Source: Myxococcales bacterium (GTDB taxonomy: Bacteria; Myxococcota_A; Polyangia; Polyangiales; Polyangiaceae). From it: a stretch of 49,486 nt of DNA. A program made the translations under genes and the position numbers. Positions 1-49,486 of the stretch are shown here, piece by piece. Position 1 is the first letter of the stretch, and each line of letters starts with the position of its first letter. The notes beneath the pieces are model-generated. The model saw nothing but the letters and a program-made list of their open reading frames with translations. It made no database searches and was not told where the DNA came from. The stretch spans positions 1-49,486 of the forward strand of contig CAHJWM010000036.1 of NCBI GenBank assembly GCA_903642325.1, given 5' to 3'.

Positions 1-84
1 TCGGCGCGATGGCGAAAGCTCGGCGATGGCGGGGCTCGGCGATGGCGGGGCTCGGCGCCATCGCGAAAGCTCGGCGCGATGGCG
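1..84. repeat. Short direct repeats and a 10-bp inverted repeat at the left edge
   Basis: The segment is built from copies of a GCTCGGCG(C)GATGGCG-like word. Positions 56-65 and 75-84 are perfect 10-bp inverted copies (CGCCATCGCG / CGCGATGGCG) around a 9-nt loop. No T-tract follows, so a classical terminator is unlikely. The words resemble the GCGATGGGCGA-type repeats at 3340-3495 on the other side of the HNH gene. Nothing else was found between 85 and 286; the small ORFs there look like shadows. Confidence 0.5.
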
Positions 85-286
85 AGAAAGCTAATTTCGC
101 TGACCGCTTTCCAACCTATGGACAAGCGCGCGCTTTGGCAGCCGCGCGGCGGGGTGGCGGACGATAAACGCGCTGCTTCGAGCGGCCGTTTGCGCCCCTC
201 TTACAGAAGCTCGGCGACGACCTTGTGCCTGCAGAGAGCAGCCAGTTTCCAGTGCCGAGCACGCGCTCGACGTCCATCGACGACGT

Positions 287-2011
287 CTATGGCCGTGATC
301 CCGCGTCACCTGGATCGCGTTTCCCATCGATGACTTCCGGGCGAAAGCACTTTGTTTTCTGGTTGAGCACGCCGTGCCGGCGCGCGGTGACTTTCGCTGC
401 CACGTGCGACTCGCCGAAGCACTCACGGGCGTGCATTTGATTGTGCGCCCTGCAACGCAAGCGAATGTTTTCCACCACCGCCGCCCCCAGGCGAGCCCAC
501 GGCTCGGCGTGGTCGAGCTCGAGAAACGACCGAGCCCCGCAGCGCCTCCCATCCACCGCCACAAACGAGCATCTCCCTCCGTCCCGGAAGTACACCGCCC
601 GTCTCCCCGCCGCCGAAATGTACCGCCCACGCTTGCCGAACTGCAAGCCGCTCACCGCGCTCAAGCCGACCGCGCCCAATTCAACGAAACCACCGGCACC
701 GGCCGAACCCTGAGACACTGCCCCCACGTTCGCGCTCGCGTCTCTGTCGATCGCGTCTCTGTCGATCGCGTCTCTGTCGATCGCGTCTCTGTCGATCGCG
801 TCTCTGTCGATCGCGTCTCTGTCGATCGCGTTTTTCTCAAATCGGGTTGCGCTTCCGCCGACTGCGTTTCCGCTAATCGCGGCCGCATCAACCAAGGCTG
901 CTTGGCCCGCGCGCTCCTGAGCTCCGATCTCGCGCGCACGCGTGACTTTGTCGTCGACCGTTTCGTCATCGATCCTTCTGTCGTCGAACCCGATTAAGTC
1001 TACGCGGAGAAGACCTCCGTCAGCTGCGCTTTTGTGCGACGCGCCACCGCCGAGCGCTACGCGGCCGCTTGATCGAGCCGTGACCGGCTTACTTTCGGCG
1101 TCCGCCTTTGCGACCGCGACTTGCGGTTCAGTGCCGGCGAGCTTGTCAACATGTTCGCGCCTAGGTCTGACATGCAGCGAGAACCGACGCCTTTCCTCGT
1201 GCTGAACGAAGCAGCTGAAAACGAGTTTCATCAAACTCGAAAGATCATCGGTGCGCAACCGGTGCCGCGTCAACGAGTGCGCTTGTTCTATGAGCCCGCG
1301 CAGCTCGGCATCTGCGGTGAAGTGAACACCAAACCGATCGATCGACAGCGGCTCGATCTTTGAGCTCCCCGCGGCCGGGGGAACGTGCAAGTTCGGTGTG
1401 TTGTTCGCGGCGCGGTTGGAGGCCGCGCTCGCCGGCGGTCTCGAAGCTTCTTGCGGACCGGAAGGACTTGGCGCGGCACGCGACGCCGAAACTCCGGTCG
1501 GTTTCGTTACACCCGCAACCTCCGCCGCGGCAAGAGCACTCCCGATGTGGGGAGTCGAAGACGGCCGAGCCGGCAAGCGACGAATGAGGTCGCGCACGTC
1601 AGGCTTGGGAAAGCGCGCCGCGAGGAGCTCCTCCACTTGCTCATAACTCTTGTGCTGGCAGGCCTCGAACAACTCACCTGCTGTATCCGCTGTGAGGTGC
1701 TGCTTGAGCGCGCACAGCACCGACAGCTTCAGCTCACCAAGGGCAACGTGCGCGAACACCGCTGGGTACCGACGGCAAACCCGCGCTGCCGCAATCCGTC
1801 GCCCGGCGGAGGACTTGCATAGCCCGAGCGCTTCCGTGCAGTACGCGAATAATGACGAATGTCCGAGACTGAGGTACAGCCGCCGTTCGTCAAGCTCCGA
1901 CAAGTGCGCGAGGAAGTCAGAGAGCGCTTGGTTTTCGCAGTAAACCAGCGTGGATAGTGCAGTCAACAGTTCGTCGTTTCGCAGTCGATGCAACCGATAT
2001 CGATCCTTCAT
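287..2011 (-). CDS. HNH endonuclease, 13E12-like paralogous family
   Basis: The N-terminal ~170 residues are a helical domain (starts MKDRYRLHRLRNDELL) seen in large paralogous families of HNH proteins in myxobacteria. A low-complexity linker follows, then an HNH nuclease near the C-terminus: GGRCSF, ELDHAEPWARLG and VENIRLRCRAHN supply the His and Asn of the beta-beta-alpha metal site. The linker contains six tandem DAIDR units encoded by a perfect 15-bp repeat. ATG at 2011 was chosen because the alternative GTG (2029) adds only six unconserved residues; neither has a clear Shine-Dalgarno site. About 37 residues follow the usual end of the HNH domain, which may be an extended tail. Such proteins are often mobile or domesticated nucleases; the biological role is unknown. 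Confidence 0.8.
   Translation of the reverse strand: MKDRYRLHRLRNDELLTALSTLVYCENQALSDFLAHLSELDERRLYLSLGHSSLFAYCTEALGLCKSSAGRRIAAARVCRRYPAVFAHVALGELKLSVLCALKQHLTADTAGELFEACQHKSYEQVEELLAARFPKPDVRDLIRRLPARPSSTPHIGSALAAAEVAGVTKPTGVSASRAAPSPSGPQEASRPPASAASNRAANNTPNLHVPPAAGSSKIEPLSIDRFGVHFTADAELRGLIEQAHSLTRHRLRTDDLSSLMKLVFSCFVQHEERRRFSLHVRPRREHVDKLAGTEPQVAVAKADAESKPVTARSSGRVALGGGASHKSAADGGLLRVDLIGFDDRRIDDETVDDKVTRAREIGAQERAGQAALVDAAAISGNAVGGSATRFEKNAIDRDAIDRDAIDRDAIDRDAIDRDAIDRDASANVGAVSQGSAGAGGFVELGAVGLSAVSGLQFGKRGRYISAAGRRAVYFRDGGRCSFVAVDGRRCGARSFLELDHAEPWARLGAAVVENIRLRCRAHNQMHARECFGESHVAAKVTARRHGVLNQKTKCFRPEVIDGKRDPGDAGSRP
738..831. repeat. 15-bp in-frame tandem repeat, about six copies
   Basis: The unit GCGTCTCTGTCGATC is repeated essentially without change within the HNH gene. 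It encodes DAIDR on the minus strand. Being a multiple of three, copy-number change keeps the frame. The near-perfect identity of copies points to recent slippage or expansion. Confidence 0.9.
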
Positions 2012-2112
2012 TTCTGAAAAGTAACACACGGATTTTCGTGCCTCTTAGATGCCTCTATCCGCGTCCTCAGACGGAAAACATGCGCGCACGTCGTTCGGCC
2101 TTCGTACGCTTG

Positions 2113-2277
2113 CTACGTCTCAACCTCGTGTCGTCGCACAGCGATCTTCAGAGGATCGACGCCTTGTCGCGCGAGTCGATGCAAAATGTCGTCAAGCAAA
2201 TAATGCGATAGACAGCCCAAGGATGTCAAAAATGGGACGCGTGCAAACGCTACTTGGTACTGCTCTTCGTGAATCAC
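2113..2277 (-). pseudogene. Small ORF or gene remnant of unknown family
   Basis: From GTG 2277 this frame encodes 54 residues with normal composition (for example FARVPFLTSLGC, SHYLLDDILHRLARQG), unlike the repeat-derived frames beside it. Its codons are less GC-rich than those of neighbouring genes. Its start codon lies inside an inverted copy of the array unit, suggesting the tandem array has broken into the 5' part of a former gene. I do not recognise a family. It could also be a chance frame. Confidence 0.25.
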
Positions 2278-2323
2278 CGTGCTGATCCTCCTCGTGAAGC
2301 AGCACGAGCAGCACGGTGATTCA
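2270..2323. repeat. 15-bp perfect inverted repeat at the left border of the tandem array
   Basis: TGAATCACCGTGCTG (2270-2284) is the exact reverse complement of CAGCACGGTGATTCA (2309-2323), with 24 nt between. The right arm is the first array unit, so one unit is inverted at the array edge. The RNA could form a stable stem-loop. Confidence 0.8.
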
Positions 2324-2862
2324 ACGAGCAGCACGGTGATTCAACGAGCAGCACGGTGACTCACGAGCAGCCCGGTGACTCACGAGCAGCCCGGTGACTC
2401 ATGAGCAGCCCGGTGACTCACGAGCAGCGAGCAGCACGGATTCACCGCAGCACGGTGATTCACGAGCCGCACGGATTCGCGAGCAGCCCGGTGACTCACG
2501 ACAGCACGGTGACTCACGAGCAGCCCGGTGACTCACGAGTGGGGCGGTAACTCACGAGTGGGGCGGTAACTCACGAGCGGGGCGGTAACTCACGAGCAGC
2601 GCGGTAACTCACGAGCAGCGCGGTAACTCATGAGCAGCGCGGTAACTCACGAGCAGCGCGGTAACTCACGAGCAGCACGGATTCACGAGCAGCGCGGTGA
2701 TTCACGAGCAGCACGGATTCACGAGCAGCACGGTGACTCACGAGAGACGGACTCACGAATAGCGCGGTGATTCGCAAGCAGCGCGGTGATTCGCAAGCAG
2801 CGCGGTGATTCGCAAGCAGCGCGGATTCACGAGCAGCACGGTGTTTCACGAAGAGCAACGCG
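2290..2862. repeat. 19-bp tandem array (minisatellite), roughly 30 degenerate copies
   Basis: The unit is ACGAGCAGCRCGGTRAYTC (R = A/G, Y = C/T), 19 bp, with sub-families: GGTGATTC and GGTGACTC types on the left, a homogeneous GGTAACTC block at about 2540-2680, and 17-bp GGATTC variants. There are no unique spacers, so this is not CRISPR. Local homogenisation suggests expansion by slippage or unequal exchange. No coding function is apparent on either strand. Confidence 0.9.
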
Positions 2863-3164
2863 GTTTTTAAGAACTCTAAAACGGCGATATCAATTCAGAA
2901 GTGTGCTACTATCAAGCGGTGCGAGGTCGCTCGATGGGCCGGCGGAGCTGTGCCATGAGCCCGGATACGATTACGTCACAACGGGTCATGGATTCCGGCC
3001 GAGCCTAGGATCGGTAGAGGTTGTCGAAGCGCTGATCGCCGGCCCGGGGGACGGCGCCGATGGTTCGCAGGGCGACGCTGGCATCGCGCTGCGCGCAGCA
3101 CGCACTGAGGTCGCGGTGCGCACCGCACGGAAGCGCCGCAGGTCTTCCGCTCTTGGGACCTCAA

Positions 3165-3255
3165 GCTCGGCGACCAACGAGCTCGACAACCAACAAGCTC
3201 GGCGACACGAGCTCGACAAGCTCGACGACAACAAGCTCGACAGCACGGCGGCTTT
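3165..3255. repeat. Degenerate AGCTCGACAA-type repeat
   Basis: Several spaced copies of (A)CAAGCTCGACRAC-like words occur in about 90 bp. It is part of the repeat cluster before ileS and has no evident coding content. Confidence 0.55.
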
Positions 3256-3339
3256 CGCAACGTCCGGGTTTGCATGAGGCCGTTCATTCCGCGATGTTGA
3301 TCGATTCCGGGGATGGTCTGGGCCCGGCGCAACGAGACG

Positions 3340-3495
3340 CGGCGTCGCCCATCGCGCGGCGTCGCCCATCGCGCGGGCGTCGCCCATCGCGCGGCGTCGT
3401 CGTTTATGAGCAGCGCGCCGCTGATCGGGCCCGGCGCAGCAAGGCGCGGCATCGCCCATCGCCGCCCATCGCGCGGCGTCGCCCATCGCCACTCA
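3340..3495. repeat. 17-bp-type tandem repeat (CGTCGCCCATCGCGCGG)
   Basis: Multiple copies of CGTCGCCCATCGCGCGG, with insertions in the middle and truncated copies to the right. The core is related to the GCGATGG words at 1-84, so the HNH gene and the 19-bp array are bracketed by similar repeats. Confidence 0.7.
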
Positions 3496-3744
3496 CCGCA
3501 CGGCCCAGCACCGCACTGGTCTTCCCTCCGAATTCACAGCAGCGTCGATCAAGTCTCTTTGCCGTTGGGGGCCCGCGGCGGCCGGAGGCCGGCGTTTGGG
3601 ACCCCCTGGCGGCGGAGCGCGCAGCGCGAGCACGGCAGGTCGTACGGCGACGTCGTTGAATGAGGGCAGCCTCAATCGTCGAGCGGCTAGGCCCGCGTTC
3701 TCGTCGGAGTGCGGCGTGCGGCGCGCGAGAGGGCTTGCGGGTTG

Positions 3745-3766
3745 TGCTATACGGCTCCCGTTATAG
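3745..3766 (+). promoter_or_regulatory. Putative ileS promoter / inverted repeat
   Basis: TGCTATACG (3745-3753) resembles an extended -10 element. A second -10-like box TTATAG lies at 3761-3766, 9 nt before the ATG. The two also form an imperfect inverted repeat (CTATACGG / CCGTTATAG, 3747-3754 and 3758-3766) that could be an operator. No clear Shine-Dalgarno site precedes the start. Confidence 0.35.
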
Positions 3767-3775
3767 GCCGATCCG

Positions 3776-6700
3776 ATGACGAAATTGCCGTTCCAAGCCG
3801 TCCCCACCGAGCTCGATTTTCCAAAGTACGAGCGGAGCATTTTGGAGCTGTGGAGCGCGCGCGGGATCTTCGAAAAAGCGCTCGCGGCGGGGGAGGCTTC
3901 GGCCAAGACATACGTGTTTTATGAGGGGCCGCCTACGGCCAATGGCTTGCCCCACAACGGCCATGTTCTGACGCGGGTGATGAAGGATCTGTTCCCCCGT
4001 TACCACGCGATGCTCGGGGAGCGGGTGCTGCGCAAAGGCGGCTGGGACACGCACGGTCTGCCGGTGGAAGTGGAGGTCGAGAAGGAGTTGCGCATCCACG
4101 GCAAGGCCGCCATCGAAGAGTTCGGGGTCGAGCCGTTCGTCAAGCGCTGCATCGACAGTGTGTTCCGTTACACGAGCGAGTGGGAGCGGCTGACCGCGCG
4201 CATTGGGTTTTGGGTCAGTCTGGACGACGCGTACGTCACGTATCACAAGAGCTATGTCGAGAGCGTGTGGTGGGCGCTGTCCGAGCTGTTCAACAAGGGT
4301 TTGCTGTATCAGGGCCAAAAGGTGGTCTGGTGGTGGGCTCAAGGCGGCACCGCGTTGTCCGCAGCAGAGGTTGGGCTCGGCTACAAAACCGTCGATGACC
4401 CGAGCGTCTACGTCGCATTCCCGCTGCTCGACGAACCCGAGACTGCGCTCGTGGTCTGGACTACGACGCCCTGGACGCTCCCCTCGAACGGCTACGTCGC
4501 GGTCCGCCCCAACACGGAATATGACGTGGTTCGCGTTGGTCCGCCTTTGGAGCTCAAGGGCAAAAAGCCTACGCAGGCGCCGGTATTGGGCGTCTCTCAG
4601 TTGATCATTGCGCGCGACCTGCGCGCCGCTTTGAGTGAGAAGCTTGGCTGCGAGCTCGACACCGTTCGCACGGTGCCGGCGGCTGACTTGGCGGGCAAGC
4701 GTTATAGTCCACCGTTCGACTTCTATTCAAAGTCGCTCATGGAGGCGCGCGTCGCGCTGAAGGGTGGGGGAGAGGAAGCGCCTTGGTGGCGTGTCATCGT
4801 CGAGGATTTCGTGACGCTCGACGCGGGCACCGGCATCGTGCACGTGGCGCCAGCTTTTGGTGAGGACGACCACAACGCACATCGAAAGCAGCTCGCGCGC
4901 TATGTCGATCCGTCGTCGGTGGAGCTCTTGTGCGCGGTCTTGCCCAACGGCGATTTCAAGTCGGAGTTCGGCGCACTTGCCGGTCGGTGGGTGAAGAGCA
5001 CGGATCGCGAGATCATCCAGGATCTGCAAGCTCGGCAGCTCTTGGTGCTGGAAGAGATTTATCGCCATGAATACCCATATTGCTGGCGCTCGGACGAAGA
5101 TCCGCTGATCCAATTGGCACGCCCGGCCTGGTTCATCCGCACCACCGCGCGCTTGGACGCGGCGCTGGCCAACAATCAGGCCGTGACTTGGTTGCCCGAT
5201 CACATCAAGGACGGACGGTTCGGCAACTTCTTAGAGAACAACGTGGACTGGGCGCTCAGCCGCGAGCGCTATTGGGGCACGCCGCTGAACGTTTGGACGT
5301 GCAGCGCGGACGCGGAGCACCGCTACGCACCTTCCAGCATTTCCGAGATCGAAGCGCGGAATCCGCAGGCCTTCGCGTATTTTCACGAGGAGCGGCGGAA
5401 GAGCCCAGAGCTCAGTCCGCACCTGCAGGTGCACAAGCCGTGGATCGATCATGTCACGTTCCCTTGCCCGACCTGCGGCGCAGAGATGCGGCGCGTGAGC
5501 GAGGTGATCGACGCGTGGTTCGATTCCGGCTGCATGCCGTTCGCGCAGTGGGGTTTCCCGCATCAGCCGGAGTCACGAGCCCGCTTCGACGCGGCGTTCC
5601 CCGCGAATTTCATCAGCGAAGCCATCGATCAAACCCGAGGTTGGTTTTATTCGTTGCTCATGATTTCCTCTCTAATCTTTGACCCCGAGACGCAAGCGAA
5701 GCTCGGTTTGAGCCGGGTACGTGAGCGGCCGCACCCCTTTCAAACTTGCATCGTGCTCGGCCACGTGTGCGACCGGGAAGGCAAGAAAGAGTCGAAAAGC
5801 AAGGGCAATTACACGCCGCCGGAGATCATCCTCGACCGCGTACGCATGGACTTCGGTGTGCTCCCTGAAGCGCTCGGTCAGCAGGCGGCCGAGGGGGAAG
5901 CATTGATCGCGCGCGAAGATCTGGAAGGCATGGACTTGGAAGACGGCGCCAGCGTGGTCTTGTACCGCCCCGATCGCCCCGAGCAAACGCGCGCGGTGAA
6001 GCTTCGGGTGTTGAAAAAGCTGCCGCGTCGCGTGCTCGTGCTTTCGGACGCCGAGCGTAGCGCGCTCAGCGCGGAGCCAATCAAATCCGGCCTTGCTACG
6101 CTGCCGCAGGAGGTGCCTCGGGCCGCCCTCAGTCAGCGCGTCACAGTCGAAGACACCCATACACCGGCGCCCGGAGCCGACGCGTTCCGCTGGTTTTTCT
6201 ATGCCTCTTCGCCGCCGTGGACCAACACGCGCCACTCGCTGCGCAACGTGCGCACCCAGCAAAAGGATTTTTTGCTCAAGGTCAGGAACGTCTACTCGTT
6301 CTTCACGATCTACGCGAACATCGATGGCTGGAGCCCGAGTGATCCCGAGCACGCGGGTCAGCCGGCGGCAGAGCGCAATTTACTCGACCGCTGGTTACTG
6401 AGCGAATTGAATCTGACGGTGCGCAGCGTCCGCGGCGCGCTCGACCAGTACCAAAGCTACGAAGCGGCATTGGCCCTGATCGACCTCGCCGATAGTCTGT
6501 CCAATTGGTACGTGCGCCGCAGTCGCTCGCGCTTCTGGGCCCCCGGTTTGGACCAAGACAAACGAGATGCTTTTGCAACGCTGCACGAGGCACTGACTAC
6601 CCTGAGCCTGCTGATCGCGCCCTTCGTGCCCTTTTTGAGCGAGGAAATGTATCAAAATTTGGCCGTTGCCGCCGGCGTCCCAGGCGCTGCGGAAAGCGTT

Positions 6701-7498
6701 CATCTCGATCGTTTCCCAGAGTGCACGGAGGTCGTGATCGATCAGCGTCTGGTCGAAGAAACGCGTGCCGTGCGTGACATCGTCAGCCTTGGTTTGAGCG
6801 TGCGCACCGCGAACAAGCTCAAGGTCCGGCAACCTCTCGAGCGGGCAGACGTCGTGTTCAACGACGCCGCGCTGATGGATCGCTTGAGCGAGTACAAAGC
6901 GCTGATTCAAGAGGAGCTGAACGTGCACGAGGTTCGCTTCATGTTCCCCGGGCACACGGGGGGCGCCGTCGCCTTCCGGATCAAACCTAATTTCCGCGCG
7001 CTGGGTCCGCGCTTGGGCAAGAACGTGCAGGCCGCCAAAAAGTTTTTGGAGAGCGCGGATGGCAGCGCGCTGTATGCGCAGTTTTCGCGCTCCGGCACCG
7101 TAGAGATCAGCATCGAAGGCGAGCGATACCTGCTGGGGCCCGAGGAAATCCAGGTGAGCGCCGAAGCCGCCCCAGGGTTCGCCGCGGAGACCGGCCGTGT
7201 AGGCGTGGTCGTTTTGCACACGACTTTGACCGAGGAATTGATCGATGAAGGTCTACTCCGGGAGGTCGTGAGCCGCGTGCAGGCGGCCCGTAAAGACTTA
7301 GGCTTGGAGTTCACCGCGCGCATCGCTCTGTGGCTCGACGGCAGCGAGCGCTTGCTGCGCGTGCTGCGTGCGGGTCAACGGCACTTGGGTCAGGAATGCC
7401 TGGCCAACGAAGTGAGGTTCGCGCCGCATGCGGCCGCCAAAGAACATGCGCTCGGCGACGAAAGCCTGCGCCTGTACGTGGCCCGGGCGAGCTCTTGA
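3776..7498 (+). CDS. ileS: Isoleucyl-tRNA synthetase
   Basis: Cytoplasmic class I synthetase that charges tRNA-Ile with isoleucine using ATP. The HIGH motif is PHNGH at residues 59-63, and WTTTPWTLPSN marks the CP1 editing domain. The second nucleotide-binding motif is KESKS (671-675) instead of KMSKS. At 1240 residues it is much longer than E. coli IleS (about 940). Roughly 105 extra residues lie between the KMSKS loop (to about 690) and GADAFRWFF (800). The usual Cys-containing VVPYC.RCGT segment reads VVWWWAQGGT. The general layout (YANIDGW, SPPWTNTRHS) follows the eukaryote-like IleS2 branch. It stands alone, with its 3' end 6 bp from convergent cyaY. Confidence 0.97.
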   Translation: MTKLPFQAVPTELDFPKYERSILELWSARGIFEKALAAGEASAKTYVFYEGPPTANGLPHNGHVLTRVMKDLFPRYHAMLGERVLRKGGWDTHGLPVEVEVEKELRIHGKAAIEEFGVEPFVKRCIDSVFRYTSEWERLTARIGFWVSLDDAYVTYHKSYVESVWWALSELFNKGLLYQGQKVVWWWAQGGTALSAAEVGLGYKTVDDPSVYVAFPLLDEPETALVVWTTTPWTLPSNGYVAVRPNTEYDVVRVGPPLELKGKKPTQAPVLGVSQLIIARDLRAALSEKLGCELDTVRTVPAADLAGKRYSPPFDFYSKSLMEARVALKGGGEEAPWWRVIVEDFVTLDAGTGIVHVAPAFGEDDHNAHRKQLARYVDPSSVELLCAVLPNGDFKSEFGALAGRWVKSTDREIIQDLQARQLLVLEEIYRHEYPYCWRSDEDPLIQLARPAWFIRTTARLDAALANNQAVTWLPDHIKDGRFGNFLENNVDWALSRERYWGTPLNVWTCSADAEHRYAPSSISEIEARNPQAFAYFHEERRKSPELSPHLQVHKPWIDHVTFPCPTCGAEMRRVSEVIDAWFDSGCMPFAQWGFPHQPESRARFDAAFPANFISEAIDQTRGWFYSLLMISSLIFDPETQAKLGLSRVRERPHPFQTCIVLGHVCDREGKKESKSKGNYTPPEIILDRVRMDFGVLPEALGQQAAEGEALIAREDLEGMDLEDGASVVLYRPDRPEQTRAVKLRVLKKLPRRVLVLSDAERSALSAEPIKSGLATLPQEVPRAALSQRVTVEDTHTPAPGADAFRWFFYASSPPWTNTRHSLRNVRTQQKDFLLKVRNVYSFFTIYANIDGWSPSDPEHAGQPAAERNLLDRWLLSELNLTVRSVRGALDQYQSYEAALALIDLADSLSNWYVRRSRSRFWAPGLDQDKRDAFATLHEALTTLSLLIAPFVPFLSEEMYQNLAVAAGVPGAAESVHLDRFPECTEVVIDQRLVEETRAVRDIVSLGLSVRTANKLKVRQPLERADVVFNDAALMDRLSEYKALIQEELNVHEVRFMFPGHTGGAVAFRIKPNFRALGPRLGKNVQAAKKFLESADGSALYAQFSRSGTVEISIEGERYLLGPEEIQVSAEAAPGFAAETGRVGVVVLHTTLTEELIDEGLLREVVSRVQAARKDLGLEFTARIALWLDGSERLLRVLRAGQRHLGQECLANEVRFAPHAAAKEHALGDESLRLYVARASS

Positions 7499-7504
7499 GG
7501 CGTC

Positions 7505-7840
7505 TCAACCGAGCGTGACTGGCTCGCTCAGCTTCTCCGAAAGCAGCCTCGTGAGCGTGGTCCATAGCTCGTCACCGCTCTTGGCCGCGACCCAAGACTT
7601 GCTCTCGGGGGAGAAATCGAAGTGCCAGGCCGAGCGTTCCGCCGACAGCCAAATCTGGCGCGCGGCGCGGTGTGAGTTGAGTACGTAGCGGGTTCCATCG
7701 GCGAACTCGATAGTCAAGATGTCGCTGGCTAGCTCCGCCTCCATGGAATCATGAGGTAGCGAATCCAGGCTGGTGACCAAACGCTGAAGCTCGGGCGCGG
7801 CCACAGCGTCGTAATCGAACTCGGTGAGCTGAGGATTCAT
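7505..7840 (-). CDS. cyaY: CyaY, bacterial frataxin
   Basis: A 111-residue frataxin-fold protein, which binds iron and modulates Fe-S cluster assembly at the cysteine desulfurase. It shows an acidic N-terminal helix (ELQRLVTSLDSLPHDSMEAEL), the sheet core ILTIEFADGTRYVLNSH, the RAARQIWLSAERSAWHFDF segment equivalent to QVWLA..GGYHFD of E. coli CyaY, and a C-terminal helix ending LSEPVTLG. ATG 7840 gives the family's normal length; an upstream in-frame extension to 7990 overlaps the preceding gene. It follows the Cys-rich exported protein gene by 11 bp, so the two are probably co-transcribed. Confidence 0.9.
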   Translation of the reverse strand: MNPQLTEFDYDAVAAPELQRLVTSLDSLPHDSMEAELASDILTIEFADGTRYVLNSHRAARQIWLSAERSAWHFDFSPESKSWVAAKSGDELWTTLTRLLSEKLSEPVTLG

Positions 7841-7851
7841 GTAGCTTCGAC

Positions 7852-8292
7852 CTATTGTAGCTTGGGCAAGCAGGCAGGCGGTATGCAAGCGTTTCCAGGC
7901 AAGCAGTCGCTGTCCCGTTGACAGGGCCACGTGCATTTGCCAGCGGCGATGTTGCAGCGATGGGTCAAACATTGAGCATCGCTCGCGCACGGCAGGGCGA
8001 CGGAGTTTGGTTGCGACAAGGCGGACGCGGGCCCAGGCGTTCCGGCGGGGGAAGAGGCGAGCGTAGGTGTCAGCGTCGTCTTGCTGTCAGCAAACCCAGG
8101 TACCTGCGCGCCCGGCGCAGCCGCTGGCGCCGGGATCGAATACTGTGAGACCGCCCTCGGCCCATTGCGCGCGCAGCCCGCACTCGCTCCTGCCAGCATC
8201 AACGCCCACGGAAGCGCACCCCGCCGCTCCGCCCGAGACCCGAACGAGCCTGATGAGCCGGACGCGTGAAACGGCGTCGTTATTACCCGCAT
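7852..8292 (-). CDS. Cys-rich exported protein, possible lipoprotein
   Basis: 146 residues. The N-terminus has basic residues followed by ALPWALMLAGASAGC, which could be a signal peptide with a weak lipobox (SAGC). An Ala/Pro/Ser linker follows, then a C-terminal domain of about 45 residues with eight Cys (CASDAQC, HRC, GKC, WPC, SDC, NAC, PAC), a pattern common in myxobacterial surface proteins and probably disulfide-bonded. ATG 8292 is preferred because GGAGG lies 10 nt upstream. Function unknown. Confidence 0.7.
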   Translation of the reverse strand: MRVITTPFHASGSSGSFGSRAERRGALPWALMLAGASAGCARNGPRAVSQYSIPAPAAAPGAQVPGFADSKTTLTPTLASSPAGTPGPASALSQPNSVALPCASDAQCLTHRCNIAAGKCTWPCQRDSDCLPGNACIPPACLPKLQ

Positions 8293-8360
8293 CGCATCGA
8301 GTCCTCCGTGCCGCATTCCAGCGTGACGCAATCGTGGAGCCTATCACTTTTTCGCGCCCC

Positions 8361-8416
8361 GCTCGAATCGCGAAGCTCGAATCGCGAAGCTCGAATCGCG
8401 AAGCTCGAATCGCGAA
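8361..8416. repeat. 14-bp tandem repeat, four copies
   Basis: GCTCGAATCGCGAA is repeated four times head to tail in the divergent intergenic region (8293-8481) between the Cys-rich gene and the metallopeptidase operon. It could influence both promoters or simply be a slippage product. Confidence 0.9.
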
Positions 8417-8481
8417 GAAAGAGGCTCCGGCCGCTCCCTAACCGGGCCGCTCCAAAGGATGTATTGTCGAGATCTTCAGGC

Positions 8482-8949
8482 ATGGTGATCCGGGTCACGT
8501 CGATCAACGAGAGCCATCGTATCGCGCCGTGTCTAGAGCTGTTGGTGCCGCTCTGCTGGTCGGAGCCGCTCACACCCGCTATCGCTCCTGCCCTTGCGGT
8601 GCTACGCGAGGCCCTCGAGGGCTTGGCCAAGAGCCCGCTCTGTGACGAGTCCGGCGTGCGCGCGGCGCTGCACTTGGTGCGAGACTACGGCGATCGCCAG
8701 CTCCTCGATCTGCTTCACGTTGCGGCCGCGAGCCCGCGCCGGGAGGCGGTCCGCGGGCTCGCGGCCGCGATGCTGTTCGACGCGGGTGAGCAGGACGCAG
8801 CGCTGCGGTGCGCAACCACTTTACTCGGCTCGTGCCCGCTCTCGTCAGTGGCCTGGGGCGCGCTGATTCAGGCCGCGCACGCGGCAAATGAGCCGGAAAT
8901 TGCCACAGAGGCCACGGTGCGGCGGATCCAATTCGGCTGGAGCGAATGA
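8482..8949 (+). CDS. Small helical-repeat protein of unknown function
   Basis: 155 residues, no signal peptide, Leu/Ala-rich with paired helices (ALHLVRDYGDRQLLDLLHVA, AVRGLAAAMLFDAGEQDAAL, AWGALIQAAHAANEPEIATE), suggesting a HEAT/TPR-like solenoid. ATG 8482 was chosen because the upstream extension runs through the 14-bp repeat array. A TATTGT -10-like box lies at 8462-8467. Its stop overlaps the start of the metallopeptidase gene (ATGA, 8946-8949), so the two are translationally coupled. No family recognised. Confidence 0.7.
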   Translation: MVIRVTSINESHRIAPCLELLVPLCWSEPLTPAIAPALAVLREALEGLAKSPLCDESGVRAALHLVRDYGDRQLLDLLHVAAASPRREAVRGLAAAMLFDAGEQDAALRCATTLLGSCPLSSVAWGALIQAAHAANEPEIATEATVRRIQFGWSE

Positions 8950-10472
8950 CTCAACGCGCGCGCTCGACCTCGATTTGCCTCGGTCTCGCGCTGTCTTTGG
9001 CGCGTTCCGCCGGCGCGGAGCCGGCCCACGCCTTTGCTCTGGCCGCTGACGGCGTCACGGTGCGGGATCCGGCACGTGATCACGTCGCGCTCAGCCGAGA
9101 GTTGCCGAGTGCCTTCGATCCCGAGCACCCCGCGTTCGAGCCCGAAGCCGTCCGCCTTCTGATCGCGGGGCCCGCCGCTCCGCCCGTCGTGCGAGTCCGT
9201 ACCCTCGGCGCCGCTGGCGCGCTCTTGGATGTGCTCGATGATCCGTCGCTCAGCCCCTGGCCGTGTCCTTCCGTCAGCGCTTCGGCTAAGTGCTGGGCGA
9301 CCCGCCCACTGCGCCTGACTCCGGATCGCTTGGATCGCGATTATCCCGCGGCGTGTGAGCGCTCACTAGAAGGGGAGCTGGGCGGTGAGCTCCGCGTCGA
9401 AATGGGCGCGCAGGTGCTCGGCAATTGGCGCGTCGGCGGCCCCCACAGCCCCGTTTTCGCCGGGCTCGAACGCTTGCGCGCCAAGCTTCGTGTGCGCGTG
9501 TTGCGTCTCAGCCCGGGCGGCGCGCCCGCACTTGGCAGCGACGTTTCCTCGGCGCTGCGCATCGCGAAAGCCGAAGTGCTGGCCGCCAGCAAGCTCTGGG
9601 CGCAATGCGGCATCGACCTGCAGGGGCCGGCCAGCCTCGACGTCCAGGTCGTCGACCCGCCGCCCATCCAACTCGTCGCGGTGGGCTGCGAGATGGGGTT
9701 GCCGGCAAGTGGCGGTCAGCTGACGCTCACCGTCCACGGTCGTCATTTGCGAGTCGCGACGCGGCCGGGCGACAGTCCGTTGATCGTCGCGCAGCGCCTA
9801 GCGCGTGCGTTCCGCGCGCTTGGTCTAAGCGCCCAGCTCAGCCCCAACCCACGCACGACCTCGGGCGCTGCGGGCGCCGTCGACGTTTTGGTGCGCGGCC
9901 CGCATGGTGCTCTGGTCTCGGTGGCCGCCGATCTGACGTCACCGTTGAGCTCGGACCCCACGTTACCCATCTGTCTGGGCGAAGTCGATTTGAGCAACGG
10001 CCTGTCCCACTTCGTCGAAAACGATGCGGCGGCGGGCACACTCGAGGAACGCGCCTTGATCAAAGCCTTCGATGACGGCGACCCGAGCACGATCGATGTT
10101 TTCTTCGTGCCTTCGTTCGATCAGTCGGGCCGCATCGGAGAGTCGTTCATCGATGACGACGGCGCTGGCATTCAAAATACTGTGCTCATCGATCGCGCGG
10201 CGGTACGCGCGGGGCCTCGCTCGTACGCGCTCGCGCACGAGCTCGGCCACGTATTGCTCGACATGCCCGGGCACCCCGATGATTACGGCGTGGATCACTC
10301 GAGCTCATTGATGGACTCCGATGCGTCCGACGCTTCCGTCTTTGGTCCGCGGCGCTTGAGCCTCGCCGATTGCGAGCGCGCTCTCCGCGAGAGCGGTCCG
10401 GACGCACGCGTTCCCCTGCTCGAACCGTGGCTGCTGCCGCGTAGGCCGAGCGGCGCTACCTTGGCACGATGA
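8946..10472 (+). CDS. Secreted putative zinc metallopeptidase
   Basis: 508 residues. An N-terminal signal peptide (SICLGLALSLARSAGA) directs export. The zinc site is AHELGH at residues 430-435 (His431, Glu432, His435), with MPGHPDD supplying a possible third ligand (His443). Spacing HExxH-x7-H differs from the metzincin HExxHxxGxxH, so the clan is uncertain. A long N-terminal region of about 400 residues has no recognised domain but includes Cys residues at CPSVSASAKC and WAQCG. Its 3' end overlaps the convergent IgGFc-binding gene by 17 bp. Confidence 0.75.
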   Translation: MTQRARSTSICLGLALSLARSAGAEPAHAFALAADGVTVRDPARDHVALSRELPSAFDPEHPAFEPEAVRLLIAGPAAPPVVRVRTLGAAGALLDVLDDPSLSPWPCPSVSASAKCWATRPLRLTPDRLDRDYPAACERSLEGELGGELRVEMGAQVLGNWRVGGPHSPVFAGLERLRAKLRVRVLRLSPGGAPALGSDVSSALRIAKAEVLAASKLWAQCGIDLQGPASLDVQVVDPPPIQLVAVGCEMGLPASGGQLTLTVHGRHLRVATRPGDSPLIVAQRLARAFRALGLSAQLSPNPRTTSGAAGAVDVLVRGPHGALVSVAADLTSPLSSDPTLPICLGEVDLSNGLSHFVENDAAAGTLEERALIKAFDDGDPSTIDVFFVPSFDQSGRIGESFIDDDGAGIQNTVLIDRAAVRAGPRSYALAHELGHVLLDMPGHPDDYGVDHSSSLMDSDASDASVFGPRRLSLADCERALRESGPDARVPLLEPWLLPRRPSGATLAR

Positions 10473-12462
10473 GCTCGAGCTCGGTACCGGCCGCGTACGC
10501 GTAGCTCACGTACGAGTCGAAGCCATCTACAATCACGCCGACTTTGGCCGTGGACTCGACGCGATGCACGCCGTCATTTTGCACGCCGGCCGACACGTTC
10601 AGTGGCGCAACCTTGTTCGGGTCGATCACGGGGAAGCTGAGCTGACAGGCATACACCAAATACGGCGATGGCCCTGCCGCAATGCGCGCGGCAGCGCCCG
10701 TGATGCCGTCGGCATCGCTCGCGATGCAGCCGGCGATTTTATCGACTGATGAGTCGTCCAAGAGCACGGTCGCGTCGCGCGGCGCGATGATGCGAATGAA
10801 GTCGAAGCTATACTTGTCGGGCGTCAAGAACACGTACGAGCTGCGAAATTGTTCGATCGGCGGGATGATCACCAAGCTCGGGTCCCCGCCGGGGAAGCCA
10901 GTGGGCACGTTCGCGGCCTGCTGACTCGGCGAAACGCTGGACACCATCACCGGCTCATCGCTGTTGAGCGTGAAGTGGTGCGCGCTGGCGATGGTAACGA
11001 ACGAGCCCTGGCCCGTGAGCTGGAAACTTTGATATTGGCCGGTGAGGGTCGTGGTGACGTGCGCCCCGGCGTCCGTCGCCGCGATGACGCGAAAGTACTC
11101 GTCTTGCTCGGCTGGCCCGACCGGTGCCCCCGCGTTCATCAGGGCAACGGTACGGCTGGGTGAAACTGTCGCGATGAAGCTTTGACCCGAGGTGCGGATC
11201 GGATCGAGCTGTTCTTCCAAATGGTCTGCGCAACACTTGCGGTCGGCAAGCTTGGTGAAGTCGGGCGCGTCGCTTGCTTCACTGCCGCTGAAGACCACGA
11301 GCGCTCGGTCGCTGCTCACGATTGAGCCGGTGAAATCGGCATTGAAATCGTCGGTCTCTAGGTTCAACACGTCGAACGCGCCGAGCTCGAAGTCCAGGCG
11401 CCCACCCTTGGCGGTAGCCGGGACCAGGCCCCCGCCCAAAATACGGGTGCTGCTGTCGACGCGCACGTGGGTGTTTGCGGCTGTGCCCACCAACGTCAAA
11501 AATGCCCGTAAGCTGACGGGATTTTGGGGGCTGAAGTTGGTATCAGGGTCGCTCGAGTTGGCGATGGTCTGCGGCCAGCCGAGCGTGACGTAGGCGGGGG
11601 TCAAGTCGTCGCTTGCCGGCGCGAGGGCTTCGATGGGCTTCAAGAGGGAAGCGTCATTCGAGAATACATTCACGTTCTCGAGCGGGTTGAACTGATAGGC
11701 CACGACGGGGAAGGTCGAGCGGATACGGTACGCATGTCGCGTCAATGCGGTATGCGTTCCGGTGTTGAATTCGCCGGGAGGTGAGCCGTCAACTTCCCGG
11801 GGGCCAAGCCGAAATACTCGCAAGCTGAGCGGCGGAACCATGGCCGAAGCGATCGGCATCGGTGCATTGTCCGCGCCCGGCTCGCTATCGTCTTGCTCGA
11901 TCGTGACCGCGCTCGTGACATCCGACTCCGGATTGCTCACCACGACCGCAAACTGCTGGGCGGCTGCATTCAATGTATCGTCGATCTTTGCGTTGTCGAG
12001 ATCGACGGCGAAGTACTCGCAGCCCACGTTGCTCCGCTGCGTGGACGCGAGCCCACAAAGATTCACACACGCGCCCTCGCGGCAAACCCCCTGCTTCGAT
12101 GGATCGCAGGTATCGCTCGGGGTCTGGGTGCTGCCGCTCGCATCGCATACCATCACCGTCTGACCCGAGCAGCTGCTTTGGTTCGGCTCACATTTGGCGC
12201 AGGCGCCCACCGTCGTGGAACAGATTAAACCCCGTTTCGAGCAATCATCGAGCGGCTGCCACGTGGGGATCCCAGAGACCGCCTGACAGCTTTCCAGCTC
12301 GGGCGCGCACCGCACGCTGCTCAGCGTACACATGGGCGCCGTCGCGGCCTGACCCACCCAGCGCTCACCTTTATCGAAGCCGCAGCTGACGGTTAAAACA
12401 GCACAGAAACCGAGCAAAAGCCGGTTTGTGCCCAGCCGCTCAGTAGCTCGCGTAAAAGACAT
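10456..12462 (-). CDS. IgGFc-binding-domain lipoprotein
   Basis: 668 residues from ATG 12462. The signal peptide ends in the lipobox LTVSC (Cys27), so it is probably lipid-anchored at the outer membrane. A Cys-rich stretch of about 110 residues (CAPELESC, CSKRGLICSTTVGACAKC, CREGACVNLC) precedes a long domain resembling the IgGFc_binding family: FAVVVSNPESD, LRVFRLGPREVDG, AYRIRSTFPVVAYQFNP. In eukaryotes this domain occurs in mucus adhesins; in myxobacteria the role is unknown, possibly surface adhesion. The start lies 23 bp inside the upstream IPT/TIG gene, indicating coupling. The longer frame from 12516 was rejected because it places residues before a normal signal peptide. Confidence 0.85.
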   Translation of the reverse strand: MSFTRATERLGTNRLLLGFCAVLTVSCGFDKGERWVGQAATAPMCTLSSVRCAPELESCQAVSGIPTWQPLDDCSKRGLICSTTVGACAKCEPNQSSCSGQTVMVCDASGSTQTPSDTCDPSKQGVCREGACVNLCGLASTQRSNVGCEYFAVDLDNAKIDDTLNAAAQQFAVVVSNPESDVTSAVTIEQDDSEPGADNAPMPIASAMVPPLSLRVFRLGPREVDGSPPGEFNTGTHTALTRHAYRIRSTFPVVAYQFNPLENVNVFSNDASLLKPIEALAPASDDLTPAYVTLGWPQTIANSSDPDTNFSPQNPVSLRAFLTLVGTAANTHVRVDSSTRILGGGLVPATAKGGRLDFELGAFDVLNLETDDFNADFTGSIVSSDRALVVFSGSEASDAPDFTKLADRKCCADHLEEQLDPIRTSGQSFIATVSPSRTVALMNAGAPVGPAEQDEYFRVIAATDAGAHVTTTLTGQYQSFQLTGQGSFVTIASAHHFTLNSDEPVMVSSVSPSQQAANVPTGFPGGDPSLVIIPPIEQFRSSYVFLTPDKYSFDFIRIIAPRDATVLLDDSSVDKIAGCIASDADGITGAAARIAAGPSPYLVYACQLSFPVIDPNKVAPLNVSAGVQNDGVHRVESTAKVGVIVDGFDSYVSYAYAAGTELELIVPR

Positions 12463-14560
12463 CGGTCGCGTACGCGGTCCAGCCGCGTTGGGTAGTATCG
12501 CGATAACGCAGGGCACTATAGGTGAATCCCGTGATGTGAGCGGCGCTGACGGTGATGCTGATCGGGCCTTTTCTGATGCCGAGATCCGACGACAGAGCGT
12601 TTAAATTCGGAATGCTGAAGCCAGTGCTCGAGCCGGGCGCCACCACCGTCCAGGCGACCAATCCGCCAGCGCTCTCGATGTCGTACACGACGAGGTCCAC
12701 GGGTGCGCCGCCGCCCGCCTGGGTGGAGCTCAACGTCGTGCCGTTCCAGGCGGAGTTGGGGGTTGGAGCCGTGAGCACCGGGACCTGCACGAACTGATCG
12801 ATCACGAGCGGCTGGCTCGTGCTCTTCGACGACACGAGCCCCACGACCGAGCGTGGGGTGCCCCCGCTTTCGCCGGTCACCGCCTGCGCCGTTGCGATGT
12901 AGCTCGTCCCCAGCAAGCTGCCCGAAAGAGTCGGAACACCCACGAACGAAAGGCCACCGGCGAGTGGCAAACTGCGCGAAATATAGCCATTCGGCAGCAC
13001 CGCATAGCCCTCGCTGCCGACCTGAATGGACGCGCTCGCTTGCATCTGGTTGGGCCCGCGCGCGGTCACCGTGGGCGGTGTGAGGTCGAGCTCGAGCGTG
13101 TGGTCCAGATCCGCGTCGATTTGAATGAACACATCCTTCTTCGTCTCGCCGGCTTGGGCCGCGACCCCACGCACGAGGCCCATCTGATAAGCCGTGAAGG
13201 TCGGCGGAGTGCGCGATCGATTCTCGAGGCCGGCCAGCGCATACAGCGTGAAGTTACCGGGCTGTCCGAAGGTAGTGAACGAATAGCCGCTATCCCCCGC
13301 CGAATCGGGCGTGATTGCGTCCACCGCGCTCGGCAGCGCAAAGCGATCGGTTGGGTTCGGCGAAAGGCGGAACACGTAGGCGACGAGCTTTTCGTCACTC
13401 GACTTGGGCCTAGGGACGTCACGCCAACCCTCGCGCTTGAACTCCCCACCCGACGGCCAGACCACTTGCCCAGCGACGTTGGCCCCGTAGGTGGCCACTC
13501 CGCCGCTCGGCGGCAGATCCCCTTTCGATCCGCAATCAGGCGATAGAATTGGGTCCATGAACGCCGTCACGGTGTTCACTGTCACATCGACGAAGGTCTG
13601 CGGCTCGTAACATTTACGGGCAATCGTCACCGTTTGTTTGGGACCCAAGCCGGCTCGCTCGTCCACGGCCACGCCGCTTTCATCAGTCTTCAAAACGTCG
13701 GCGCTTGCCACCTCCGCGCCCACGACCACGGTGGCGCCGGCGACTGCTAAGCCAGTGATGTTATCCACCGCCAGCACGCGCAGATTGCCGCTGAGCGTGT
13801 TGCCGCTGAGCCCGCCCTTGAACCCGTCGTCGCTATTGCCGTAGCTGTAGCCATCGAGCACGTCGACCTGCACCCCGTCGCCGGTGGTAACACGGACCGG
13901 CTTACTGCCGGGCGTGTCAGCCGGTGTCGTGCAGACCAGCTCGGTGGGGCTTCTCACGGTGCTGACCACGCAGGGCAGGTGGTCGATCTGCACGGTGGTA
14001 GTCGCGCCCCAATTCGTGGCATCACCTTTGAGCGTGATCGCGCTACCTCCGGATGTGGGCCCGCTCGGCGGGTCAGTGTAGAAACGATCGTAGGTGTAGC
14101 CGCCACTCAGGCTGGCCTTGGTGGACTTGTCGTTCCCGTTCTGCACGGTAACGTCGACCGCGCCCGCGTGCCCTGAGGGCACCGTCACCTGGATGCGCTG
14201 CGGATCCACCGGCACGCGGCCGGCGGCTGGTAGCTCGACGTCCCCGAACCAAACCCGAGCGCCGCTCGTGAAGCCGTTGCCGCGCACGAGAGCCAAGCCG
14301 CCCCCCGCGAACGAGCCATGAGGCGGATCGACGCTGAGCACCGCATGAGGCGCGGGCGGGGAAAGATTGATGCTGGGGTCGCTCGTGCCGCCCTCGACGT
14401 TGATGGTGCTCGGGGCGCCACCGCCCGCATTGCGATCGGTCTGGCGGGTGAAGGGCGCGTCGGCGCGCGAGATGCACGCCGGTACCGCTCCGACGCCGAG
14501 CAGTAGGCCGCCCACCGCCGCGAGTGGAAGCCGCCATTGGGTCATTGCTCGGTTGCTCAT
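12440..14560 (-). CDS. IPT/TIG-domain lipoprotein
   Basis: 706 residues. The signal peptide LPLAAVGGLLLGVGAVPAC ends in a lipobox Cys (Cys29). Two immunoglobulin-like IPT/TIG repeats follow, at about residues 70-155 (PPHGSFAGGGLALVRGNGF) and 155-240 (DPPSGPTSGGSAITLKG), then a carboxypeptidase-regulatory-like segment (AVAGATVVVGAE). The remainder is beta-rich and unrecognised. Together with the coupled IgGFc-binding lipoprotein it looks like a surface-exposed adhesive pair. ATG 14560 was preferred; TTG 14584 and ATG 14545 are alternatives with no better ribosome site. Confidence 0.8.
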   Translation of the reverse strand: MSNRAMTQWRLPLAAVGGLLLGVGAVPACISRADAPFTRQTDRNAGGGAPSTINVEGGTSDPSINLSPPAPHAVLSVDPPHGSFAGGGLALVRGNGFTSGARVWFGDVELPAAGRVPVDPQRIQVTVPSGHAGAVDVTVQNGNDKSTKASLSGGYTYDRFYTDPPSGPTSGGSAITLKGDATNWGATTTVQIDHLPCVVSTVRSPTELVCTTPADTPGSKPVRVTTGDGVQVDVLDGYSYGNSDDGFKGGLSGNTLSGNLRVLAVDNITGLAVAGATVVVGAEVASADVLKTDESGVAVDERAGLGPKQTVTIARKCYEPQTFVDVTVNTVTAFMDPILSPDCGSKGDLPPSGGVATYGANVAGQVVWPSGGEFKREGWRDVPRPKSSDEKLVAYVFRLSPNPTDRFALPSAVDAITPDSAGDSGYSFTTFGQPGNFTLYALAGLENRSRTPPTFTAYQMGLVRGVAAQAGETKKDVFIQIDADLDHTLELDLTPPTVTARGPNQMQASASIQVGSEGYAVLPNGYISRSLPLAGGLSFVGVPTLSGSLLGTSYIATAQAVTGESGGTPRSVVGLVSSKSTSQPLVIDQFVQVPVLTAPTPNSAWNGTTLSSTQAGGGAPVDLVVYDIESAGGLVAWTVVAPGSSTGFSIPNLNALSSDLGIRKGPISITVSAAHITGFTYSALRYRDTTQRGWTAYATDVFYASY

Positions 14561-14583
14561 GTGTGCCGGAACACTCGGCGTCA

Positions 14584-14612
14584 AGGCTAGGCCCGCGTCA
14601 GGCTGTGAGCAA
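14584..14612 (-). promoter_or_regulatory. Putative promoter of the IPT/TIG-IgGFc lipoprotein operon
   Basis: Reading the minus strand: -35 TTGCTC (14612-14607), 17-bp spacer, -10 TAGCCT (14589-14584). The predicted transcript start is about 17 nt before ATG 14560. Confidence 0.45.
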
Positions 14613-14629
14613 GGAAAGGCCCAAATGAA

Positions 14630-17068
14630 TCAGCTTCCGACCAGCCCCGGCCGAGGCGTGGCCTGCCTTAGGTCGAGGGCATTCAAAATATGCAGTGAGA
14701 CGCGTTTTCGAGAGCTCAGATCATCGGCGCCCGGGCCCACGCACGCCGGGCAACCACCCTTGCACGGGCACGTCTCGATCAAAAGCCGTGTGTGATCCAA
14801 GAGCTCTGCTGCGCGCTCGAACAAGCGTTCGGCGAGCCCGACCCCGCCAGGGTGGGCGTCGAACAAAAAGACCGTCGGGTCGAATCCGCCCGTACGCCCC
14901 GCATGATAGTCGCGGCCAGGTGCGGCCGCTGCGCCCTCGCCACCCGGCAAGCCGCCGTCGCCAAGCGTCTGGCCGAGGTCGCGTGCGTCACACATCATGG
15001 CCAGGGTCGACACAGTTTGAAGCGCAGCGCCCAGCCCGCGAAGGCCGTCGATAACCGTGGCCCGTGGATAGGGCAGGCAGCCCAGCACCGCTTCGGGCAG
15101 GGTCAGCCAAAAACTGGTCGTGTGCATCTGCATTTCCGGCAAATGCACGTCGCCGTAGCCCGCGTTTTCATGTGTGAAAAACTTGATCTTCTTGTAGCCC
15201 GTGACCTTCTCGATCACTTTCACGTCGCCAAACCCGAGCTGCGCGCGCCCGAGCGCGCTCTTCGCCCGCTCTTCGATCACGCCGACGGTGCGATAGGTGA
15301 GGGCGGTGGTGAAATAGTCGGGCAGCACCTTGCGTACGAACGCTTTGTGATTTTCGAAGTCGAGCCGTTCCACTTGATACTGCTCGGCGTCGTGCTGATA
15401 GATGGCCTGCTCGTGCAACATGGTGTGCGTGGCACGAAAATCCAGCTCTGCGATGGAAACGTTGCTGGCGACGTCGACGATCACGAAGTTGTCCCAGCCG
15501 ATATTGCGCAGCGAGACGTTGTTGGCTGGAAACGCTTCGCCGGCCCAGTGATAGCGTCCGCTTGCGGCGTGCACCAAGCCGTGGCCCGCCAGATAATCCA
15601 GCGCATCCCGCGTCGCGTCGGGGTCGAGCGTGAGGTAGCTCTCACCGAGAGCCGGCTCGGGGCTGGCCGGGCGCGCGCCGCGCTCACGAATCTCGAAGGG
15701 GGCTTCGAAGGCCGCGCACTTCAAATGCTGAATCAAGACCTCCACGTTGCCCGGTTCGATGCGCGCTTCCTCGGCGTTCGAATCAAGCAAATATTGGGGC
15801 TCGCGTGCCAGGTATTGATCCAGTGAATCGCTCGAGCAAACGAGCACGGCGATGCTCGTATCGCCTCGCCTGCCCGCGCGGCCGAAGCGCTGCCACGCGC
15901 CGGCCACGGACCCTGGATAGCCCGCACACACCACGGCATCCAGGTCGCCGATGTCGATGCCGAGCTCGAGCGCGTTCGTCGCGACGACGCACAGGATCTC
16001 GCCATTGCGCAAACTCGCTTCGATGGCGCGGCGGCGCTCCGGCAAGTAGCCGCCACGATAGGCCATGATTGCCTCGCTACCCGCCACGTCCCCGACGCGC
16101 GCGCGCAGGTACTTCAACATGATTTCCACCGAATTGCGCGATGGCCCAAACACGATGGTTGGCACCTTGGCGCGCACTAGATCGGCCGCCAGATTCACGC
16201 TCTGCTTCAACGTGCTGGCGCGCACGCCGAGCTCGGCATTCACGACGGGTGGATTGTAGATGTAAATCTCGCGCGTGGAGCGTGGCGCACCCGAGCGATC
16301 GACGAGCACGATGTCCTCGGGAACTACGCCGATCAGGCGCGCCGCGTGCTCCCGCGGGTTGCCGATGGTTGCGGTGGCGGAAATGAACACGGGATTAGAG
16401 CCGTGGAAACGCGCTACTCGCTGCAAGCGCGCCAGGACATGCGCCATGTGCGACCCGAACACGCCGCGGTAGGTATGGAGCTCGTCCAGCACGACGTACC
16501 GGAGGCCTTGAAAAAGGCTCGCCCAACGCGCGTGGTTCGGTAAAATGCCCGCGTGCAGCATGTCTGGGTTGCTGAGCACGACCCGGCAGCGCTCGCGCGC
16601 GGCGCGCCGCGCGTCGGCCGGCGTGTCGCCGTCGTAAACCATGGCGCCCGCGTGCAGCTCCGCGTCGCTCATCAGCGCTCGTAGGTTATGCTCTTGGTCG
16701 CGAGACAGAGCCTTCGTGGGATAAATGAAGAGCGAGGTCGCTTCCGCGTCTTCCAACAACGCGTTCAGCACCGGTAAGTGAAAGCACAAGCTTTTGCCAC
16801 TGGCCGTGGGCGTGGCCACGACCACGTGCTGACCGTTCAGCGCGGCGTCGACCGCGTCTACTTGGTGCGTATAAAGACGAGCGATGCCGCGTTTTCGAAG
16901 CGCCCGATGCAGCGGGGCCTTTAAACGCACCGGTATCTCTGCGTATGAAGCGCTTGCGGACGGGACGACGCGCTCGGCGGTGAAGCAGGGCCGCACGCTG
17001 CCCGAAGCACGCCAATTTGCCACGACGGTGCGCACTCCGAGTGATTGCGTCCATGGCGGGCTAGGCAC
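14630..17068 (-). CDS. mrfA: MrfA-like DEAD/DEAH helicase with C-terminal zinc-site Cys cluster
   Basis: 812 residues of the YprA/MrfA superfamily 2 helicase group. In Bacillus subtilis MrfA acts with the exonuclease MrfB in repair of mitomycin C damage. Seen here: LYTHQVDAV (Q-like motif), Walker A ATPTASGKS (85-93), DELH (195-198), FISATA, ATNALELGIDIG, and QRFGRAGRRGD (motif VI). The C-terminal DUF1998-type region ends in Cys767, 769, 773 and 776 (CPCKGGCPAC), the expected metal site. GTG 17068 is supported by a promoter that places the transcript start at or beside it. A MrfB-like gene lies about 5 kb away. Name by homology; function in this organism is inferred. Confidence 0.85.
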   Translation of the reverse strand: MPSPPWTQSLGVRTVVANWRASGSVRPCFTAERVVPSASASYAEIPVRLKAPLHRALRKRGIARLYTHQVDAVDAALNGQHVVVATPTASGKSLCFHLPVLNALLEDAEATSLFIYPTKALSRDQEHNLRALMSDAELHAGAMVYDGDTPADARRAARERCRVVLSNPDMLHAGILPNHARWASLFQGLRYVVLDELHTYRGVFGSHMAHVLARLQRVARFHGSNPVFISATATIGNPREHAARLIGVVPEDIVLVDRSGAPRSTREIYIYNPPVVNAELGVRASTLKQSVNLAADLVRAKVPTIVFGPSRNSVEIMLKYLRARVGDVAGSEAIMAYRGGYLPERRRAIEASLRNGEILCVVATNALELGIDIGDLDAVVCAGYPGSVAGAWQRFGRAGRRGDTSIAVLVCSSDSLDQYLAREPQYLLDSNAEEARIEPGNVEVLIQHLKCAAFEAPFEIRERGARPASPEPALGESYLTLDPDATRDALDYLAGHGLVHAASGRYHWAGEAFPANNVSLRNIGWDNFVIVDVASNVSIAELDFRATHTMLHEQAIYQHDAEQYQVERLDFENHKAFVRKVLPDYFTTALTYRTVGVIEERAKSALGRAQLGFGDVKVIEKVTGYKKIKFFTHENAGYGDVHLPEMQMHTTSFWLTLPEAVLGCLPYPRATVIDGLRGLGAALQTVSTLAMMCDARDLGQTLGDGGLPGGEGAAAAPGRDYHAGRTGGFDPTVFLFDAHPGGVGLAERLFERAAELLDHTRLLIETCPCKGGCPACVGPGADDLSSRKRVSLHILNALDLRQATPRPGLVGS

Positions 17069-17075
17069 GCGGGAA

Positions 17076-17104
17076 ATACTAAACGGATGTGCGGTGCTTG
17101 TAAA
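17076..17104 (-). promoter_or_regulatory. Putative promoter of the MrfA-like gene (leaderless)
   Basis: On the minus strand: TTTACA (17104-17099), 17-bp spacer, TAGTAT (17081-17076). The -10 box ends 7 nt before GTG 17068, so transcription should begin at or next to the start codon. Confidence 0.55.
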
Positions 17105-17229
17105 CTGCGATGGGGAATGCGCGGGTTCGTGGCGACGTTTGTTCGGCTAAGCTATCCTCTGCATCGGGGTCTTCCGCAAAGTACTGAACAAGTAGCGGCT
17201 GCCCTCGAGCCATCGTAGACCGACCCGCC

Positions 17230-17985
17230 ATGAGCCGCGACCCCATCGATCTTCCCACCACCGCCGACCCGGTGCCGAGCGCGCTCGAAGCCGACGCGCT
17301 CGCGCGCTCATCCGCGCCGTTGCCCGCGCCGTTGTTCAACGCGGCGGGCCTGCCATCTCCGCCCTCACGCCCCAGCTTTTTATTTTTTGGAGTCGTGGCG
17401 GCGATCTCGCTCGTGCTGGACGTCAGCAGCAAAGCCTGGGCCGAGACGGTGCTCTCCAAACGCACGCAGGTGGACCCGGCCATCGTGCTGATACCGGATC
17501 ACCTAGGGCTCATGCTCGCGTACAATCGCGGCGGCGCATGGGGCCTTCTTCAAAACGCGAGTGAGATGATCCGGCGCCCGTTCTTCTTGCTCGTCAGCGG
17601 GCTTGCCATCGCTTTCATCGTGTCTTTATACGGGCGGCTGTTGTCGGAGCAACGCGCTCTGAGATGGGGTTTGCCGTTGGTGCTCGGTGGGGCTCTCGGA
17701 AACCTCTCGGACCGCATCATTCGCAGCAGCGTGATCGACTTCATCGATTTTCGCGCCCACTGGATCGAAACCATGAACCAAGGGATAGCCAAGTTAGCGC
17801 CGGGCTGGGGCATTACCGACCATTGGCCGACGTTCAACGTGGCGGACGTATCGATTTGCGTGGGGGTCGGCTTGATGGCAGTCGACATGTTCGTCTCGAA
17901 GCGTGGCCAGCGCTCCGTTGGCCATGGCCTCTCGCCGGAGCCCGCCCTTTCCAGCGGAAGCTCCAGCAAGCCGCCCGCCGCCTAG
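17230..17985 (+). CDS. lspA: Lipoprotein signal peptidase (signal peptidase II)
   Basis: Inner-membrane aspartyl protease that cleaves the signal peptide from lipid-modified prolipoproteins. Four membrane segments are visible; NRGGAWG (99-105), GNLSDR (catalytic Asp161) and FNVADVS (catalytic Asp206) are the family motifs. It is 251 residues, against about 160-170 for typical LspA: an extra Pro/Ala-rich, probably disordered cytoplasmic N-terminus of about 48 residues and a tail of about 30. A weak TAGACC box lies at 17216-17221. Stop to lgt start is 12 bp, so the two maturation enzymes form an operon. Confidence 0.95.
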   Translation: MSRDPIDLPTTADPVPSALEADALARSSAPLPAPLFNAAGLPSPPSRPSFLFFGVVAAISLVLDVSSKAWAETVLSKRTQVDPAIVLIPDHLGLMLAYNRGGAWGLLQNASEMIRRPFFLLVSGLAIAFIVSLYGRLLSEQRALRWGLPLVLGGALGNLSDRIIRSSVIDFIDFRAHWIETMNQGIAKLAPGWGITDHWPTFNVADVSICVGVGLMAVDMFVSKRGQRSVGHGLSPEPALSSGSSSKPPAA

Positions 17986-17997
17986 TGGGGCCTGCCC

Positions 17998-18957
17998 ATG
18001 CAAGGTCGTCTGTTCACGATCGATCTCTCGTTCCTTCGTGCGGGCTACTTCATCCCGGCGCCAAGCTACTTCGTACTACTGCTCACGGGGTTCGTCTTCG
18101 CCACGCTAATGGGCGCGATCTGGGCCAAACGCATCGGGCAAGATCCGGACGTGATCGTGGATCTCGGGCTGGCCATGTTGCTTGCCGGCATCGCCGGCGG
18201 CCGCATCTTGCACGTCTTGGCCGATGGCTACTTCTGGGACTACGTGCACCTGTGTACCGAGCCGAGCAAGGTCTCGTGGCACTTGGATCGAGCGCAGTGC
18301 CTCAGCCCGGACTACGCTGGTCTCTGGGATAGTGCCGCATCCGTCTGTAAGCCGAAGGCTAGGGATTGCTTTGCCTGGGCGCGTTTCTACGCCGGCGGCC
18401 TGACGTATTACGGCGGGTTTTTGGGGGCGTCGGTTACGGCGTGGTACTTGCTGCGCGCCGATCGCTTTCCGTTTTGGAAGGCCGCAGACATGGCCGGCTT
18501 GGTCGTTCCGCTCGGCTTGGGCTTCGGCCGCATGGGCTGCCTGCTTGCCGGCTGCTGCTTCGGCAAGCCGACGGGCTCCGGCTTGGGGTTGATTTTCCCC
18601 CCCAATAGCCCGGCAAGTGAGTCCGAGTTCAAGGCCGGCCTCCTACAATCCATGGGCGAATCCTCGCTCAGCGTCCATCCCACGCAGATTTACGAGTCGG
18701 GAGCGTGCTTTGCGATCGCAGCGCTTTTGATCCTGCATCTGCATGGGCGAAAGCGCTACGACGGGCAAGTGTTCATGGCATTCGTGGCCCTGTACGCCGG
18801 AGTTCGCTTCGGGCTCGAATTTCTGCGTAGTGATGATCGCGGCGGCCTCCTTGGGCTCAGCACCTCGCAGCTCATCGGGCTATTGCTCATCGCGGCCGTC
18901 GTGGGCGGGCACCGCGTGCTTTCGGGGAGGTTGGCCCGCGTGGCGAGCCCTGCGTAA
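17998..18957 (+). CDS. lgt: Prolipoprotein diacylglyceryl transferase
   Basis: Inner-membrane enzyme that transfers diacylglycerol from phosphatidylglycerol to the lipobox Cys, the step before LspA. Multiple membrane segments; GGLTYYGGFLGA stands where E. coli has the H-GG motif (Tyr for His103), GFGRMGCLLAGCCFGKPTG carries the conserved Arg178, and HPTQIYES (227-234) is present. An insertion between about residues 80 and 130 holds four Cys (86, 101, 117, 124) that could form disulfides. The YYGG and GCCFGKPT forms occur in other deltaproteobacterial-type Lgt proteins, so activity is still likely. Confidence 0.93.
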   Translation: MQGRLFTIDLSFLRAGYFIPAPSYFVLLLTGFVFATLMGAIWAKRIGQDPDVIVDLGLAMLLAGIAGGRILHVLADGYFWDYVHLCTEPSKVSWHLDRAQCLSPDYAGLWDSAASVCKPKARDCFAWARFYAGGLTYYGGFLGASVTAWYLLRADRFPFWKAADMAGLVVPLGLGFGRMGCLLAGCCFGKPTGSGLGLIFPPNSPASESEFKAGLLQSMGESSLSVHPTQIYESGACFAIAALLILHLHGRKRYDGQVFMAFVALYAGVRFGLEFLRSDDRGGLLGLSTSQLIGLLLIAAVVGGHRVLSGRLARVASPA

Positions 18958-18960
18958 ACT
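18931..18960 (+). promoter_or_regulatory. Putative promoter inside the lgt 3' end (leaderless)
   Basis: TTGGCC (18931-18936), 18-bp spacer, TAAACT (18955-18960), which overlaps the lgt stop codon. The -10 box ends 6 nt before GTG 18967, predicting a leaderless transcript for the next gene. Confidence 0.5.
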
Positions 18961-18966
18961 GAGCAG

Positions 18967-19836
18967 GTGAGGTTCGGATCAGGATCGCGGCGTTCGTTCG
19001 GAAGCAGCTCATGGTTGTTGTTGGCTGCCGCGCTCACCGGCACGTCGGTCGCGGCATGCAGCAAGGAGGATCACCCGCCCTACGCGGCCGGGTGCGAGTC
19101 CGACTGCGCGCCGCTTCCGGGCGTTACGCTTGGCGGCAGTGCGACGGGCGCGTCCACGACTACTCCCGCAGCGGACGCAGGCTCTGGCAGCCTGACCGGG
19201 CAGGTCGTGCAATTGACGGATGACGGCTTCATCAATGCCGCGTTGTTCGTTAAGTCCGCCACGGTATCCGCGGTGGGTGCCTCCGCCGCCACCGTGAGCG
19301 GCGTCTGGGATGGCGCCGATCCCTACGTCCTCTCCGACGTCGCGTTGCTCGGGCCCAATTGGGTCAGCGTGCACCCCGACGACGTGCAAGGAGACGCCTT
19401 GATCACCTACCAGGCCGTGGGTACGAGCTCGGTGTCCACCGCGGATCTGGCCGTGGTCTCGGCCACGATCTTGGACGAAGTGATCACGGCTGGGCAGACG
19501 CTGCGCAGCCTCGACGGGGGGCAGGTCGTGCTCTTCTTCCGGAGCTCGAGCACGGGCGCCGCACTCTCCGGCTTGCACGTCGCTATGAGCTCAGCGCAGG
19601 CGGCCATTTTTGCGTCGAGCAAAGGCTGGATAGCCGATGACGGCACGGCGACGACGGGGCCGAGTGGGCTCGTCGTTTTCGCCAATGTCGATGCGAGCAA
19701 GTCGGGCAAGGGCTTGCAAAACGTCACCGTGAGTCGAGGCGTGACTGCCACCAGCCCGGCCCTTTCCGGGGGCACGTTTGCGATCCAAGTCGTGAGCGGC
19801 GCAGTTACACTGGCCAACGTCAGCGTGCCCCTTTAG
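18967..19836 (+). CDS. Lipoprotein of unknown function
   Basis: 289 residues. Signal peptide SSSWLLLAAALTGTSVAAC with a lipobox Cys, then CESDCAPLPG and a Gly/Ser/Thr-rich linker. The body is Val/Ser/Ala-rich, predicted beta, with no recognised domain (for example TVSAVGASAATVSGVWDGAD). The start is GTG 18967 directly after lgt, and a promoter overlaps the lgt stop, so it can be expressed separately from lspA-lgt. Probably an outer-membrane-anchored surface protein. Confidence 0.75.
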   Translation: MRFGSGSRRSFGSSSWLLLAAALTGTSVAACSKEDHPPYAAGCESDCAPLPGVTLGGSATGASTTTPAADAGSGSLTGQVVQLTDDGFINAALFVKSATVSAVGASAATVSGVWDGADPYVLSDVALLGPNWVSVHPDDVQGDALITYQAVGTSSVSTADLAVVSATILDEVITAGQTLRSLDGGQVVLFFRSSSTGAALSGLHVAMSSAQAAIFASSKGWIADDGTATTGPSGLVVFANVDASKSGKGLQNVTVSRGVTATSPALSGGTFAIQVVSGAVTLANVSVPL

Positions 19837-19884
19837 CGCTGAGCGCCCCTGGCGCGTGCGGCCAGCCTCTGATAAGCGTGCGCC

Positions 19885-20760
19885 GTGGCCAACCTCATCG
19901 ACGGCAAGGCGATCTCGAAGCTCGTGCGCGAAGAAGTGGCGCGCGGTGTCGGGGCCTTCAAAGCTCAATATGGCCGGGTCCCGGGGTTGCACGTGGTTCT
20001 GGTCGGAGAAGATCCTGCCTCGACGGTCTACGTGCGCAATAAAGAGAAGGCCGCTGCAGAGGTGGGCATCTCCGGTCGGGTGCACCGCCTACCCAACACC
20101 ACGACCGAAGAGGAGTTGGTCGGCCTAGTGCGCGAGCTGAATCAGACCGGCGACGTCGACGGCATTTTGGTGCAATTTCCAGTACCCAACGGCATCCGTC
20201 AGCACAAAGTGGTCGCCGCCACCGCGCCCTCCAAGGACGTGGACGGACTGCACCCCGAGAGCATCGGCGCGCTCTGGGCCGGGACCAAGGGTCTCGTGCC
20301 CTGTACACCGCGCGGTTGCATGCGCTTGATCGCGGAAACCGGCATGCCGCTAAGCGGCGCAAAAGCCGTGGTGATTGGGCGCAGCAACTTGGTCGGTAAA
20401 CCGATCGCGGGCCTGTTGCTGGCGGCCAACGCCACGGTCACTCTGGCGCACTCGAAAACTCAGGATTTGCCGGCGGTTTGCCGGGAAGCGGACGTCTTGG
20501 TGGCGGCGGTTGGCCGCACCAAAATGATCCACGGCTCGTGGATCAAGCCGGGCGCCGTCGTGATCGACGTGGGCATGAATCGCGATGACGCGGGCAGGCT
20601 GTGCGGCGATGTCGACTTCGAGTCCGCATCTGCAGTAGCCTCGGCGATTACACCGGTGCCAGGCGGCGTTGGTCCGATGACGATCGCGATGCTTCTCGAA
20701 AATACACTGCTCGCTGCGCTCGCGCGACTGACTCGCGGGTCACGGACCCTGATCAGTTGA
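19885..20760 (+). CDS. folD: Bifunctional methylenetetrahydrofolate dehydrogenase/cyclohydrolase
   Basis: Cytoplasmic one-carbon enzyme that interconverts 5,10-methylene- and 10-formyl-tetrahydrofolate with NADP. Motifs: YVRNKEKA with catalytic Lys53, GILVQFPVP (the usual form is VQLPLP), KDVDGLHPES, VIGRSNLVGKP (nucleotide binding), and TPVPGGVGPMT near the C-terminus. 291 residues is normal length. The start is GTG 19885; TAAGCG at 19873-19878 with TGGCGC 17 bp upstream may be a leaderless promoter. Its end overlaps convergent coaE by 8 bp. Confidence 0.96.
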   Translation: MANLIDGKAISKLVREEVARGVGAFKAQYGRVPGLHVVLVGEDPASTVYVRNKEKAAAEVGISGRVHRLPNTTTEEELVGLVRELNQTGDVDGILVQFPVPNGIRQHKVVAATAPSKDVDGLHPESIGALWAGTKGLVPCTPRGCMRLIAETGMPLSGAKAVVIGRSNLVGKPIAGLLLAANATVTLAHSKTQDLPAVCREADVLVAAVGRTKMIHGSWIKPGAVVIDVGMNRDDAGRLCGDVDFESASAVASAITPVPGGVGPMTIAMLLENTLLAALARLTRGSRTLIS

Positions 20761-21391
20761 TCGCCGGATAGCGATCCACGGAGACACCGAGCGAAGAACA
20801 CAGTGCTTCGAACACCGCGTCCGTACGCTGCGCGAGCTCTGCTAAGGACCCTCCATTGTCGATGACGTAGTCGGCGCGGCGGACTTTGTCGGCGAGGGGC
20901 ATCTGCGCGGCGATTCTGGCGTCGATCTGGGCGTCGTTGAACGCGTCGCGGCCCGTGAGCCGGGCTCGCACGAGCAGGTCAGGAGCGTGCACCACCACGA
21001 CCTTGGCTAAGTCGCGCTCCAAACCGACTTCGTACAAGAGCGGTACTTCGTAGCAGACCAGCGGCTCCCCGCGCTCGCCGATTCGTACGAAGCGCTCGGC
21101 CGCAAGCTCGCGCACGATGGGGTGAATCAGGGAATCGAGTGCCCGGCGAGCTTCATCGTCTGCGAACACTCGCTCGGCCAAGCGTGCTCGGTCGAGCTCA
21201 CCGGTCGCCGTCAGCACCTCGGCCCCGAAGTAGTGGGCGAGCTCCGCCAGGCCTCGGCTGCCCCGAACGACCGCTAGACGGGCGAGCTGGTCGGCATCGA
21301 CGACGGGCAGGCCGCGCCCCTGAAGCCGCTTGCCCACGGCGCTTTTACCCGAGCCAATGCCGCCGGTCAGCCCAAATATTACGGGCTCCAC
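20753..21391 (-). CDS. coaE: Dephospho-CoA kinase
   Basis: Last step of coenzyme A synthesis: phosphorylates the 3'-OH of dephospho-CoA. P-loop GLTGGIGSGKS near the N-terminus, VVDADQLAR, the HPIVR helix and PLLYEVGLE are all typical. GTG 21391 gives 212 residues, the usual family size; the longer frame adds an unconserved leader that overlaps the divergent propeller gene. A TACATT box (21403-21398) ends 6 nt before the start, again suggesting a leaderless message. Confidence 0.93.
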   Translation of the reverse strand: MEPVIFGLTGGIGSGKSAVGKRLQGRGLPVVDADQLARLAVVRGSRGLAELAHYFGAEVLTATGELDRARLAERVFADDEARRALDSLIHPIVRELAAERFVRIGERGEPLVCYEVPLLYEVGLERDLAKVVVVHAPDLLVRARLTGRDAFNDAQIDARIAAQMPLADKVRRADYVIDNGGSLAELAQRTDAVFEALCSSLGVSVDRYPAIN

Positions 21392-21482
21392 CCGGCGAAT
21401 GTACGCGAGCACGGGGCGCGAGGGAAGGAAAGCAAGCTCGCGGCTCTGGTGCTTTCGGCAAAAGGGTTTAAAACCGTCGAGA

Positions 21483-22340
21483 GTGAAGACTGGACCTCTG
21501 TTCATCTGGCCATTTGTTGCGCTCCCGTGTTTGGCGTCCGGTCAGCCGAACGCCACCTCAGTCGCGTCTCCGCCGGTTGCGCAACCGTGCTGCGAGCTGC
21601 AGAGCCCGCGCTTTCGCTTCGATGCGGGCGCGCCGCTCCTGGCGCCCGCTGGTGTTGCGCCAGACGGTACCGTCTGCGTGGGGACAGCGGACGGCTACAT
21701 TCACCTGATCGGTGCGGATGGTAGCTACCGTTGGAGCTACAGCGTGCATGGCGCCGTGGCGCGTCGCCCAGTGTTTGCCGGTGAGCTCTGGTACATCGCG
21801 ACCAGCGCCGAACGCATCTACGCGCTGACTCGCTCGGGCACGTTGCATTGGGTTTTCAAACCCCCCGCCGGCGTCGCGAGTGAGCTGGCAACCGATGCAA
21901 GCGGCGTCTTGTATTTCGTCGCGAGCGATCGCTTCTTGTATGGGCTGACTGGGCAGGGCGGCATCTCGCTGCGAGCGCAATTCGGCGTTCCGGTGGCCGG
22001 GCCTAGCGCCGCTCCGGATGGCGCGATTTGGCTCGAAAATGCGGTCGGGTCGAGGCTGAGTATCCGAGATCATGTCGTGCGCCGCTACGCTCCCGATGCA
22101 CCTCACGAGCTGGAATTTGCAACGCCCAATACGCTTCGGGATCCGGAGGGTCGCATTTGGAGCGCGACCGCAACGGGTGGGCTTGGGCTGAGCGGCGCTG
22201 GATCCGAGCCCTGTTCTTTCACGCTCACGAGCTCGCCACTGTTCACGCCGGCGTGGTCCGCGGCGGCTCACTACGTGGTCGTCAGCGCTCGTAGCGGGCT
22301 CGTCGTCGCCCTGGAGCCGCCGCATCACTGGGCGCGCTGA
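21483..22340 (+). CDS. Exported beta-propeller (PQQ-like repeat) protein
   Basis: 285 residues from GTG 21483. Signal peptide MKTGPLFIWPFVALPCLASG, then PQQ-like blades: GTVCVGTADGYIHLIGADGS, LWYIATSAERIYALTRSGTL, GVLYFVASDRFLYGLTGQGG. Propellers of this kind are usually scaffolds, BamB being one example, but no specific function can be assigned. The MrfB-like gene starts 3 bp after its stop, so the two are co-transcribed. Confidence 0.75.
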   Translation: MKTGPLFIWPFVALPCLASGQPNATSVASPPVAQPCCELQSPRFRFDAGAPLLAPAGVAPDGTVCVGTADGYIHLIGADGSYRWSYSVHGAVARRPVFAGELWYIATSAERIYALTRSGTLHWVFKPPAGVASELATDASGVLYFVASDRFLYGLTGQGGISLRAQFGVPVAGPSAAPDGAIWLENAVGSRLSIRDHVVRRYAPDAPHELEFATPNTLRDPEGRIWSATATGGLGLSGAGSEPCSFTLTSSPLFTPAWSAAAHYVVVSARSGLVVALEPPHHWAR

Positions 22341-22343
22341 GCC

Positions 22344-23678
22344 ATGGACTTCAAAAGCAAGCTCGCGATGTACCTTCAGCCGCAGCCGGGCGCGCCGCAG
22401 CCCGTCATGGAGCGCGCGCTGTCCGAGCCCGCGCTTTCCGTCGGCGCGAGTAGCACTGGCCCGCGCTCGGCCACGCTGGCTCAGCTGCGCCATAAGATGG
22501 CCGAGATTCTTGCCTGTTCCGCGCTCGCGCCGCGCGTCCGGCCCGAGCCGGTGGAGCTCGATTTTTCGTACTCGGGTTCGGCCTTACCTTTCGTTCGCGA
22601 GCAAAAAGCGAGCGGTCCGCTGTTCCGCCGTCATCAGGTCTTGCCGTCGTCCCACCATGTCGGTCGGATACCGGTCGACGCGGCGGCTAGCTCGCGCGCC
22701 GAGCTTTTAGGCTTGTTGGCGCTCGATCCTCGCGTCTCGCGGGCCGATCCCAAGCGCGCATTGTACTTCGACACGGAGACGACTGGGCTCGGCGGAGGCG
22801 CCGGCGTCTTGGCGTTTTTGGTTGGGTTGGCCTGGTTCGATGAAGACCTGCGCTTGCACTCCGAACAATTCTTGTTGCGCAGCCCTGGCGAGGAAATGCC
22901 GCTGCTCGAGGCATTGAGCGAGCGTGTCGAGCACGCCGACCTGCTCGTTTCGTACAACGGCAAAGCCTTCGATTTGCCACTGCTCAACGGGCGCATGGTC
23001 ATGAATCGCCTCGCCAAGCTGCCGGAACGGGCCCACTTGGACCTGCTGCACGTGGGCCGCCGTTTACACAAAACCCGGTTGGGCGCGTGTCGTCTGATCA
23101 GCCTGGAAAGTGACGTGCTCGGCTTCGTACGCGGCCCGGACATTGCCGGTATCGACATCGCGCCGCGCTACGCGCATTACCTCCGCACGGGGGACGACGG
23201 CGCGCTCGAGCAGGTCATCGAGCACAACGCCTGGGACGTGGTCTCTATGGCGGCTCTGGTCGGCTTGTACGGTGAGCCGTTCGATCTACTGCACGAACGC
23301 GATCTGATCGGCCTGGCTCGTACGTTGAAGCGGGCGCGAGCGTTCGACGACGCAGAGCGTGCGGCGGCGAGCGCGCTTTCACGCGGGGCCGGGATCGAAG
23401 CGCGTCGCGCCCATGGCGAAATCGCCAAAGCGCGCGGGGATCGCGCGCAGGCTCTGGCCCACTTCGAGGCCTTCGCCGCCGAGGTCGACGACCCGACCAT
23501 CCGCCTCGAGCTCGCCAAACTTTACGAGCACCACGTGCGTTCGCCGAGCAGCGCGCTTGGCTGGCTCGACCAGGGTACTGGCGAAGACCCCGCGCGAGCC
23601 GAGCGGCGGCGCATGCGTTTATCTCGCAAGATCGAGAGAGCTGGAAAAGGCGGCAGGACGAGCAAAGCACAGCGCTGA
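22344..23678 (+). CDS. mrfB: MrfB-like DEDD exonuclease (YprB family) with TPR-like tail
   Basis: 444 residues. An RNase H-fold YprB domain (about 100-310) carries the DEDD acidic residues: YFDTETTGL (Asp143, Glu145), SYNGKAFDLPLL (Asp210) and HNAWDVVSM (Asp298). In B. subtilis MrfB is the exonuclease partner of the MrfA helicase. The C-terminal ~130 residues form TPR-like helices (AFDDAERAAASALSRGAG, QALAHFEAFAAE) and end in a basic tail. A MrfA-like helicase lies at 14630-17068. The pairing is family-based inference. Confidence 0.85.
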   Translation: MDFKSKLAMYLQPQPGAPQPVMERALSEPALSVGASSTGPRSATLAQLRHKMAEILACSALAPRVRPEPVELDFSYSGSALPFVREQKASGPLFRRHQVLPSSHHVGRIPVDAAASSRAELLGLLALDPRVSRADPKRALYFDTETTGLGGGAGVLAFLVGLAWFDEDLRLHSEQFLLRSPGEEMPLLEALSERVEHADLLVSYNGKAFDLPLLNGRMVMNRLAKLPERAHLDLLHVGRRLHKTRLGACRLISLESDVLGFVRGPDIAGIDIAPRYAHYLRTGDDGALEQVIEHNAWDVVSMAALVGLYGEPFDLLHERDLIGLARTLKRARAFDDAERAAASALSRGAGIEARRAHGEIAKARGDRAQALAHFEAFAAEVDDPTIRLELAKLYEHHVRSPSSALGWLDQGTGEDPARAERRRMRLSRKIERAGKGGRTSKAQR

Positions 23679-23725
23679 GCCTCGCTTCAGTGCAGCTGTT
23701 GCGTGTGCCTCGAACGCGCAAATTC

Positions 23726-23734
23726 TGCTATCAG
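23726..23734 (+). promoter_or_regulatory. Putative extended -10 element of leuS
   Basis: TGCTATCAG fits an extended -10 (TGn + TATCAG) and resembles TGCTATACG before ileS. The box ends 10 nt before ATG 23745. No clear -35 box or Shine-Dalgarno site is visible. Confidence 0.4.
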
Positions 23735-23744
23735 AGCGACCTTC

Positions 23745-26396
23745 ATGGCGTACGACCACAAGCAAATCGAGCCGCGCTGGCAGCAGTACTGGGCCGAGCA
23801 CGAGACGTTCAAGGCAGAACGCCGCCCCGGGCATCCCAAGTACTACGTCCTCGACATGTTCCCGTATCCTTCGGGCACTGGTCTCCATGTCGGCCACCCA
23901 GAGGGCTACACCGCGACCGACATCGTGGCTCGTTACAAACGCATGAATGGCTTCGACGTGCTCCACCCCATGGGCTGGGATGCCTTCGGCCTCCCCGCTG
24001 AGCAGCACGCGATCGAGACCGGGACCCCGCCCGCCCTCACCATCGCCAAGAACACCGACACCTTTCGACGTCAGCTCAAATCCCTTGGCTTTGCCTACGA
24101 CTGGTCGCGTGAGCTGAATACGACTGACCCCGGCTATTTCCGCTGGACACAATGGATCTTCCTCCAGCTGTTCGCGCGCGGGCTAGCATTTCAGGCAGAA
24201 ATACCGGTCAATTGGTGCGAGGCGCTGGGCACGGTGCTGGCCAACGAAGAAGTGATCGATGGGCGCAGCGAGCGTGGCAATTATCCGGTGGTGCGCACGC
24301 CACTTCGCCAATGGCAACTGCGCATCACCGCCTACGCCGACCGCCTCTCGAGCGATCTCGACGCCGTGCAGTGGCCCGAGACTAAACAGAAGCAACGGGA
24401 TTGGATTGGTCGCAGTGAGGGTGCGGAAGTCGATTTTTCGATCGTCGGTCACACCGAGGCGCTCACCGTTTATACCACTCGGCCCGATACGCTGTTCGGC
24501 GCCACTTATCTCGTGATAGCGCCCGATCACCCGCTCACCACTCGCCTGGCCGGGCCCGAGCAACGCCGCGCAGTCGCAGACTATGCGCAAGCGGCGGCGC
24601 GCAAGAGTGACATGGAGCGCACCGCTCTGAACAAGGAAAAATCTGGCATTTTCCTGGGCGCTTTCGCGAAAAACCCGCTGACCGGCAAGGCCATCCCAAT
24701 CTACACGGCCGACTACGTGCTGGGCGCTTACGGCACGGGCGCAATCATGGCTGTGCCTGCGCATGACGAGCGCGACTTCGAGTTTGCGAAAAAATTTGCG
24801 CTACCCATCGTGGAGGTCGTGAGCAAAGACGGCTCACTCACGGGCGAGGTCGAACAGGTGTTCACCGACCCCGGCGTGGCCGTCCGCTCCGGCCAGTTCG
24901 ACGGCCAAGCCACCTCGCAGATGAAAGCGAACATGATCGCATTCTTGGAGGAGGAGCACCTCGGTCGCCGACGCGTCAATTACAAGCTTCGTGACTGGGT
25001 CTTCAGCCGTCAGCGGTACTGGGGCGAGCCGATCCCCATCTACTTTCCGGTCCGCACGGCGGGTGACCCGCGGCGGGGCGATCCGTATGAAATTGACTAC
25101 GGATCCCCCATCGCGGTCGAAGAAAGTGAGCTCCCGTTGCTCCTTCCCGAGCTCGAGGACTACCGTCCGGGCGATCCCCAGGGGCCGCTGGTGCGCGCCG
25201 TAGACTGGCGTTTCTTCCTCAAAGACGGCTCATGGTTCGCGCGCGAAACGAACACCATGCCGCAGTGGGCCGGCTCGTGCTGGTATTACCTGCGTTTCCT
25301 CGACCCCCACAACCCGCGCGAGCTATGCTCGAAAGCCGCCTACGACGCCTGGATGCCGGTCGACCTGTACGTGGGCGGCTCCGAGCATGCGGTTTTGCAC
25401 CTGCTCTACGCTCGGTTTTGGCACAAAGTGTTGTTCGACGTGGGAGTGGTTACGGACTCCGAGCCTTTCGTCAAGCTCGTGCATCAGGGCATTATTTTGG
25501 GGATGGCCTACCGCTACTACGCGGTGCTCGGCGAAAACGGCCAGCTGCTGCGCGCGCTTTCCGGTGACGAGCCCGGTATTGCTTCCGATGCCGATGGGCA
25601 GCTGCGGCTCCTGGCGACTGGGGAGTCAGTTCAAGTACGCTGGGCCAAGGAATCCGAGATCGACGCGCGTGAGGGCCGGCTCGTCCACCGTGAGCTTGGC
25701 GTACGGCTGGTCGGAATCGCCGAGAAGATGGCGAAATCACGCGGGAATTCGGTGAGCCCGGACGTCGTCGTCGATGAGTTCGGGGCGGACAGCCTGCGCT
25801 TGTACGAAATGTTCATGGGTCCGTTGGAGCAGGCCAAGCCTTGGCAGGCGAGCGGTATCCAAGGCGTACGCCGCTTCCTCGACCGCACGGACGCCATCGC
25901 TCGGCGGCCGCTCAGCGATGCCGCGCTCGATCACGAAACCGCCAAGCTAGTGCACCGCACGGTGCAGAAGGTAGGTCGGGATATCGAGGCGCTCTCATTG
26001 AATACGGCCGTGAGCGCCATGATGATTCTGGCCAACCACCTGAACGCCGTGGAGCGGCCCGCTCGTGAGGCGGTTGAAAAGCTTCTCCTCTGCCTGGCGC
26101 CGTTTGCGCCGCATCTCGCGGAAGAGCTTTGGGCGGCGCTCGGGCACTCACCGTCTATCGCGAACGAGGCGTGGCCCGCGTTCGACCCGAGTCTGTGCCA
26201 GGACGACGTCGTCGAGATTGCGGTGCAAGTGAACGGCAAGGTCCGGGGCCGCGCGGCGCTCGCTCGCGACGCGGGTGAATCGGTCGCCCGTGAGCTGGCC
26301 CTCACCGACCCGAATGTGACCAAATTTTTGAAAGACAAGACGTTGAAGAAATTGGTCTACGTGCCGGGCAAAGTCTTGAATTTCATCGTGGGCTGA
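23745..26396 (+). CDS. leuS: Leucyl-tRNA synthetase
   Basis: Cytoplasmic class I synthetase charging tRNA-Leu. HIGH motif as HVGH (residues 48-51) within PYPSGTGLHVGHPEGYT; the editing domain contains TTRPDTLFGATY and HDERDFEFAKKF; RDWVFSRQRYWGEP is typical. The second signature is KMAKS (661-665) instead of KMSKS. 883 residues is normal. ATG 23745 gives the standard start MAYDHKQIEPRWQQYW. An LptE-like gene follows, the order common in proteobacteria. Confidence 0.97.
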   Translation: MAYDHKQIEPRWQQYWAEHETFKAERRPGHPKYYVLDMFPYPSGTGLHVGHPEGYTATDIVARYKRMNGFDVLHPMGWDAFGLPAEQHAIETGTPPALTIAKNTDTFRRQLKSLGFAYDWSRELNTTDPGYFRWTQWIFLQLFARGLAFQAEIPVNWCEALGTVLANEEVIDGRSERGNYPVVRTPLRQWQLRITAYADRLSSDLDAVQWPETKQKQRDWIGRSEGAEVDFSIVGHTEALTVYTTRPDTLFGATYLVIAPDHPLTTRLAGPEQRRAVADYAQAAARKSDMERTALNKEKSGIFLGAFAKNPLTGKAIPIYTADYVLGAYGTGAIMAVPAHDERDFEFAKKFALPIVEVVSKDGSLTGEVEQVFTDPGVAVRSGQFDGQATSQMKANMIAFLEEEHLGRRRVNYKLRDWVFSRQRYWGEPIPIYFPVRTAGDPRRGDPYEIDYGSPIAVEESELPLLLPELEDYRPGDPQGPLVRAVDWRFFLKDGSWFARETNTMPQWAGSCWYYLRFLDPHNPRELCSKAAYDAWMPVDLYVGGSEHAVLHLLYARFWHKVLFDVGVVTDSEPFVKLVHQGIILGMAYRYYAVLGENGQLLRALSGDEPGIASDADGQLRLLATGESVQVRWAKESEIDAREGRLVHRELGVRLVGIAEKMAKSRGNSVSPDVVVDEFGADSLRLYEMFMGPLEQAKPWQASGIQGVRRFLDRTDAIARRPLSDAALDHETAKLVHRTVQKVGRDIEALSLNTAVSAMMILANHLNAVERPAREAVEKLLLCLAPFAPHLAEELWAALGHSPSIANEAWPAFDPSLCQDDVVEIAVQVNGKVRGRAALARDAGESVARELALTDPNVTKFLKDKTLKKLVYVPGKVLNFIVG

Positions 26397-26540
26397 GGAC
26401 GCAAAATTTGGCCGAACACATCTACTCGTCCTACGAACGTCGCCACTCAAGGCGTCTAGCCGCCCCCGCGGTCGCCGTTCTATCGGCCTTTTGGCTGAAC
26501 AGGCGAAGGGCTGTGGATAGGTTGTTGTTTCCCGTGAAAC

Positions 26541-27083
26541 TTGAGCCCTAACTCTCCTCAACGCCTGGACTTTTGTTGGGCACTCGGCCTGTGGGCAACG
26601 CTCGCTTTCGGCTGTGGGTATCGATCGGTTTTCCCGCGAACGGACGAGCGCGCGTTCGCGGTCCAGATCGGGCAAAATCTCATTCCGGAACCGCTGGTCG
26701 CGGAAACGGCGGCTCACGCCGCACGTGCCGAGCTCGCCGCCGCCGGCGCACTCGCGGAAGGGTCAACCTACCCGCGCCTCGTGGTCGATGTGCTCCGCGT
26801 CGACGAGTTGTCCAGGGGCGTCTACAAGCAGGGCGATCAGCCACGCGCGGGCGGCATGAGCATCGCGGTCGTGGTGCGCGGACGAATCTTCGAGGCGCAA
26901 GGCCAGGAGCCCAGCGCCGATTCCGGCGACGTTCGGCGGGCCGCGCAACTCGCCGGTGACGCCGAGCCTCGCGCGGACAGCACGGCCCGCGATGACGCTT
27001 TGCGGGAGGCGGCCGAACGCGCCGGTATAGCAGTTGCCAAGATCGCCCTCGGCCGGCCGGAGCCGGAAGATGAAGCGCCCTAA
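26541..27083 (+). CDS. lptE: LptE-like outer-membrane lipoprotein
   Basis: 180 residues from TTG 26541, the only plausible start before the signal peptide. The lipobox LAFGC is followed by GYRS, the usual beginning of LptE proteins, which plug the LptD barrel during LPS export. The segment SVFPRTDERAFAVQIGQNLI matches the conserved first beta-helix region, and the location after leuS fits LptE. Overall similarity is low, so assignment rests on context plus these features. No SD site is seen. The 26397-26540 gap holds no feature I can support. The stop overlaps the convergent DUF72 gene. Confidence 0.6.
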   Translation: MSPNSPQRLDFCWALGLWATLAFGCGYRSVFPRTDERAFAVQIGQNLIPEPLVAETAAHAARAELAAAGALAEGSTYPRLVVDVLRVDELSRGVYKQGDQPRAGGMSIAVVVRGRIFEAQGQEPSADSGDVRRAAQLAGDAEPRADSTARDDALREAAERAGIAVAKIALGRPEPEDEAP

Positions 27084-27733
27084 ACAGCGCCCATGGCGCG
27101 CTTGAAGCGCTTGGCGTCTGCGAACATGTCGACGTTCGTGAACACGTACGTTGCGTCTTGCTCAGCGCCAGCTTGCGCGATTGCCGCCAGCTTTTCGATA
27201 GCCGGGTCCTCATAACGCGACTTATGACCGGCCGGGCCGGGAAGGCGATAGTAGGCGCCCTTGCGCGTGGACAAGCCATGATGCAGCGGATCGCGCGCTG
27301 AGAGCGTCTGCGTTTCCTCAGCCAGCTCATCGGCCTCCTCCGGATTCCAGGCCGGACCGGGCTCGAAGACAATAGTCTCGAATTGCTTTCGGACGTTCTT
27401 CAAGAAATCCCGAAGGGCGGTGCGGTTCGCGCGAGAGCTGGGGAAATCAGGGGGCGCGACGAACACTGCGGTTTTCGCGGCCAGCTCCTTAGCCACCTCA
27501 CCCAGGGTCTTCAAAGCGGTCTCGATGACTTTGCCGTCGCGAAACCCCTCCTGCGCTATCTCGCGCGGGCCGAGCAACGCGAACTCGAAGCCCGGCGGAC
27601 CTTCGCGGCGCCAACGGCGCACCGTTCCCGGTCCTGGAACCGCCAAGTGCGTCTCCTGCACCTCGACGAATAGATACTCTTTGAAATAGCGAGTCGCGGG
27701 TACCGCGAAACCAGCGCAACCGACGACCATCAT
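27080..27733 (-). CDS. DUF72 (YecE-like) TIM-barrel protein
   Basis: 217 residues of the DUF72 family, a widely conserved TIM-barrel group of uncertain function. Seen here: an early aromatic-rich strand (GCAGFAVPATRYFKEYLFVEVQ is the family entry region), FALLGPREIAQ, FVAPPDFP and the C-terminal YVFTNVDMFADAKRFKRA, which matches the usual YVYFNNDxxGxAxxNA region. Two adjacent ATGs (27733, 27730) are possible starts. Somewhat shorter than typical DUF72 proteins (about 240-280). Confidence 0.75.
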   Translation of the reverse strand: MMVVGCAGFAVPATRYFKEYLFVEVQETHLAVPGPGTVRRWRREGPPGFEFALLGPREIAQEGFRDGKVIETALKTLGEVAKELAAKTAVFVAPPDFPSSRANRTALRDFLKNVRKQFETIVFEPGPAWNPEEADELAEETQTLSARDPLHHGLSTRKGAYYRLPGPAGHKSRYEDPAIEKLAAIAQAGAEQDATYVFTNVDMFADAKRFKRAMGAV

Positions 27734-27808
27734 TCGGCGGCAACCGTAACACAGGCCAACGCCTGCCGCCCGGCCCGGGCCATAAAAATCGCTCCAGTGT
27801 CCAAATTT

Positions 27809-27831
27809 GAGCGCCCGAAGACCAGGCGCTC
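27809..27831 (-). terminator. Possible stem-loop after the Cys-rich lipoprotein gene
   Basis: GAGCGCC (27809-27815) pairs with GGCGCTC (27825-27831) around a 9-nt loop, about 50 nt downstream of the minus-strand stop at 27881. It is followed by AAATTT rather than a T-tract, so it is at best a weak intrinsic terminator. Confidence 0.3.
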
Positions 27832-27880
27832 CGCAATCAAACAGCGCCGCGCTCGAGCTTCCAAGCGTAGCTTGCGCGAG

Positions 27881-28507
27881 CTAGCTGCCGTAACAGGCTC
27901 CGTTGCAGGCGTTATCCATGACACAACCGATCAACGCGTTCGTCGAGACGCCCAGGGCGCCGCAGTCGAGGGCGCCTTTGGCGTCCGTCGAGGTCACGCA
28001 TTGATTGCCGCAGGTTTTGGCGTCCTCGGAATCGAGCGAGCCGTTCTTCTTGAAGAGATCCTGCAAGCACCCTTGATAACAGGCGAATTCCCCGTTGTTG
28101 TCCGGGCCCCCGTAGCCGCACACGTCGCCGGGGCTCGTGCTGAAGCAGTTCGAGTACTCCGTACAGCAATGAGTGTGAATGCATGTAGAACAGTCGTCCA
28201 CCACGCCGGGATCGCAGGTCGTGGCCGGTGTCCCGGCTGGCGTATCGCCCGTGTCACACGCGGGCACGGTGGTGGGATCGGTCGTGCCTCCGACGCCGCC
28301 GGTGCCAGCTGCCGCGCCCCCGGAGCCCGCCGTGCCACTCGCACCCGCGTTTGCGCTGCCTGCGTTCGCGCTGCCCGCGACGTCGCCGGCGCCCGCATCG
28401 CCAAAGCCCACGTCGTTACTGCTCGTAACGGTGCAAGCGGCGCCCACGAAAGACCCCGCGACGCCCAGGGCTGCCAGCAGATACCAATAAGACTTAGTCT
28501 GTTGCAT
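27881..28507 (-). CDS. Cys-rich lipoprotein
   Basis: 208 residues. Signal peptide LLAALGVAGSFVGAAC with a lipobox Cys, a Gly/Ala/Thr-rich linker of about 60 residues containing NAGSANAGASGTAGSGG, then a C-terminal domain with a dense Cys pattern (CSTCIHTHCC, CYQGC, CGNQC, CVMDNACNGAC), probably disulfide-bonded outside the cell. A clear Shine-Dalgarno GGGAG lies 8 nt before ATG 28507, unlike many genes here. Similar lipoproteins are abundant in myxobacteria; function unknown. Confidence 0.8.
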   Translation of the reverse strand: MQQTKSYWYLLAALGVAGSFVGAACTVTSSNDVGFGDAGAGDVAGSANAGSANAGASGTAGSGGAAAGTGGVGGTTDPTTVPACDTGDTPAGTPATTCDPGVVDDCSTCIHTHCCTEYSNCFSTSPGDVCGYGGPDNNGEFACYQGCLQDLFKKNGSLDSEDAKTCGNQCVTSTDAKGALDCGALGVSTNALIGCVMDNACNGACYGS

Positions 28508-28719
28508 TCGTTATCTCCCGATTGAGTGCCAGGACTCTCTCATCCTTCGCCTGACACAGGAAAGCAAGCGGCCACACTTGGCTCGCTTGCTAGAATATAC
28601 GTTAGCGGAGCCGCGGTTATTCGTTTGTCTTGCGCGAGGCCGAGATTGGTCGAGAGCGGCAGCTCGGCGCAGGTAACGCTATGTACCCCCACTCTTCACG
28701 ACATTGCATCCGTGGCAGT

Positions 28720-29100
28720 TTAGCCGCCCAGTGTCCGCTTAACGCGCATCACTAGGTCATCGATCTTGAAGGGCTTGGTGATGTAATGACGAGCGCCCGA
28801 TTGGATGCCCTTGATTATCTCGGAGGGGCCGGCCTTCGCGGTCAAGAAGATGATCGGAATAGCCTTGAGGCCCGGCAGCTGACGGACAGCGGCGGCTACG
28901 GCGTGCCCGTCGAGGCCCGGCATCATCACATCGAGCAAAAGTAGATCCGGAGCGGGTGGTTTCCGCGCGAGAGCAAGCGCGGCCGGGCCGCTAGTCGTGA
29001 GGACGACATCGTAGAACTGCGACAGTACCTTGGACAACATAGTCCCGATGGCCGGGTCGTCCTCGGCAATCAAGATCCGCTTTTGAGGGGCTTCTGGCAC
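28720..29100 (-). CDS. Stand-alone response-regulator receiver
   Basis: 126 residues consisting of a CheY-like receiver only. Acidic pair AEDD (13-15), phosphoacceptor Asp57 in LLLLDVMMPGLDG, conserved Thr87 in FLTAKAG and Lys109 in YITKPF are all present. No output domain, so it probably acts by protein contact or as a phosphate relay. GTG start 3 bp after the PPIase gene; a receiver-histidine kinase is transcribed divergently nearby and is a plausible partner. Confidence 0.92.
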   Translation of the reverse strand: MPEAPQKRILIAEDDPAIGTMLSKVLSQFYDVVLTTSGPAALALARKPPAPDLLLLDVMMPGLDGHAVAAAVRQLPGLKAIPIIFLTAKAGPSEIIKGIQSGARHYITKPFKIDDLVMRVKRTLGG

Positions 29101-29103
29101 GCG

Positions 29104-29697
29104 CTACTCCGTTCGGCGAATGATATGGAAGCCAAGGGCAGTTTCGACCGGGAGATCGGTAACCTCCATCACGATCAGACCGAAAGCGGCATCCGAGAAC
29201 GGCTTTTCCATTCGTTCGCGGCTGAATCTGCCGAGCTTGCTCAGGTTTTGTCGGACGCTCGGGTCGTCCGAATACTTCAAAGCTAGCTCACTGAAATCCG
29301 CGCCGGCCCGGGCATAACGGCTGATCTGAATCGCCAGGCTCCTCGCGTCCTCCTTGCTGCGCGTCACGTTGGGCGAAGCCTTCAGTGCGCCGCGATACGC
29401 AATCAAGATCTGGGAGGCTGCGATGACCTTGGCATGATCCGAGGGCGGGCGAGGCGGGAACGTGTTCTCGGCGATGTCCATCTTTTCACGTGCCGTAAGC
29501 GGAGGCGGTGCGTTATCAGTGCTGGCGGGCGCCGATTCGCCGAGCGTCGCTGACGCAACCGCCGATCGGCTGGCGGAGGTGGCAGGTGAGGGACCTTTCG
29601 TTCCTCTCGCACCATTATCTGAATCGCTCAGCCGACGACAACCCTGGGCGGATAGGCTAACGGCGAGGAGCGCCCAAGGAAAGTGACTAACAGACAT
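29104..29697 (-). CDS. Parvulin-type peptidyl-prolyl isomerase lipoprotein
   Basis: 197 residues. Lipobox LSAQGC, a Ser/Ala-rich linker, then a rotamase domain from about residue 85: ASQILIAYRGA, EDARSLAIQI, ADFSELALKYSDDPS, LGRFSRERMEKPFSDAAFGL and ALGFHIIRRTE, the PpiC/SurA pattern. It probably assists folding of envelope proteins from a membrane anchor. It is operonic with a lone receiver (3-bp gap), an unusual association. Confidence 0.85.
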   Translation of the reverse strand: MSVSHFPWALLAVSLSAQGCRRLSDSDNGARGTKGPSPATSASRSAVASATLGESAPASTDNAPPPLTAREKMDIAENTFPPRPPSDHAKVIAASQILIAYRGALKASPNVTRSKEDARSLAIQISRYARAGADFSELALKYSDDPSVRQNLSKLGRFSRERMEKPFSDAAFGLIVMEVTDLPVETALGFHIIRRTE

Positions 29698-29829
29698 GCG
29701 CGCGCCCAGCTAGTTGCGACGGGCTAGCAAATTCAGCCGCTACCTTGGCCGAGCGGCGCGATGGGCGCCACCCGTCGCGCGTCGCGCCGACAAACAGCGC
29801 CGCGAGAAGCCCTTTGGCGAGTCGATCGC

Positions 29830-29859
29830 TTGCCGAGCGCGCGGCTCGGGGCCCATAGT
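29830..29859 (+). promoter_or_regulatory. Putative promoter of the receiver-histidine kinase gene
   Basis: TTGCCG (29830-29835), 18-bp spacer, CATAGT (29854-29859). The -10 box ends 7 nt before ATG 29867, so the message would be leaderless. Confidence 0.45.
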
Positions 29860-29866
29860 CCCGGCG

Positions 29867-31096
29867 ATGCCGAATATCCTCCACATCGAGGACGATCCCG
29901 CAAACCGCCTGCTCGTGAGAAAGCTGCTGACCCCCGCCGGCTTCGAAGTGACCGACGCGGCCGATGGGTTGGAGGGCATTCGTTTGGCGCTCCAGCAGCG
30001 CCCCGACTTGGTGCTGGTCGACATCTCAATCCCGGGCCTGGACGGGTACGAGGTGACGCTACGTCTGCGCTCGGAGCCGAAGCTGCGCGGAGTGCCGATC
30101 GTGGCCATCACCGCCGAGGGCGATCGCGATACGAGCTTGGCGGTAGGCTGCGACGGTTTCCTGCAAAAACCGATCGACGCTCGCTCGTTCGCGGACAAGC
30201 TGCGCGGTTACCTGGAGGGTCGCCGCGAGAGCACGTCGCCCGACGCCACCGGTGAGCACCTGCGCCTGCAGAGCCAACGCATCGTCTCGCACCTCGAGGA
30301 AAAAATAGCCGAGTTGTCAGCCGCAAACCAACGTTTGCTGGGCGCTGACCAGGCAAAAAAGGAATTTTACCGAAATATTTCCCACGAGCTCGCGACTCCC
30401 ATGACACCCATCGTCGGGTACCTCAAGCTCCTGATCGACGGGGAGCTCGGTGAGCTTGCGACCCCGCAGCTCAAAGCGCTGCGAGCGATGTCAGACTGTG
30501 TGCAGCGATTGCGGCGCTTGATCGACAACTTGCTCGACGTCACCGCCCTGGAGACCGGGCGCATGCGCTTTGCGCAGCGCGAGTTCGATTTCGCCGAGCT
30601 CGTACGCCAGGCGATCACGCGCGCGCCCGATCTGAATGATGGTCGGCTGCGGCTCGTGACGGACCTGCCGAAGCGCGCTACCCTGGTGGGTTACGGAGAC
30701 GTAGATCGGTTGGGCCGCGCCGTCGACCAACTGCTGGATAATGCAGGGAAATTTACGCCGGTGGGCGGTACGGTTGGGGTGCGCGCGCGACGCCTAACCT
30801 CGGGCCATCTGGAGCTCTGCATCGCGGACACCGGGCCGGGGGTTCCGCACGAAAAGGCGTCGCGTCTGTTCGAGCCGTTTTACCAAGTCGACGGTTCGCC
30901 CACGCGTGCGTTCGGAGGCACCGGGGTCGGTCTGGCGGTGGTGCGGGGGGTCGCGCTCGGCCATGGCGGCGATGTGCGACTGGCTTCCCCCGCCGGCGAA
31001 GAAATCGTGGGGGTGCCGCTGAACGGCGCGGCATTTTACTTTATCTTGCCGCCCGGCAGGTCCTCCGGCAGCGAGCCGCCCTCGCGCCCGGCATGA
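29867..31096 (+). CDS. Receiver-histidine kinase (soluble hybrid)
   Basis: 409 residues, no membrane segments. N-terminal receiver (1-120) with Asp52 in LVDISIPGLDG and Lys101; a coiled-coil connector (about 128-165); HisKA with His173 in NISHELATPM; HATPase with N-box DQLLDNAGKF (Asn292), DTGPGVP (321-327) and GGTGVGLAVV (350-359). The receiver-first order suggests the kinase is controlled by an upstream kinase. ATG 29867 is supported by the promoter; the longer frame has an Arg-rich unconserved leader. Its stop overlaps the cysteine desulfurase start (ATGA). Confidence 0.92.
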   Translation: MPNILHIEDDPANRLLVRKLLTPAGFEVTDAADGLEGIRLALQQRPDLVLVDISIPGLDGYEVTLRLRSEPKLRGVPIVAITAEGDRDTSLAVGCDGFLQKPIDARSFADKLRGYLEGRRESTSPDATGEHLRLQSQRIVSHLEEKIAELSAANQRLLGADQAKKEFYRNISHELATPMTPIVGYLKLLIDGELGELATPQLKALRAMSDCVQRLRRLIDNLLDVTALETGRMRFAQREFDFAELVRQAITRAPDLNDGRLRLVTDLPKRATLVGYGDVDRLGRAVDQLLDNAGKFTPVGGTVGVRARRLTSGHLELCIADTGPGVPHEKASRLFEPFYQVDGSPTRAFGGTGVGLAVVRGVALGHGGDVRLASPAGEEIVGVPLNGAAFYFILPPGRSSGSEPPSRPA

Positions 31097-32220
31097 GCCC
31101 GGCGTCCGTCTATCTCGATTGGAACGCAACAACCCCCCCGCACCCCCTCGTGCTGGTGGCCATGGCTGACGCGGCTGCATCAGCCTGGGGAAACCCTGCA
31201 AGCACGCACCAAATTGGCCGCCAGGCGCGCGTTCTCGTGGAAGACGCGCGCGACAAGTTGGCCGAGATCTGCGCCGTCCACGCCCGGGACGTGCTCTTTA
31301 CCTCGGGCGGTACGGAGGCCAACAACCTGGCGCTTTCGGACGCGCCCGGTTTGGCTTTGAGCCGCCTCGAGCATCCTTCCGTGACGCGCGTTGCTGAACG
31401 ACTGCAAGCGCGTGGAGTACCGGTGGTTTGGGTGGAGATCCCGCCCTGCGGCCGAGTCGATGCGGAAGCGTATCGGGAGGCCCTCCAGGCGTTGCCTCGG
31501 GGTTCGGTGGCCGCGCTAATGGCGGCCAATCACGAGACCGGGGTCTTGCAGCCACTCGAGGCCGTGGCCTTGGTTGCGCACGACCTCGGCGCCACGCTCC
31601 ACGTGGATGCGGTGCAGGCCTTGGGCAAGATTGTCCCAGAGAGCTGGCGGTTTGCCGACAGTCTGGCCATAGCAGCGCACAAGATACGAGGCCCAAAGGG
31701 AATTGGGGCCCTCGCGTTTCGCGGCCCGAGGGTGCCCAAGCCGCTACTGGTCGGCGGCAGCCAGGAGCGCGGCTTGCGGCCGGGCACCGTCGACCCCGTC
31801 GCCGCCGCTGGCTTCCTCGCCGCTCTACGGCGTACGGGCGACGGCCCGACACGCTACGCCGCACTAGGCCCGCTGCGGAACGACTTCGAGCGGGCGTTTG
31901 CCACCGTCGCGCGCGTCAACGGTGAGGGCGTCCCGCGCCTGCCTCACGTTTCTAGCCTGTCCTTCACGGGGGTCTCGGGCGATGAGCTGGTGGCGGCCCT
32001 CGATTTACTGGGTGTCTGCGTGTCGAGCGGCAGCGCGTGCAGCGCAGGCACGACCGAACCGTCGACCGTGATCACTGGCATGGTCGGGCTCGAACGCGCC
32101 CGCGGAGCGGTTCGCGTGAGCCTGGGTGAGAGCACGACCGCGGACCAGATCGAGTCGGCAAAAGCCATGCTTTGGCGTGTGCTCGGCCGCGGGCCAGGCG
32201 ATCCCTCAGGTAATGGATGA
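31093..32220 (+). CDS. Cysteine desulfurase (NifS/IscS-like)
   Basis: 375-residue PLP enzyme that removes sulfur from cysteine to form a persulfide for Fe-S clusters or thio-modification. Motifs: VYLDWNATTPP, SGGTEANN, EHPSV (His94), AANHETG, HVDAVQALGK, PLP Lys197 in AAHKIRGPKGIGAL, and catalytic Cys316 in SSGSACSAGTTEPS. It overlaps the kinase gene by 4 bp, so translation is coupled to a signalling protein. No iscU, iscA or iscR is nearby; cyaY lies about 23 kb away. Whether it serves Fe-S assembly or tRNA thiolation cannot be told. Confidence 0.93.
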   Translation: MSPASVYLDWNATTPPHPLVLVAMADAAASAWGNPASTHQIGRQARVLVEDARDKLAEICAVHARDVLFTSGGTEANNLALSDAPGLALSRLEHPSVTRVAERLQARGVPVVWVEIPPCGRVDAEAYREALQALPRGSVAALMAANHETGVLQPLEAVALVAHDLGATLHVDAVQALGKIVPESWRFADSLAIAAHKIRGPKGIGALAFRGPRVPKPLLVGGSQERGLRPGTVDPVAAAGFLAALRRTGDGPTRYAALGPLRNDFERAFATVARVNGEGVPRLPHVSSLSFTGVSGDELVAALDLLGVCVSSGSACSAGTTEPSTVITGMVGLERARGAVRVSLGESTTADQIESAKAMLWRVLGRGPGDPSGNG

Positions 32221-32402
32221 TCGGATAGCCCATGGCTCGTGCATGGAGTGCAGCACGTTTAAGCAAGTACTTACGATGATTCGGCATTCGCGTCGTCGGG
32301 GGCACGGTCTGAGCGCTCCATTGAAGAGAGCGAGCCCCGCCGGCGTCTGAGCATTTATTCAGTAATTCACACACAGCTCAGGTGTTTGAGCAATGAAGTG
32401 GG

Positions 32403-33152
32403 TCAACTGCCCGAGTTCAAACGTTTAATCGACGCTTCGTGTAGCGCCAAGGCGGCGGCGACCGAGGCATTCAGCGAGTCGATACGTCCGCTCGCGGTCA
32501 GCCGCCCAATGACGCTGCACGCGCGTCGTACGCCGCGACCCATTCCCTCGTGCTCATTACCGACTACGAGGATGGTCGGCCGGTCGAGGTCGAGCTCCCC
32601 AACGCGCTGGGGCGCGTGCGCGTCGAGACCAACCACGAGGATGCCGAGCTCGCGCGCAGAAGTCAGCGCCCCGGTCAATGAGGGCACCCGGCACAGCCGT
32701 GCATGTTCGATGGCGCCTGCCGACGCACGCCCGGTAGCGGCGCTCAGCGGTGCCGAAGAGTGCTCGCCCCAAAGCACGGCCGCATCGGCTACACCCACCG
32801 CAGACCGGATGACGGCCCCAAAATTTTGCGGGTCTTGAATGCCGTCGAGCGCGAGTGCGAGCAGTTTGGGCTCGGCTAAAATGCTTGCGAGCGATTGCAG
32901 CGCGAGCTCGGGCCCCCAGGCGATGACGCCTTGGTGCTGCGCGCCGTCGGTCCAGCTATCCAGGCTGCCGCGCGCTACCCGTACCACTTCCGGAACACCT
33001 TGATCGGTGGCGTAACGAGCCAGGGCTTCTAGGGTCGGGCTTGGCTTTTCTTCGAGCGCAACGCGCTGCAGAGCGAAGCGATGAACACGGATCGCTTCTC
33101 GGACCGGCTGCAGCCCGACGATCAGACGCAAGCCCTCGACGCCGGGCGGCAT
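32403..33152 (-). CDS. rlmB: 23S rRNA 2'-O-methyltransferase RlmB-like (SpoU family)
   Basis: SpoU/TrmH family knotted methyltransferase using S-adenosylmethionine; RlmB methylates G2251 of 23S rRNA. An N-terminal substrate-binding domain (LIVGLQPVREAIRVHR) precedes the three SPOUT motifs: ALDGIQDPQNFGAVIRSA, TILVVGNEHEGMGRGVR and RIDSLNASVAAALALHEA. 249 residues from ATG 33152; GTG 33194 inside the pyrF end is an alternative. The gap to convergent cysteine desulfurase (32221-32402) holds only a weak 5-bp stem (32376-32391). Confidence 0.88.
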   Translation of the reverse strand: MPPGVEGLRLIVGLQPVREAIRVHRFALQRVALEEKPSPTLEALARYATDQGVPEVVRVARGSLDSWTDGAQHQGVIAWGPELALQSLASILAEPKLLALALDGIQDPQNFGAVIRSAVGVADAAVLWGEHSSAPLSAATGRASAGAIEHARLCRVPSLTGALTSARELGILVVGLDAHAPQRVGELDLDRPTILVVGNEHEGMGRGVRRACSVIGRLTASGRIDSLNASVAAALALHEASIKRLNSGS

Positions 33153-33174
33153 GGGCCCGCCGCGTGGGGGCCGC

Positions 33175-33906
33175 TTAGGCCACTGCGGACGCACGCTGAA
33201 TCTCGTCACTGATGGCGCGGGCTGCGGCGCCTGGGTCGGCGGCATCGCGGATCGGGCGGCCAACGACCAACAGGCTCGAGCCGGCTCGGATTGCCCCTTC
33301 CGGGGTTCCGGTGCGCTTCTGATCGTCGCCGCCTGGGTGGGCCGTGGGCCGTATGCCGGGTGTGACGAGGATCGCGTCGGGGCCCAACGCTGCGCGCAGT
33401 GTCGCCACTTCCGCCGTGGAGCAGACCATGCCTGGGATGCCGTGCCGGTTCGCCAGCCGCGCGAGCCGGAGCGCCTGGTGGCTCGGATCGCCGCTTACCC
33501 CCACCGCCTCGAGGTCCGCCGCATCGAGGGAGGTGAGGACAGTGATCGCTAATAGATCTAGCCCGGTATTTTCCCGGCTCGCGCGTGCAGCGGCGGCAGC
33601 GAGCATCTTAGGCCCGCCGGCCGCGTGCAGCGTCAGGTAGCGAACACCATGCGCGCAGGCAGCCGCCACCGCTCGTTCCACCGTTTCTGGGATATCGTGG
33701 AGCTTGAGATCCAAAAAGACGCAGCAGCCAAGCTCCCGGCCGAGCTCGATGACCCGGGGGCCTTCGCTCACGAACAGCTCGAGGCCCACCTTCAGCACTC
33801 CGACGGAATCAGCAACGCGCCCAGCACCTTGCTGCGCCTCGGCCAATGTCGGGAAATCGAGCGCGTAAGCGAGCTTGGCGCGAGCCGGATGACGCTCGCC
33901 GCTCAC
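33175..33906 (-). CDS. pyrF: Orotidine 5'-phosphate decarboxylase
   Basis: Converts OMP to UMP, the last step of de novo pyrimidine synthesis. TIM-barrel motifs: YALDFPT, VGVLKVGLELF, the catalytic FLDLKLHDIP with Asp66, Lys68 and Asp71, LVTPGIRP and LVVGRPIRDAADP. GTG 33906 forms a GTGA overlap with the stop of the upstream coiled-coil gene, supporting this start and coupling. 243 residues is normal. Confidence 0.94.
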   Translation of the reverse strand: MSGERHPARAKLAYALDFPTLAEAQQGAGRVADSVGVLKVGLELFVSEGPRVIELGRELGCCVFLDLKLHDIPETVERAVAAACAHGVRYLTLHAAGGPKMLAAAAARASRENTGLDLLAITVLTSLDAADLEAVGVSGDPSHQALRLARLANRHGIPGMVCSTAEVATLRAALGPDAILVTPGIRPTAHPGGDDQKRTGTPEGAIRAGSSLLVVGRPIRDAADPGAAARAISDEIQRASAVA

Positions 33907-34667
33907 AGGCACGAGCACAGCGGATCGCCCGCGGGGCACGTGCACGGCTTGGAGCCCGCCGAAGGCTTAGTGGGGGTGGACGCCGGGGCGTGCTGCTGTT
34001 GCACTGCTTTTTGAGCGTTCTGCGTGTCCGTTTTGGCGGCGGCCAGCTCGGCCTCGAGGCGGGCGCGCGTGGCCTCGTCCTTGGCGCTGTCCCTTTGCTT
34101 CTCGAGCTCTTCCTGGTGGTGCTGCGCTTCGTCATACTGGGATTTCAGCGCGGCCAGCTGTTGCTGGGCTTCGGCCTTTTCCCGAGCTGCGATCTCGTCC
34201 TTCACCTGTTGGGCCTTGGCGTTGTTGGTGAGCACCACGAAGATCGCGATGCCGCCCAGGACCAGCACTGCAGAGATGATCCCGAGCACCACTTTCAGCC
34301 GCTTTTTGCCGCGATCGCTGTTCAAAGCGGCCAGCTGTTGCTCATGGGCCTGCTGCGCGGCCAGGGCCTCCATCCGCGAGCGGTGCTCGGTTTCTGCGCG
34401 CGCTTTCTCTAGCTCGCCATGGCGAATGGCTTCCAGGCGCGCGGCCTCTTCCTTGCGGCGCAGCTCTTCGGTCCGGCGCGCCTCTTCTTCAGACCGCAGC
34501 CGGCGCTCTTCCGCGTCGCGAGCGGCCCGCTCCTTGGCCGCCTTCGCCTCGGCTTCTGCGCGGGCGACGGCCTCCTTGTTGGCCTCTTCTTCTTTGATTC
34601 GATTCTCTTCCAGGCTCATCAATTCTTTGAGCGAGAAAAGAACCGAGCTTTCCTTCTGTTCGGCCAT
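33903..34667 (-). CDS. Coiled-coil single-span membrane protein
   Basis: 254 residues. Residues 15-120 are a charged Ala/Glu/Arg/Lys-rich coiled coil; a single membrane helix follows (LKVVLGIISAVLVLGGIAIF, about 125-147), then a second coiled coil (about 155-225) and a short Cys motif CTCPAGDPLCSC at the end. AGGA precedes ATG 34667. The topology suggests a cytoplasmic and a periplasmic rod joined by one membrane helix. No family recognised. It is translationally coupled to pyrF, which is functionally unexplained. Confidence 0.8.
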   Translation of the reverse strand: MAEQKESSVLFSLKELMSLEENRIKEEEANKEAVARAEAEAKAAKERAARDAEERRLRSEEEARRTEELRRKEEAARLEAIRHGELEKARAETEHRSRMEALAAQQAHEQQLAALNSDRGKKRLKVVLGIISAVLVLGGIAIFVVLTNNAKAQQVKDEIAAREKAEAQQQLAALKSQYDEAQHHQEELEKQRDSAKDEATRARLEAELAAAKTDTQNAQKAVQQQHAPASTPTKPSAGSKPCTCPAGDPLCSCL

Positions 34668-34979
34668 GTTCGAGTATCCTCAATCCGTCGCGCAGCGCCT
34701 GCGATCCACTTTACACGACGCGCATACCAATCGGGGAAAGCCTTCGTCAAGCATTCGACGCTGGCGCCCACCCGCGAAAATTAGAACATCCGCCGCTCTC
34801 GGCCCGGGAGCAAGCGTGGGCGTTGACCGGAAGACTTCACTGCTTCGATGCGGCGACATCCGCGTTCCTTGGCTCGCCTTTCAGCACGGCAGGCAGGCAG
34901 GCAGGTGAGAGGATGTGGGTGCGACTATTCGTCTCGCTGATTGGCGTCCATGAGCGCGGCTTCGGCTAGAGTGGCGAGG
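34668..34979. other. Divergent intergenic region
   Basis: About 310 bp between the coiled-coil gene and the biotinyl gene. It contains four tandem GGCA units near 34888-34905 and a possible promoter at 34941-34972 (TTGGCG, 20-bp spacer, TAGAGT), whose -10 box ends 7 nt before ATG 34980. Nothing else recognised. Confidence 0.5.
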
Positions 34980-35192
34980 ATGGTTCAGTTGTTAGCCCAC
35001 ATCACCGGCACGGTTTGGAAGGTGGACGTCAAGGTCGGGGACACCGTGACGGGCGAGCAGACGCTGGTGATCCTCGAGTCGATGAAAATGGAGATGCCGG
35101 TCGAGGCGCCGGGCGCGGGCAGAGTGGCGCGAATAGTCGTGAGTGAGGGCCAGGCCGTCGAGGAGGGCGACCTGCTCCTCGAGCTCGAATGA
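34980..35192 (+). CDS. Single-domain biotinyl (BCCP-like) carrier protein
   Basis: 70 residues forming just a biotinyl/lipoyl domain: HITGTVWKVDVKVGDTV, then ILESMKMEMPVEAP with the biotinylated Lys36, then GRVARIVVSEGQAVEEGDLL. Acyl-CoA carboxylases use such domains to carry carboxybiotin. No carboxylase subunit lies in the window, so its partner is unknown. ATG 34980 matches the domain boundary and the promoter; a longer frame from 34941 has an unconserved leader. Confidence 0.9.
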   Translation: MVQLLAHITGTVWKVDVKVGDTVTGEQTLVILESMKMEMPVEAPGAGRVARIVVSEGQAVEEGDLLLELE

Positions 35193-35208
35193 AGGTGTGG
35201 TAGTTCCT

Positions 35209-35241
35209 TGACCGACCCCGGGGATCCGGTAGCGTAAAATC
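35209..35241 (+). promoter_or_regulatory. Putative promoter of the small lipoprotein gene
   Basis: TTGACC (35209-35214), 16-bp spacer, TAGCGT (35231-35236), running into TAAAAT (35236-35241). Transcription would begin within a few nt of ATG 35246. Confidence 0.5.
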
Positions 35242-35245
35242 GGGC

Positions 35246-35617
35246 ATGGCGGACGCTGAGAAACGCAAGCGGCCCTCACGCGCACTGTCTGTGTTGCTGG
35301 GAGCGGCGCTATGGCACTTGGCTTGCGGCGGGCCGCAAAAGCAGGGGGAAGCCGGTGCCATTTGCTTCCGCACCGACGACTGTGCAGTTGGCTTCGCCTG
35401 CGTCCCCGAAACGAATGGCGCCAGCAAGCGGGTCTGCAGCTCAGATCTGAGCGGCATAGTGCCGAAGGGTGACGCTCCGCCAGGAGAGGCGGCGGCGACG
35501 CCGACCGCCGTCGCAAGCGCACCGGAGCCGGCCTCGGGGGGCGCGGAAAGTGCCGGGCGAGGAACGGGCGGGGGTGCTGGCGCGGCGGAGGGCTTGCTTG
35601 CGGGGACGGGCGGCTAG
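35246..35617 (+). CDS. Small lipoprotein with Gly/Ala-rich tail
   Basis: 123 residues. Basic N-terminus (EKRKRPSR), hydrophobic LSVLLGAALWHLAC with a lipobox Cys, a Cys-containing section (CFRTDDCAVGFACVPE, KRVCSS) and a low-complexity Ala/Gly/Pro tail (GTGGGAGAAEGLLAGTGG). The tail is probably disordered. Function unknown; it ends 14 bp from the convergent MCE gene. Confidence 0.7.
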   Translation: MADAEKRKRPSRALSVLLGAALWHLACGGPQKQGEAGAICFRTDDCAVGFACVPETNGASKRVCSSDLSGIVPKGDAPPGEAAATPTAVASAPEPASGGAESAGRGTGGGAGAAEGLLAGTGG

Positions 35618-35631
35618 CACTGCCTCTCGGC

Positions 35632-36654
35632 TCATTGTTTCCAGAAGAACTTCCACGGATTGTGTTTCAGGTCGCGGAGCATTTCCTGAAGATCATCGTA
35701 AAGCGCTTCGTCCATTACCAGCGCCCCCACGGTACCCTTGCCGGCCTTGACGCGGTCGACCAAGCCCTGCGCGTCGCTGGTGATGGTCTTGACCTGACCG
35801 CTTGCGTCGCTCAGATTTTGGGTGATGCGCTGGTAACGCTGAAGTTGATCGGCGCTGGCCAGCGCCTGCGCGAGCTTCTTGGCATCCGCGAGCGTGGCGC
35901 GACCGTCGGTCAGGAGCGGTTCGAGGTTTTGGTTCAAGGTGCCGGTCGAGCTCTCCACGTTGTTGAGAATTCGGGCGATTTGCGGATTGTCTATGTACCG
36001 CTCGCGGGCGGCTTTCAGCGTCGCGCTAGCGTCCCCGGAGAGGGCGTCCAAATTTTGGACGATGTGATCCAACTTGCCCTGGTTGTGCTCGAAAAAATTC
36101 CCGCTCGCATGCAGCGTTCGATGGAGACCATCGAACGTTTCGCTGATCTGCTGCTGGTTGTTGGTGATACCGAGGTACGCCTTGTGCAGTAGCTCGTAGC
36201 TTTCGCTGAGCAGCAGGTCGAGACGGGGTGGGCTAATGCCTTGCACCGTGGCGCCTTCGCCGAGCAGGGGCCGGTCACTGGAGCCCGGCTCGATCGCTAG
36301 AAACATCTCCCCCAGCACGCCCTGGCTGGTCACGAACCAACGCGCGTTGTCGTGAATTGCCGTCTTGTAGCGCCGTTCGACCTTCGCGACGGCGCGGATA
36401 ATTGGCTCCGCCTCGTGGGTTTGCGGGTCCACCATCCCGCCGCGAAATTCTAGCTCGCTCACGCGCCCGACCTTGACGCCTGCGATCCGCACGGGCGCGC
36501 CCGCCTGCAGGCCGCCGGGGTTTTGAAAGCTAACGTACACGGTGAACGTGGGCTGCAAGCTCAAGCCGCCCATTACGACGACGAAACCGGCAAGTAGGCC
36601 AAGGGCGACCAGGATCAGAAATCCTACTTTGACTTCGATCGACCGCTGGCTCAT
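35632..36654 (-). CDS. mlaD: MCE/MlaD-family lipid-transport protein
   Basis: 340 residues. An N-terminal membrane anchor (VGFLILVALGLLAGFVVVMGG, 10-30) precedes one MCE domain at about 38-120 (FTVYVSFQNPGGLQAGAPVRIAG is its hallmark region). About 200 helical residues follow, with regular hydrophobic spacing. MCE proteins form periplasmic hexamer rings that pass phospholipids between membranes; a long helical tail suggests a tunnel or needle like PqiB/LetB-type or mycobacterial Mce proteins. It lies 7 bp after the MlaF-like ATPase gene. ATG 36654 gives the canonical start; 36717 adds an unconserved leader. Confidence 0.9.
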   Translation of the reverse strand: MSQRSIEVKVGFLILVALGLLAGFVVVMGGLSLQPTFTVYVSFQNPGGLQAGAPVRIAGVKVGRVSELEFRGGMVDPQTHEAEPIIRAVAKVERRYKTAIHDNARWFVTSQGVLGEMFLAIEPGSSDRPLLGEGATVQGISPPRLDLLLSESYELLHKAYLGITNNQQQISETFDGLHRTLHASGNFFEHNQGKLDHIVQNLDALSGDASATLKAARERYIDNPQIARILNNVESSTGTLNQNLEPLLTDGRATLADAKKLAQALASADQLQRYQRITQNLSDASGQVKTITSDAQGLVDRVKAGKGTVGALVMDEALYDDLQEMLRDLKHNPWKFFWKQ

Positions 36655-36661
36655 GTGCCGC

Positions 36662-37405
36662 TCACGCTTCCATCGGCCCTTCTGCCCGCCCGTTGATGAA
36701 CTGCTGAACGACGCCATCCACGCTCGCGCGAAAATCGCTGGGATGGCCCACTAACTTCACCCTTCCTTTGTACAGCATGACGATACGGTCTGCGATGCTG
36801 AAGATCGACTTCAGATCATGGGAAACCACGATGCTGGTCACCCCCAAAGTGTCCGCCAGCTCACGGATCAAGCGGTCGACGCGTCGGGCACTGATGGGAT
36901 CCAAGCTGGTGGTCGGCTCGTCGAACAGTACGTAGCGTGGGGATAGCGTGAGTGCCCGCGCAATCGCGACGCGCTTCTTCATGCCGTCGCCGAGCTCGCT
37001 TGGAAAGCGGTCAGCAAAGTCGCGCATTTGGACGCGCTCGAGCAGCCGATGAGCTTCGCTGAGCGCGTCTGCTTCGCCGAGCCCAAGGTGCTTACGCAAC
37101 GGTAGACAGACGTTTTCGGCGCAAGTCATCGAGTCGAAGAGCGTCGAGTGTTGAAAGACCATCGCGCACTTCTTGCGCACTGCGTACATGCGTTGCTCGT
37201 CGAATTGGCTGACTTCTTCGCCATCGAGCCATATTTCGCCAGCGTCTGGTTTCAGCAGACCGACCAGTTGCTTGATCAAAACGCTTTTTCCAACGCCGGA
37301 GGCGCCGATGATGAAAAAGACCTCGCCCGGATTGACGTCGAAGCTGACCGCGCTGAGCACTCGCTTGTCGCCAAACGACTTCGACACGTCGCGGAAAGAG
37401 ATCAT
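36662..37405 (-). CDS. mlaF: Mla-type ABC ATPase 1, degenerate signature loop
   Basis: 247-residue cytoplasmic ATPase of the MlaF family. Walker A GASGVGKS (34-41), Q-loop Gln85, Walker B VLFDEP (Asp162, Glu163), and H-loop His196 (VVSHDL) are intact. The ABC signature reads LGDGM (138-142) instead of LSGGQ/M, losing the conserved Ser. The second ATPase (39894) has the complementary defect. It starts after a lipoprotein gene on the opposite strand, with its own promoter, and is followed by the MCE gene. Confidence 0.93.
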   Translation of the reverse strand: MISFRDVSKSFGDKRVLSAVSFDVNPGEVFFIIGASGVGKSVLIKQLVGLLKPDAGEIWLDGEEVSQFDEQRMYAVRKKCAMVFQHSTLFDSMTCAENVCLPLRKHLGLGEADALSEAHRLLERVQMRDFADRFPSELGDGMKKRVAIARALTLSPRYVLFDEPTTSLDPISARRVDRLIRELADTLGVTSIVVSHDLKSIFSIADRIVMLYKGRVKLVGHPSDFRASVDGVVQQFINGRAEGPMEA

Positions 37406-37415
37406 GGCAAGTCAA

Positions 37416-37445
37416 AGACTAGACGCGACTTTCAAAGCGGTGCAA
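37416..37445 (-). promoter_or_regulatory. Putative promoter of the mlaF-mlaD pair
   Basis: Minus strand: TTGCAC (37445-37440), 18-bp spacer, TAGTCT (37421-37416). The -10 box ends 10 nt before ATG 37405. This would let the ATPase 1-MCE pair be transcribed apart from the upstream permease genes. Confidence 0.5.
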
Positions 37446-37531
37446 TCGCAGTCACGTCCGGCACAGAGCCTGCGAAGCGAAGACCGTGCGCGGTTGACTT
37501 CACGCGCGAAAACGGGGTACGCGGCTGAGAA

Positions 37532-38203
37532 ATGGCTCGTTTTCGCCACATGTCGCGGCGCCGTGCGCGCGCTTGGTTGCTTGGCGTCTCGTGCCTCGTC
37601 GCGAGTGGCTGCGGCCACGCCCCGATCGCACCGGTGATCGCGCCGGAGAGCGACACCGCCCCGGCGCAGTGCGCCAAGGACGAGGTCCGTGAGTACTTTT
37701 GCGACGACTTATTGCCATTATTTTCCGCGCGCCCGGCGCCCGCCCCGTACGACAGCTGTCCGGCCTCGAGTGACATACGAGCCGGCAATTTCCCAGCGGT
37801 CGGCCGAATCGCGGCGTTCGATCTCGAGTACACGGCATACACGCGTCGGCGCGTTCAGCCCGGTCACAGCTGCTGCTACGGCTGGTGCGCCGCCGTGAAG
37901 ACCTCTAACCCAAGCTCGGCGGCGCCCGTTACTTGCGAAAATAGCGCTGGGCTGCGCGAAGGCTTTTGCATGCGCGAGTTGGAGAGCGGAACCTCTGCGC
38001 CGGCGGCGAGCCCGTTCGAGCGCTGCCCGAGCGCGCTCAAGCCGCCAGACGTGGTGGCATTTGCGGCGCCCGCCTCAGCGCGGTTGGACACGGCACAGAC
38101 TGCGCAGCGGCGACGAGAGACGCTCCTGGCCGACTGTTGTTACGGCTGGTGCTCGAGCACACCGGCGGGCACCGTGCTCAAAGCTCAGCCAAAGACCAAG
38201 TAG
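37532..38203 (+). CDS. Cys-rich lipoprotein inserted in the Mla cluster, opposite strand
   Basis: 223 residues. Lipobox LVASGC after a basic N-terminus (start ATG 37532 or 37550). Two related halves each end in CCYGWC (HSCCYGWCAAV and DCCYGWCSST), indicating an internal duplication; other Cys pairs are scattered through. It lies between the two halves of the Mla cluster but on the plus strand, and its stop overlaps the end of the permease 2 gene by 19 bp. Function unknown; a periplasmic or outer-membrane role next to lipid transport is possible. Confidence 0.75.
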   Translation: MARFRHMSRRRARAWLLGVSCLVASGCGHAPIAPVIAPESDTAPAQCAKDEVREYFCDDLLPLFSARPAPAPYDSCPASSDIRAGNFPAVGRIAAFDLEYTAYTRRRVQPGHSCCYGWCAAVKTSNPSSAAPVTCENSAGLREGFCMRELESGTSAPAASPFERCPSALKPPDVVAFAAPASARLDTAQTAQRRRETLLADCCYGWCSSTPAGTVLKAQPKTK

Positions 38204-39009
38204 CCCGCTCCGCTGATCACGAAATTCAACACAATCACGGCTAAGGACGAGCTCACCACCGCCCGCGTGGTCGCCGCCCCTACACCTTCCGAGCCTCCAA
38301 AGGCAGTCAGCCCACAGTAGCCACTGATCACCGGGATTGCGGCGCCGTAAGCCAGGCACTTGCACAGGCCGATCGTCAGATCGCCCGCGCTGACCAGGCT
38401 TACGTTGGCAAACGTGCGAGGGTTCAAGCCGAAAAACGCGTACGCCGTCCACATACCGGTCAGGAACGCGACGCCCGCAGCGATCACGGTCAAGGCTCCG
38501 AAAATGCTCAAGCAAGCCAAGAAGCGCGGTCGGATTAAATAATCGATCGGGTCGGTCGCGCACATGCGTAAGGCATCGACCTGTTCGGTTACGACCATCG
38601 ACCCGATTTCAGCGGCTATCCCCGCACCGACCCGGGTGGCGAGCATCAGCGCGCAAATGCTGGCGGCTAAATCCCGCACTAGGAGTTGCAGAAAGGTCGC
38701 GCCCAACAGCGACAAGTCAGGTACCACGCGCTGCGTCTGCAGCCCGCCCTGGTACACCGAGATCATGCCGATGAAGCCCATAACTACGGCTAAAAATGCG
38801 AGCGAGCGGTTCCCAATCTCGTACATTTGGCACATATAAGCCTGGCGATTGGGGGCGCCGCGCGCTGCATAGTGAAGTGTCAGCCGGAACACTCGGTACA
38901 GGTCAGTGACCTGCTGCAGTTGATCCAAAGCAAAGTGGCCAAGCGCGGCTGCAACGCGTGACCGGGTGCTCGCATTGGGTCTGGGGTGAAGCTCGTTTAG
39001 AATTGTCAT
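38185..39009 (-). CDS. mlaE: MlaE-family permease 2
   Basis: 274-residue inner-membrane permease of the MlaE/YrbE family with about five or six membrane segments. The family core is clear: ATRVGAGIAAEIGSMVVTEQ, then VDALRMCATDPIDYLIRPR. ATG 39009 overlaps the stop of permease 1 (ATGA). A much longer open frame to 39750 is a shadow of permease 1. It is only moderately similar to permease 1, so the two probably form a heterodimer rather than being a recent duplication. Confidence 0.92.
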   Translation of the reverse strand: MTILNELHPRPNASTRSRVAAALGHFALDQLQQVTDLYRVFRLTLHYAARGAPNRQAYMCQMYEIGNRSLAFLAVVMGFIGMISVYQGGLQTQRVVPDLSLLGATFLQLLVRDLAASICALMLATRVGAGIAAEIGSMVVTEQVDALRMCATDPIDYLIRPRFLACLSIFGALTVIAAGVAFLTGMWTAYAFFGLNPRTFANVSLVSAGDLTIGLCKCLAYGAAIPVISGYCGLTAFGGSEGVGAATTRAVVSSSLAVIVLNFVISGAGYLVFG

Positions 39010-39803
39010 AGCAAGGCGAACGACAGCAGGTAGTCGAGCACGAAGATGCCGGCGGCGCTCACGACGACCGTAGTGTTCACCGACCGACCGACGCCCGGCG
39101 CGCCGCCGCGGGTCGACAGCCCGAAGTGACAGCTGGACAGCCCAATGACGATGCCGAAAACGATGCTCTTGATCAGGCCGTGGGCGACGTCGCCGAAGCC
39201 GAGCAGGCCGGTCGTGAGTCCGCGGTAAAAGATGCCCGGCTCGATCCCCAAAAAAGCCCAGCCGGCGTAGGCGGCGCCAAAGAGCGCAAGTGTGTCTGCG
39301 AAAATCGTCGACAAAAACAGCGTGGCCACGATGGCTAGGAAGCGAGGCGTCAGCAAGAAACCCACCGGATCGATAGCCAGGGCGCGGAGCGCGTCGATTT
39401 GTTCCGTAACTGCCATCGTGCCGAGCTCGGCCGTGTTGTTCGCTCCGACCCGCCCGTTGATCATGAGCGCCGTGAGCAGAGGGGCGATCTCGCGCAGCGT
39501 GCCGAAACCTGCGCCCCAGCCGAGCAGGCCATACGCGCCATAATGCTCTACGATCGGCGCCGCTTGAATGACCATGATGCCGCCCGTGAAGAGCGCGGTA
39601 ACGGTCACTATGGGCAGCGACTTGAGGCCCATGCGGTGCAGGCTGCGGAGTAGCTCGCGCTCGTCGAAGTCGCGTTTCAGCACGTGCCGCACGATTTGCC
39701 CGAGGAGCACGCCCAGGCCGCCGAGCAACGACACACTGTCGCCCAGCCACTGACTGAGAGCCGTCAAGGGCGGCGGAGAGCGCGCGCTGGAGTCGGCCGA
39801 CAT
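39006..39803 (-). CDS. mlaE: MlaE-family permease 1
   Basis: 265 residues from ATG 39803 (39851 is an alternative). MlaE/YrbE-type membrane protein: FTGGIMVIQAAPIVEHYGA, GRVGANNTAELGTMAVTEQ, then IDALRALAIDPVGFLLTPR, and several hydrophobic spans. It forms the membrane channel with ATPases on the cytoplasmic side and the MCE ring on the periplasmic side. It is coupled by a 4-bp overlap to permease 2 and follows ATPase 2 by about 90 bp (42 bp with the longer start). Confidence 0.92.
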   Translation of the reverse strand: MSADSSARSPPPLTALSQWLGDSVSLLGGLGVLLGQIVRHVLKRDFDERELLRSLHRMGLKSLPIVTVTALFTGGIMVIQAAPIVEHYGAYGLLGWGAGFGTLREIAPLLTALMINGRVGANNTAELGTMAVTEQIDALRALAIDPVGFLLTPRFLAIVATLFLSTIFADTLALFGAAYAGWAFLGIEPGIFYRGLTTGLLGFGDVAHGLIKSIVFGIVIGLSSCHFGLSTRGGAPGVGRSVNTTVVVSAAGIFVLDYLLSFALL

Positions 39804-39893
39804 GTCAGACGAGTGTACGCCAAGGTCTCGACTCGCAGCCAGGAACCGCATGATTCGCGCACGTTGGGGGCCTCTCGATCGAGGTCTGGCTCG

Positions 39894-40628
39894 TCATAGG
39901 GGGCCGTCCAGCGCACCGTGAACGAACTGATGAACGCGCGGATCGGACGCGTTCTCGAGCTCGTCGGTGCTGCCCTCGAAGATCATGCGGCCCTCCAACA
40001 TCATGCCGACGCGATCGGTGACCGTGAGCAGGCGGTCCAGATCGCTAGAGACCATGATCACGGTCGAGCCGGACGCGCGCTGCTCGGCCCGCAATAAATC
40101 GAAGATCTTCTGACTCGTGACGGGGTCGAGGCCCGCAGATGGTTCGTCGTACAGCACGATCGGCGCGCGCGTCACGGTGGCGCGAGCAACACCGATGCGC
40201 TTCTTTTGACCGCCGCTGAGGCCAGCAGGCAAGCGATCTTGAAAGCCTGGCAGATCGACGCGGGCCAGGCGTTCCGCGACGCGCGCCGCAATTTCTGTCT
40301 CCGACAAATCGAATAGTCGGCGCAGGGGAAATGCGATGTTCTCGGCCACGGTCATGAAATCGAACAGCGCATTGTTTTGAAAAAGCATGCCGATGCCCTT
40401 TCTGAACTCGTTCAACTCCAAGTCGCCCATGGCCAGAACGTTTTGGTCGCCGACCGTGACCTGGCCGCGATCGGGCCGGAGCAAACCGGTGATCGCACGA
40501 AGAATGAGGCTTTTGCCGGACGCTCCCGGCCCGATCATCCCGAATAGACAGCGCTCGGGCACGTACAGCTCGACCTCCGTCAGCACGGCGCGATCGAAGC
40601 TTTTCGAGACGCCGGTGAGGCGAATCAA
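39894..40628 (-). CDS. mlaF: Mla-type ABC ATPase 2, H-loop His replaced by Ser
   Basis: 244 residues. Walker A GPGASGKS (33-40), Q-loop Gln84, canonical signature LSGGQ (137-141) and Walker B VLYDEP (Asp161, Glu162). The switch (H-loop) position is Ser195 (MVSSDLDRL) where the family has His, confirmed from the AGC codon. Loss of the H-loop normally cripples hydrolysis at that subunit's own site. Its start overlaps the stop of the SctJ-like gene (ATGA, 40625-40628). Confidence 0.93.
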   Translation of the reverse strand: MIRLTGVSKSFDRAVLTEVELYVPERCLFGMIGPGASGKSLILRAITGLLRPDRGQVTVGDQNVLAMGDLELNEFRKGIGMLFQNNALFDFMTVAENIAFPLRRLFDLSETEIAARVAERLARVDLPGFQDRLPAGLSGGQKKRIGVARATVTRAPIVLYDEPSAGLDPVTSQKIFDLLRAEQRASGSTVIMVSSDLDRLLTVTDRVGMMLEGRMIFEGSTDELENASDPRVHQFVHGALDGPL

Positions 40629-41440
40629 CGCGCGCCCTGGGCCTCGGCCGCTCGCTGTTCGGCGAGGTTAGTTTCGGCACGCCGGGCGCGGGCCCATACC
40701 CAAAGTAGCGCCGCTAAGAGGCCTAGGTTCACAAGCAGGGCGCTGCCGACGATGCCGCGCAGTGGAAACACCGAACCGCGAGTCACGGTCACGGGGCCGA
40801 AGCGGGATAGCTCGCGCTCCGCCAGACGCCCCGGGCTCGCTACGGGAACCAAGACCACCGAGACCTGAGCGGGCGATAAGCCCGGAACGGCGCCCGCGAC
40901 CAAACGTTGCACATCATAGCTGGCTATGGGCGGTGCGGCGCCCCGATGGCGAAGCAATACCGAGGCTGACGGCTGTAGCGGTGCTTCCTCGGCCGCGAGC
41001 GCATCGGAGACCGGAATGGCCAAGTGAACGCGAACCGACACCACGCCGTCCAGGCTTCGCAACGAGCGCTCGAGCTCACCGGCGGTGCCTGCTACGAATT
41101 TTGCTTGTTCAGAGGCGCGGCTTGGGACCATCGAGCTTTGACCGAAGGTATCGAGCAAGCCAGGGCTAGCGGGCGGCGGTAAGCTCTCGGAGCTCAGCAC
41201 GCCGGCTGCGCTCGAAGCGTCGTCACGGGCCACGCTCACACGCCAGTGCCCTTCGCTGTCCGGATCTCGTTCCTTATCCGCTGCGAGGCCGTTCCTCTCG
41301 AGTGCGACCACGGCGTGATTGGCGTCGCTTTCGTCCAGCCCGACCGCGATCGGGACGTTGCACCCGGTCAGGAAAAGCGCGCCGAACAGTGCGAGCACGG
41401 CCCGTGGCGCGCCCGCTGAATGATCCCCTCGTTCCTTCAT
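40625..41440 (-). CDS. sctJ: SctJ/YscJ-family inner-ring lipoprotein
   Basis: 271 residues. Lipobox FLTGC (Cys27), then the YscJ/FliF ring-building modules: GLDESDANHAVVALERNGL, HWRVSVARDDASSA, GELERSLRSLDGVVSVRVHL and PSASVLLRH, SYDVQRLVAGAVPGLSP. A C-terminal membrane helix (ALLVNLGLLAALLWVWA) precedes a charged tail. This is the layout of SctJ, the type III secretion MS-ring lipoprotein; FliF is twice as long and not a lipoprotein. No other secretion or flagellar gene is in the window. It is translationally coupled to an Mla ATPase, suggesting recruitment to lipid transport. ATG 41440 is chosen for the signal peptide. Confidence 0.85.
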   Translation of the reverse strand: MKERGDHSAGAPRAVLALFGALFLTGCNVPIAVGLDESDANHAVVALERNGLAADKERDPDSEGHWRVSVARDDASSAAGVLSSESLPPPASPGLLDTFGQSSMVPSRASEQAKFVAGTAGELERSLRSLDGVVSVRVHLAIPVSDALAAEEAPLQPSASVLLRHRGAAPPIASYDVQRLVAGAVPGLSPAQVSVVLVPVASPGRLAERELSRFGPVTVTRGSVFPLRGIVGSALLVNLGLLAALLWVWARARRAETNLAEQRAAEAQGAR

Positions 41441-41481
41441 GGTGCTCTCGGCTCGCGCACTTCGCGCGATTGTCCATTGCC

Positions 41482-43017
41482 TCAAAAGTTCGTGTGGGTG
41501 ACGTCGAGCTTCGGATTGCTCGGGAAGCCAAGCCCGCGTACGCCTGCCGCGATGCAGCCCTCGACGCCCCGATTACGTGGGCTCAAGACCACCGTGACGC
41601 CAACGGCGCGGCCGTTTTGCACGGCCGCGCAGATGCTGATCGATGCAGAATCAGGCGCGCCGCAATGCGCAAAGTAGCTTCCGCGGTTCAAAATCGCCGC
41701 GTATTGCCCACCAGTGATGTCCGCTTGGCCGCGTGGCCCTCCGACGCTCATTTCTTCGACGTACGAAGCTTGCGCTGCCTCGCAGCTTTGCCCGCCGCCT
41801 AGGATTGGAAAGGCGCCGCTGTGGCCGACCACGTGTCCGCCGCCGCCTGCCTTGTGCGCTTTCTTGGTGTTCAATCCGGCATCAGTTTCAATGTTCGATT
41901 GCGAGTCCACCTGCACCGCTACCTCGTCATTGCGATTGGCGCGTGCTTTGAGGAACCACAGCCCGGCGATGACCAGCAGCGCGCCAACGCCCAAAACCCC
42001 GATCAGAGCCTTTCCCCGCGTGCTCCGCGACTCCTCCACCACGACCCGCTCGATAGCGGCTTTCTCCGCGCTAACGTCGCGCGATAAGCGAGCATTTTCC
42101 GCGAAGGGCGCAAACTCCTCCCAGTCTTTTATGGCACGCTCGTCTTTACTGAGCGAATCGCGCACGACGTCCACATCGAGGAAGGTGTGCGTGCTGATTT
42201 GCTGCAGCAGCTCGACGGCGCTGAAGGGTCCGTGATCCATGCCGTCCTTGATCACCACGTAACGCGGGCGCGGGTCGCTCTCGAGACGCGCCTTGAGCGT
42301 GGCGAGCTCACTCGTGGCGTCGCTGAGCAGACGCGGCTGCGGTCGAGAGACGACACCGAGCGCGTAAGGGCTGCGCTCGGGCGGAGCGGGCGGCAGCATG
42401 GACATAGACACGTCGACATCGAAGTTCACATCGTGGTCGAGATGAGACGTGTCGGCCGGGGGCGGGGGAGCGGCGCTGGCTAACGGAGCAAACTGATGGA
42501 GCGCCTGCGCCAGCGCGTTCAAGTCATCGGGACGATGGCTGGGGTCAGAGACCAATGCCTTCGCCAACATGCCCTCCACACCATGCGGTAAATTGGCGAT
42601 GACCTCGGTCGGCCGGCGCATGCCGGGGCCGACGCTCAACCCGGTGAGGAGCTCATAAAGCATTGCGCCCAGCGCAAATACGCTGGCCCGCGCGCCGCCC
42701 GGCTCTCCGCTTCGCTCCTCGGGGGCCATACAGGCCTTGTCGCGTGGCAAGACGGGCGCCTTCTGCGCAAGCGCGAGCGAGATCTGGTAAAATCCAAAAT
42801 CGTCTTCGAGCAGGCTCGAGGGGTGCAGATACAACCGATGCCCCGCCCGATGCAGCTCCGCTGCCTGAACGCACAGCGGCACGATCACGCGGACCGCCTG
42901 CCTCAGGTCGAGTGAGCTGCCGCGCACGCGCAACTCCTGGAGTCGCGCGCGGAGCGTGCCGGGGGCGACAGACGCACCGACGGGCAGGGGCGTAACCAAG
43001 TGTTGAGCGCTCGTCAT
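41482..43017 (-). CDS. C-lobe-only pseudokinase with GYF-like, membrane and TonB-C-like domains
   Basis: 511 residues. Residues 35-175 resemble the C-lobe of Ser/Thr kinases (ELHRAGHRLYLHPSSLL, ACMAPEE at 96-101, SVFALGAMLYELLTG), but no N-lobe, P-loop Lys, HRD Asp or DFG Asp is present, so it should not phosphorylate. A GYF_2-like domain follows (about 252-305, DGMDHGPFSAVELL), then a membrane helix (about 337-357) and a periplasmic TonB-C-like domain with conserved Cys (SICAAVQNGRAVGVTVVLSP, GVEGCIAAGVRGLGFP). Gliding-motility proteins of myxobacteria use similar GYF/TonB-C arrangements. It precedes the SctJ-like gene by 41 bp. Confidence 0.8.
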   Translation of the reverse strand: MTSAQHLVTPLPVGASVAPGTLRARLQELRVRGSSLDLRQAVRVIVPLCVQAAELHRAGHRLYLHPSSLLEDDFGFYQISLALAQKAPVLPRDKACMAPEERSGEPGGARASVFALGAMLYELLTGLSVGPGMRRPTEVIANLPHGVEGMLAKALVSDPSHRPDDLNALAQALHQFAPLASAAPPPPADTSHLDHDVNFDVDVSMSMLPPAPPERSPYALGVVSRPQPRLLSDATSELATLKARLESDPRPRYVVIKDGMDHGPFSAVELLQQISTHTFLDVDVVRDSLSKDERAIKDWEEFAPFAENARLSRDVSAEKAAIERVVVEESRSTRGKALIGVLGVGALLVIAGLWFLKARANRNDEVAVQVDSQSNIETDAGLNTKKAHKAGGGGHVVGHSGAFPILGGGQSCEAAQASYVEEMSVGGPRGQADITGGQYAAILNRGSYFAHCGAPDSASISICAAVQNGRAVGVTVVLSPRNRGVEGCIAAGVRGLGFPSNPKLDVTHTNF

Positions 43018-43099
43018 TCCAGGGCGTCGGATAGTACCAAAAAATTCCGCGGCCCGCGATCACCGTAGGCTGACAGGCCCGTGCTTCGGCTGTCGATGG

Positions 43100-43972
43100 C
43101 TAGAGAGGCGTTTCGTCTTCCCGCACGGGGCCATGCCACGGGTGACGACGCACCGCGTACCGGCCGTGGGCGAACTTTCCCAATATTGGCGCGATATTGC
43201 TGGGAATATCGGCGTCCCATTCACCACCGTGCATGAAGTCCCGCGGCCGATCGTGGCTGTCCAGAAGCACGAACGCAGGAATTTTCTCGGTCGGAATACC
43301 CAGCTGTTCGAGGTCGATTTGTAGCTCATCACGGTCGACGCGCACTAAACGTACATGGGCGAGAGCTTTTTGAGAAATTTGGCTCGACAGCGCGGCTGCG
43401 ACGCCATCGCAGGGGCGGCAACCAGACACCACCAACCAGAGCACGAGGGTCTCGCGTTTGGCGTCGGCGGCGATGCGCTGCTTTTTCAGCTCGAGCTCGA
43501 GATTATTGGAGATGTCTGCCAGCGTGATAGTGCCGAGCGTGGTCACCTGGCTCCCCGCCTCGCGCGAGGCGCGGGCCACCGGCGCGTTGCGGAGAGGGGC
43601 ATGCGGTGAGGACGAGCTTGGGCTCGGGGGCGCCCAGATGGTGCCCAGAGCAGTCGCGGGGGGGGGCGCTGTCGACGCCGGCTTGGGCTTCACCAGATAG
43701 GCGATGCCAACGGCCAGCCCGACCACGGTAAGGCACAGGTTGACCGTACCGAGCGCGATCGCCGCGTTGGCTAGCCCGCGGCCTTTCTCGCGCCCTGCCG
43801 AGCGCGAAATTTCGTTTCGTGCGATCAGGCCGAGAACGATACCGAGCACACCGCCCACGCCCACGAAACAAACGTAGCCCAGCAGGCTCGCGACCAAAGC
43901 GAAGATCGACGTGCCGTTCGTGTTGCTGCGCTCGTGCGGGGTCCACGGCGCGCCGAGCGGCGGGCTGTGCAT
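43100..43972 (-). CDS. DUF4190-like membrane protein with thioredoxin-like domain
   Basis: 290 residues. Two N-terminal membrane helices (about 22-50 and 70-93) with the DUF4190 pattern GVLGIVLGLIARNEI, then a Pro/Ser linker and a thioredoxin-like domain: VLWLVVSGCRPCDGV (Cys186, Cys189), RLVRVDRDELQ, IPAFVLLDSHDRP. The CRPC motif suggests redox activity or a thioredoxin-fold binder outside the cytoplasm. A TATAGT -10 box (43985-43980) ends 7 nt before ATG 43972. The frame stays open to 44545, but that extension is unconserved and crosses the divergent promoter. Confidence 0.8.
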   Translation of the reverse strand: MHSPPLGAPWTPHERSNTNGTSIFALVASLLGYVCFVGVGGVLGIVLGLIARNEISRSAGREKGRGLANAAIALGTVNLCLTVVGLAVGIAYLVKPKPASTAPPPATALGTIWAPPSPSSSSPHAPLRNAPVARASREAGSQVTTLGTITLADISNNLELELKKQRIAADAKRETLVLWLVVSGCRPCDGVAAALSSQISQKALAHVRLVRVDRDELQIDLEQLGIPTEKIPAFVLLDSHDRPRDFMHGGEWDADIPSNIAPILGKFAHGRYAVRRHPWHGPVREDETPL

Positions 43973-44115
43973 GGCGAGAACTATAGCTCGCCAACGCCCC
44001 GCCGACTCACGCAATGCTCGGTCGTGCACACATTTCAGCGCAATTTTGCGCCTCCTCGGGCGTTTAACGCGTTGCTGGCTCGGGCTCCAAGCGTGACGCT
44101 CACTCTCGGGACCTT

Positions 44116-44131
44116 GCTGGAAATTTCCAGC
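44116..44131. promoter_or_regulatory. Perfect 16-bp palindrome, candidate operator
   Basis: GCTGGAAATTTCCAGC is self-complementary over its whole length and lies between the divergent operons. Its size fits a dimeric repressor or activator site. Confidence 0.4.
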
Positions 44132-44338
44132 GAGCTCCGCAGGCCGTTGAAACACATCCTCCGCGGACGTCCCCGCCGCGCGCCCCGACCGCGCTCGAGA
44201 GAACACGCAGCGAGCGTCTCTATCGTTTCGATTGAACTCGCGTCGCGAGCGCTTGCGCGGCTCGAGCGCAGCCGACCGAGGCGCTCGCTGTGCTTCATTG
44301 AGCGCACAAAATCGCGCGGAACGGCCGGCCATTGCGCG

Positions 44339-44368
44339 TTGCAGGCCCTTCCAGCCGCGTGTTAGCGT
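44339..44368 (+). promoter_or_regulatory. Putative promoter of the giant TPR gene
   Basis: TTGCAG (44339-44344), 18-bp spacer, TAGCGT (44363-44368). The -10 box ends 9 nt before ATG 44378. Confidence 0.5.
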
Positions 44369-44377
44369 GGCTGTAAT

Positions 44378-47300
44378 ATGGACCCTCGTGACATGGAGAC
44401 GCTGATTCAGCGTCTGGTCCAAAACCCGCATGATCAGGAAACGATCACCGTCGCTCATCAAGCCGGTCAAAGTGACCCCAAGTCTTATGCGACACTGCTG
44501 GAAAAAGTCGGTACGGCAACCAGCGATCCAGCGTTCGCCTGCCATTGGCTAACTGAAGCGGCGAACGTTTGGTGGACAACGCTGGGAGACGCGCACCGCG
44601 CGGCTCGCGCGCTGATGATAGCCATCGACCGCGATCCGACGCAGGCCACGCCCGCAGAGCGCCTCGCCGCCCTGTACCGTGACAAAGGCGACACCAAGGC
44701 GTTGGTCGCGCTACTGGAGCGCCGGGCTAAGGCGCTGACGCAACTTTCAGAGCATGACCCCTCGCTTCGCAGCCAGGTGGCTGCTCTGCACGAAGAGCTG
44801 GGACAGCTCTGGCAAAATCCGCCCCTCGAACAAGCGCGAAAAGCGCTCGAAAGCTACCGACGGGCAATCGAATTCGACCCAGAGAGCCAGTTTTCCATCT
44901 ATTCGCTTCGCGAGCTGCTGAAGGCCATGGGTCAGTGGAGCGAGGCGATCCCTTACTTTCAGCTCGAGCAAGCCCTGATTAGCGACCCCGAGCGTCAGGT
45001 CGCGCTCTATCAAGACGAAGGGGACGTTCGCAAGAACGCACTCGACTTGGCCGGCGCTGCGCGCGCCTTTCGCCTGGCCCGTACCATCGAGGGCGGCGCG
45101 GACGCGACTTTGAAGCAGCAGCTCGGCAGCATCGTGCTCGAACAAGTGCAAGCGGGACAACCGGTGGCCGAGCGCGAGCTCGCCGAGGCCGCGGGGTTGT
45201 TCGTCGAGCTCGCCGAGGAATATCCCGGCGAGCACGGGCTCTCCTACTCGCTGTGCGCGTTGGAGCTCGCGCCCCAACATGACCGCGCCGTTCAGCTAGC
45301 CATGCACTACGCCGAGCAGCTCGATCGTAGGCCAGAAGTCGCACCGCGCGCCGCAGCCTATTTGAAAGCGACCCCGGACGGCGCCCTGGCCGGCGTCGCT
45401 CGCAAGCTGATCGCCGAAGTCATGGCGGCGGGTGGAGACGATTCGCTGTTCGAAGCTTTACAGCCCCCACTCAGCGCCAACGACTCCGAGCGCGTTCTGG
45501 CGCTGATTGAGATGGCGCAAACATTCGTACGCAAGGCCAAACGCAACGACGCGGCGGCGAAATTTCGCGAGGTGTTGGCGATCGAGCCGGCGAATGCGGA
45601 TGCTCTGGGGTTTCTCGAGCCGTTTCTGCGGCAAAGCAAAAAATATCAAGAACTGCGCGATCTACTGCGGGCCGCCGCGGCCGACGAGAACACAGGCATT
45701 GAGCAGCGGCAGGCTTGGCTGCGCGAAGTAGCAGGCCTCAGCGAAACCCAGCTGCGAGATGCGGATGGCGCGATCGGCAGCCTCAAGACGTTGCTCGCGC
45801 TGGAACCGGACGACGAGCTTGCGCGCGCCCAATTGAAGCGCCTGCTGGAAAAGCAGGCGCGTTGGGACGAGCTCGCGTCTCTTCTGACGGACGAAGCCGA
45901 ACAGACGCCCGATGTCGAAGCACGGCTTTCGCTCGAGAAAACGTTGGCCAAGCTCCACGAGCAAAAGCGCAATGATCCGCTGGCCACCGGCGAGACTTGG
46001 GCGCGTATCGCCGCTCTCGCGGCCGGCGACGAAGAAGCGATCACGACCGCCGTGGAATTCTTCGAGCGCGTGAAGCGGCCCGAGCGAGCCATGCAGGTAA
46101 TCGCTGATAATATCGACGCAGTGTCAGCGGACAGCCGGCGCGGCCCGCTCCTGAAAAAGCTTGCCGAGCTGCGGGAGGGGGCGGGGGAGCTGGTGAGTGC
46201 GGGTGAGGCTTATGCCGAGGCCGCCTCAATTTCGAAGCGAGCTTCTCTATGGGAAGCGGCCGAGCGCTGCTTCGTGGCGGCCGAAGCGTGGGACCAAGCC
46301 GCGACCGCCACCGACGAGCGCGCCCTGCTTACGGACAGCGCGGTCGACAAAGCCGCGTTACTCGCCTCCGAAGCCTCGTACTTGTTACGAGCGGGTGACG
46401 AATCGAGCTCGGTGCTGAGGCTCGAGCAGGCGACTGAGCTCGACGCGGCGCATGAGGGGTACGCGAGTGAGCTCGAGCGTCGCTACGTGGAAGGCGGGCG
46501 TTACGAAGAGCTGAGCGGGTTCTTACTTCGACGGGCGGAGAAGCTCGATGACCGCGTCCGTCGCTCCGAGCTTCGCAAGCACGCGGCCAAGATCCAACGC
46601 GAAATGCTGAACAATGCCGAGGCGGCGCGGCAAACACTGCACGAGCTACTGGTCGACGGCGACGATCTGGAGGCCCTGCAGATGTTGGCCGACGACGCGG
46701 AAGAGCGTTCAGAGCTGTCAGAGGCGATCGAGCTCCTGGAGCGCCTGGAGCGTGCGTCACCGGGGCCTGGCGAACAGGTGGCCGTGATCCTCCGCCAAGC
46801 GCGCTTGAAGAGCGAAAAGCTCGACGACTTAAAGGGCGCGATCGCGCTGTACGAGCGTGTGCTCAAAGACTTCGATCCCAAGCACGACGGAGCACTGCTC
46901 AATATTGCCGAGTTGTATCAGCGTCTGGATGAGCCCAAGGGCGTGGCCGTGGCCTGGGAACGGCGGCTCAGGACACTGGAGGATCGGGCAGAGAAGCTCA
47001 AGGTGGCGCAAAACCTAGCCGACCTATACCAAGGCACCTTGGATGATCCGCAGGCCGCGGTGGGGGCTTTGGATCTCGTCCGGGAGCTCGACCGTGAGAG
47101 CTTCGATGTCGTGGCGCGGCTTGCGGAGCTGTGTGAGAAACTGGGAGACTGGCCGCGCTTTGCTGGGCACCTTGCCGAGCTGATCGAGGTCGAGGGCGAC
47201 GAAGCAGAGGTGAGCCGGATGACTCGACGGCTCGCCCAAGTCCTGCACGAGAAGATCAACAAGAGTGATGAGGCGCTGGCGGCGCTGATGGTGGTGGCTG

Positions 47301-49486
47301 ATACCGGCGACGAAGCCTGCCGACGAGAGTACGAGCGCCTGGGCGACGAGCTCGGTTGGAAGGGCGTGGTCGCGTCAAAGTTGGTCGACTGGTACGTCGA
47401 GGCACCCAGCGGCGCAGCGCGTAACGCGTCGTTGCGTGGAGCCTTCGAGCGCTTCGTCAGCGTCGGTCGCGACGTAGATGCGGCGAGCGTCGCCAAAGAG
47501 CTGGCAAGGACGCGCGCTGCGACCCCCGATATCGCTGAAACACTCGAACAGATAGCGGTCAAGCTCAAGGATCTAGATGCGCTGGGAATCGCACATGATC
47601 TGATGATCCAGGACCTGAGCGGATCCGCTCGTGCCGAACAAATGGTGCGTCAAGCGGAAGTGTTGGCAGGGGTCGGAGTCGAGGCGAGCGAAGCCATCAA
47701 TCACGGCGAGCGAGCGTTGACCAGCATCCTGCCCGCCGACGCCGAGCCGCTCTTGGCTCGCTTGGCGAAGCTGGCCGATTCGCCGCCTCGAATCATCGAC
47801 CTTTACGAGCGCCAGATCGCGCGCTGCAAGACTCCGAGCGAAAAGCTTGCGGCGCTGGCGCGAACGGCGGCAGTCGCTGCTAGTCACGGCGGCCTGGACA
47901 AGGCGCGAAATCTGTTCGATATCGCGCTGACGGGTGTGGTCCAGCCAGAGACCCTGAACGCTCTCGTGGCGGTGGCGCGCGCTGCGGATAGCGCAAGAAA
48001 AACCGACTCCTTGACGCGCACATTGGCCGAGGCGCTGGCCAATGGCGGCCAAGGCTCGCGCGACGGAGGCCGGACGCGCGGCATGCTACTGAATCGCGCG
48101 GCAGAGCTTGCGCAGCGCGAGCTTCATGACACGGAGCTTGCTTTTGCTTGGCTCGGGGACGCCATCGTCAGCCACGTCGACGACGAGCCGCTGACGGCAC
48201 TGGAGGCTCTCGCTGCTGAGCTAGGCGAGCCGAAACGTGCCGAGCTCGTGCTCAGCCGCGCGCTAGATGAGGTCTTCGATGGCCCACTCGTCCGGAAGCT
48301 GCTCGCGCGTCGCTCGTCGCTTCGGCGGGACAAGCTTTCTGATCCGCAAGGCGCCGCCGCTGACCTCAAGCGCCTTCACGATCTGTCGCCTTCCGACGCA
48401 GCAGTGATGGATCAACTGTCAGCGCTTTACCTGCAGTTGGACGATCATCGCGGCATGGTCCACCTGTACGAGGACCAGATCCTGCGCGGCAAAGAGCCGG
48501 CGGCTCGCGCGGAGTTGGCGCGTCGCGTGGCGCGTCTGTGGGAGGAGAGGCTCAGCGACCCCCGCGAGGCAGCCGACGCATGGCGGCGCGTACTGCGGAT
48601 GAAAGCGGGCGACGCAGAGGCCACGGCCGGGCTCGATCGCGCTAAGACCAACATGCTGCGGCGCGCGCCCGCTGAGGACTCTGCCACGGGGTCGAGCCGG
48701 GCCCCGCTCCCAGTCCCAGAGCCGGCCACAAGGCCGGTCGCGCTGCAACGCAACGCCCAACTCCAGGCGGATTCAGCCACAGAGGAGGTGAAGAACGGAG
48801 CGAACTCGCTCGATGCTCCGCCTGCAGAGAAAGCTTCGGGGCTACCCGCTGACGTTCAGGATTTGACAGTCGCGGCAACCGTTTCATCGGTGCCGTTTCA
48901 CGAAGCGCCGCCCGCGCCCGGAGCGATAGACGTCACTCCGGCGCCGGTCGAGCCCGTGGCCGCGATCGAGACCGGCACGCCAGAGCCCGCGGCCGCGAAG
49001 GCTGTCACGGATGCGGCGGCCGACGCAGGGAGCACCGACGACGCAGGGAGCACCGACGAAGCAGCGAGCACCGACGAAGCAGCGAGCACCGACGATGCAG
49101 CGAGCACCGACGATGCGCGGCCAACCGAGTCTGCTGTGCTGAGCGATGCGGCGGCCGGCGGGCGCTCGGCCGAGCGCCCGTCAGAGCCGGTCTTAATTCC
49201 GAGCTCGTCAATCTCGCCACCGCCGCTGCCCACGAGCGCGCCGCTCGCGGAGCCCGTGCTGCCAACGAATGGCGCCGGTGTCGAAGGGGGGGGGCCAGGG
49301 CCCGCCGCCGCTCCATCCGAGCCTGCCAACGAGCGGATCGCACCGCCGCCTAAACCCCTGTTCAGAAGGGCCCCGCCGGCCATAGGCTCCCTGCGGCCCC
49401 CGCCGCCACCACCAGCGCGAATAGGTAGCTCCCAGCCCGGGGCCGGGCGCGCAGCTCCCCCGCCGCCGCCGAGGGCGCGACCGGCC
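44378..49486 (+). CDS. Giant TPR-like repeat protein, 5' part, runs off the window
   Basis: Open from ATG 44378 to the right edge without a stop: 1703 codons visible. Residues 1 to about 1430 are a long helical solenoid of TPR-like pairs (ALESYRRAIEFDPESQFSIY, GAIALYERVLKDF, GTLDDPQAAVGALDLVRELD, AAADLKRLHDLSPSDAAVMD). There is no signal peptide. From about residue 1430 the chain is Pro/Ala/Ser-rich and disordered, with an 18-bp repeat encoding STDDA/STDEA units and a very Pro-rich end (SLRPPPPPPA). Giant TPR proteins occur near motility and envelope genes in myxobacteria; a specific identity cannot be claimed. Divergent from the thioredoxin-pseudokinase-SctJ-Mla block, possibly co-regulated. 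Confidence 0.88.
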   Translation, partial: MDPRDMETLIQRLVQNPHDQETITVAHQAGQSDPKSYATLLEKVGTATSDPAFACHWLTEAANVWWTTLGDAHRAARALMIAIDRDPTQATPAERLAALYRDKGDTKALVALLERRAKALTQLSEHDPSLRSQVAALHEELGQLWQNPPLEQARKALESYRRAIEFDPESQFSIYSLRELLKAMGQWSEAIPYFQLEQALISDPERQVALYQDEGDVRKNALDLAGAARAFRLARTIEGGADATLKQQLGSIVLEQVQAGQPVAERELAEAAGLFVELAEEYPGEHGLSYSLCALELAPQHDRAVQLAMHYAEQLDRRPEVAPRAAAYLKATPDGALAGVARKLIAEVMAAGGDDSLFEALQPPLSANDSERVLALIEMAQTFVRKAKRNDAAAKFREVLAIEPANADALGFLEPFLRQSKKYQELRDLLRAAAADENTGIEQRQAWLREVAGLSETQLRDADGAIGSLKTLLALEPDDELARAQLKRLLEKQARWDELASLLTDEAEQTPDVEARLSLEKTLAKLHEQKRNDPLATGETWARIAALAAGDEEAITTAVEFFERVKRPERAMQVIADNIDAVSADSRRGPLLKKLAELREGAGELVSAGEAYAEAASISKRASLWEAAERCFVAAEAWDQAATATDERALLTDSAVDKAALLASEASYLLRAGDESSSVLRLEQATELDAAHEGYASELERRYVEGGRYEELSGFLLRRAEKLDDRVRRSELRKHAAKIQREMLNNAEAARQTLHELLVDGDDLEALQMLADDAEERSELSEAIELLERLERASPGPGEQVAVILRQARLKSEKLDDLKGAIALYERVLKDFDPKHDGALLNIAELYQRLDEPKGVAVAWERRLRTLEDRAEKLKVAQNLADLYQGTLDDPQAAVGALDLVRELDRESFDVVARLAELCEKLGDWPRFAGHLAELIEVEGDEAEVSRMTRRLAQVLHEKINKSDEALAALMVVADTGDEACRREYERLGDELGWKGVVASKLVDWYVEAPSGAARNASLRGAFERFVSVGRDVDAASVAKELARTRAATPDIAETLEQIAVKLKDLDALGIAHDLMIQDLSGSARAEQMVRQAEVLAGVGVEASEAINHGERALTSILPADAEPLLARLAKLADSPPRIIDLYERQIARCKTPSEKLAALARTAAVAASHGGLDKARNLFDIALTGVVQPETLNALVAVARAADSARKTDSLTRTLAEALANGGQGSRDGGRTRGMLLNRAAELAQRELHDTELAFAWLGDAIVSHVDDEPLTALEALAAELGEPKRAELVLSRALDEVFDGPLVRKLLARRSSLRRDKLSDPQGAAADLKRLHDLSPSDAAVMDQLSALYLQLDDHRGMVHLYEDQILRGKEPAARAELARRVARLWEERLSDPREAADAWRRVLRMKAGDAEATAGLDRAKTNMLRRAPAEDSATGSSRAPLPVPEPATRPVALQRNAQLQADSATEEVKNGANSLDAPPAEKASGLPADVQDLTVAATVSSVPFHEAPPAPGAIDVTPAPVEPVAAIETGTPEPAAAKAVTDAAADAGSTDDAGSTDEAASTDEAASTDDAASTDDARPTESAVLSDAAAGGRSAERPSEPVLIPSSSISPPPLPTSAPLAEPVLPTNGAGVEGGGPGPAAAPSEPANERIAPPPKPLFRRAPPAIGSLRPPPPPPARIGSSQPGAGRAAPPPPPRARPA
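49023..49115 (+). repeat. 18-bp in-frame repeat, five copies
   Basis: The unit GCAGSGAGCACCGACGAN encodes A-(G/A)-S-T-D-(D/E) and repeats five times in the disordered tail of the giant TPR protein. Like the repeat in the HNH gene it preserves the frame. Confidence 0.85.

Follow-up and report, generated by a model that had tools for sequence, protein, structure and literature searches.

Two MlaF-like ATPases with complementary motif defects point to an asymmetric MCE/Mla-type transporter in a Myxococcales bacterium

Genes and motifs at the locus

The window (the whole analysed stretch of 49,486 nucleotides) contains genes for two MlaF-like ATPases (F1 and F2), two MlaE-family permeases (E1 and E2), an MCE protein and two neighbouring proteins, with the following features.

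35632..36654, minus strand: MCE (MlaD-like) protein with a TM helix, one MCE domain and a predicted helical tail (PF02470, 60.9 bits)
36662..37405, minus strand: F1, MlaF-like ATPase; signature degenerate (LGDGM), with the Walker A/B, Q-loop and H-loop motifs all intact
36818..36820, minus strand: F1 H-loop His196, intact, context VVSHD (His in 77/77 F1 sequences)
36980..36994, minus strand: F1 signature LGDGM, degenerate (non-LSGG in 77/77 F1 sequences)
37532..38203, plus strand: gene inserted between E2 and F1 on the opposite strand, no family match
38185..39009, minus strand: E2, second, distinct MlaE-family permease (PF02405, 178.0 bits), start overlapping the E1 stop
39006..39851, minus strand: E1, MlaE-family permease (PF02405, 214.9 bits)
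39894..40628, minus strand: F2, MlaF-like ATPase with LSGGQ, Ser195 and GPGASGKS, its TTG start overlapping the SctJ stop
40044..40046, minus strand: F2 H-loop position, Ser195, His lost, context MVSSD
40143..40145, minus strand: F2 Walker B Glu162, retained in the window copy (Asp in F2 of the other clade)
40206..40220, minus strand: F2 signature LSGGQ, canonical, context LSGGQKKR (Ser-Gly-Gly in 78/79 F2 sequences)
40509..40532, minus strand: F2 Walker A GPGASGKS, fourth Gly changed to Ala (Ala in 39/40 readable F2 of the order, 0/60 paralogs)
40625..41485, minus strand: SctJ/YscJ-type ring lipoprotein, upstream of F2

Both ATPases have MlaF as their best NCBIfam model (207.6 bits for F1 and 164.9 bits for F2, below the curated cut-off of 441), and MlaF chains are among the best matches in a PDB sequence search, ranking top for F2, with an OpuCA chain marginally ahead for F1. 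The two proteins are 36% identical, and the window copies of both retain the Walker A Lys, the Q-loop Gln and the Walker B Glu. The translation around the F1 signature is FPSELGDGMKKR, with the LGDGM codons at 36980-36994. A previous sequence-only reading of this DNA had placed the ATPases at the same coordinates without stating the strand, which is minus for both, and had described LGDGM with His196 in F1 and LSGGQ with Ser195 in F2, all of which were seen again in the translated genes; the two distinct permeases that it noted beside the ATPases are E1 and E2, which belong to the MlaE family by PF02405 scores far over the cut-off. The Gly-to-Ala change in F2 Walker A was absent from that reading.

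The MCE gene most likely starts with the ATG at 36654, though its open reading frame extends to 36717, and it adjoins F1 in 64/83 loci with F1. Modelling the MCE protein with AlphaFold from five sequences (mean pLDDT 58.2) left the TM helix and the MCE domain as the only usable parts, and the tail is predicted at low confidence to be helical, with no barrel. A single MCE protein is linked in the window, where the Actinobacterial arrangement has six different ones; a second, weaker MCE match is adjacent in some distant loci (L252, L253, and L256). Scanning the seven cluster proteins gave no match to MlaB, MlaC, or MlaA, and the only MlaC match in the genome lies on another contig (C10). The inserted opposite-strand gene is outside the transporter, and its product, judged by eye, is possibly a lipoprotein.

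Conservation of the motif changes and of the gene set

Across the related genomes, none of 41 F1 sequences has the signature Ser, the next residue being Asp (40) or Glu (1), and none of 42 F2 sequences has the H-loop His (Ser in 40, Thr in 2), with the Walker B Glu retained in 41/42 F2 of the window's clade. Neither the signature Ser nor the H-loop His is lost in any of 60 other MlaF-like proteins used as a control, all of which, Escherichia coli MlaF included, retain the signature Ser, the Walker B Glu and the His. In other families and classes the F1 signature is LGDG or LSDG, and the 37 distant F2 sequences carry either a Glu-to-Asp change with the His kept (22/37) or loss of the His with the Glu kept (15/37), and never keep both. 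The recurrence of the substitutions in independent genomes led to the rejection of chance and of an assembly or reading error. Before counting, the related set was cleared of matches of <120 residues and of sequences identical to or contained in another, and the distant set of matches of <225 bits, one of them an F1 fragment at a contig end in L287. For the distant comparison, 40 regions were picked by hand from the stronger profile-search matches, not at random; two wide searches matched 260/377 and 246/377 genomes at the thresholds used, with ordinary paralogs, unclassified, at their weak end, and a scan of named genomes read the first 40 of at least 80 loci with a crude motif pattern.

The full motif set is present in 0/77 F1 and 0/79 F2 sequences, and Glu and His are retained together in 0/79 F2; an ATPase of either kind keeping all its motifs, which the sequence-only reading had named as evidence against itself, was thus not encountered among them. 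When the motifs are assembled into composite ATP sites, the site formed by the F2 core and the F1 signature is degenerate on both halves in all 76 genomes in which both genes were read, and the opposite site, formed by the F1 core and the F2 signature, is canonical in 75 of them, the exception being G244, with LAGG as its F2 signature. These counts favour the asymmetric heterodimer proposed from the sequence alone. The more literal expectation that LGDG and the His-to-Ser switch would go together fails in other families and classes, where F1 may have LSDG and F2 often has Glu-to-Asp with the His kept; this failure strengthens the heterodimer reading because the Glu-to-Asp change breaks the same composite site.

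Among 59 related genomes, including the window's own, in which presence was assigned by score, both ATPases were found in 40, neither in 16, F1 only in one and F2 only in two. The three with one ATPase alone, the other kind of case that the sequence-only reading had named as evidence against itself, are assemblies of 1280, 1500, and 550 contigs; in one of them (G008, 80% complete), E1 and E2 were both not found. The 16 genomes without F1 and F2 are also without E1 and E2. In the same-genus genomes G003 and G007, F2-E1-E2 and F1 are gone from either side of the inserted gene, and SctJ, the inserted gene and MCE are retained despite the loss of all four core genes. The order F2-E1-E2-F1 on one strand was seen in 58/112 loci read, and the F2-E1-E2-F1-MCE operon is present in distant families too. 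A common operon for F1 and F2 is not universal.

A quick tree placed F1 in one group (support 99) and F2 in one group (support 100), with each F2 lesion confined to its own side of a single branch (support 93 for loss of the His and 76 for Glu-to-Asp). F1 and F2 each formed one group in a FastTree run as well, in which a low support (0.43) was printed for F1 after rerooting. Another quick tree joined F1 to 17 other rows (support 83), a fork that the first quick tree leaves open, and a sister relationship of F1 and F2 is not settled by the trees. Recent duplication as the origin of the pair is not supported, as F1 and F2 are each a group of their own across distant families and are only 36% identical. 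We lean towards a history in which the common ancestor lost the F1 signature, after which F2 gave up one of two residues, the Walker B Glu or the H-loop His, by one route per clade, so that a silent site would be actively maintained in a phylum-wide class of transporters in which one ATP per cycle would move lipid through an asymmetric E1:E2 pocket.

A proposed asymmetric transporter and its alternatives

F1, F2, E1, E2, and MCE very probably form one MCE/Mla-type (type VIII) ABC transporter, an obligate heterodimer in which one ATP site is consensus and the other degenerate. The sequences themselves show the motifs and how well these are conserved, the operon, and the joint presence and absence of the genes; we infer the physical heterodimer, the chemistry of its sites, the lipid substrate and the direction of transport. 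An obligate F1:F2 ATPase heterodimer would sit on a heterodimer of the permeases E1 and E2. Joining the F2 signature to the F1 core (Walker A/B, Q-loop, and His) would build one consensus hydrolytic site. The other site, where the F1 signature (LGDG or LSDG) meets an F2 core that has lost the His or, in relatives, carries Glu-to-Asp, would be degenerate: it should bind ATP, with hydrolysis slow or absent. Each cycle would therefore be powered by one site, the other acting as a hinge, and lipid would travel between the E1:E2 pocket and the periplasm by way of the MCE protein. The sequence argues against an MlaF homodimer with two equal sites here.

A true F1:F2 heterodimer in which both sites hydrolyze ATP, the changes tuning rates and leaving no silent site, is unlikely. 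It would fit the Walker B Glu retained in nearly all F2 of the window's clade and the description of Glu-to-Asp sites as seemingly still hydrolytic, if much slower than the transport cycle (PMC7756269), but the signature and the catalytic residues are altered at the same site in 76/76 genomes, changes tied to degenerate sites in the same review (PMC7756269). Loss of the H-loop His with the Glu kept, the lesion of the window's own clade, is rarer than the Glu-to-Asp change. Some ABC ATPases may tolerate it.

That the two ATPases act as homodimers, each in its own transporter, and merely happen to be neighbours, with the motif changes as tolerated variants, is very unlikely. Several genomes (e.g., G021, G026, G036, and G010) do have F2 on another contig than F1 or hundreds of kb from it, and in the window the opposite-strand gene divides F1-MCE from F2-E1-E2; however, a homodimer of either ATPase would be defective at both sites and have no consensus site, the lesions fall on one composite site throughout the 76 genomes, and the four genes are missing together. 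In addition, the stretches fetched around the remote F2 of L119, L120, L121, and L123 have no MlaE-like match, and E1-E2 adjoin F1 in L155, L156, and L158. It is even less probable that one ATPase is regulatory or decaying and outside the transporter, with a homodimer of the other as the engine: each lesion alone resembles those of impaired ABC proteins, but neither protein can make a consensus site by itself, the F1 core motifs with the F2 signature are canonical in all but one genome, and identities to the window copies within the order (F1 56-80%, F2 47-74%; 13 aligned representatives each) do not indicate decay.

There is hardly any case for ATPases serving a type III secretion-like machine, as might be thought from SctJ directly upstream of F2, which adjoins F2 in 31/90 loci with F2 and is the genome's sole family match besides a FliF-sized one, since no SctJ match lies beside the operon in 40 regions from other families and classes and G003, G007, and G033 retain SctJ without F1 and F2. 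SctJ as the definer of function was rejected on these two grounds, and it is probably a companion gene rather than a transporter subunit. Six genomes have no FHIPEP (SctV/FlhA) match, and five of them also have no SctJ match, the exception being G008.

Comparison with known systems

A literature search whose scope left out most subscription journals and all bioRxiv preprints gave no description of a pair of MlaF-like ATPases with complementary defects, and as far as it could find, the locus would encode the first MCE/Mla system whose ATPases are heterodimeric. A symmetric Mla complex makes it hard to ask whether two ATP hydrolyses per cycle are needed and how the permease halves are matched to the ATPases. 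Here, one site seems to have been silenced naturally, by a different route in each of two groups of relatives, and the two halves of the permease can be told apart; the stoichiometry and direction of MCE transport become testable with simple single-site mutants. The direction of Mla transport is debated.

In the E. coli Mla system (MlaFEDB, a type VIII ABC transporter), a single kind of MlaF forms a homodimer and works with a single kind of MlaE, in a complex of MlaF2E2D6B2 (PMC7790496; PMC7367683). The present locus shares with it MlaF-like ATPases, permeases of the MlaE family and an MCE/MlaD protein. It differs in having a pair of ATPases whose defects are complementary, a second permease, an MCE protein of greater length and, among the seven cluster proteins scanned, no MlaB, MlaC, or MlaA match. 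The minimal MlaEFD system of Veillonella parvula has three Mla genes (mlaE, mlaF, and mlaD), and its MlaD carries an outer-membrane beta-barrel (PMC10665443), and the main text of that paper does not contain the string "Myxococc." Both systems lack MlaA, MlaB, and MlaC genes (here, within the scanned cluster) and have an elongated MCE protein, whereas four core genes are present here and the low-confidence model of the MCE tail has no barrel.

The mycobacterial Mce1 system, in which YrbE1A/YrbE1B work with MceG, also has two different MlaE-family permeases, but here the ATPases differ too, and the window has a single linked MCE gene. Mce1 MCE proteins carry a helical tail like the one predicted here. 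MceG is a homodimer, and six MCE proteins co-purify (PMC9882608).

A similar ATPase design occurs in heterodimeric ABC exporters with a degenerate site, such as TAP, TM287/288, and BmrCD. In these exporters the permease and ATPase domains are fused in one chain, and the permease fold is another one. One nucleotide-binding domain has an altered signature and its partner has altered catalytic residues, and both alterations meet in a single composite site (PMC7756269); this is the split of lesions seen between F1 and F2, although the ATPases here are separate chains on MlaE permeases. If the proposed transporter is confirmed, degenerate-site asymmetry would extend beyond exporters with fused domains.

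Gene order and ATPase motifs

The genes considered here all lie on the minus strand, apart from one inserted gene that runs opposite to the operon. The sequence-only reading had given the coordinates and motifs of the two ATPases correctly and left the strand unstated. From upstream to downstream, the region contains:

41485-40625, minus: SctJ/YscJ-type lipoprotein, most upstream of the set
40628-39894, minus: MlaF-like ATPase F2, with a TTG start, next after SctJ
39851-39006, minus: permease E1 (Pfam MlaE), after F2
39009-38185, minus: permease E2 (Pfam MlaE), after E1
37532-38203, plus: inserted gene of no known family, between E2 and F1
37405-36662, minus: MlaF-like ATPase F1, downstream of the inserted gene
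36654 (most likely start)-35632, minus: MCE protein (Pfam MlaD), after F1

The starts of F2 and E2 each fall inside the stop of the preceding gene, and the nearest NCBIfam model for both ATPases is MlaF, with both scoring far under its curated cut-off. The MCE protein is predicted to consist of a transmembrane helix, one MCE domain and a helical tail, with low confidence past approximately residue 140. The inserted gene encodes a cysteine-rich product and possible lipoprotein, and is also present in G002, G005, and G006 of the same genus, in G028, and in the transporter-less genomes G003 and G007.

F1 carries the signature LGDGM and an H-loop His, F2 carries LSGGQ and an H-loop Ser, and the Walker A Lys, Q-loop Gln, and Walker B Glu are intact in both; in F2, the fourth Gly of Walker A is also replaced by Ala. 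In an ABC dimer each site is shared, one subunit supplying the Walker A/B motifs and the H-loop and its partner the signature; degenerate sites are usually marked by an altered signature and a Walker B Glu-to-Asp change, with H-loop changes in some (PMC7756269). With this shared-site geometry, an F1:F2 dimer would have one hydrolytic ATP site (F1 core, F2 signature) and one impaired site (F2 core, F1 signature).

Conservation of the substitutions in near and distant relatives

Each ATPase was searched against 59 related genomes including the window's own, with orthologs assigned by score and partial copies at contig ends by identity, which placed F1 in 41 genomes and F2 in 42. The proposal that neither occurs without the other agrees with the 40 genomes holding both and the 16 holding neither, and departs from three, with F1 alone in G035 and F2 alone in G008 and G031. 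These assemblies are fragmented (1280, 1500, and 550 contigs for the three); G031 has E1 and E2, G035 has an E2 fragment, and neither permease was found in the genome search of G008. The F1 signature Ser is changed to Gly in 41/41, followed by Asp (40) or Glu (1) in place of Gly, and the F1 H-loop His is present in 41/41. The F2 H-loop His is gone in 42/42 (Ser in 40, Thr in 2), with the signature Ser-Gly-Gly intact in every copy. A control of 60 other MlaF-like proteins, mostly lower-scoring matches of one of these searches in the same genomes and including E. coli MlaF, retained the signature Ser, Walker B Glu, and His in 60/60, with Gly (58) or Ala (2) at the third signature position.

Profiles of F1 and F2, each from a 14-row alignment, were run against 377 genomes drawn from the phylum, where the weak-end matches include many ordinary paralogs. 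Forty regions were taken in 37 genomes belonging to other families and classes; they are a non-random choice among the stronger matches and again show the order F2-E1-E2-F1, often with MCE next and with an SctJ match in 0/40. Canonical LSGG is missing from F1 in 36/36 sequences (second position Gly 25, Ser 11; third position Asp 34, Ser 1, Pro 1), and His and Glu are each present in 36/36. Among 37 distant F2 sequences, 15 have lost His and keep Glu, 22 keep His and have the catalytic Glu changed to Asp, and none has both residues. The exact substitution pair first proposed is thus not universal, yet a change at one or the other residue breaks the F2 side of the one composite site.

In a tree built by a quick method from 152 rows (approximately half of the near rows and paralogs, and all distant rows), F1 forms one side of a branch with support 99 and F2 likewise with support 100, and within F2 the His-lost (support 93) and Glu-to-Asp (support 76) sequences form separate groups. 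In the simplest history, with the order of events deduced, decay of the F1 signature in the common ancestor was followed by loss of one or the other catalytic residue from F2, branch by branch.

Among the matches listed, at least 14 titled loci with an F2 of this kind (L291-L302, L306, and L310) are Myxococcales or 'Deltaproteobacteria' metagenome assemblies, with Myxococcales placed in Myxococcota, here taken as the phylum. Of the first 40 loci listed, the remaining 26 carry titles such as Planctomycetes, Bacteroidota, and Verrucomicrobiota; their ATPase either gives near-equal scores with the two profiles or is more distant, frequently has one permease beside it, and has Glu and His where a crude motif pattern could read them. 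Phyla beyond Myxococcota may carry the system too.

The four-gene unit and its surroundings

F2, E1, E2, and F1 form one unit. Of 112 loci, a set that includes several truncated at a contig end or coming from the same genome as another, 58 have all four genes in this order on a single strand, and F2 and F1 are immediate neighbours in one genome (G024, locus L122). Genomes with a remote F2 keep E1 and E2 together, as in G021 and G026 (L156 and L158) and in G034, approximately 327 kb from F2. In all 16 genomes without F1 and F2, E1 is absent (best 157.8 bits, vs. at least 342 for E1 orthologs in the same 24-genome search), as is E2 (best 110.2 bits, vs. at least 316 for E2 orthologs). The clearest natural experiment is provided by G003 and G007, of the window's genus, in which SctJ, the inserted gene, MCE, and the neighbour genes keep their usual positions, but the inserted gene is flanked neither by F2-E1-E2 on one side nor by F1 on the opposite side. 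Their MCE gene (L380 and L381) gives a long match to the window's MCE although the ABC core is missing; this orphan may function alongside a different permease or be in the course of loss. In G033, SctJ lies immediately next to the homologue of the window gene at 33903-34667, meaning that this site has lost the inserted gene and MCE as well.

SctJ, a type III secretion inner-ring lipoprotein noted in the window and among loci L095-L173, adjoins F2 in 31/90 F2-bearing loci. In the window's genome it is the sole family match besides a FliF-sized one on contig C24, and the two SctV/FlhA-type genes sit elsewhere, on contigs C31 and C57. Upstream of SctJ, the gene at 41482-43017 (minus) may encode, judged by eye, a GYF-like domain preceded by a kinase-like region; a relative of its product (L380:6365-8116) gave no Pfam family match, and the gene stays in place where the transporter is lost.

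Composite sites and known Mla systems

In a joint table with F1 from 77 genomes, F2 from 79, and both from 76, the F2-core and F1-signature site is degenerate on both sides in 76/76, its F2 half by loss of His (53), Glu-to-Asp (22), or both (1). The F1-core and F2-signature site is canonical in 75/76, the exception being G244 with LAGG. In these 76 genomes, neither ATPase alone could make the consensus site and the mixed pair alone could, as follows from general ABC dimer geometry rather than from measurement. The asymmetric transporter proposed earlier would be, very probably on these sequence patterns, an obligate F1:F2 heterodimer in which one site is consensus and the other degenerate. The distant sample behind this reading was hand-picked and non-random. 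Because the window's F2 retains its Walker B Glu, there may be room for slow hydrolysis at the F2-core site.

Phospholipid is the default substrate of the family. The window's genome probably contains several MCE systems, since further MlaE, MlaF-like, and MCE genes lie on contigs C44, C14, C35, C7, and C8, including three MlaD matches within a single 618-aa frame on C44. MlaF is described as a homodimer with LSGGM (PMC7367683), the Mla complex has the composition MlaF2E2D6B2 (PMC7790496), and MceG is a homodimer on the YrbE1A/B heterodimer (PMC9882608, preprint). Compared with MceG-YrbE1A/B as that preprint describes it, the heterodimeric permease would be common to both systems, and a heterodimeric ATPase engine would be added here.
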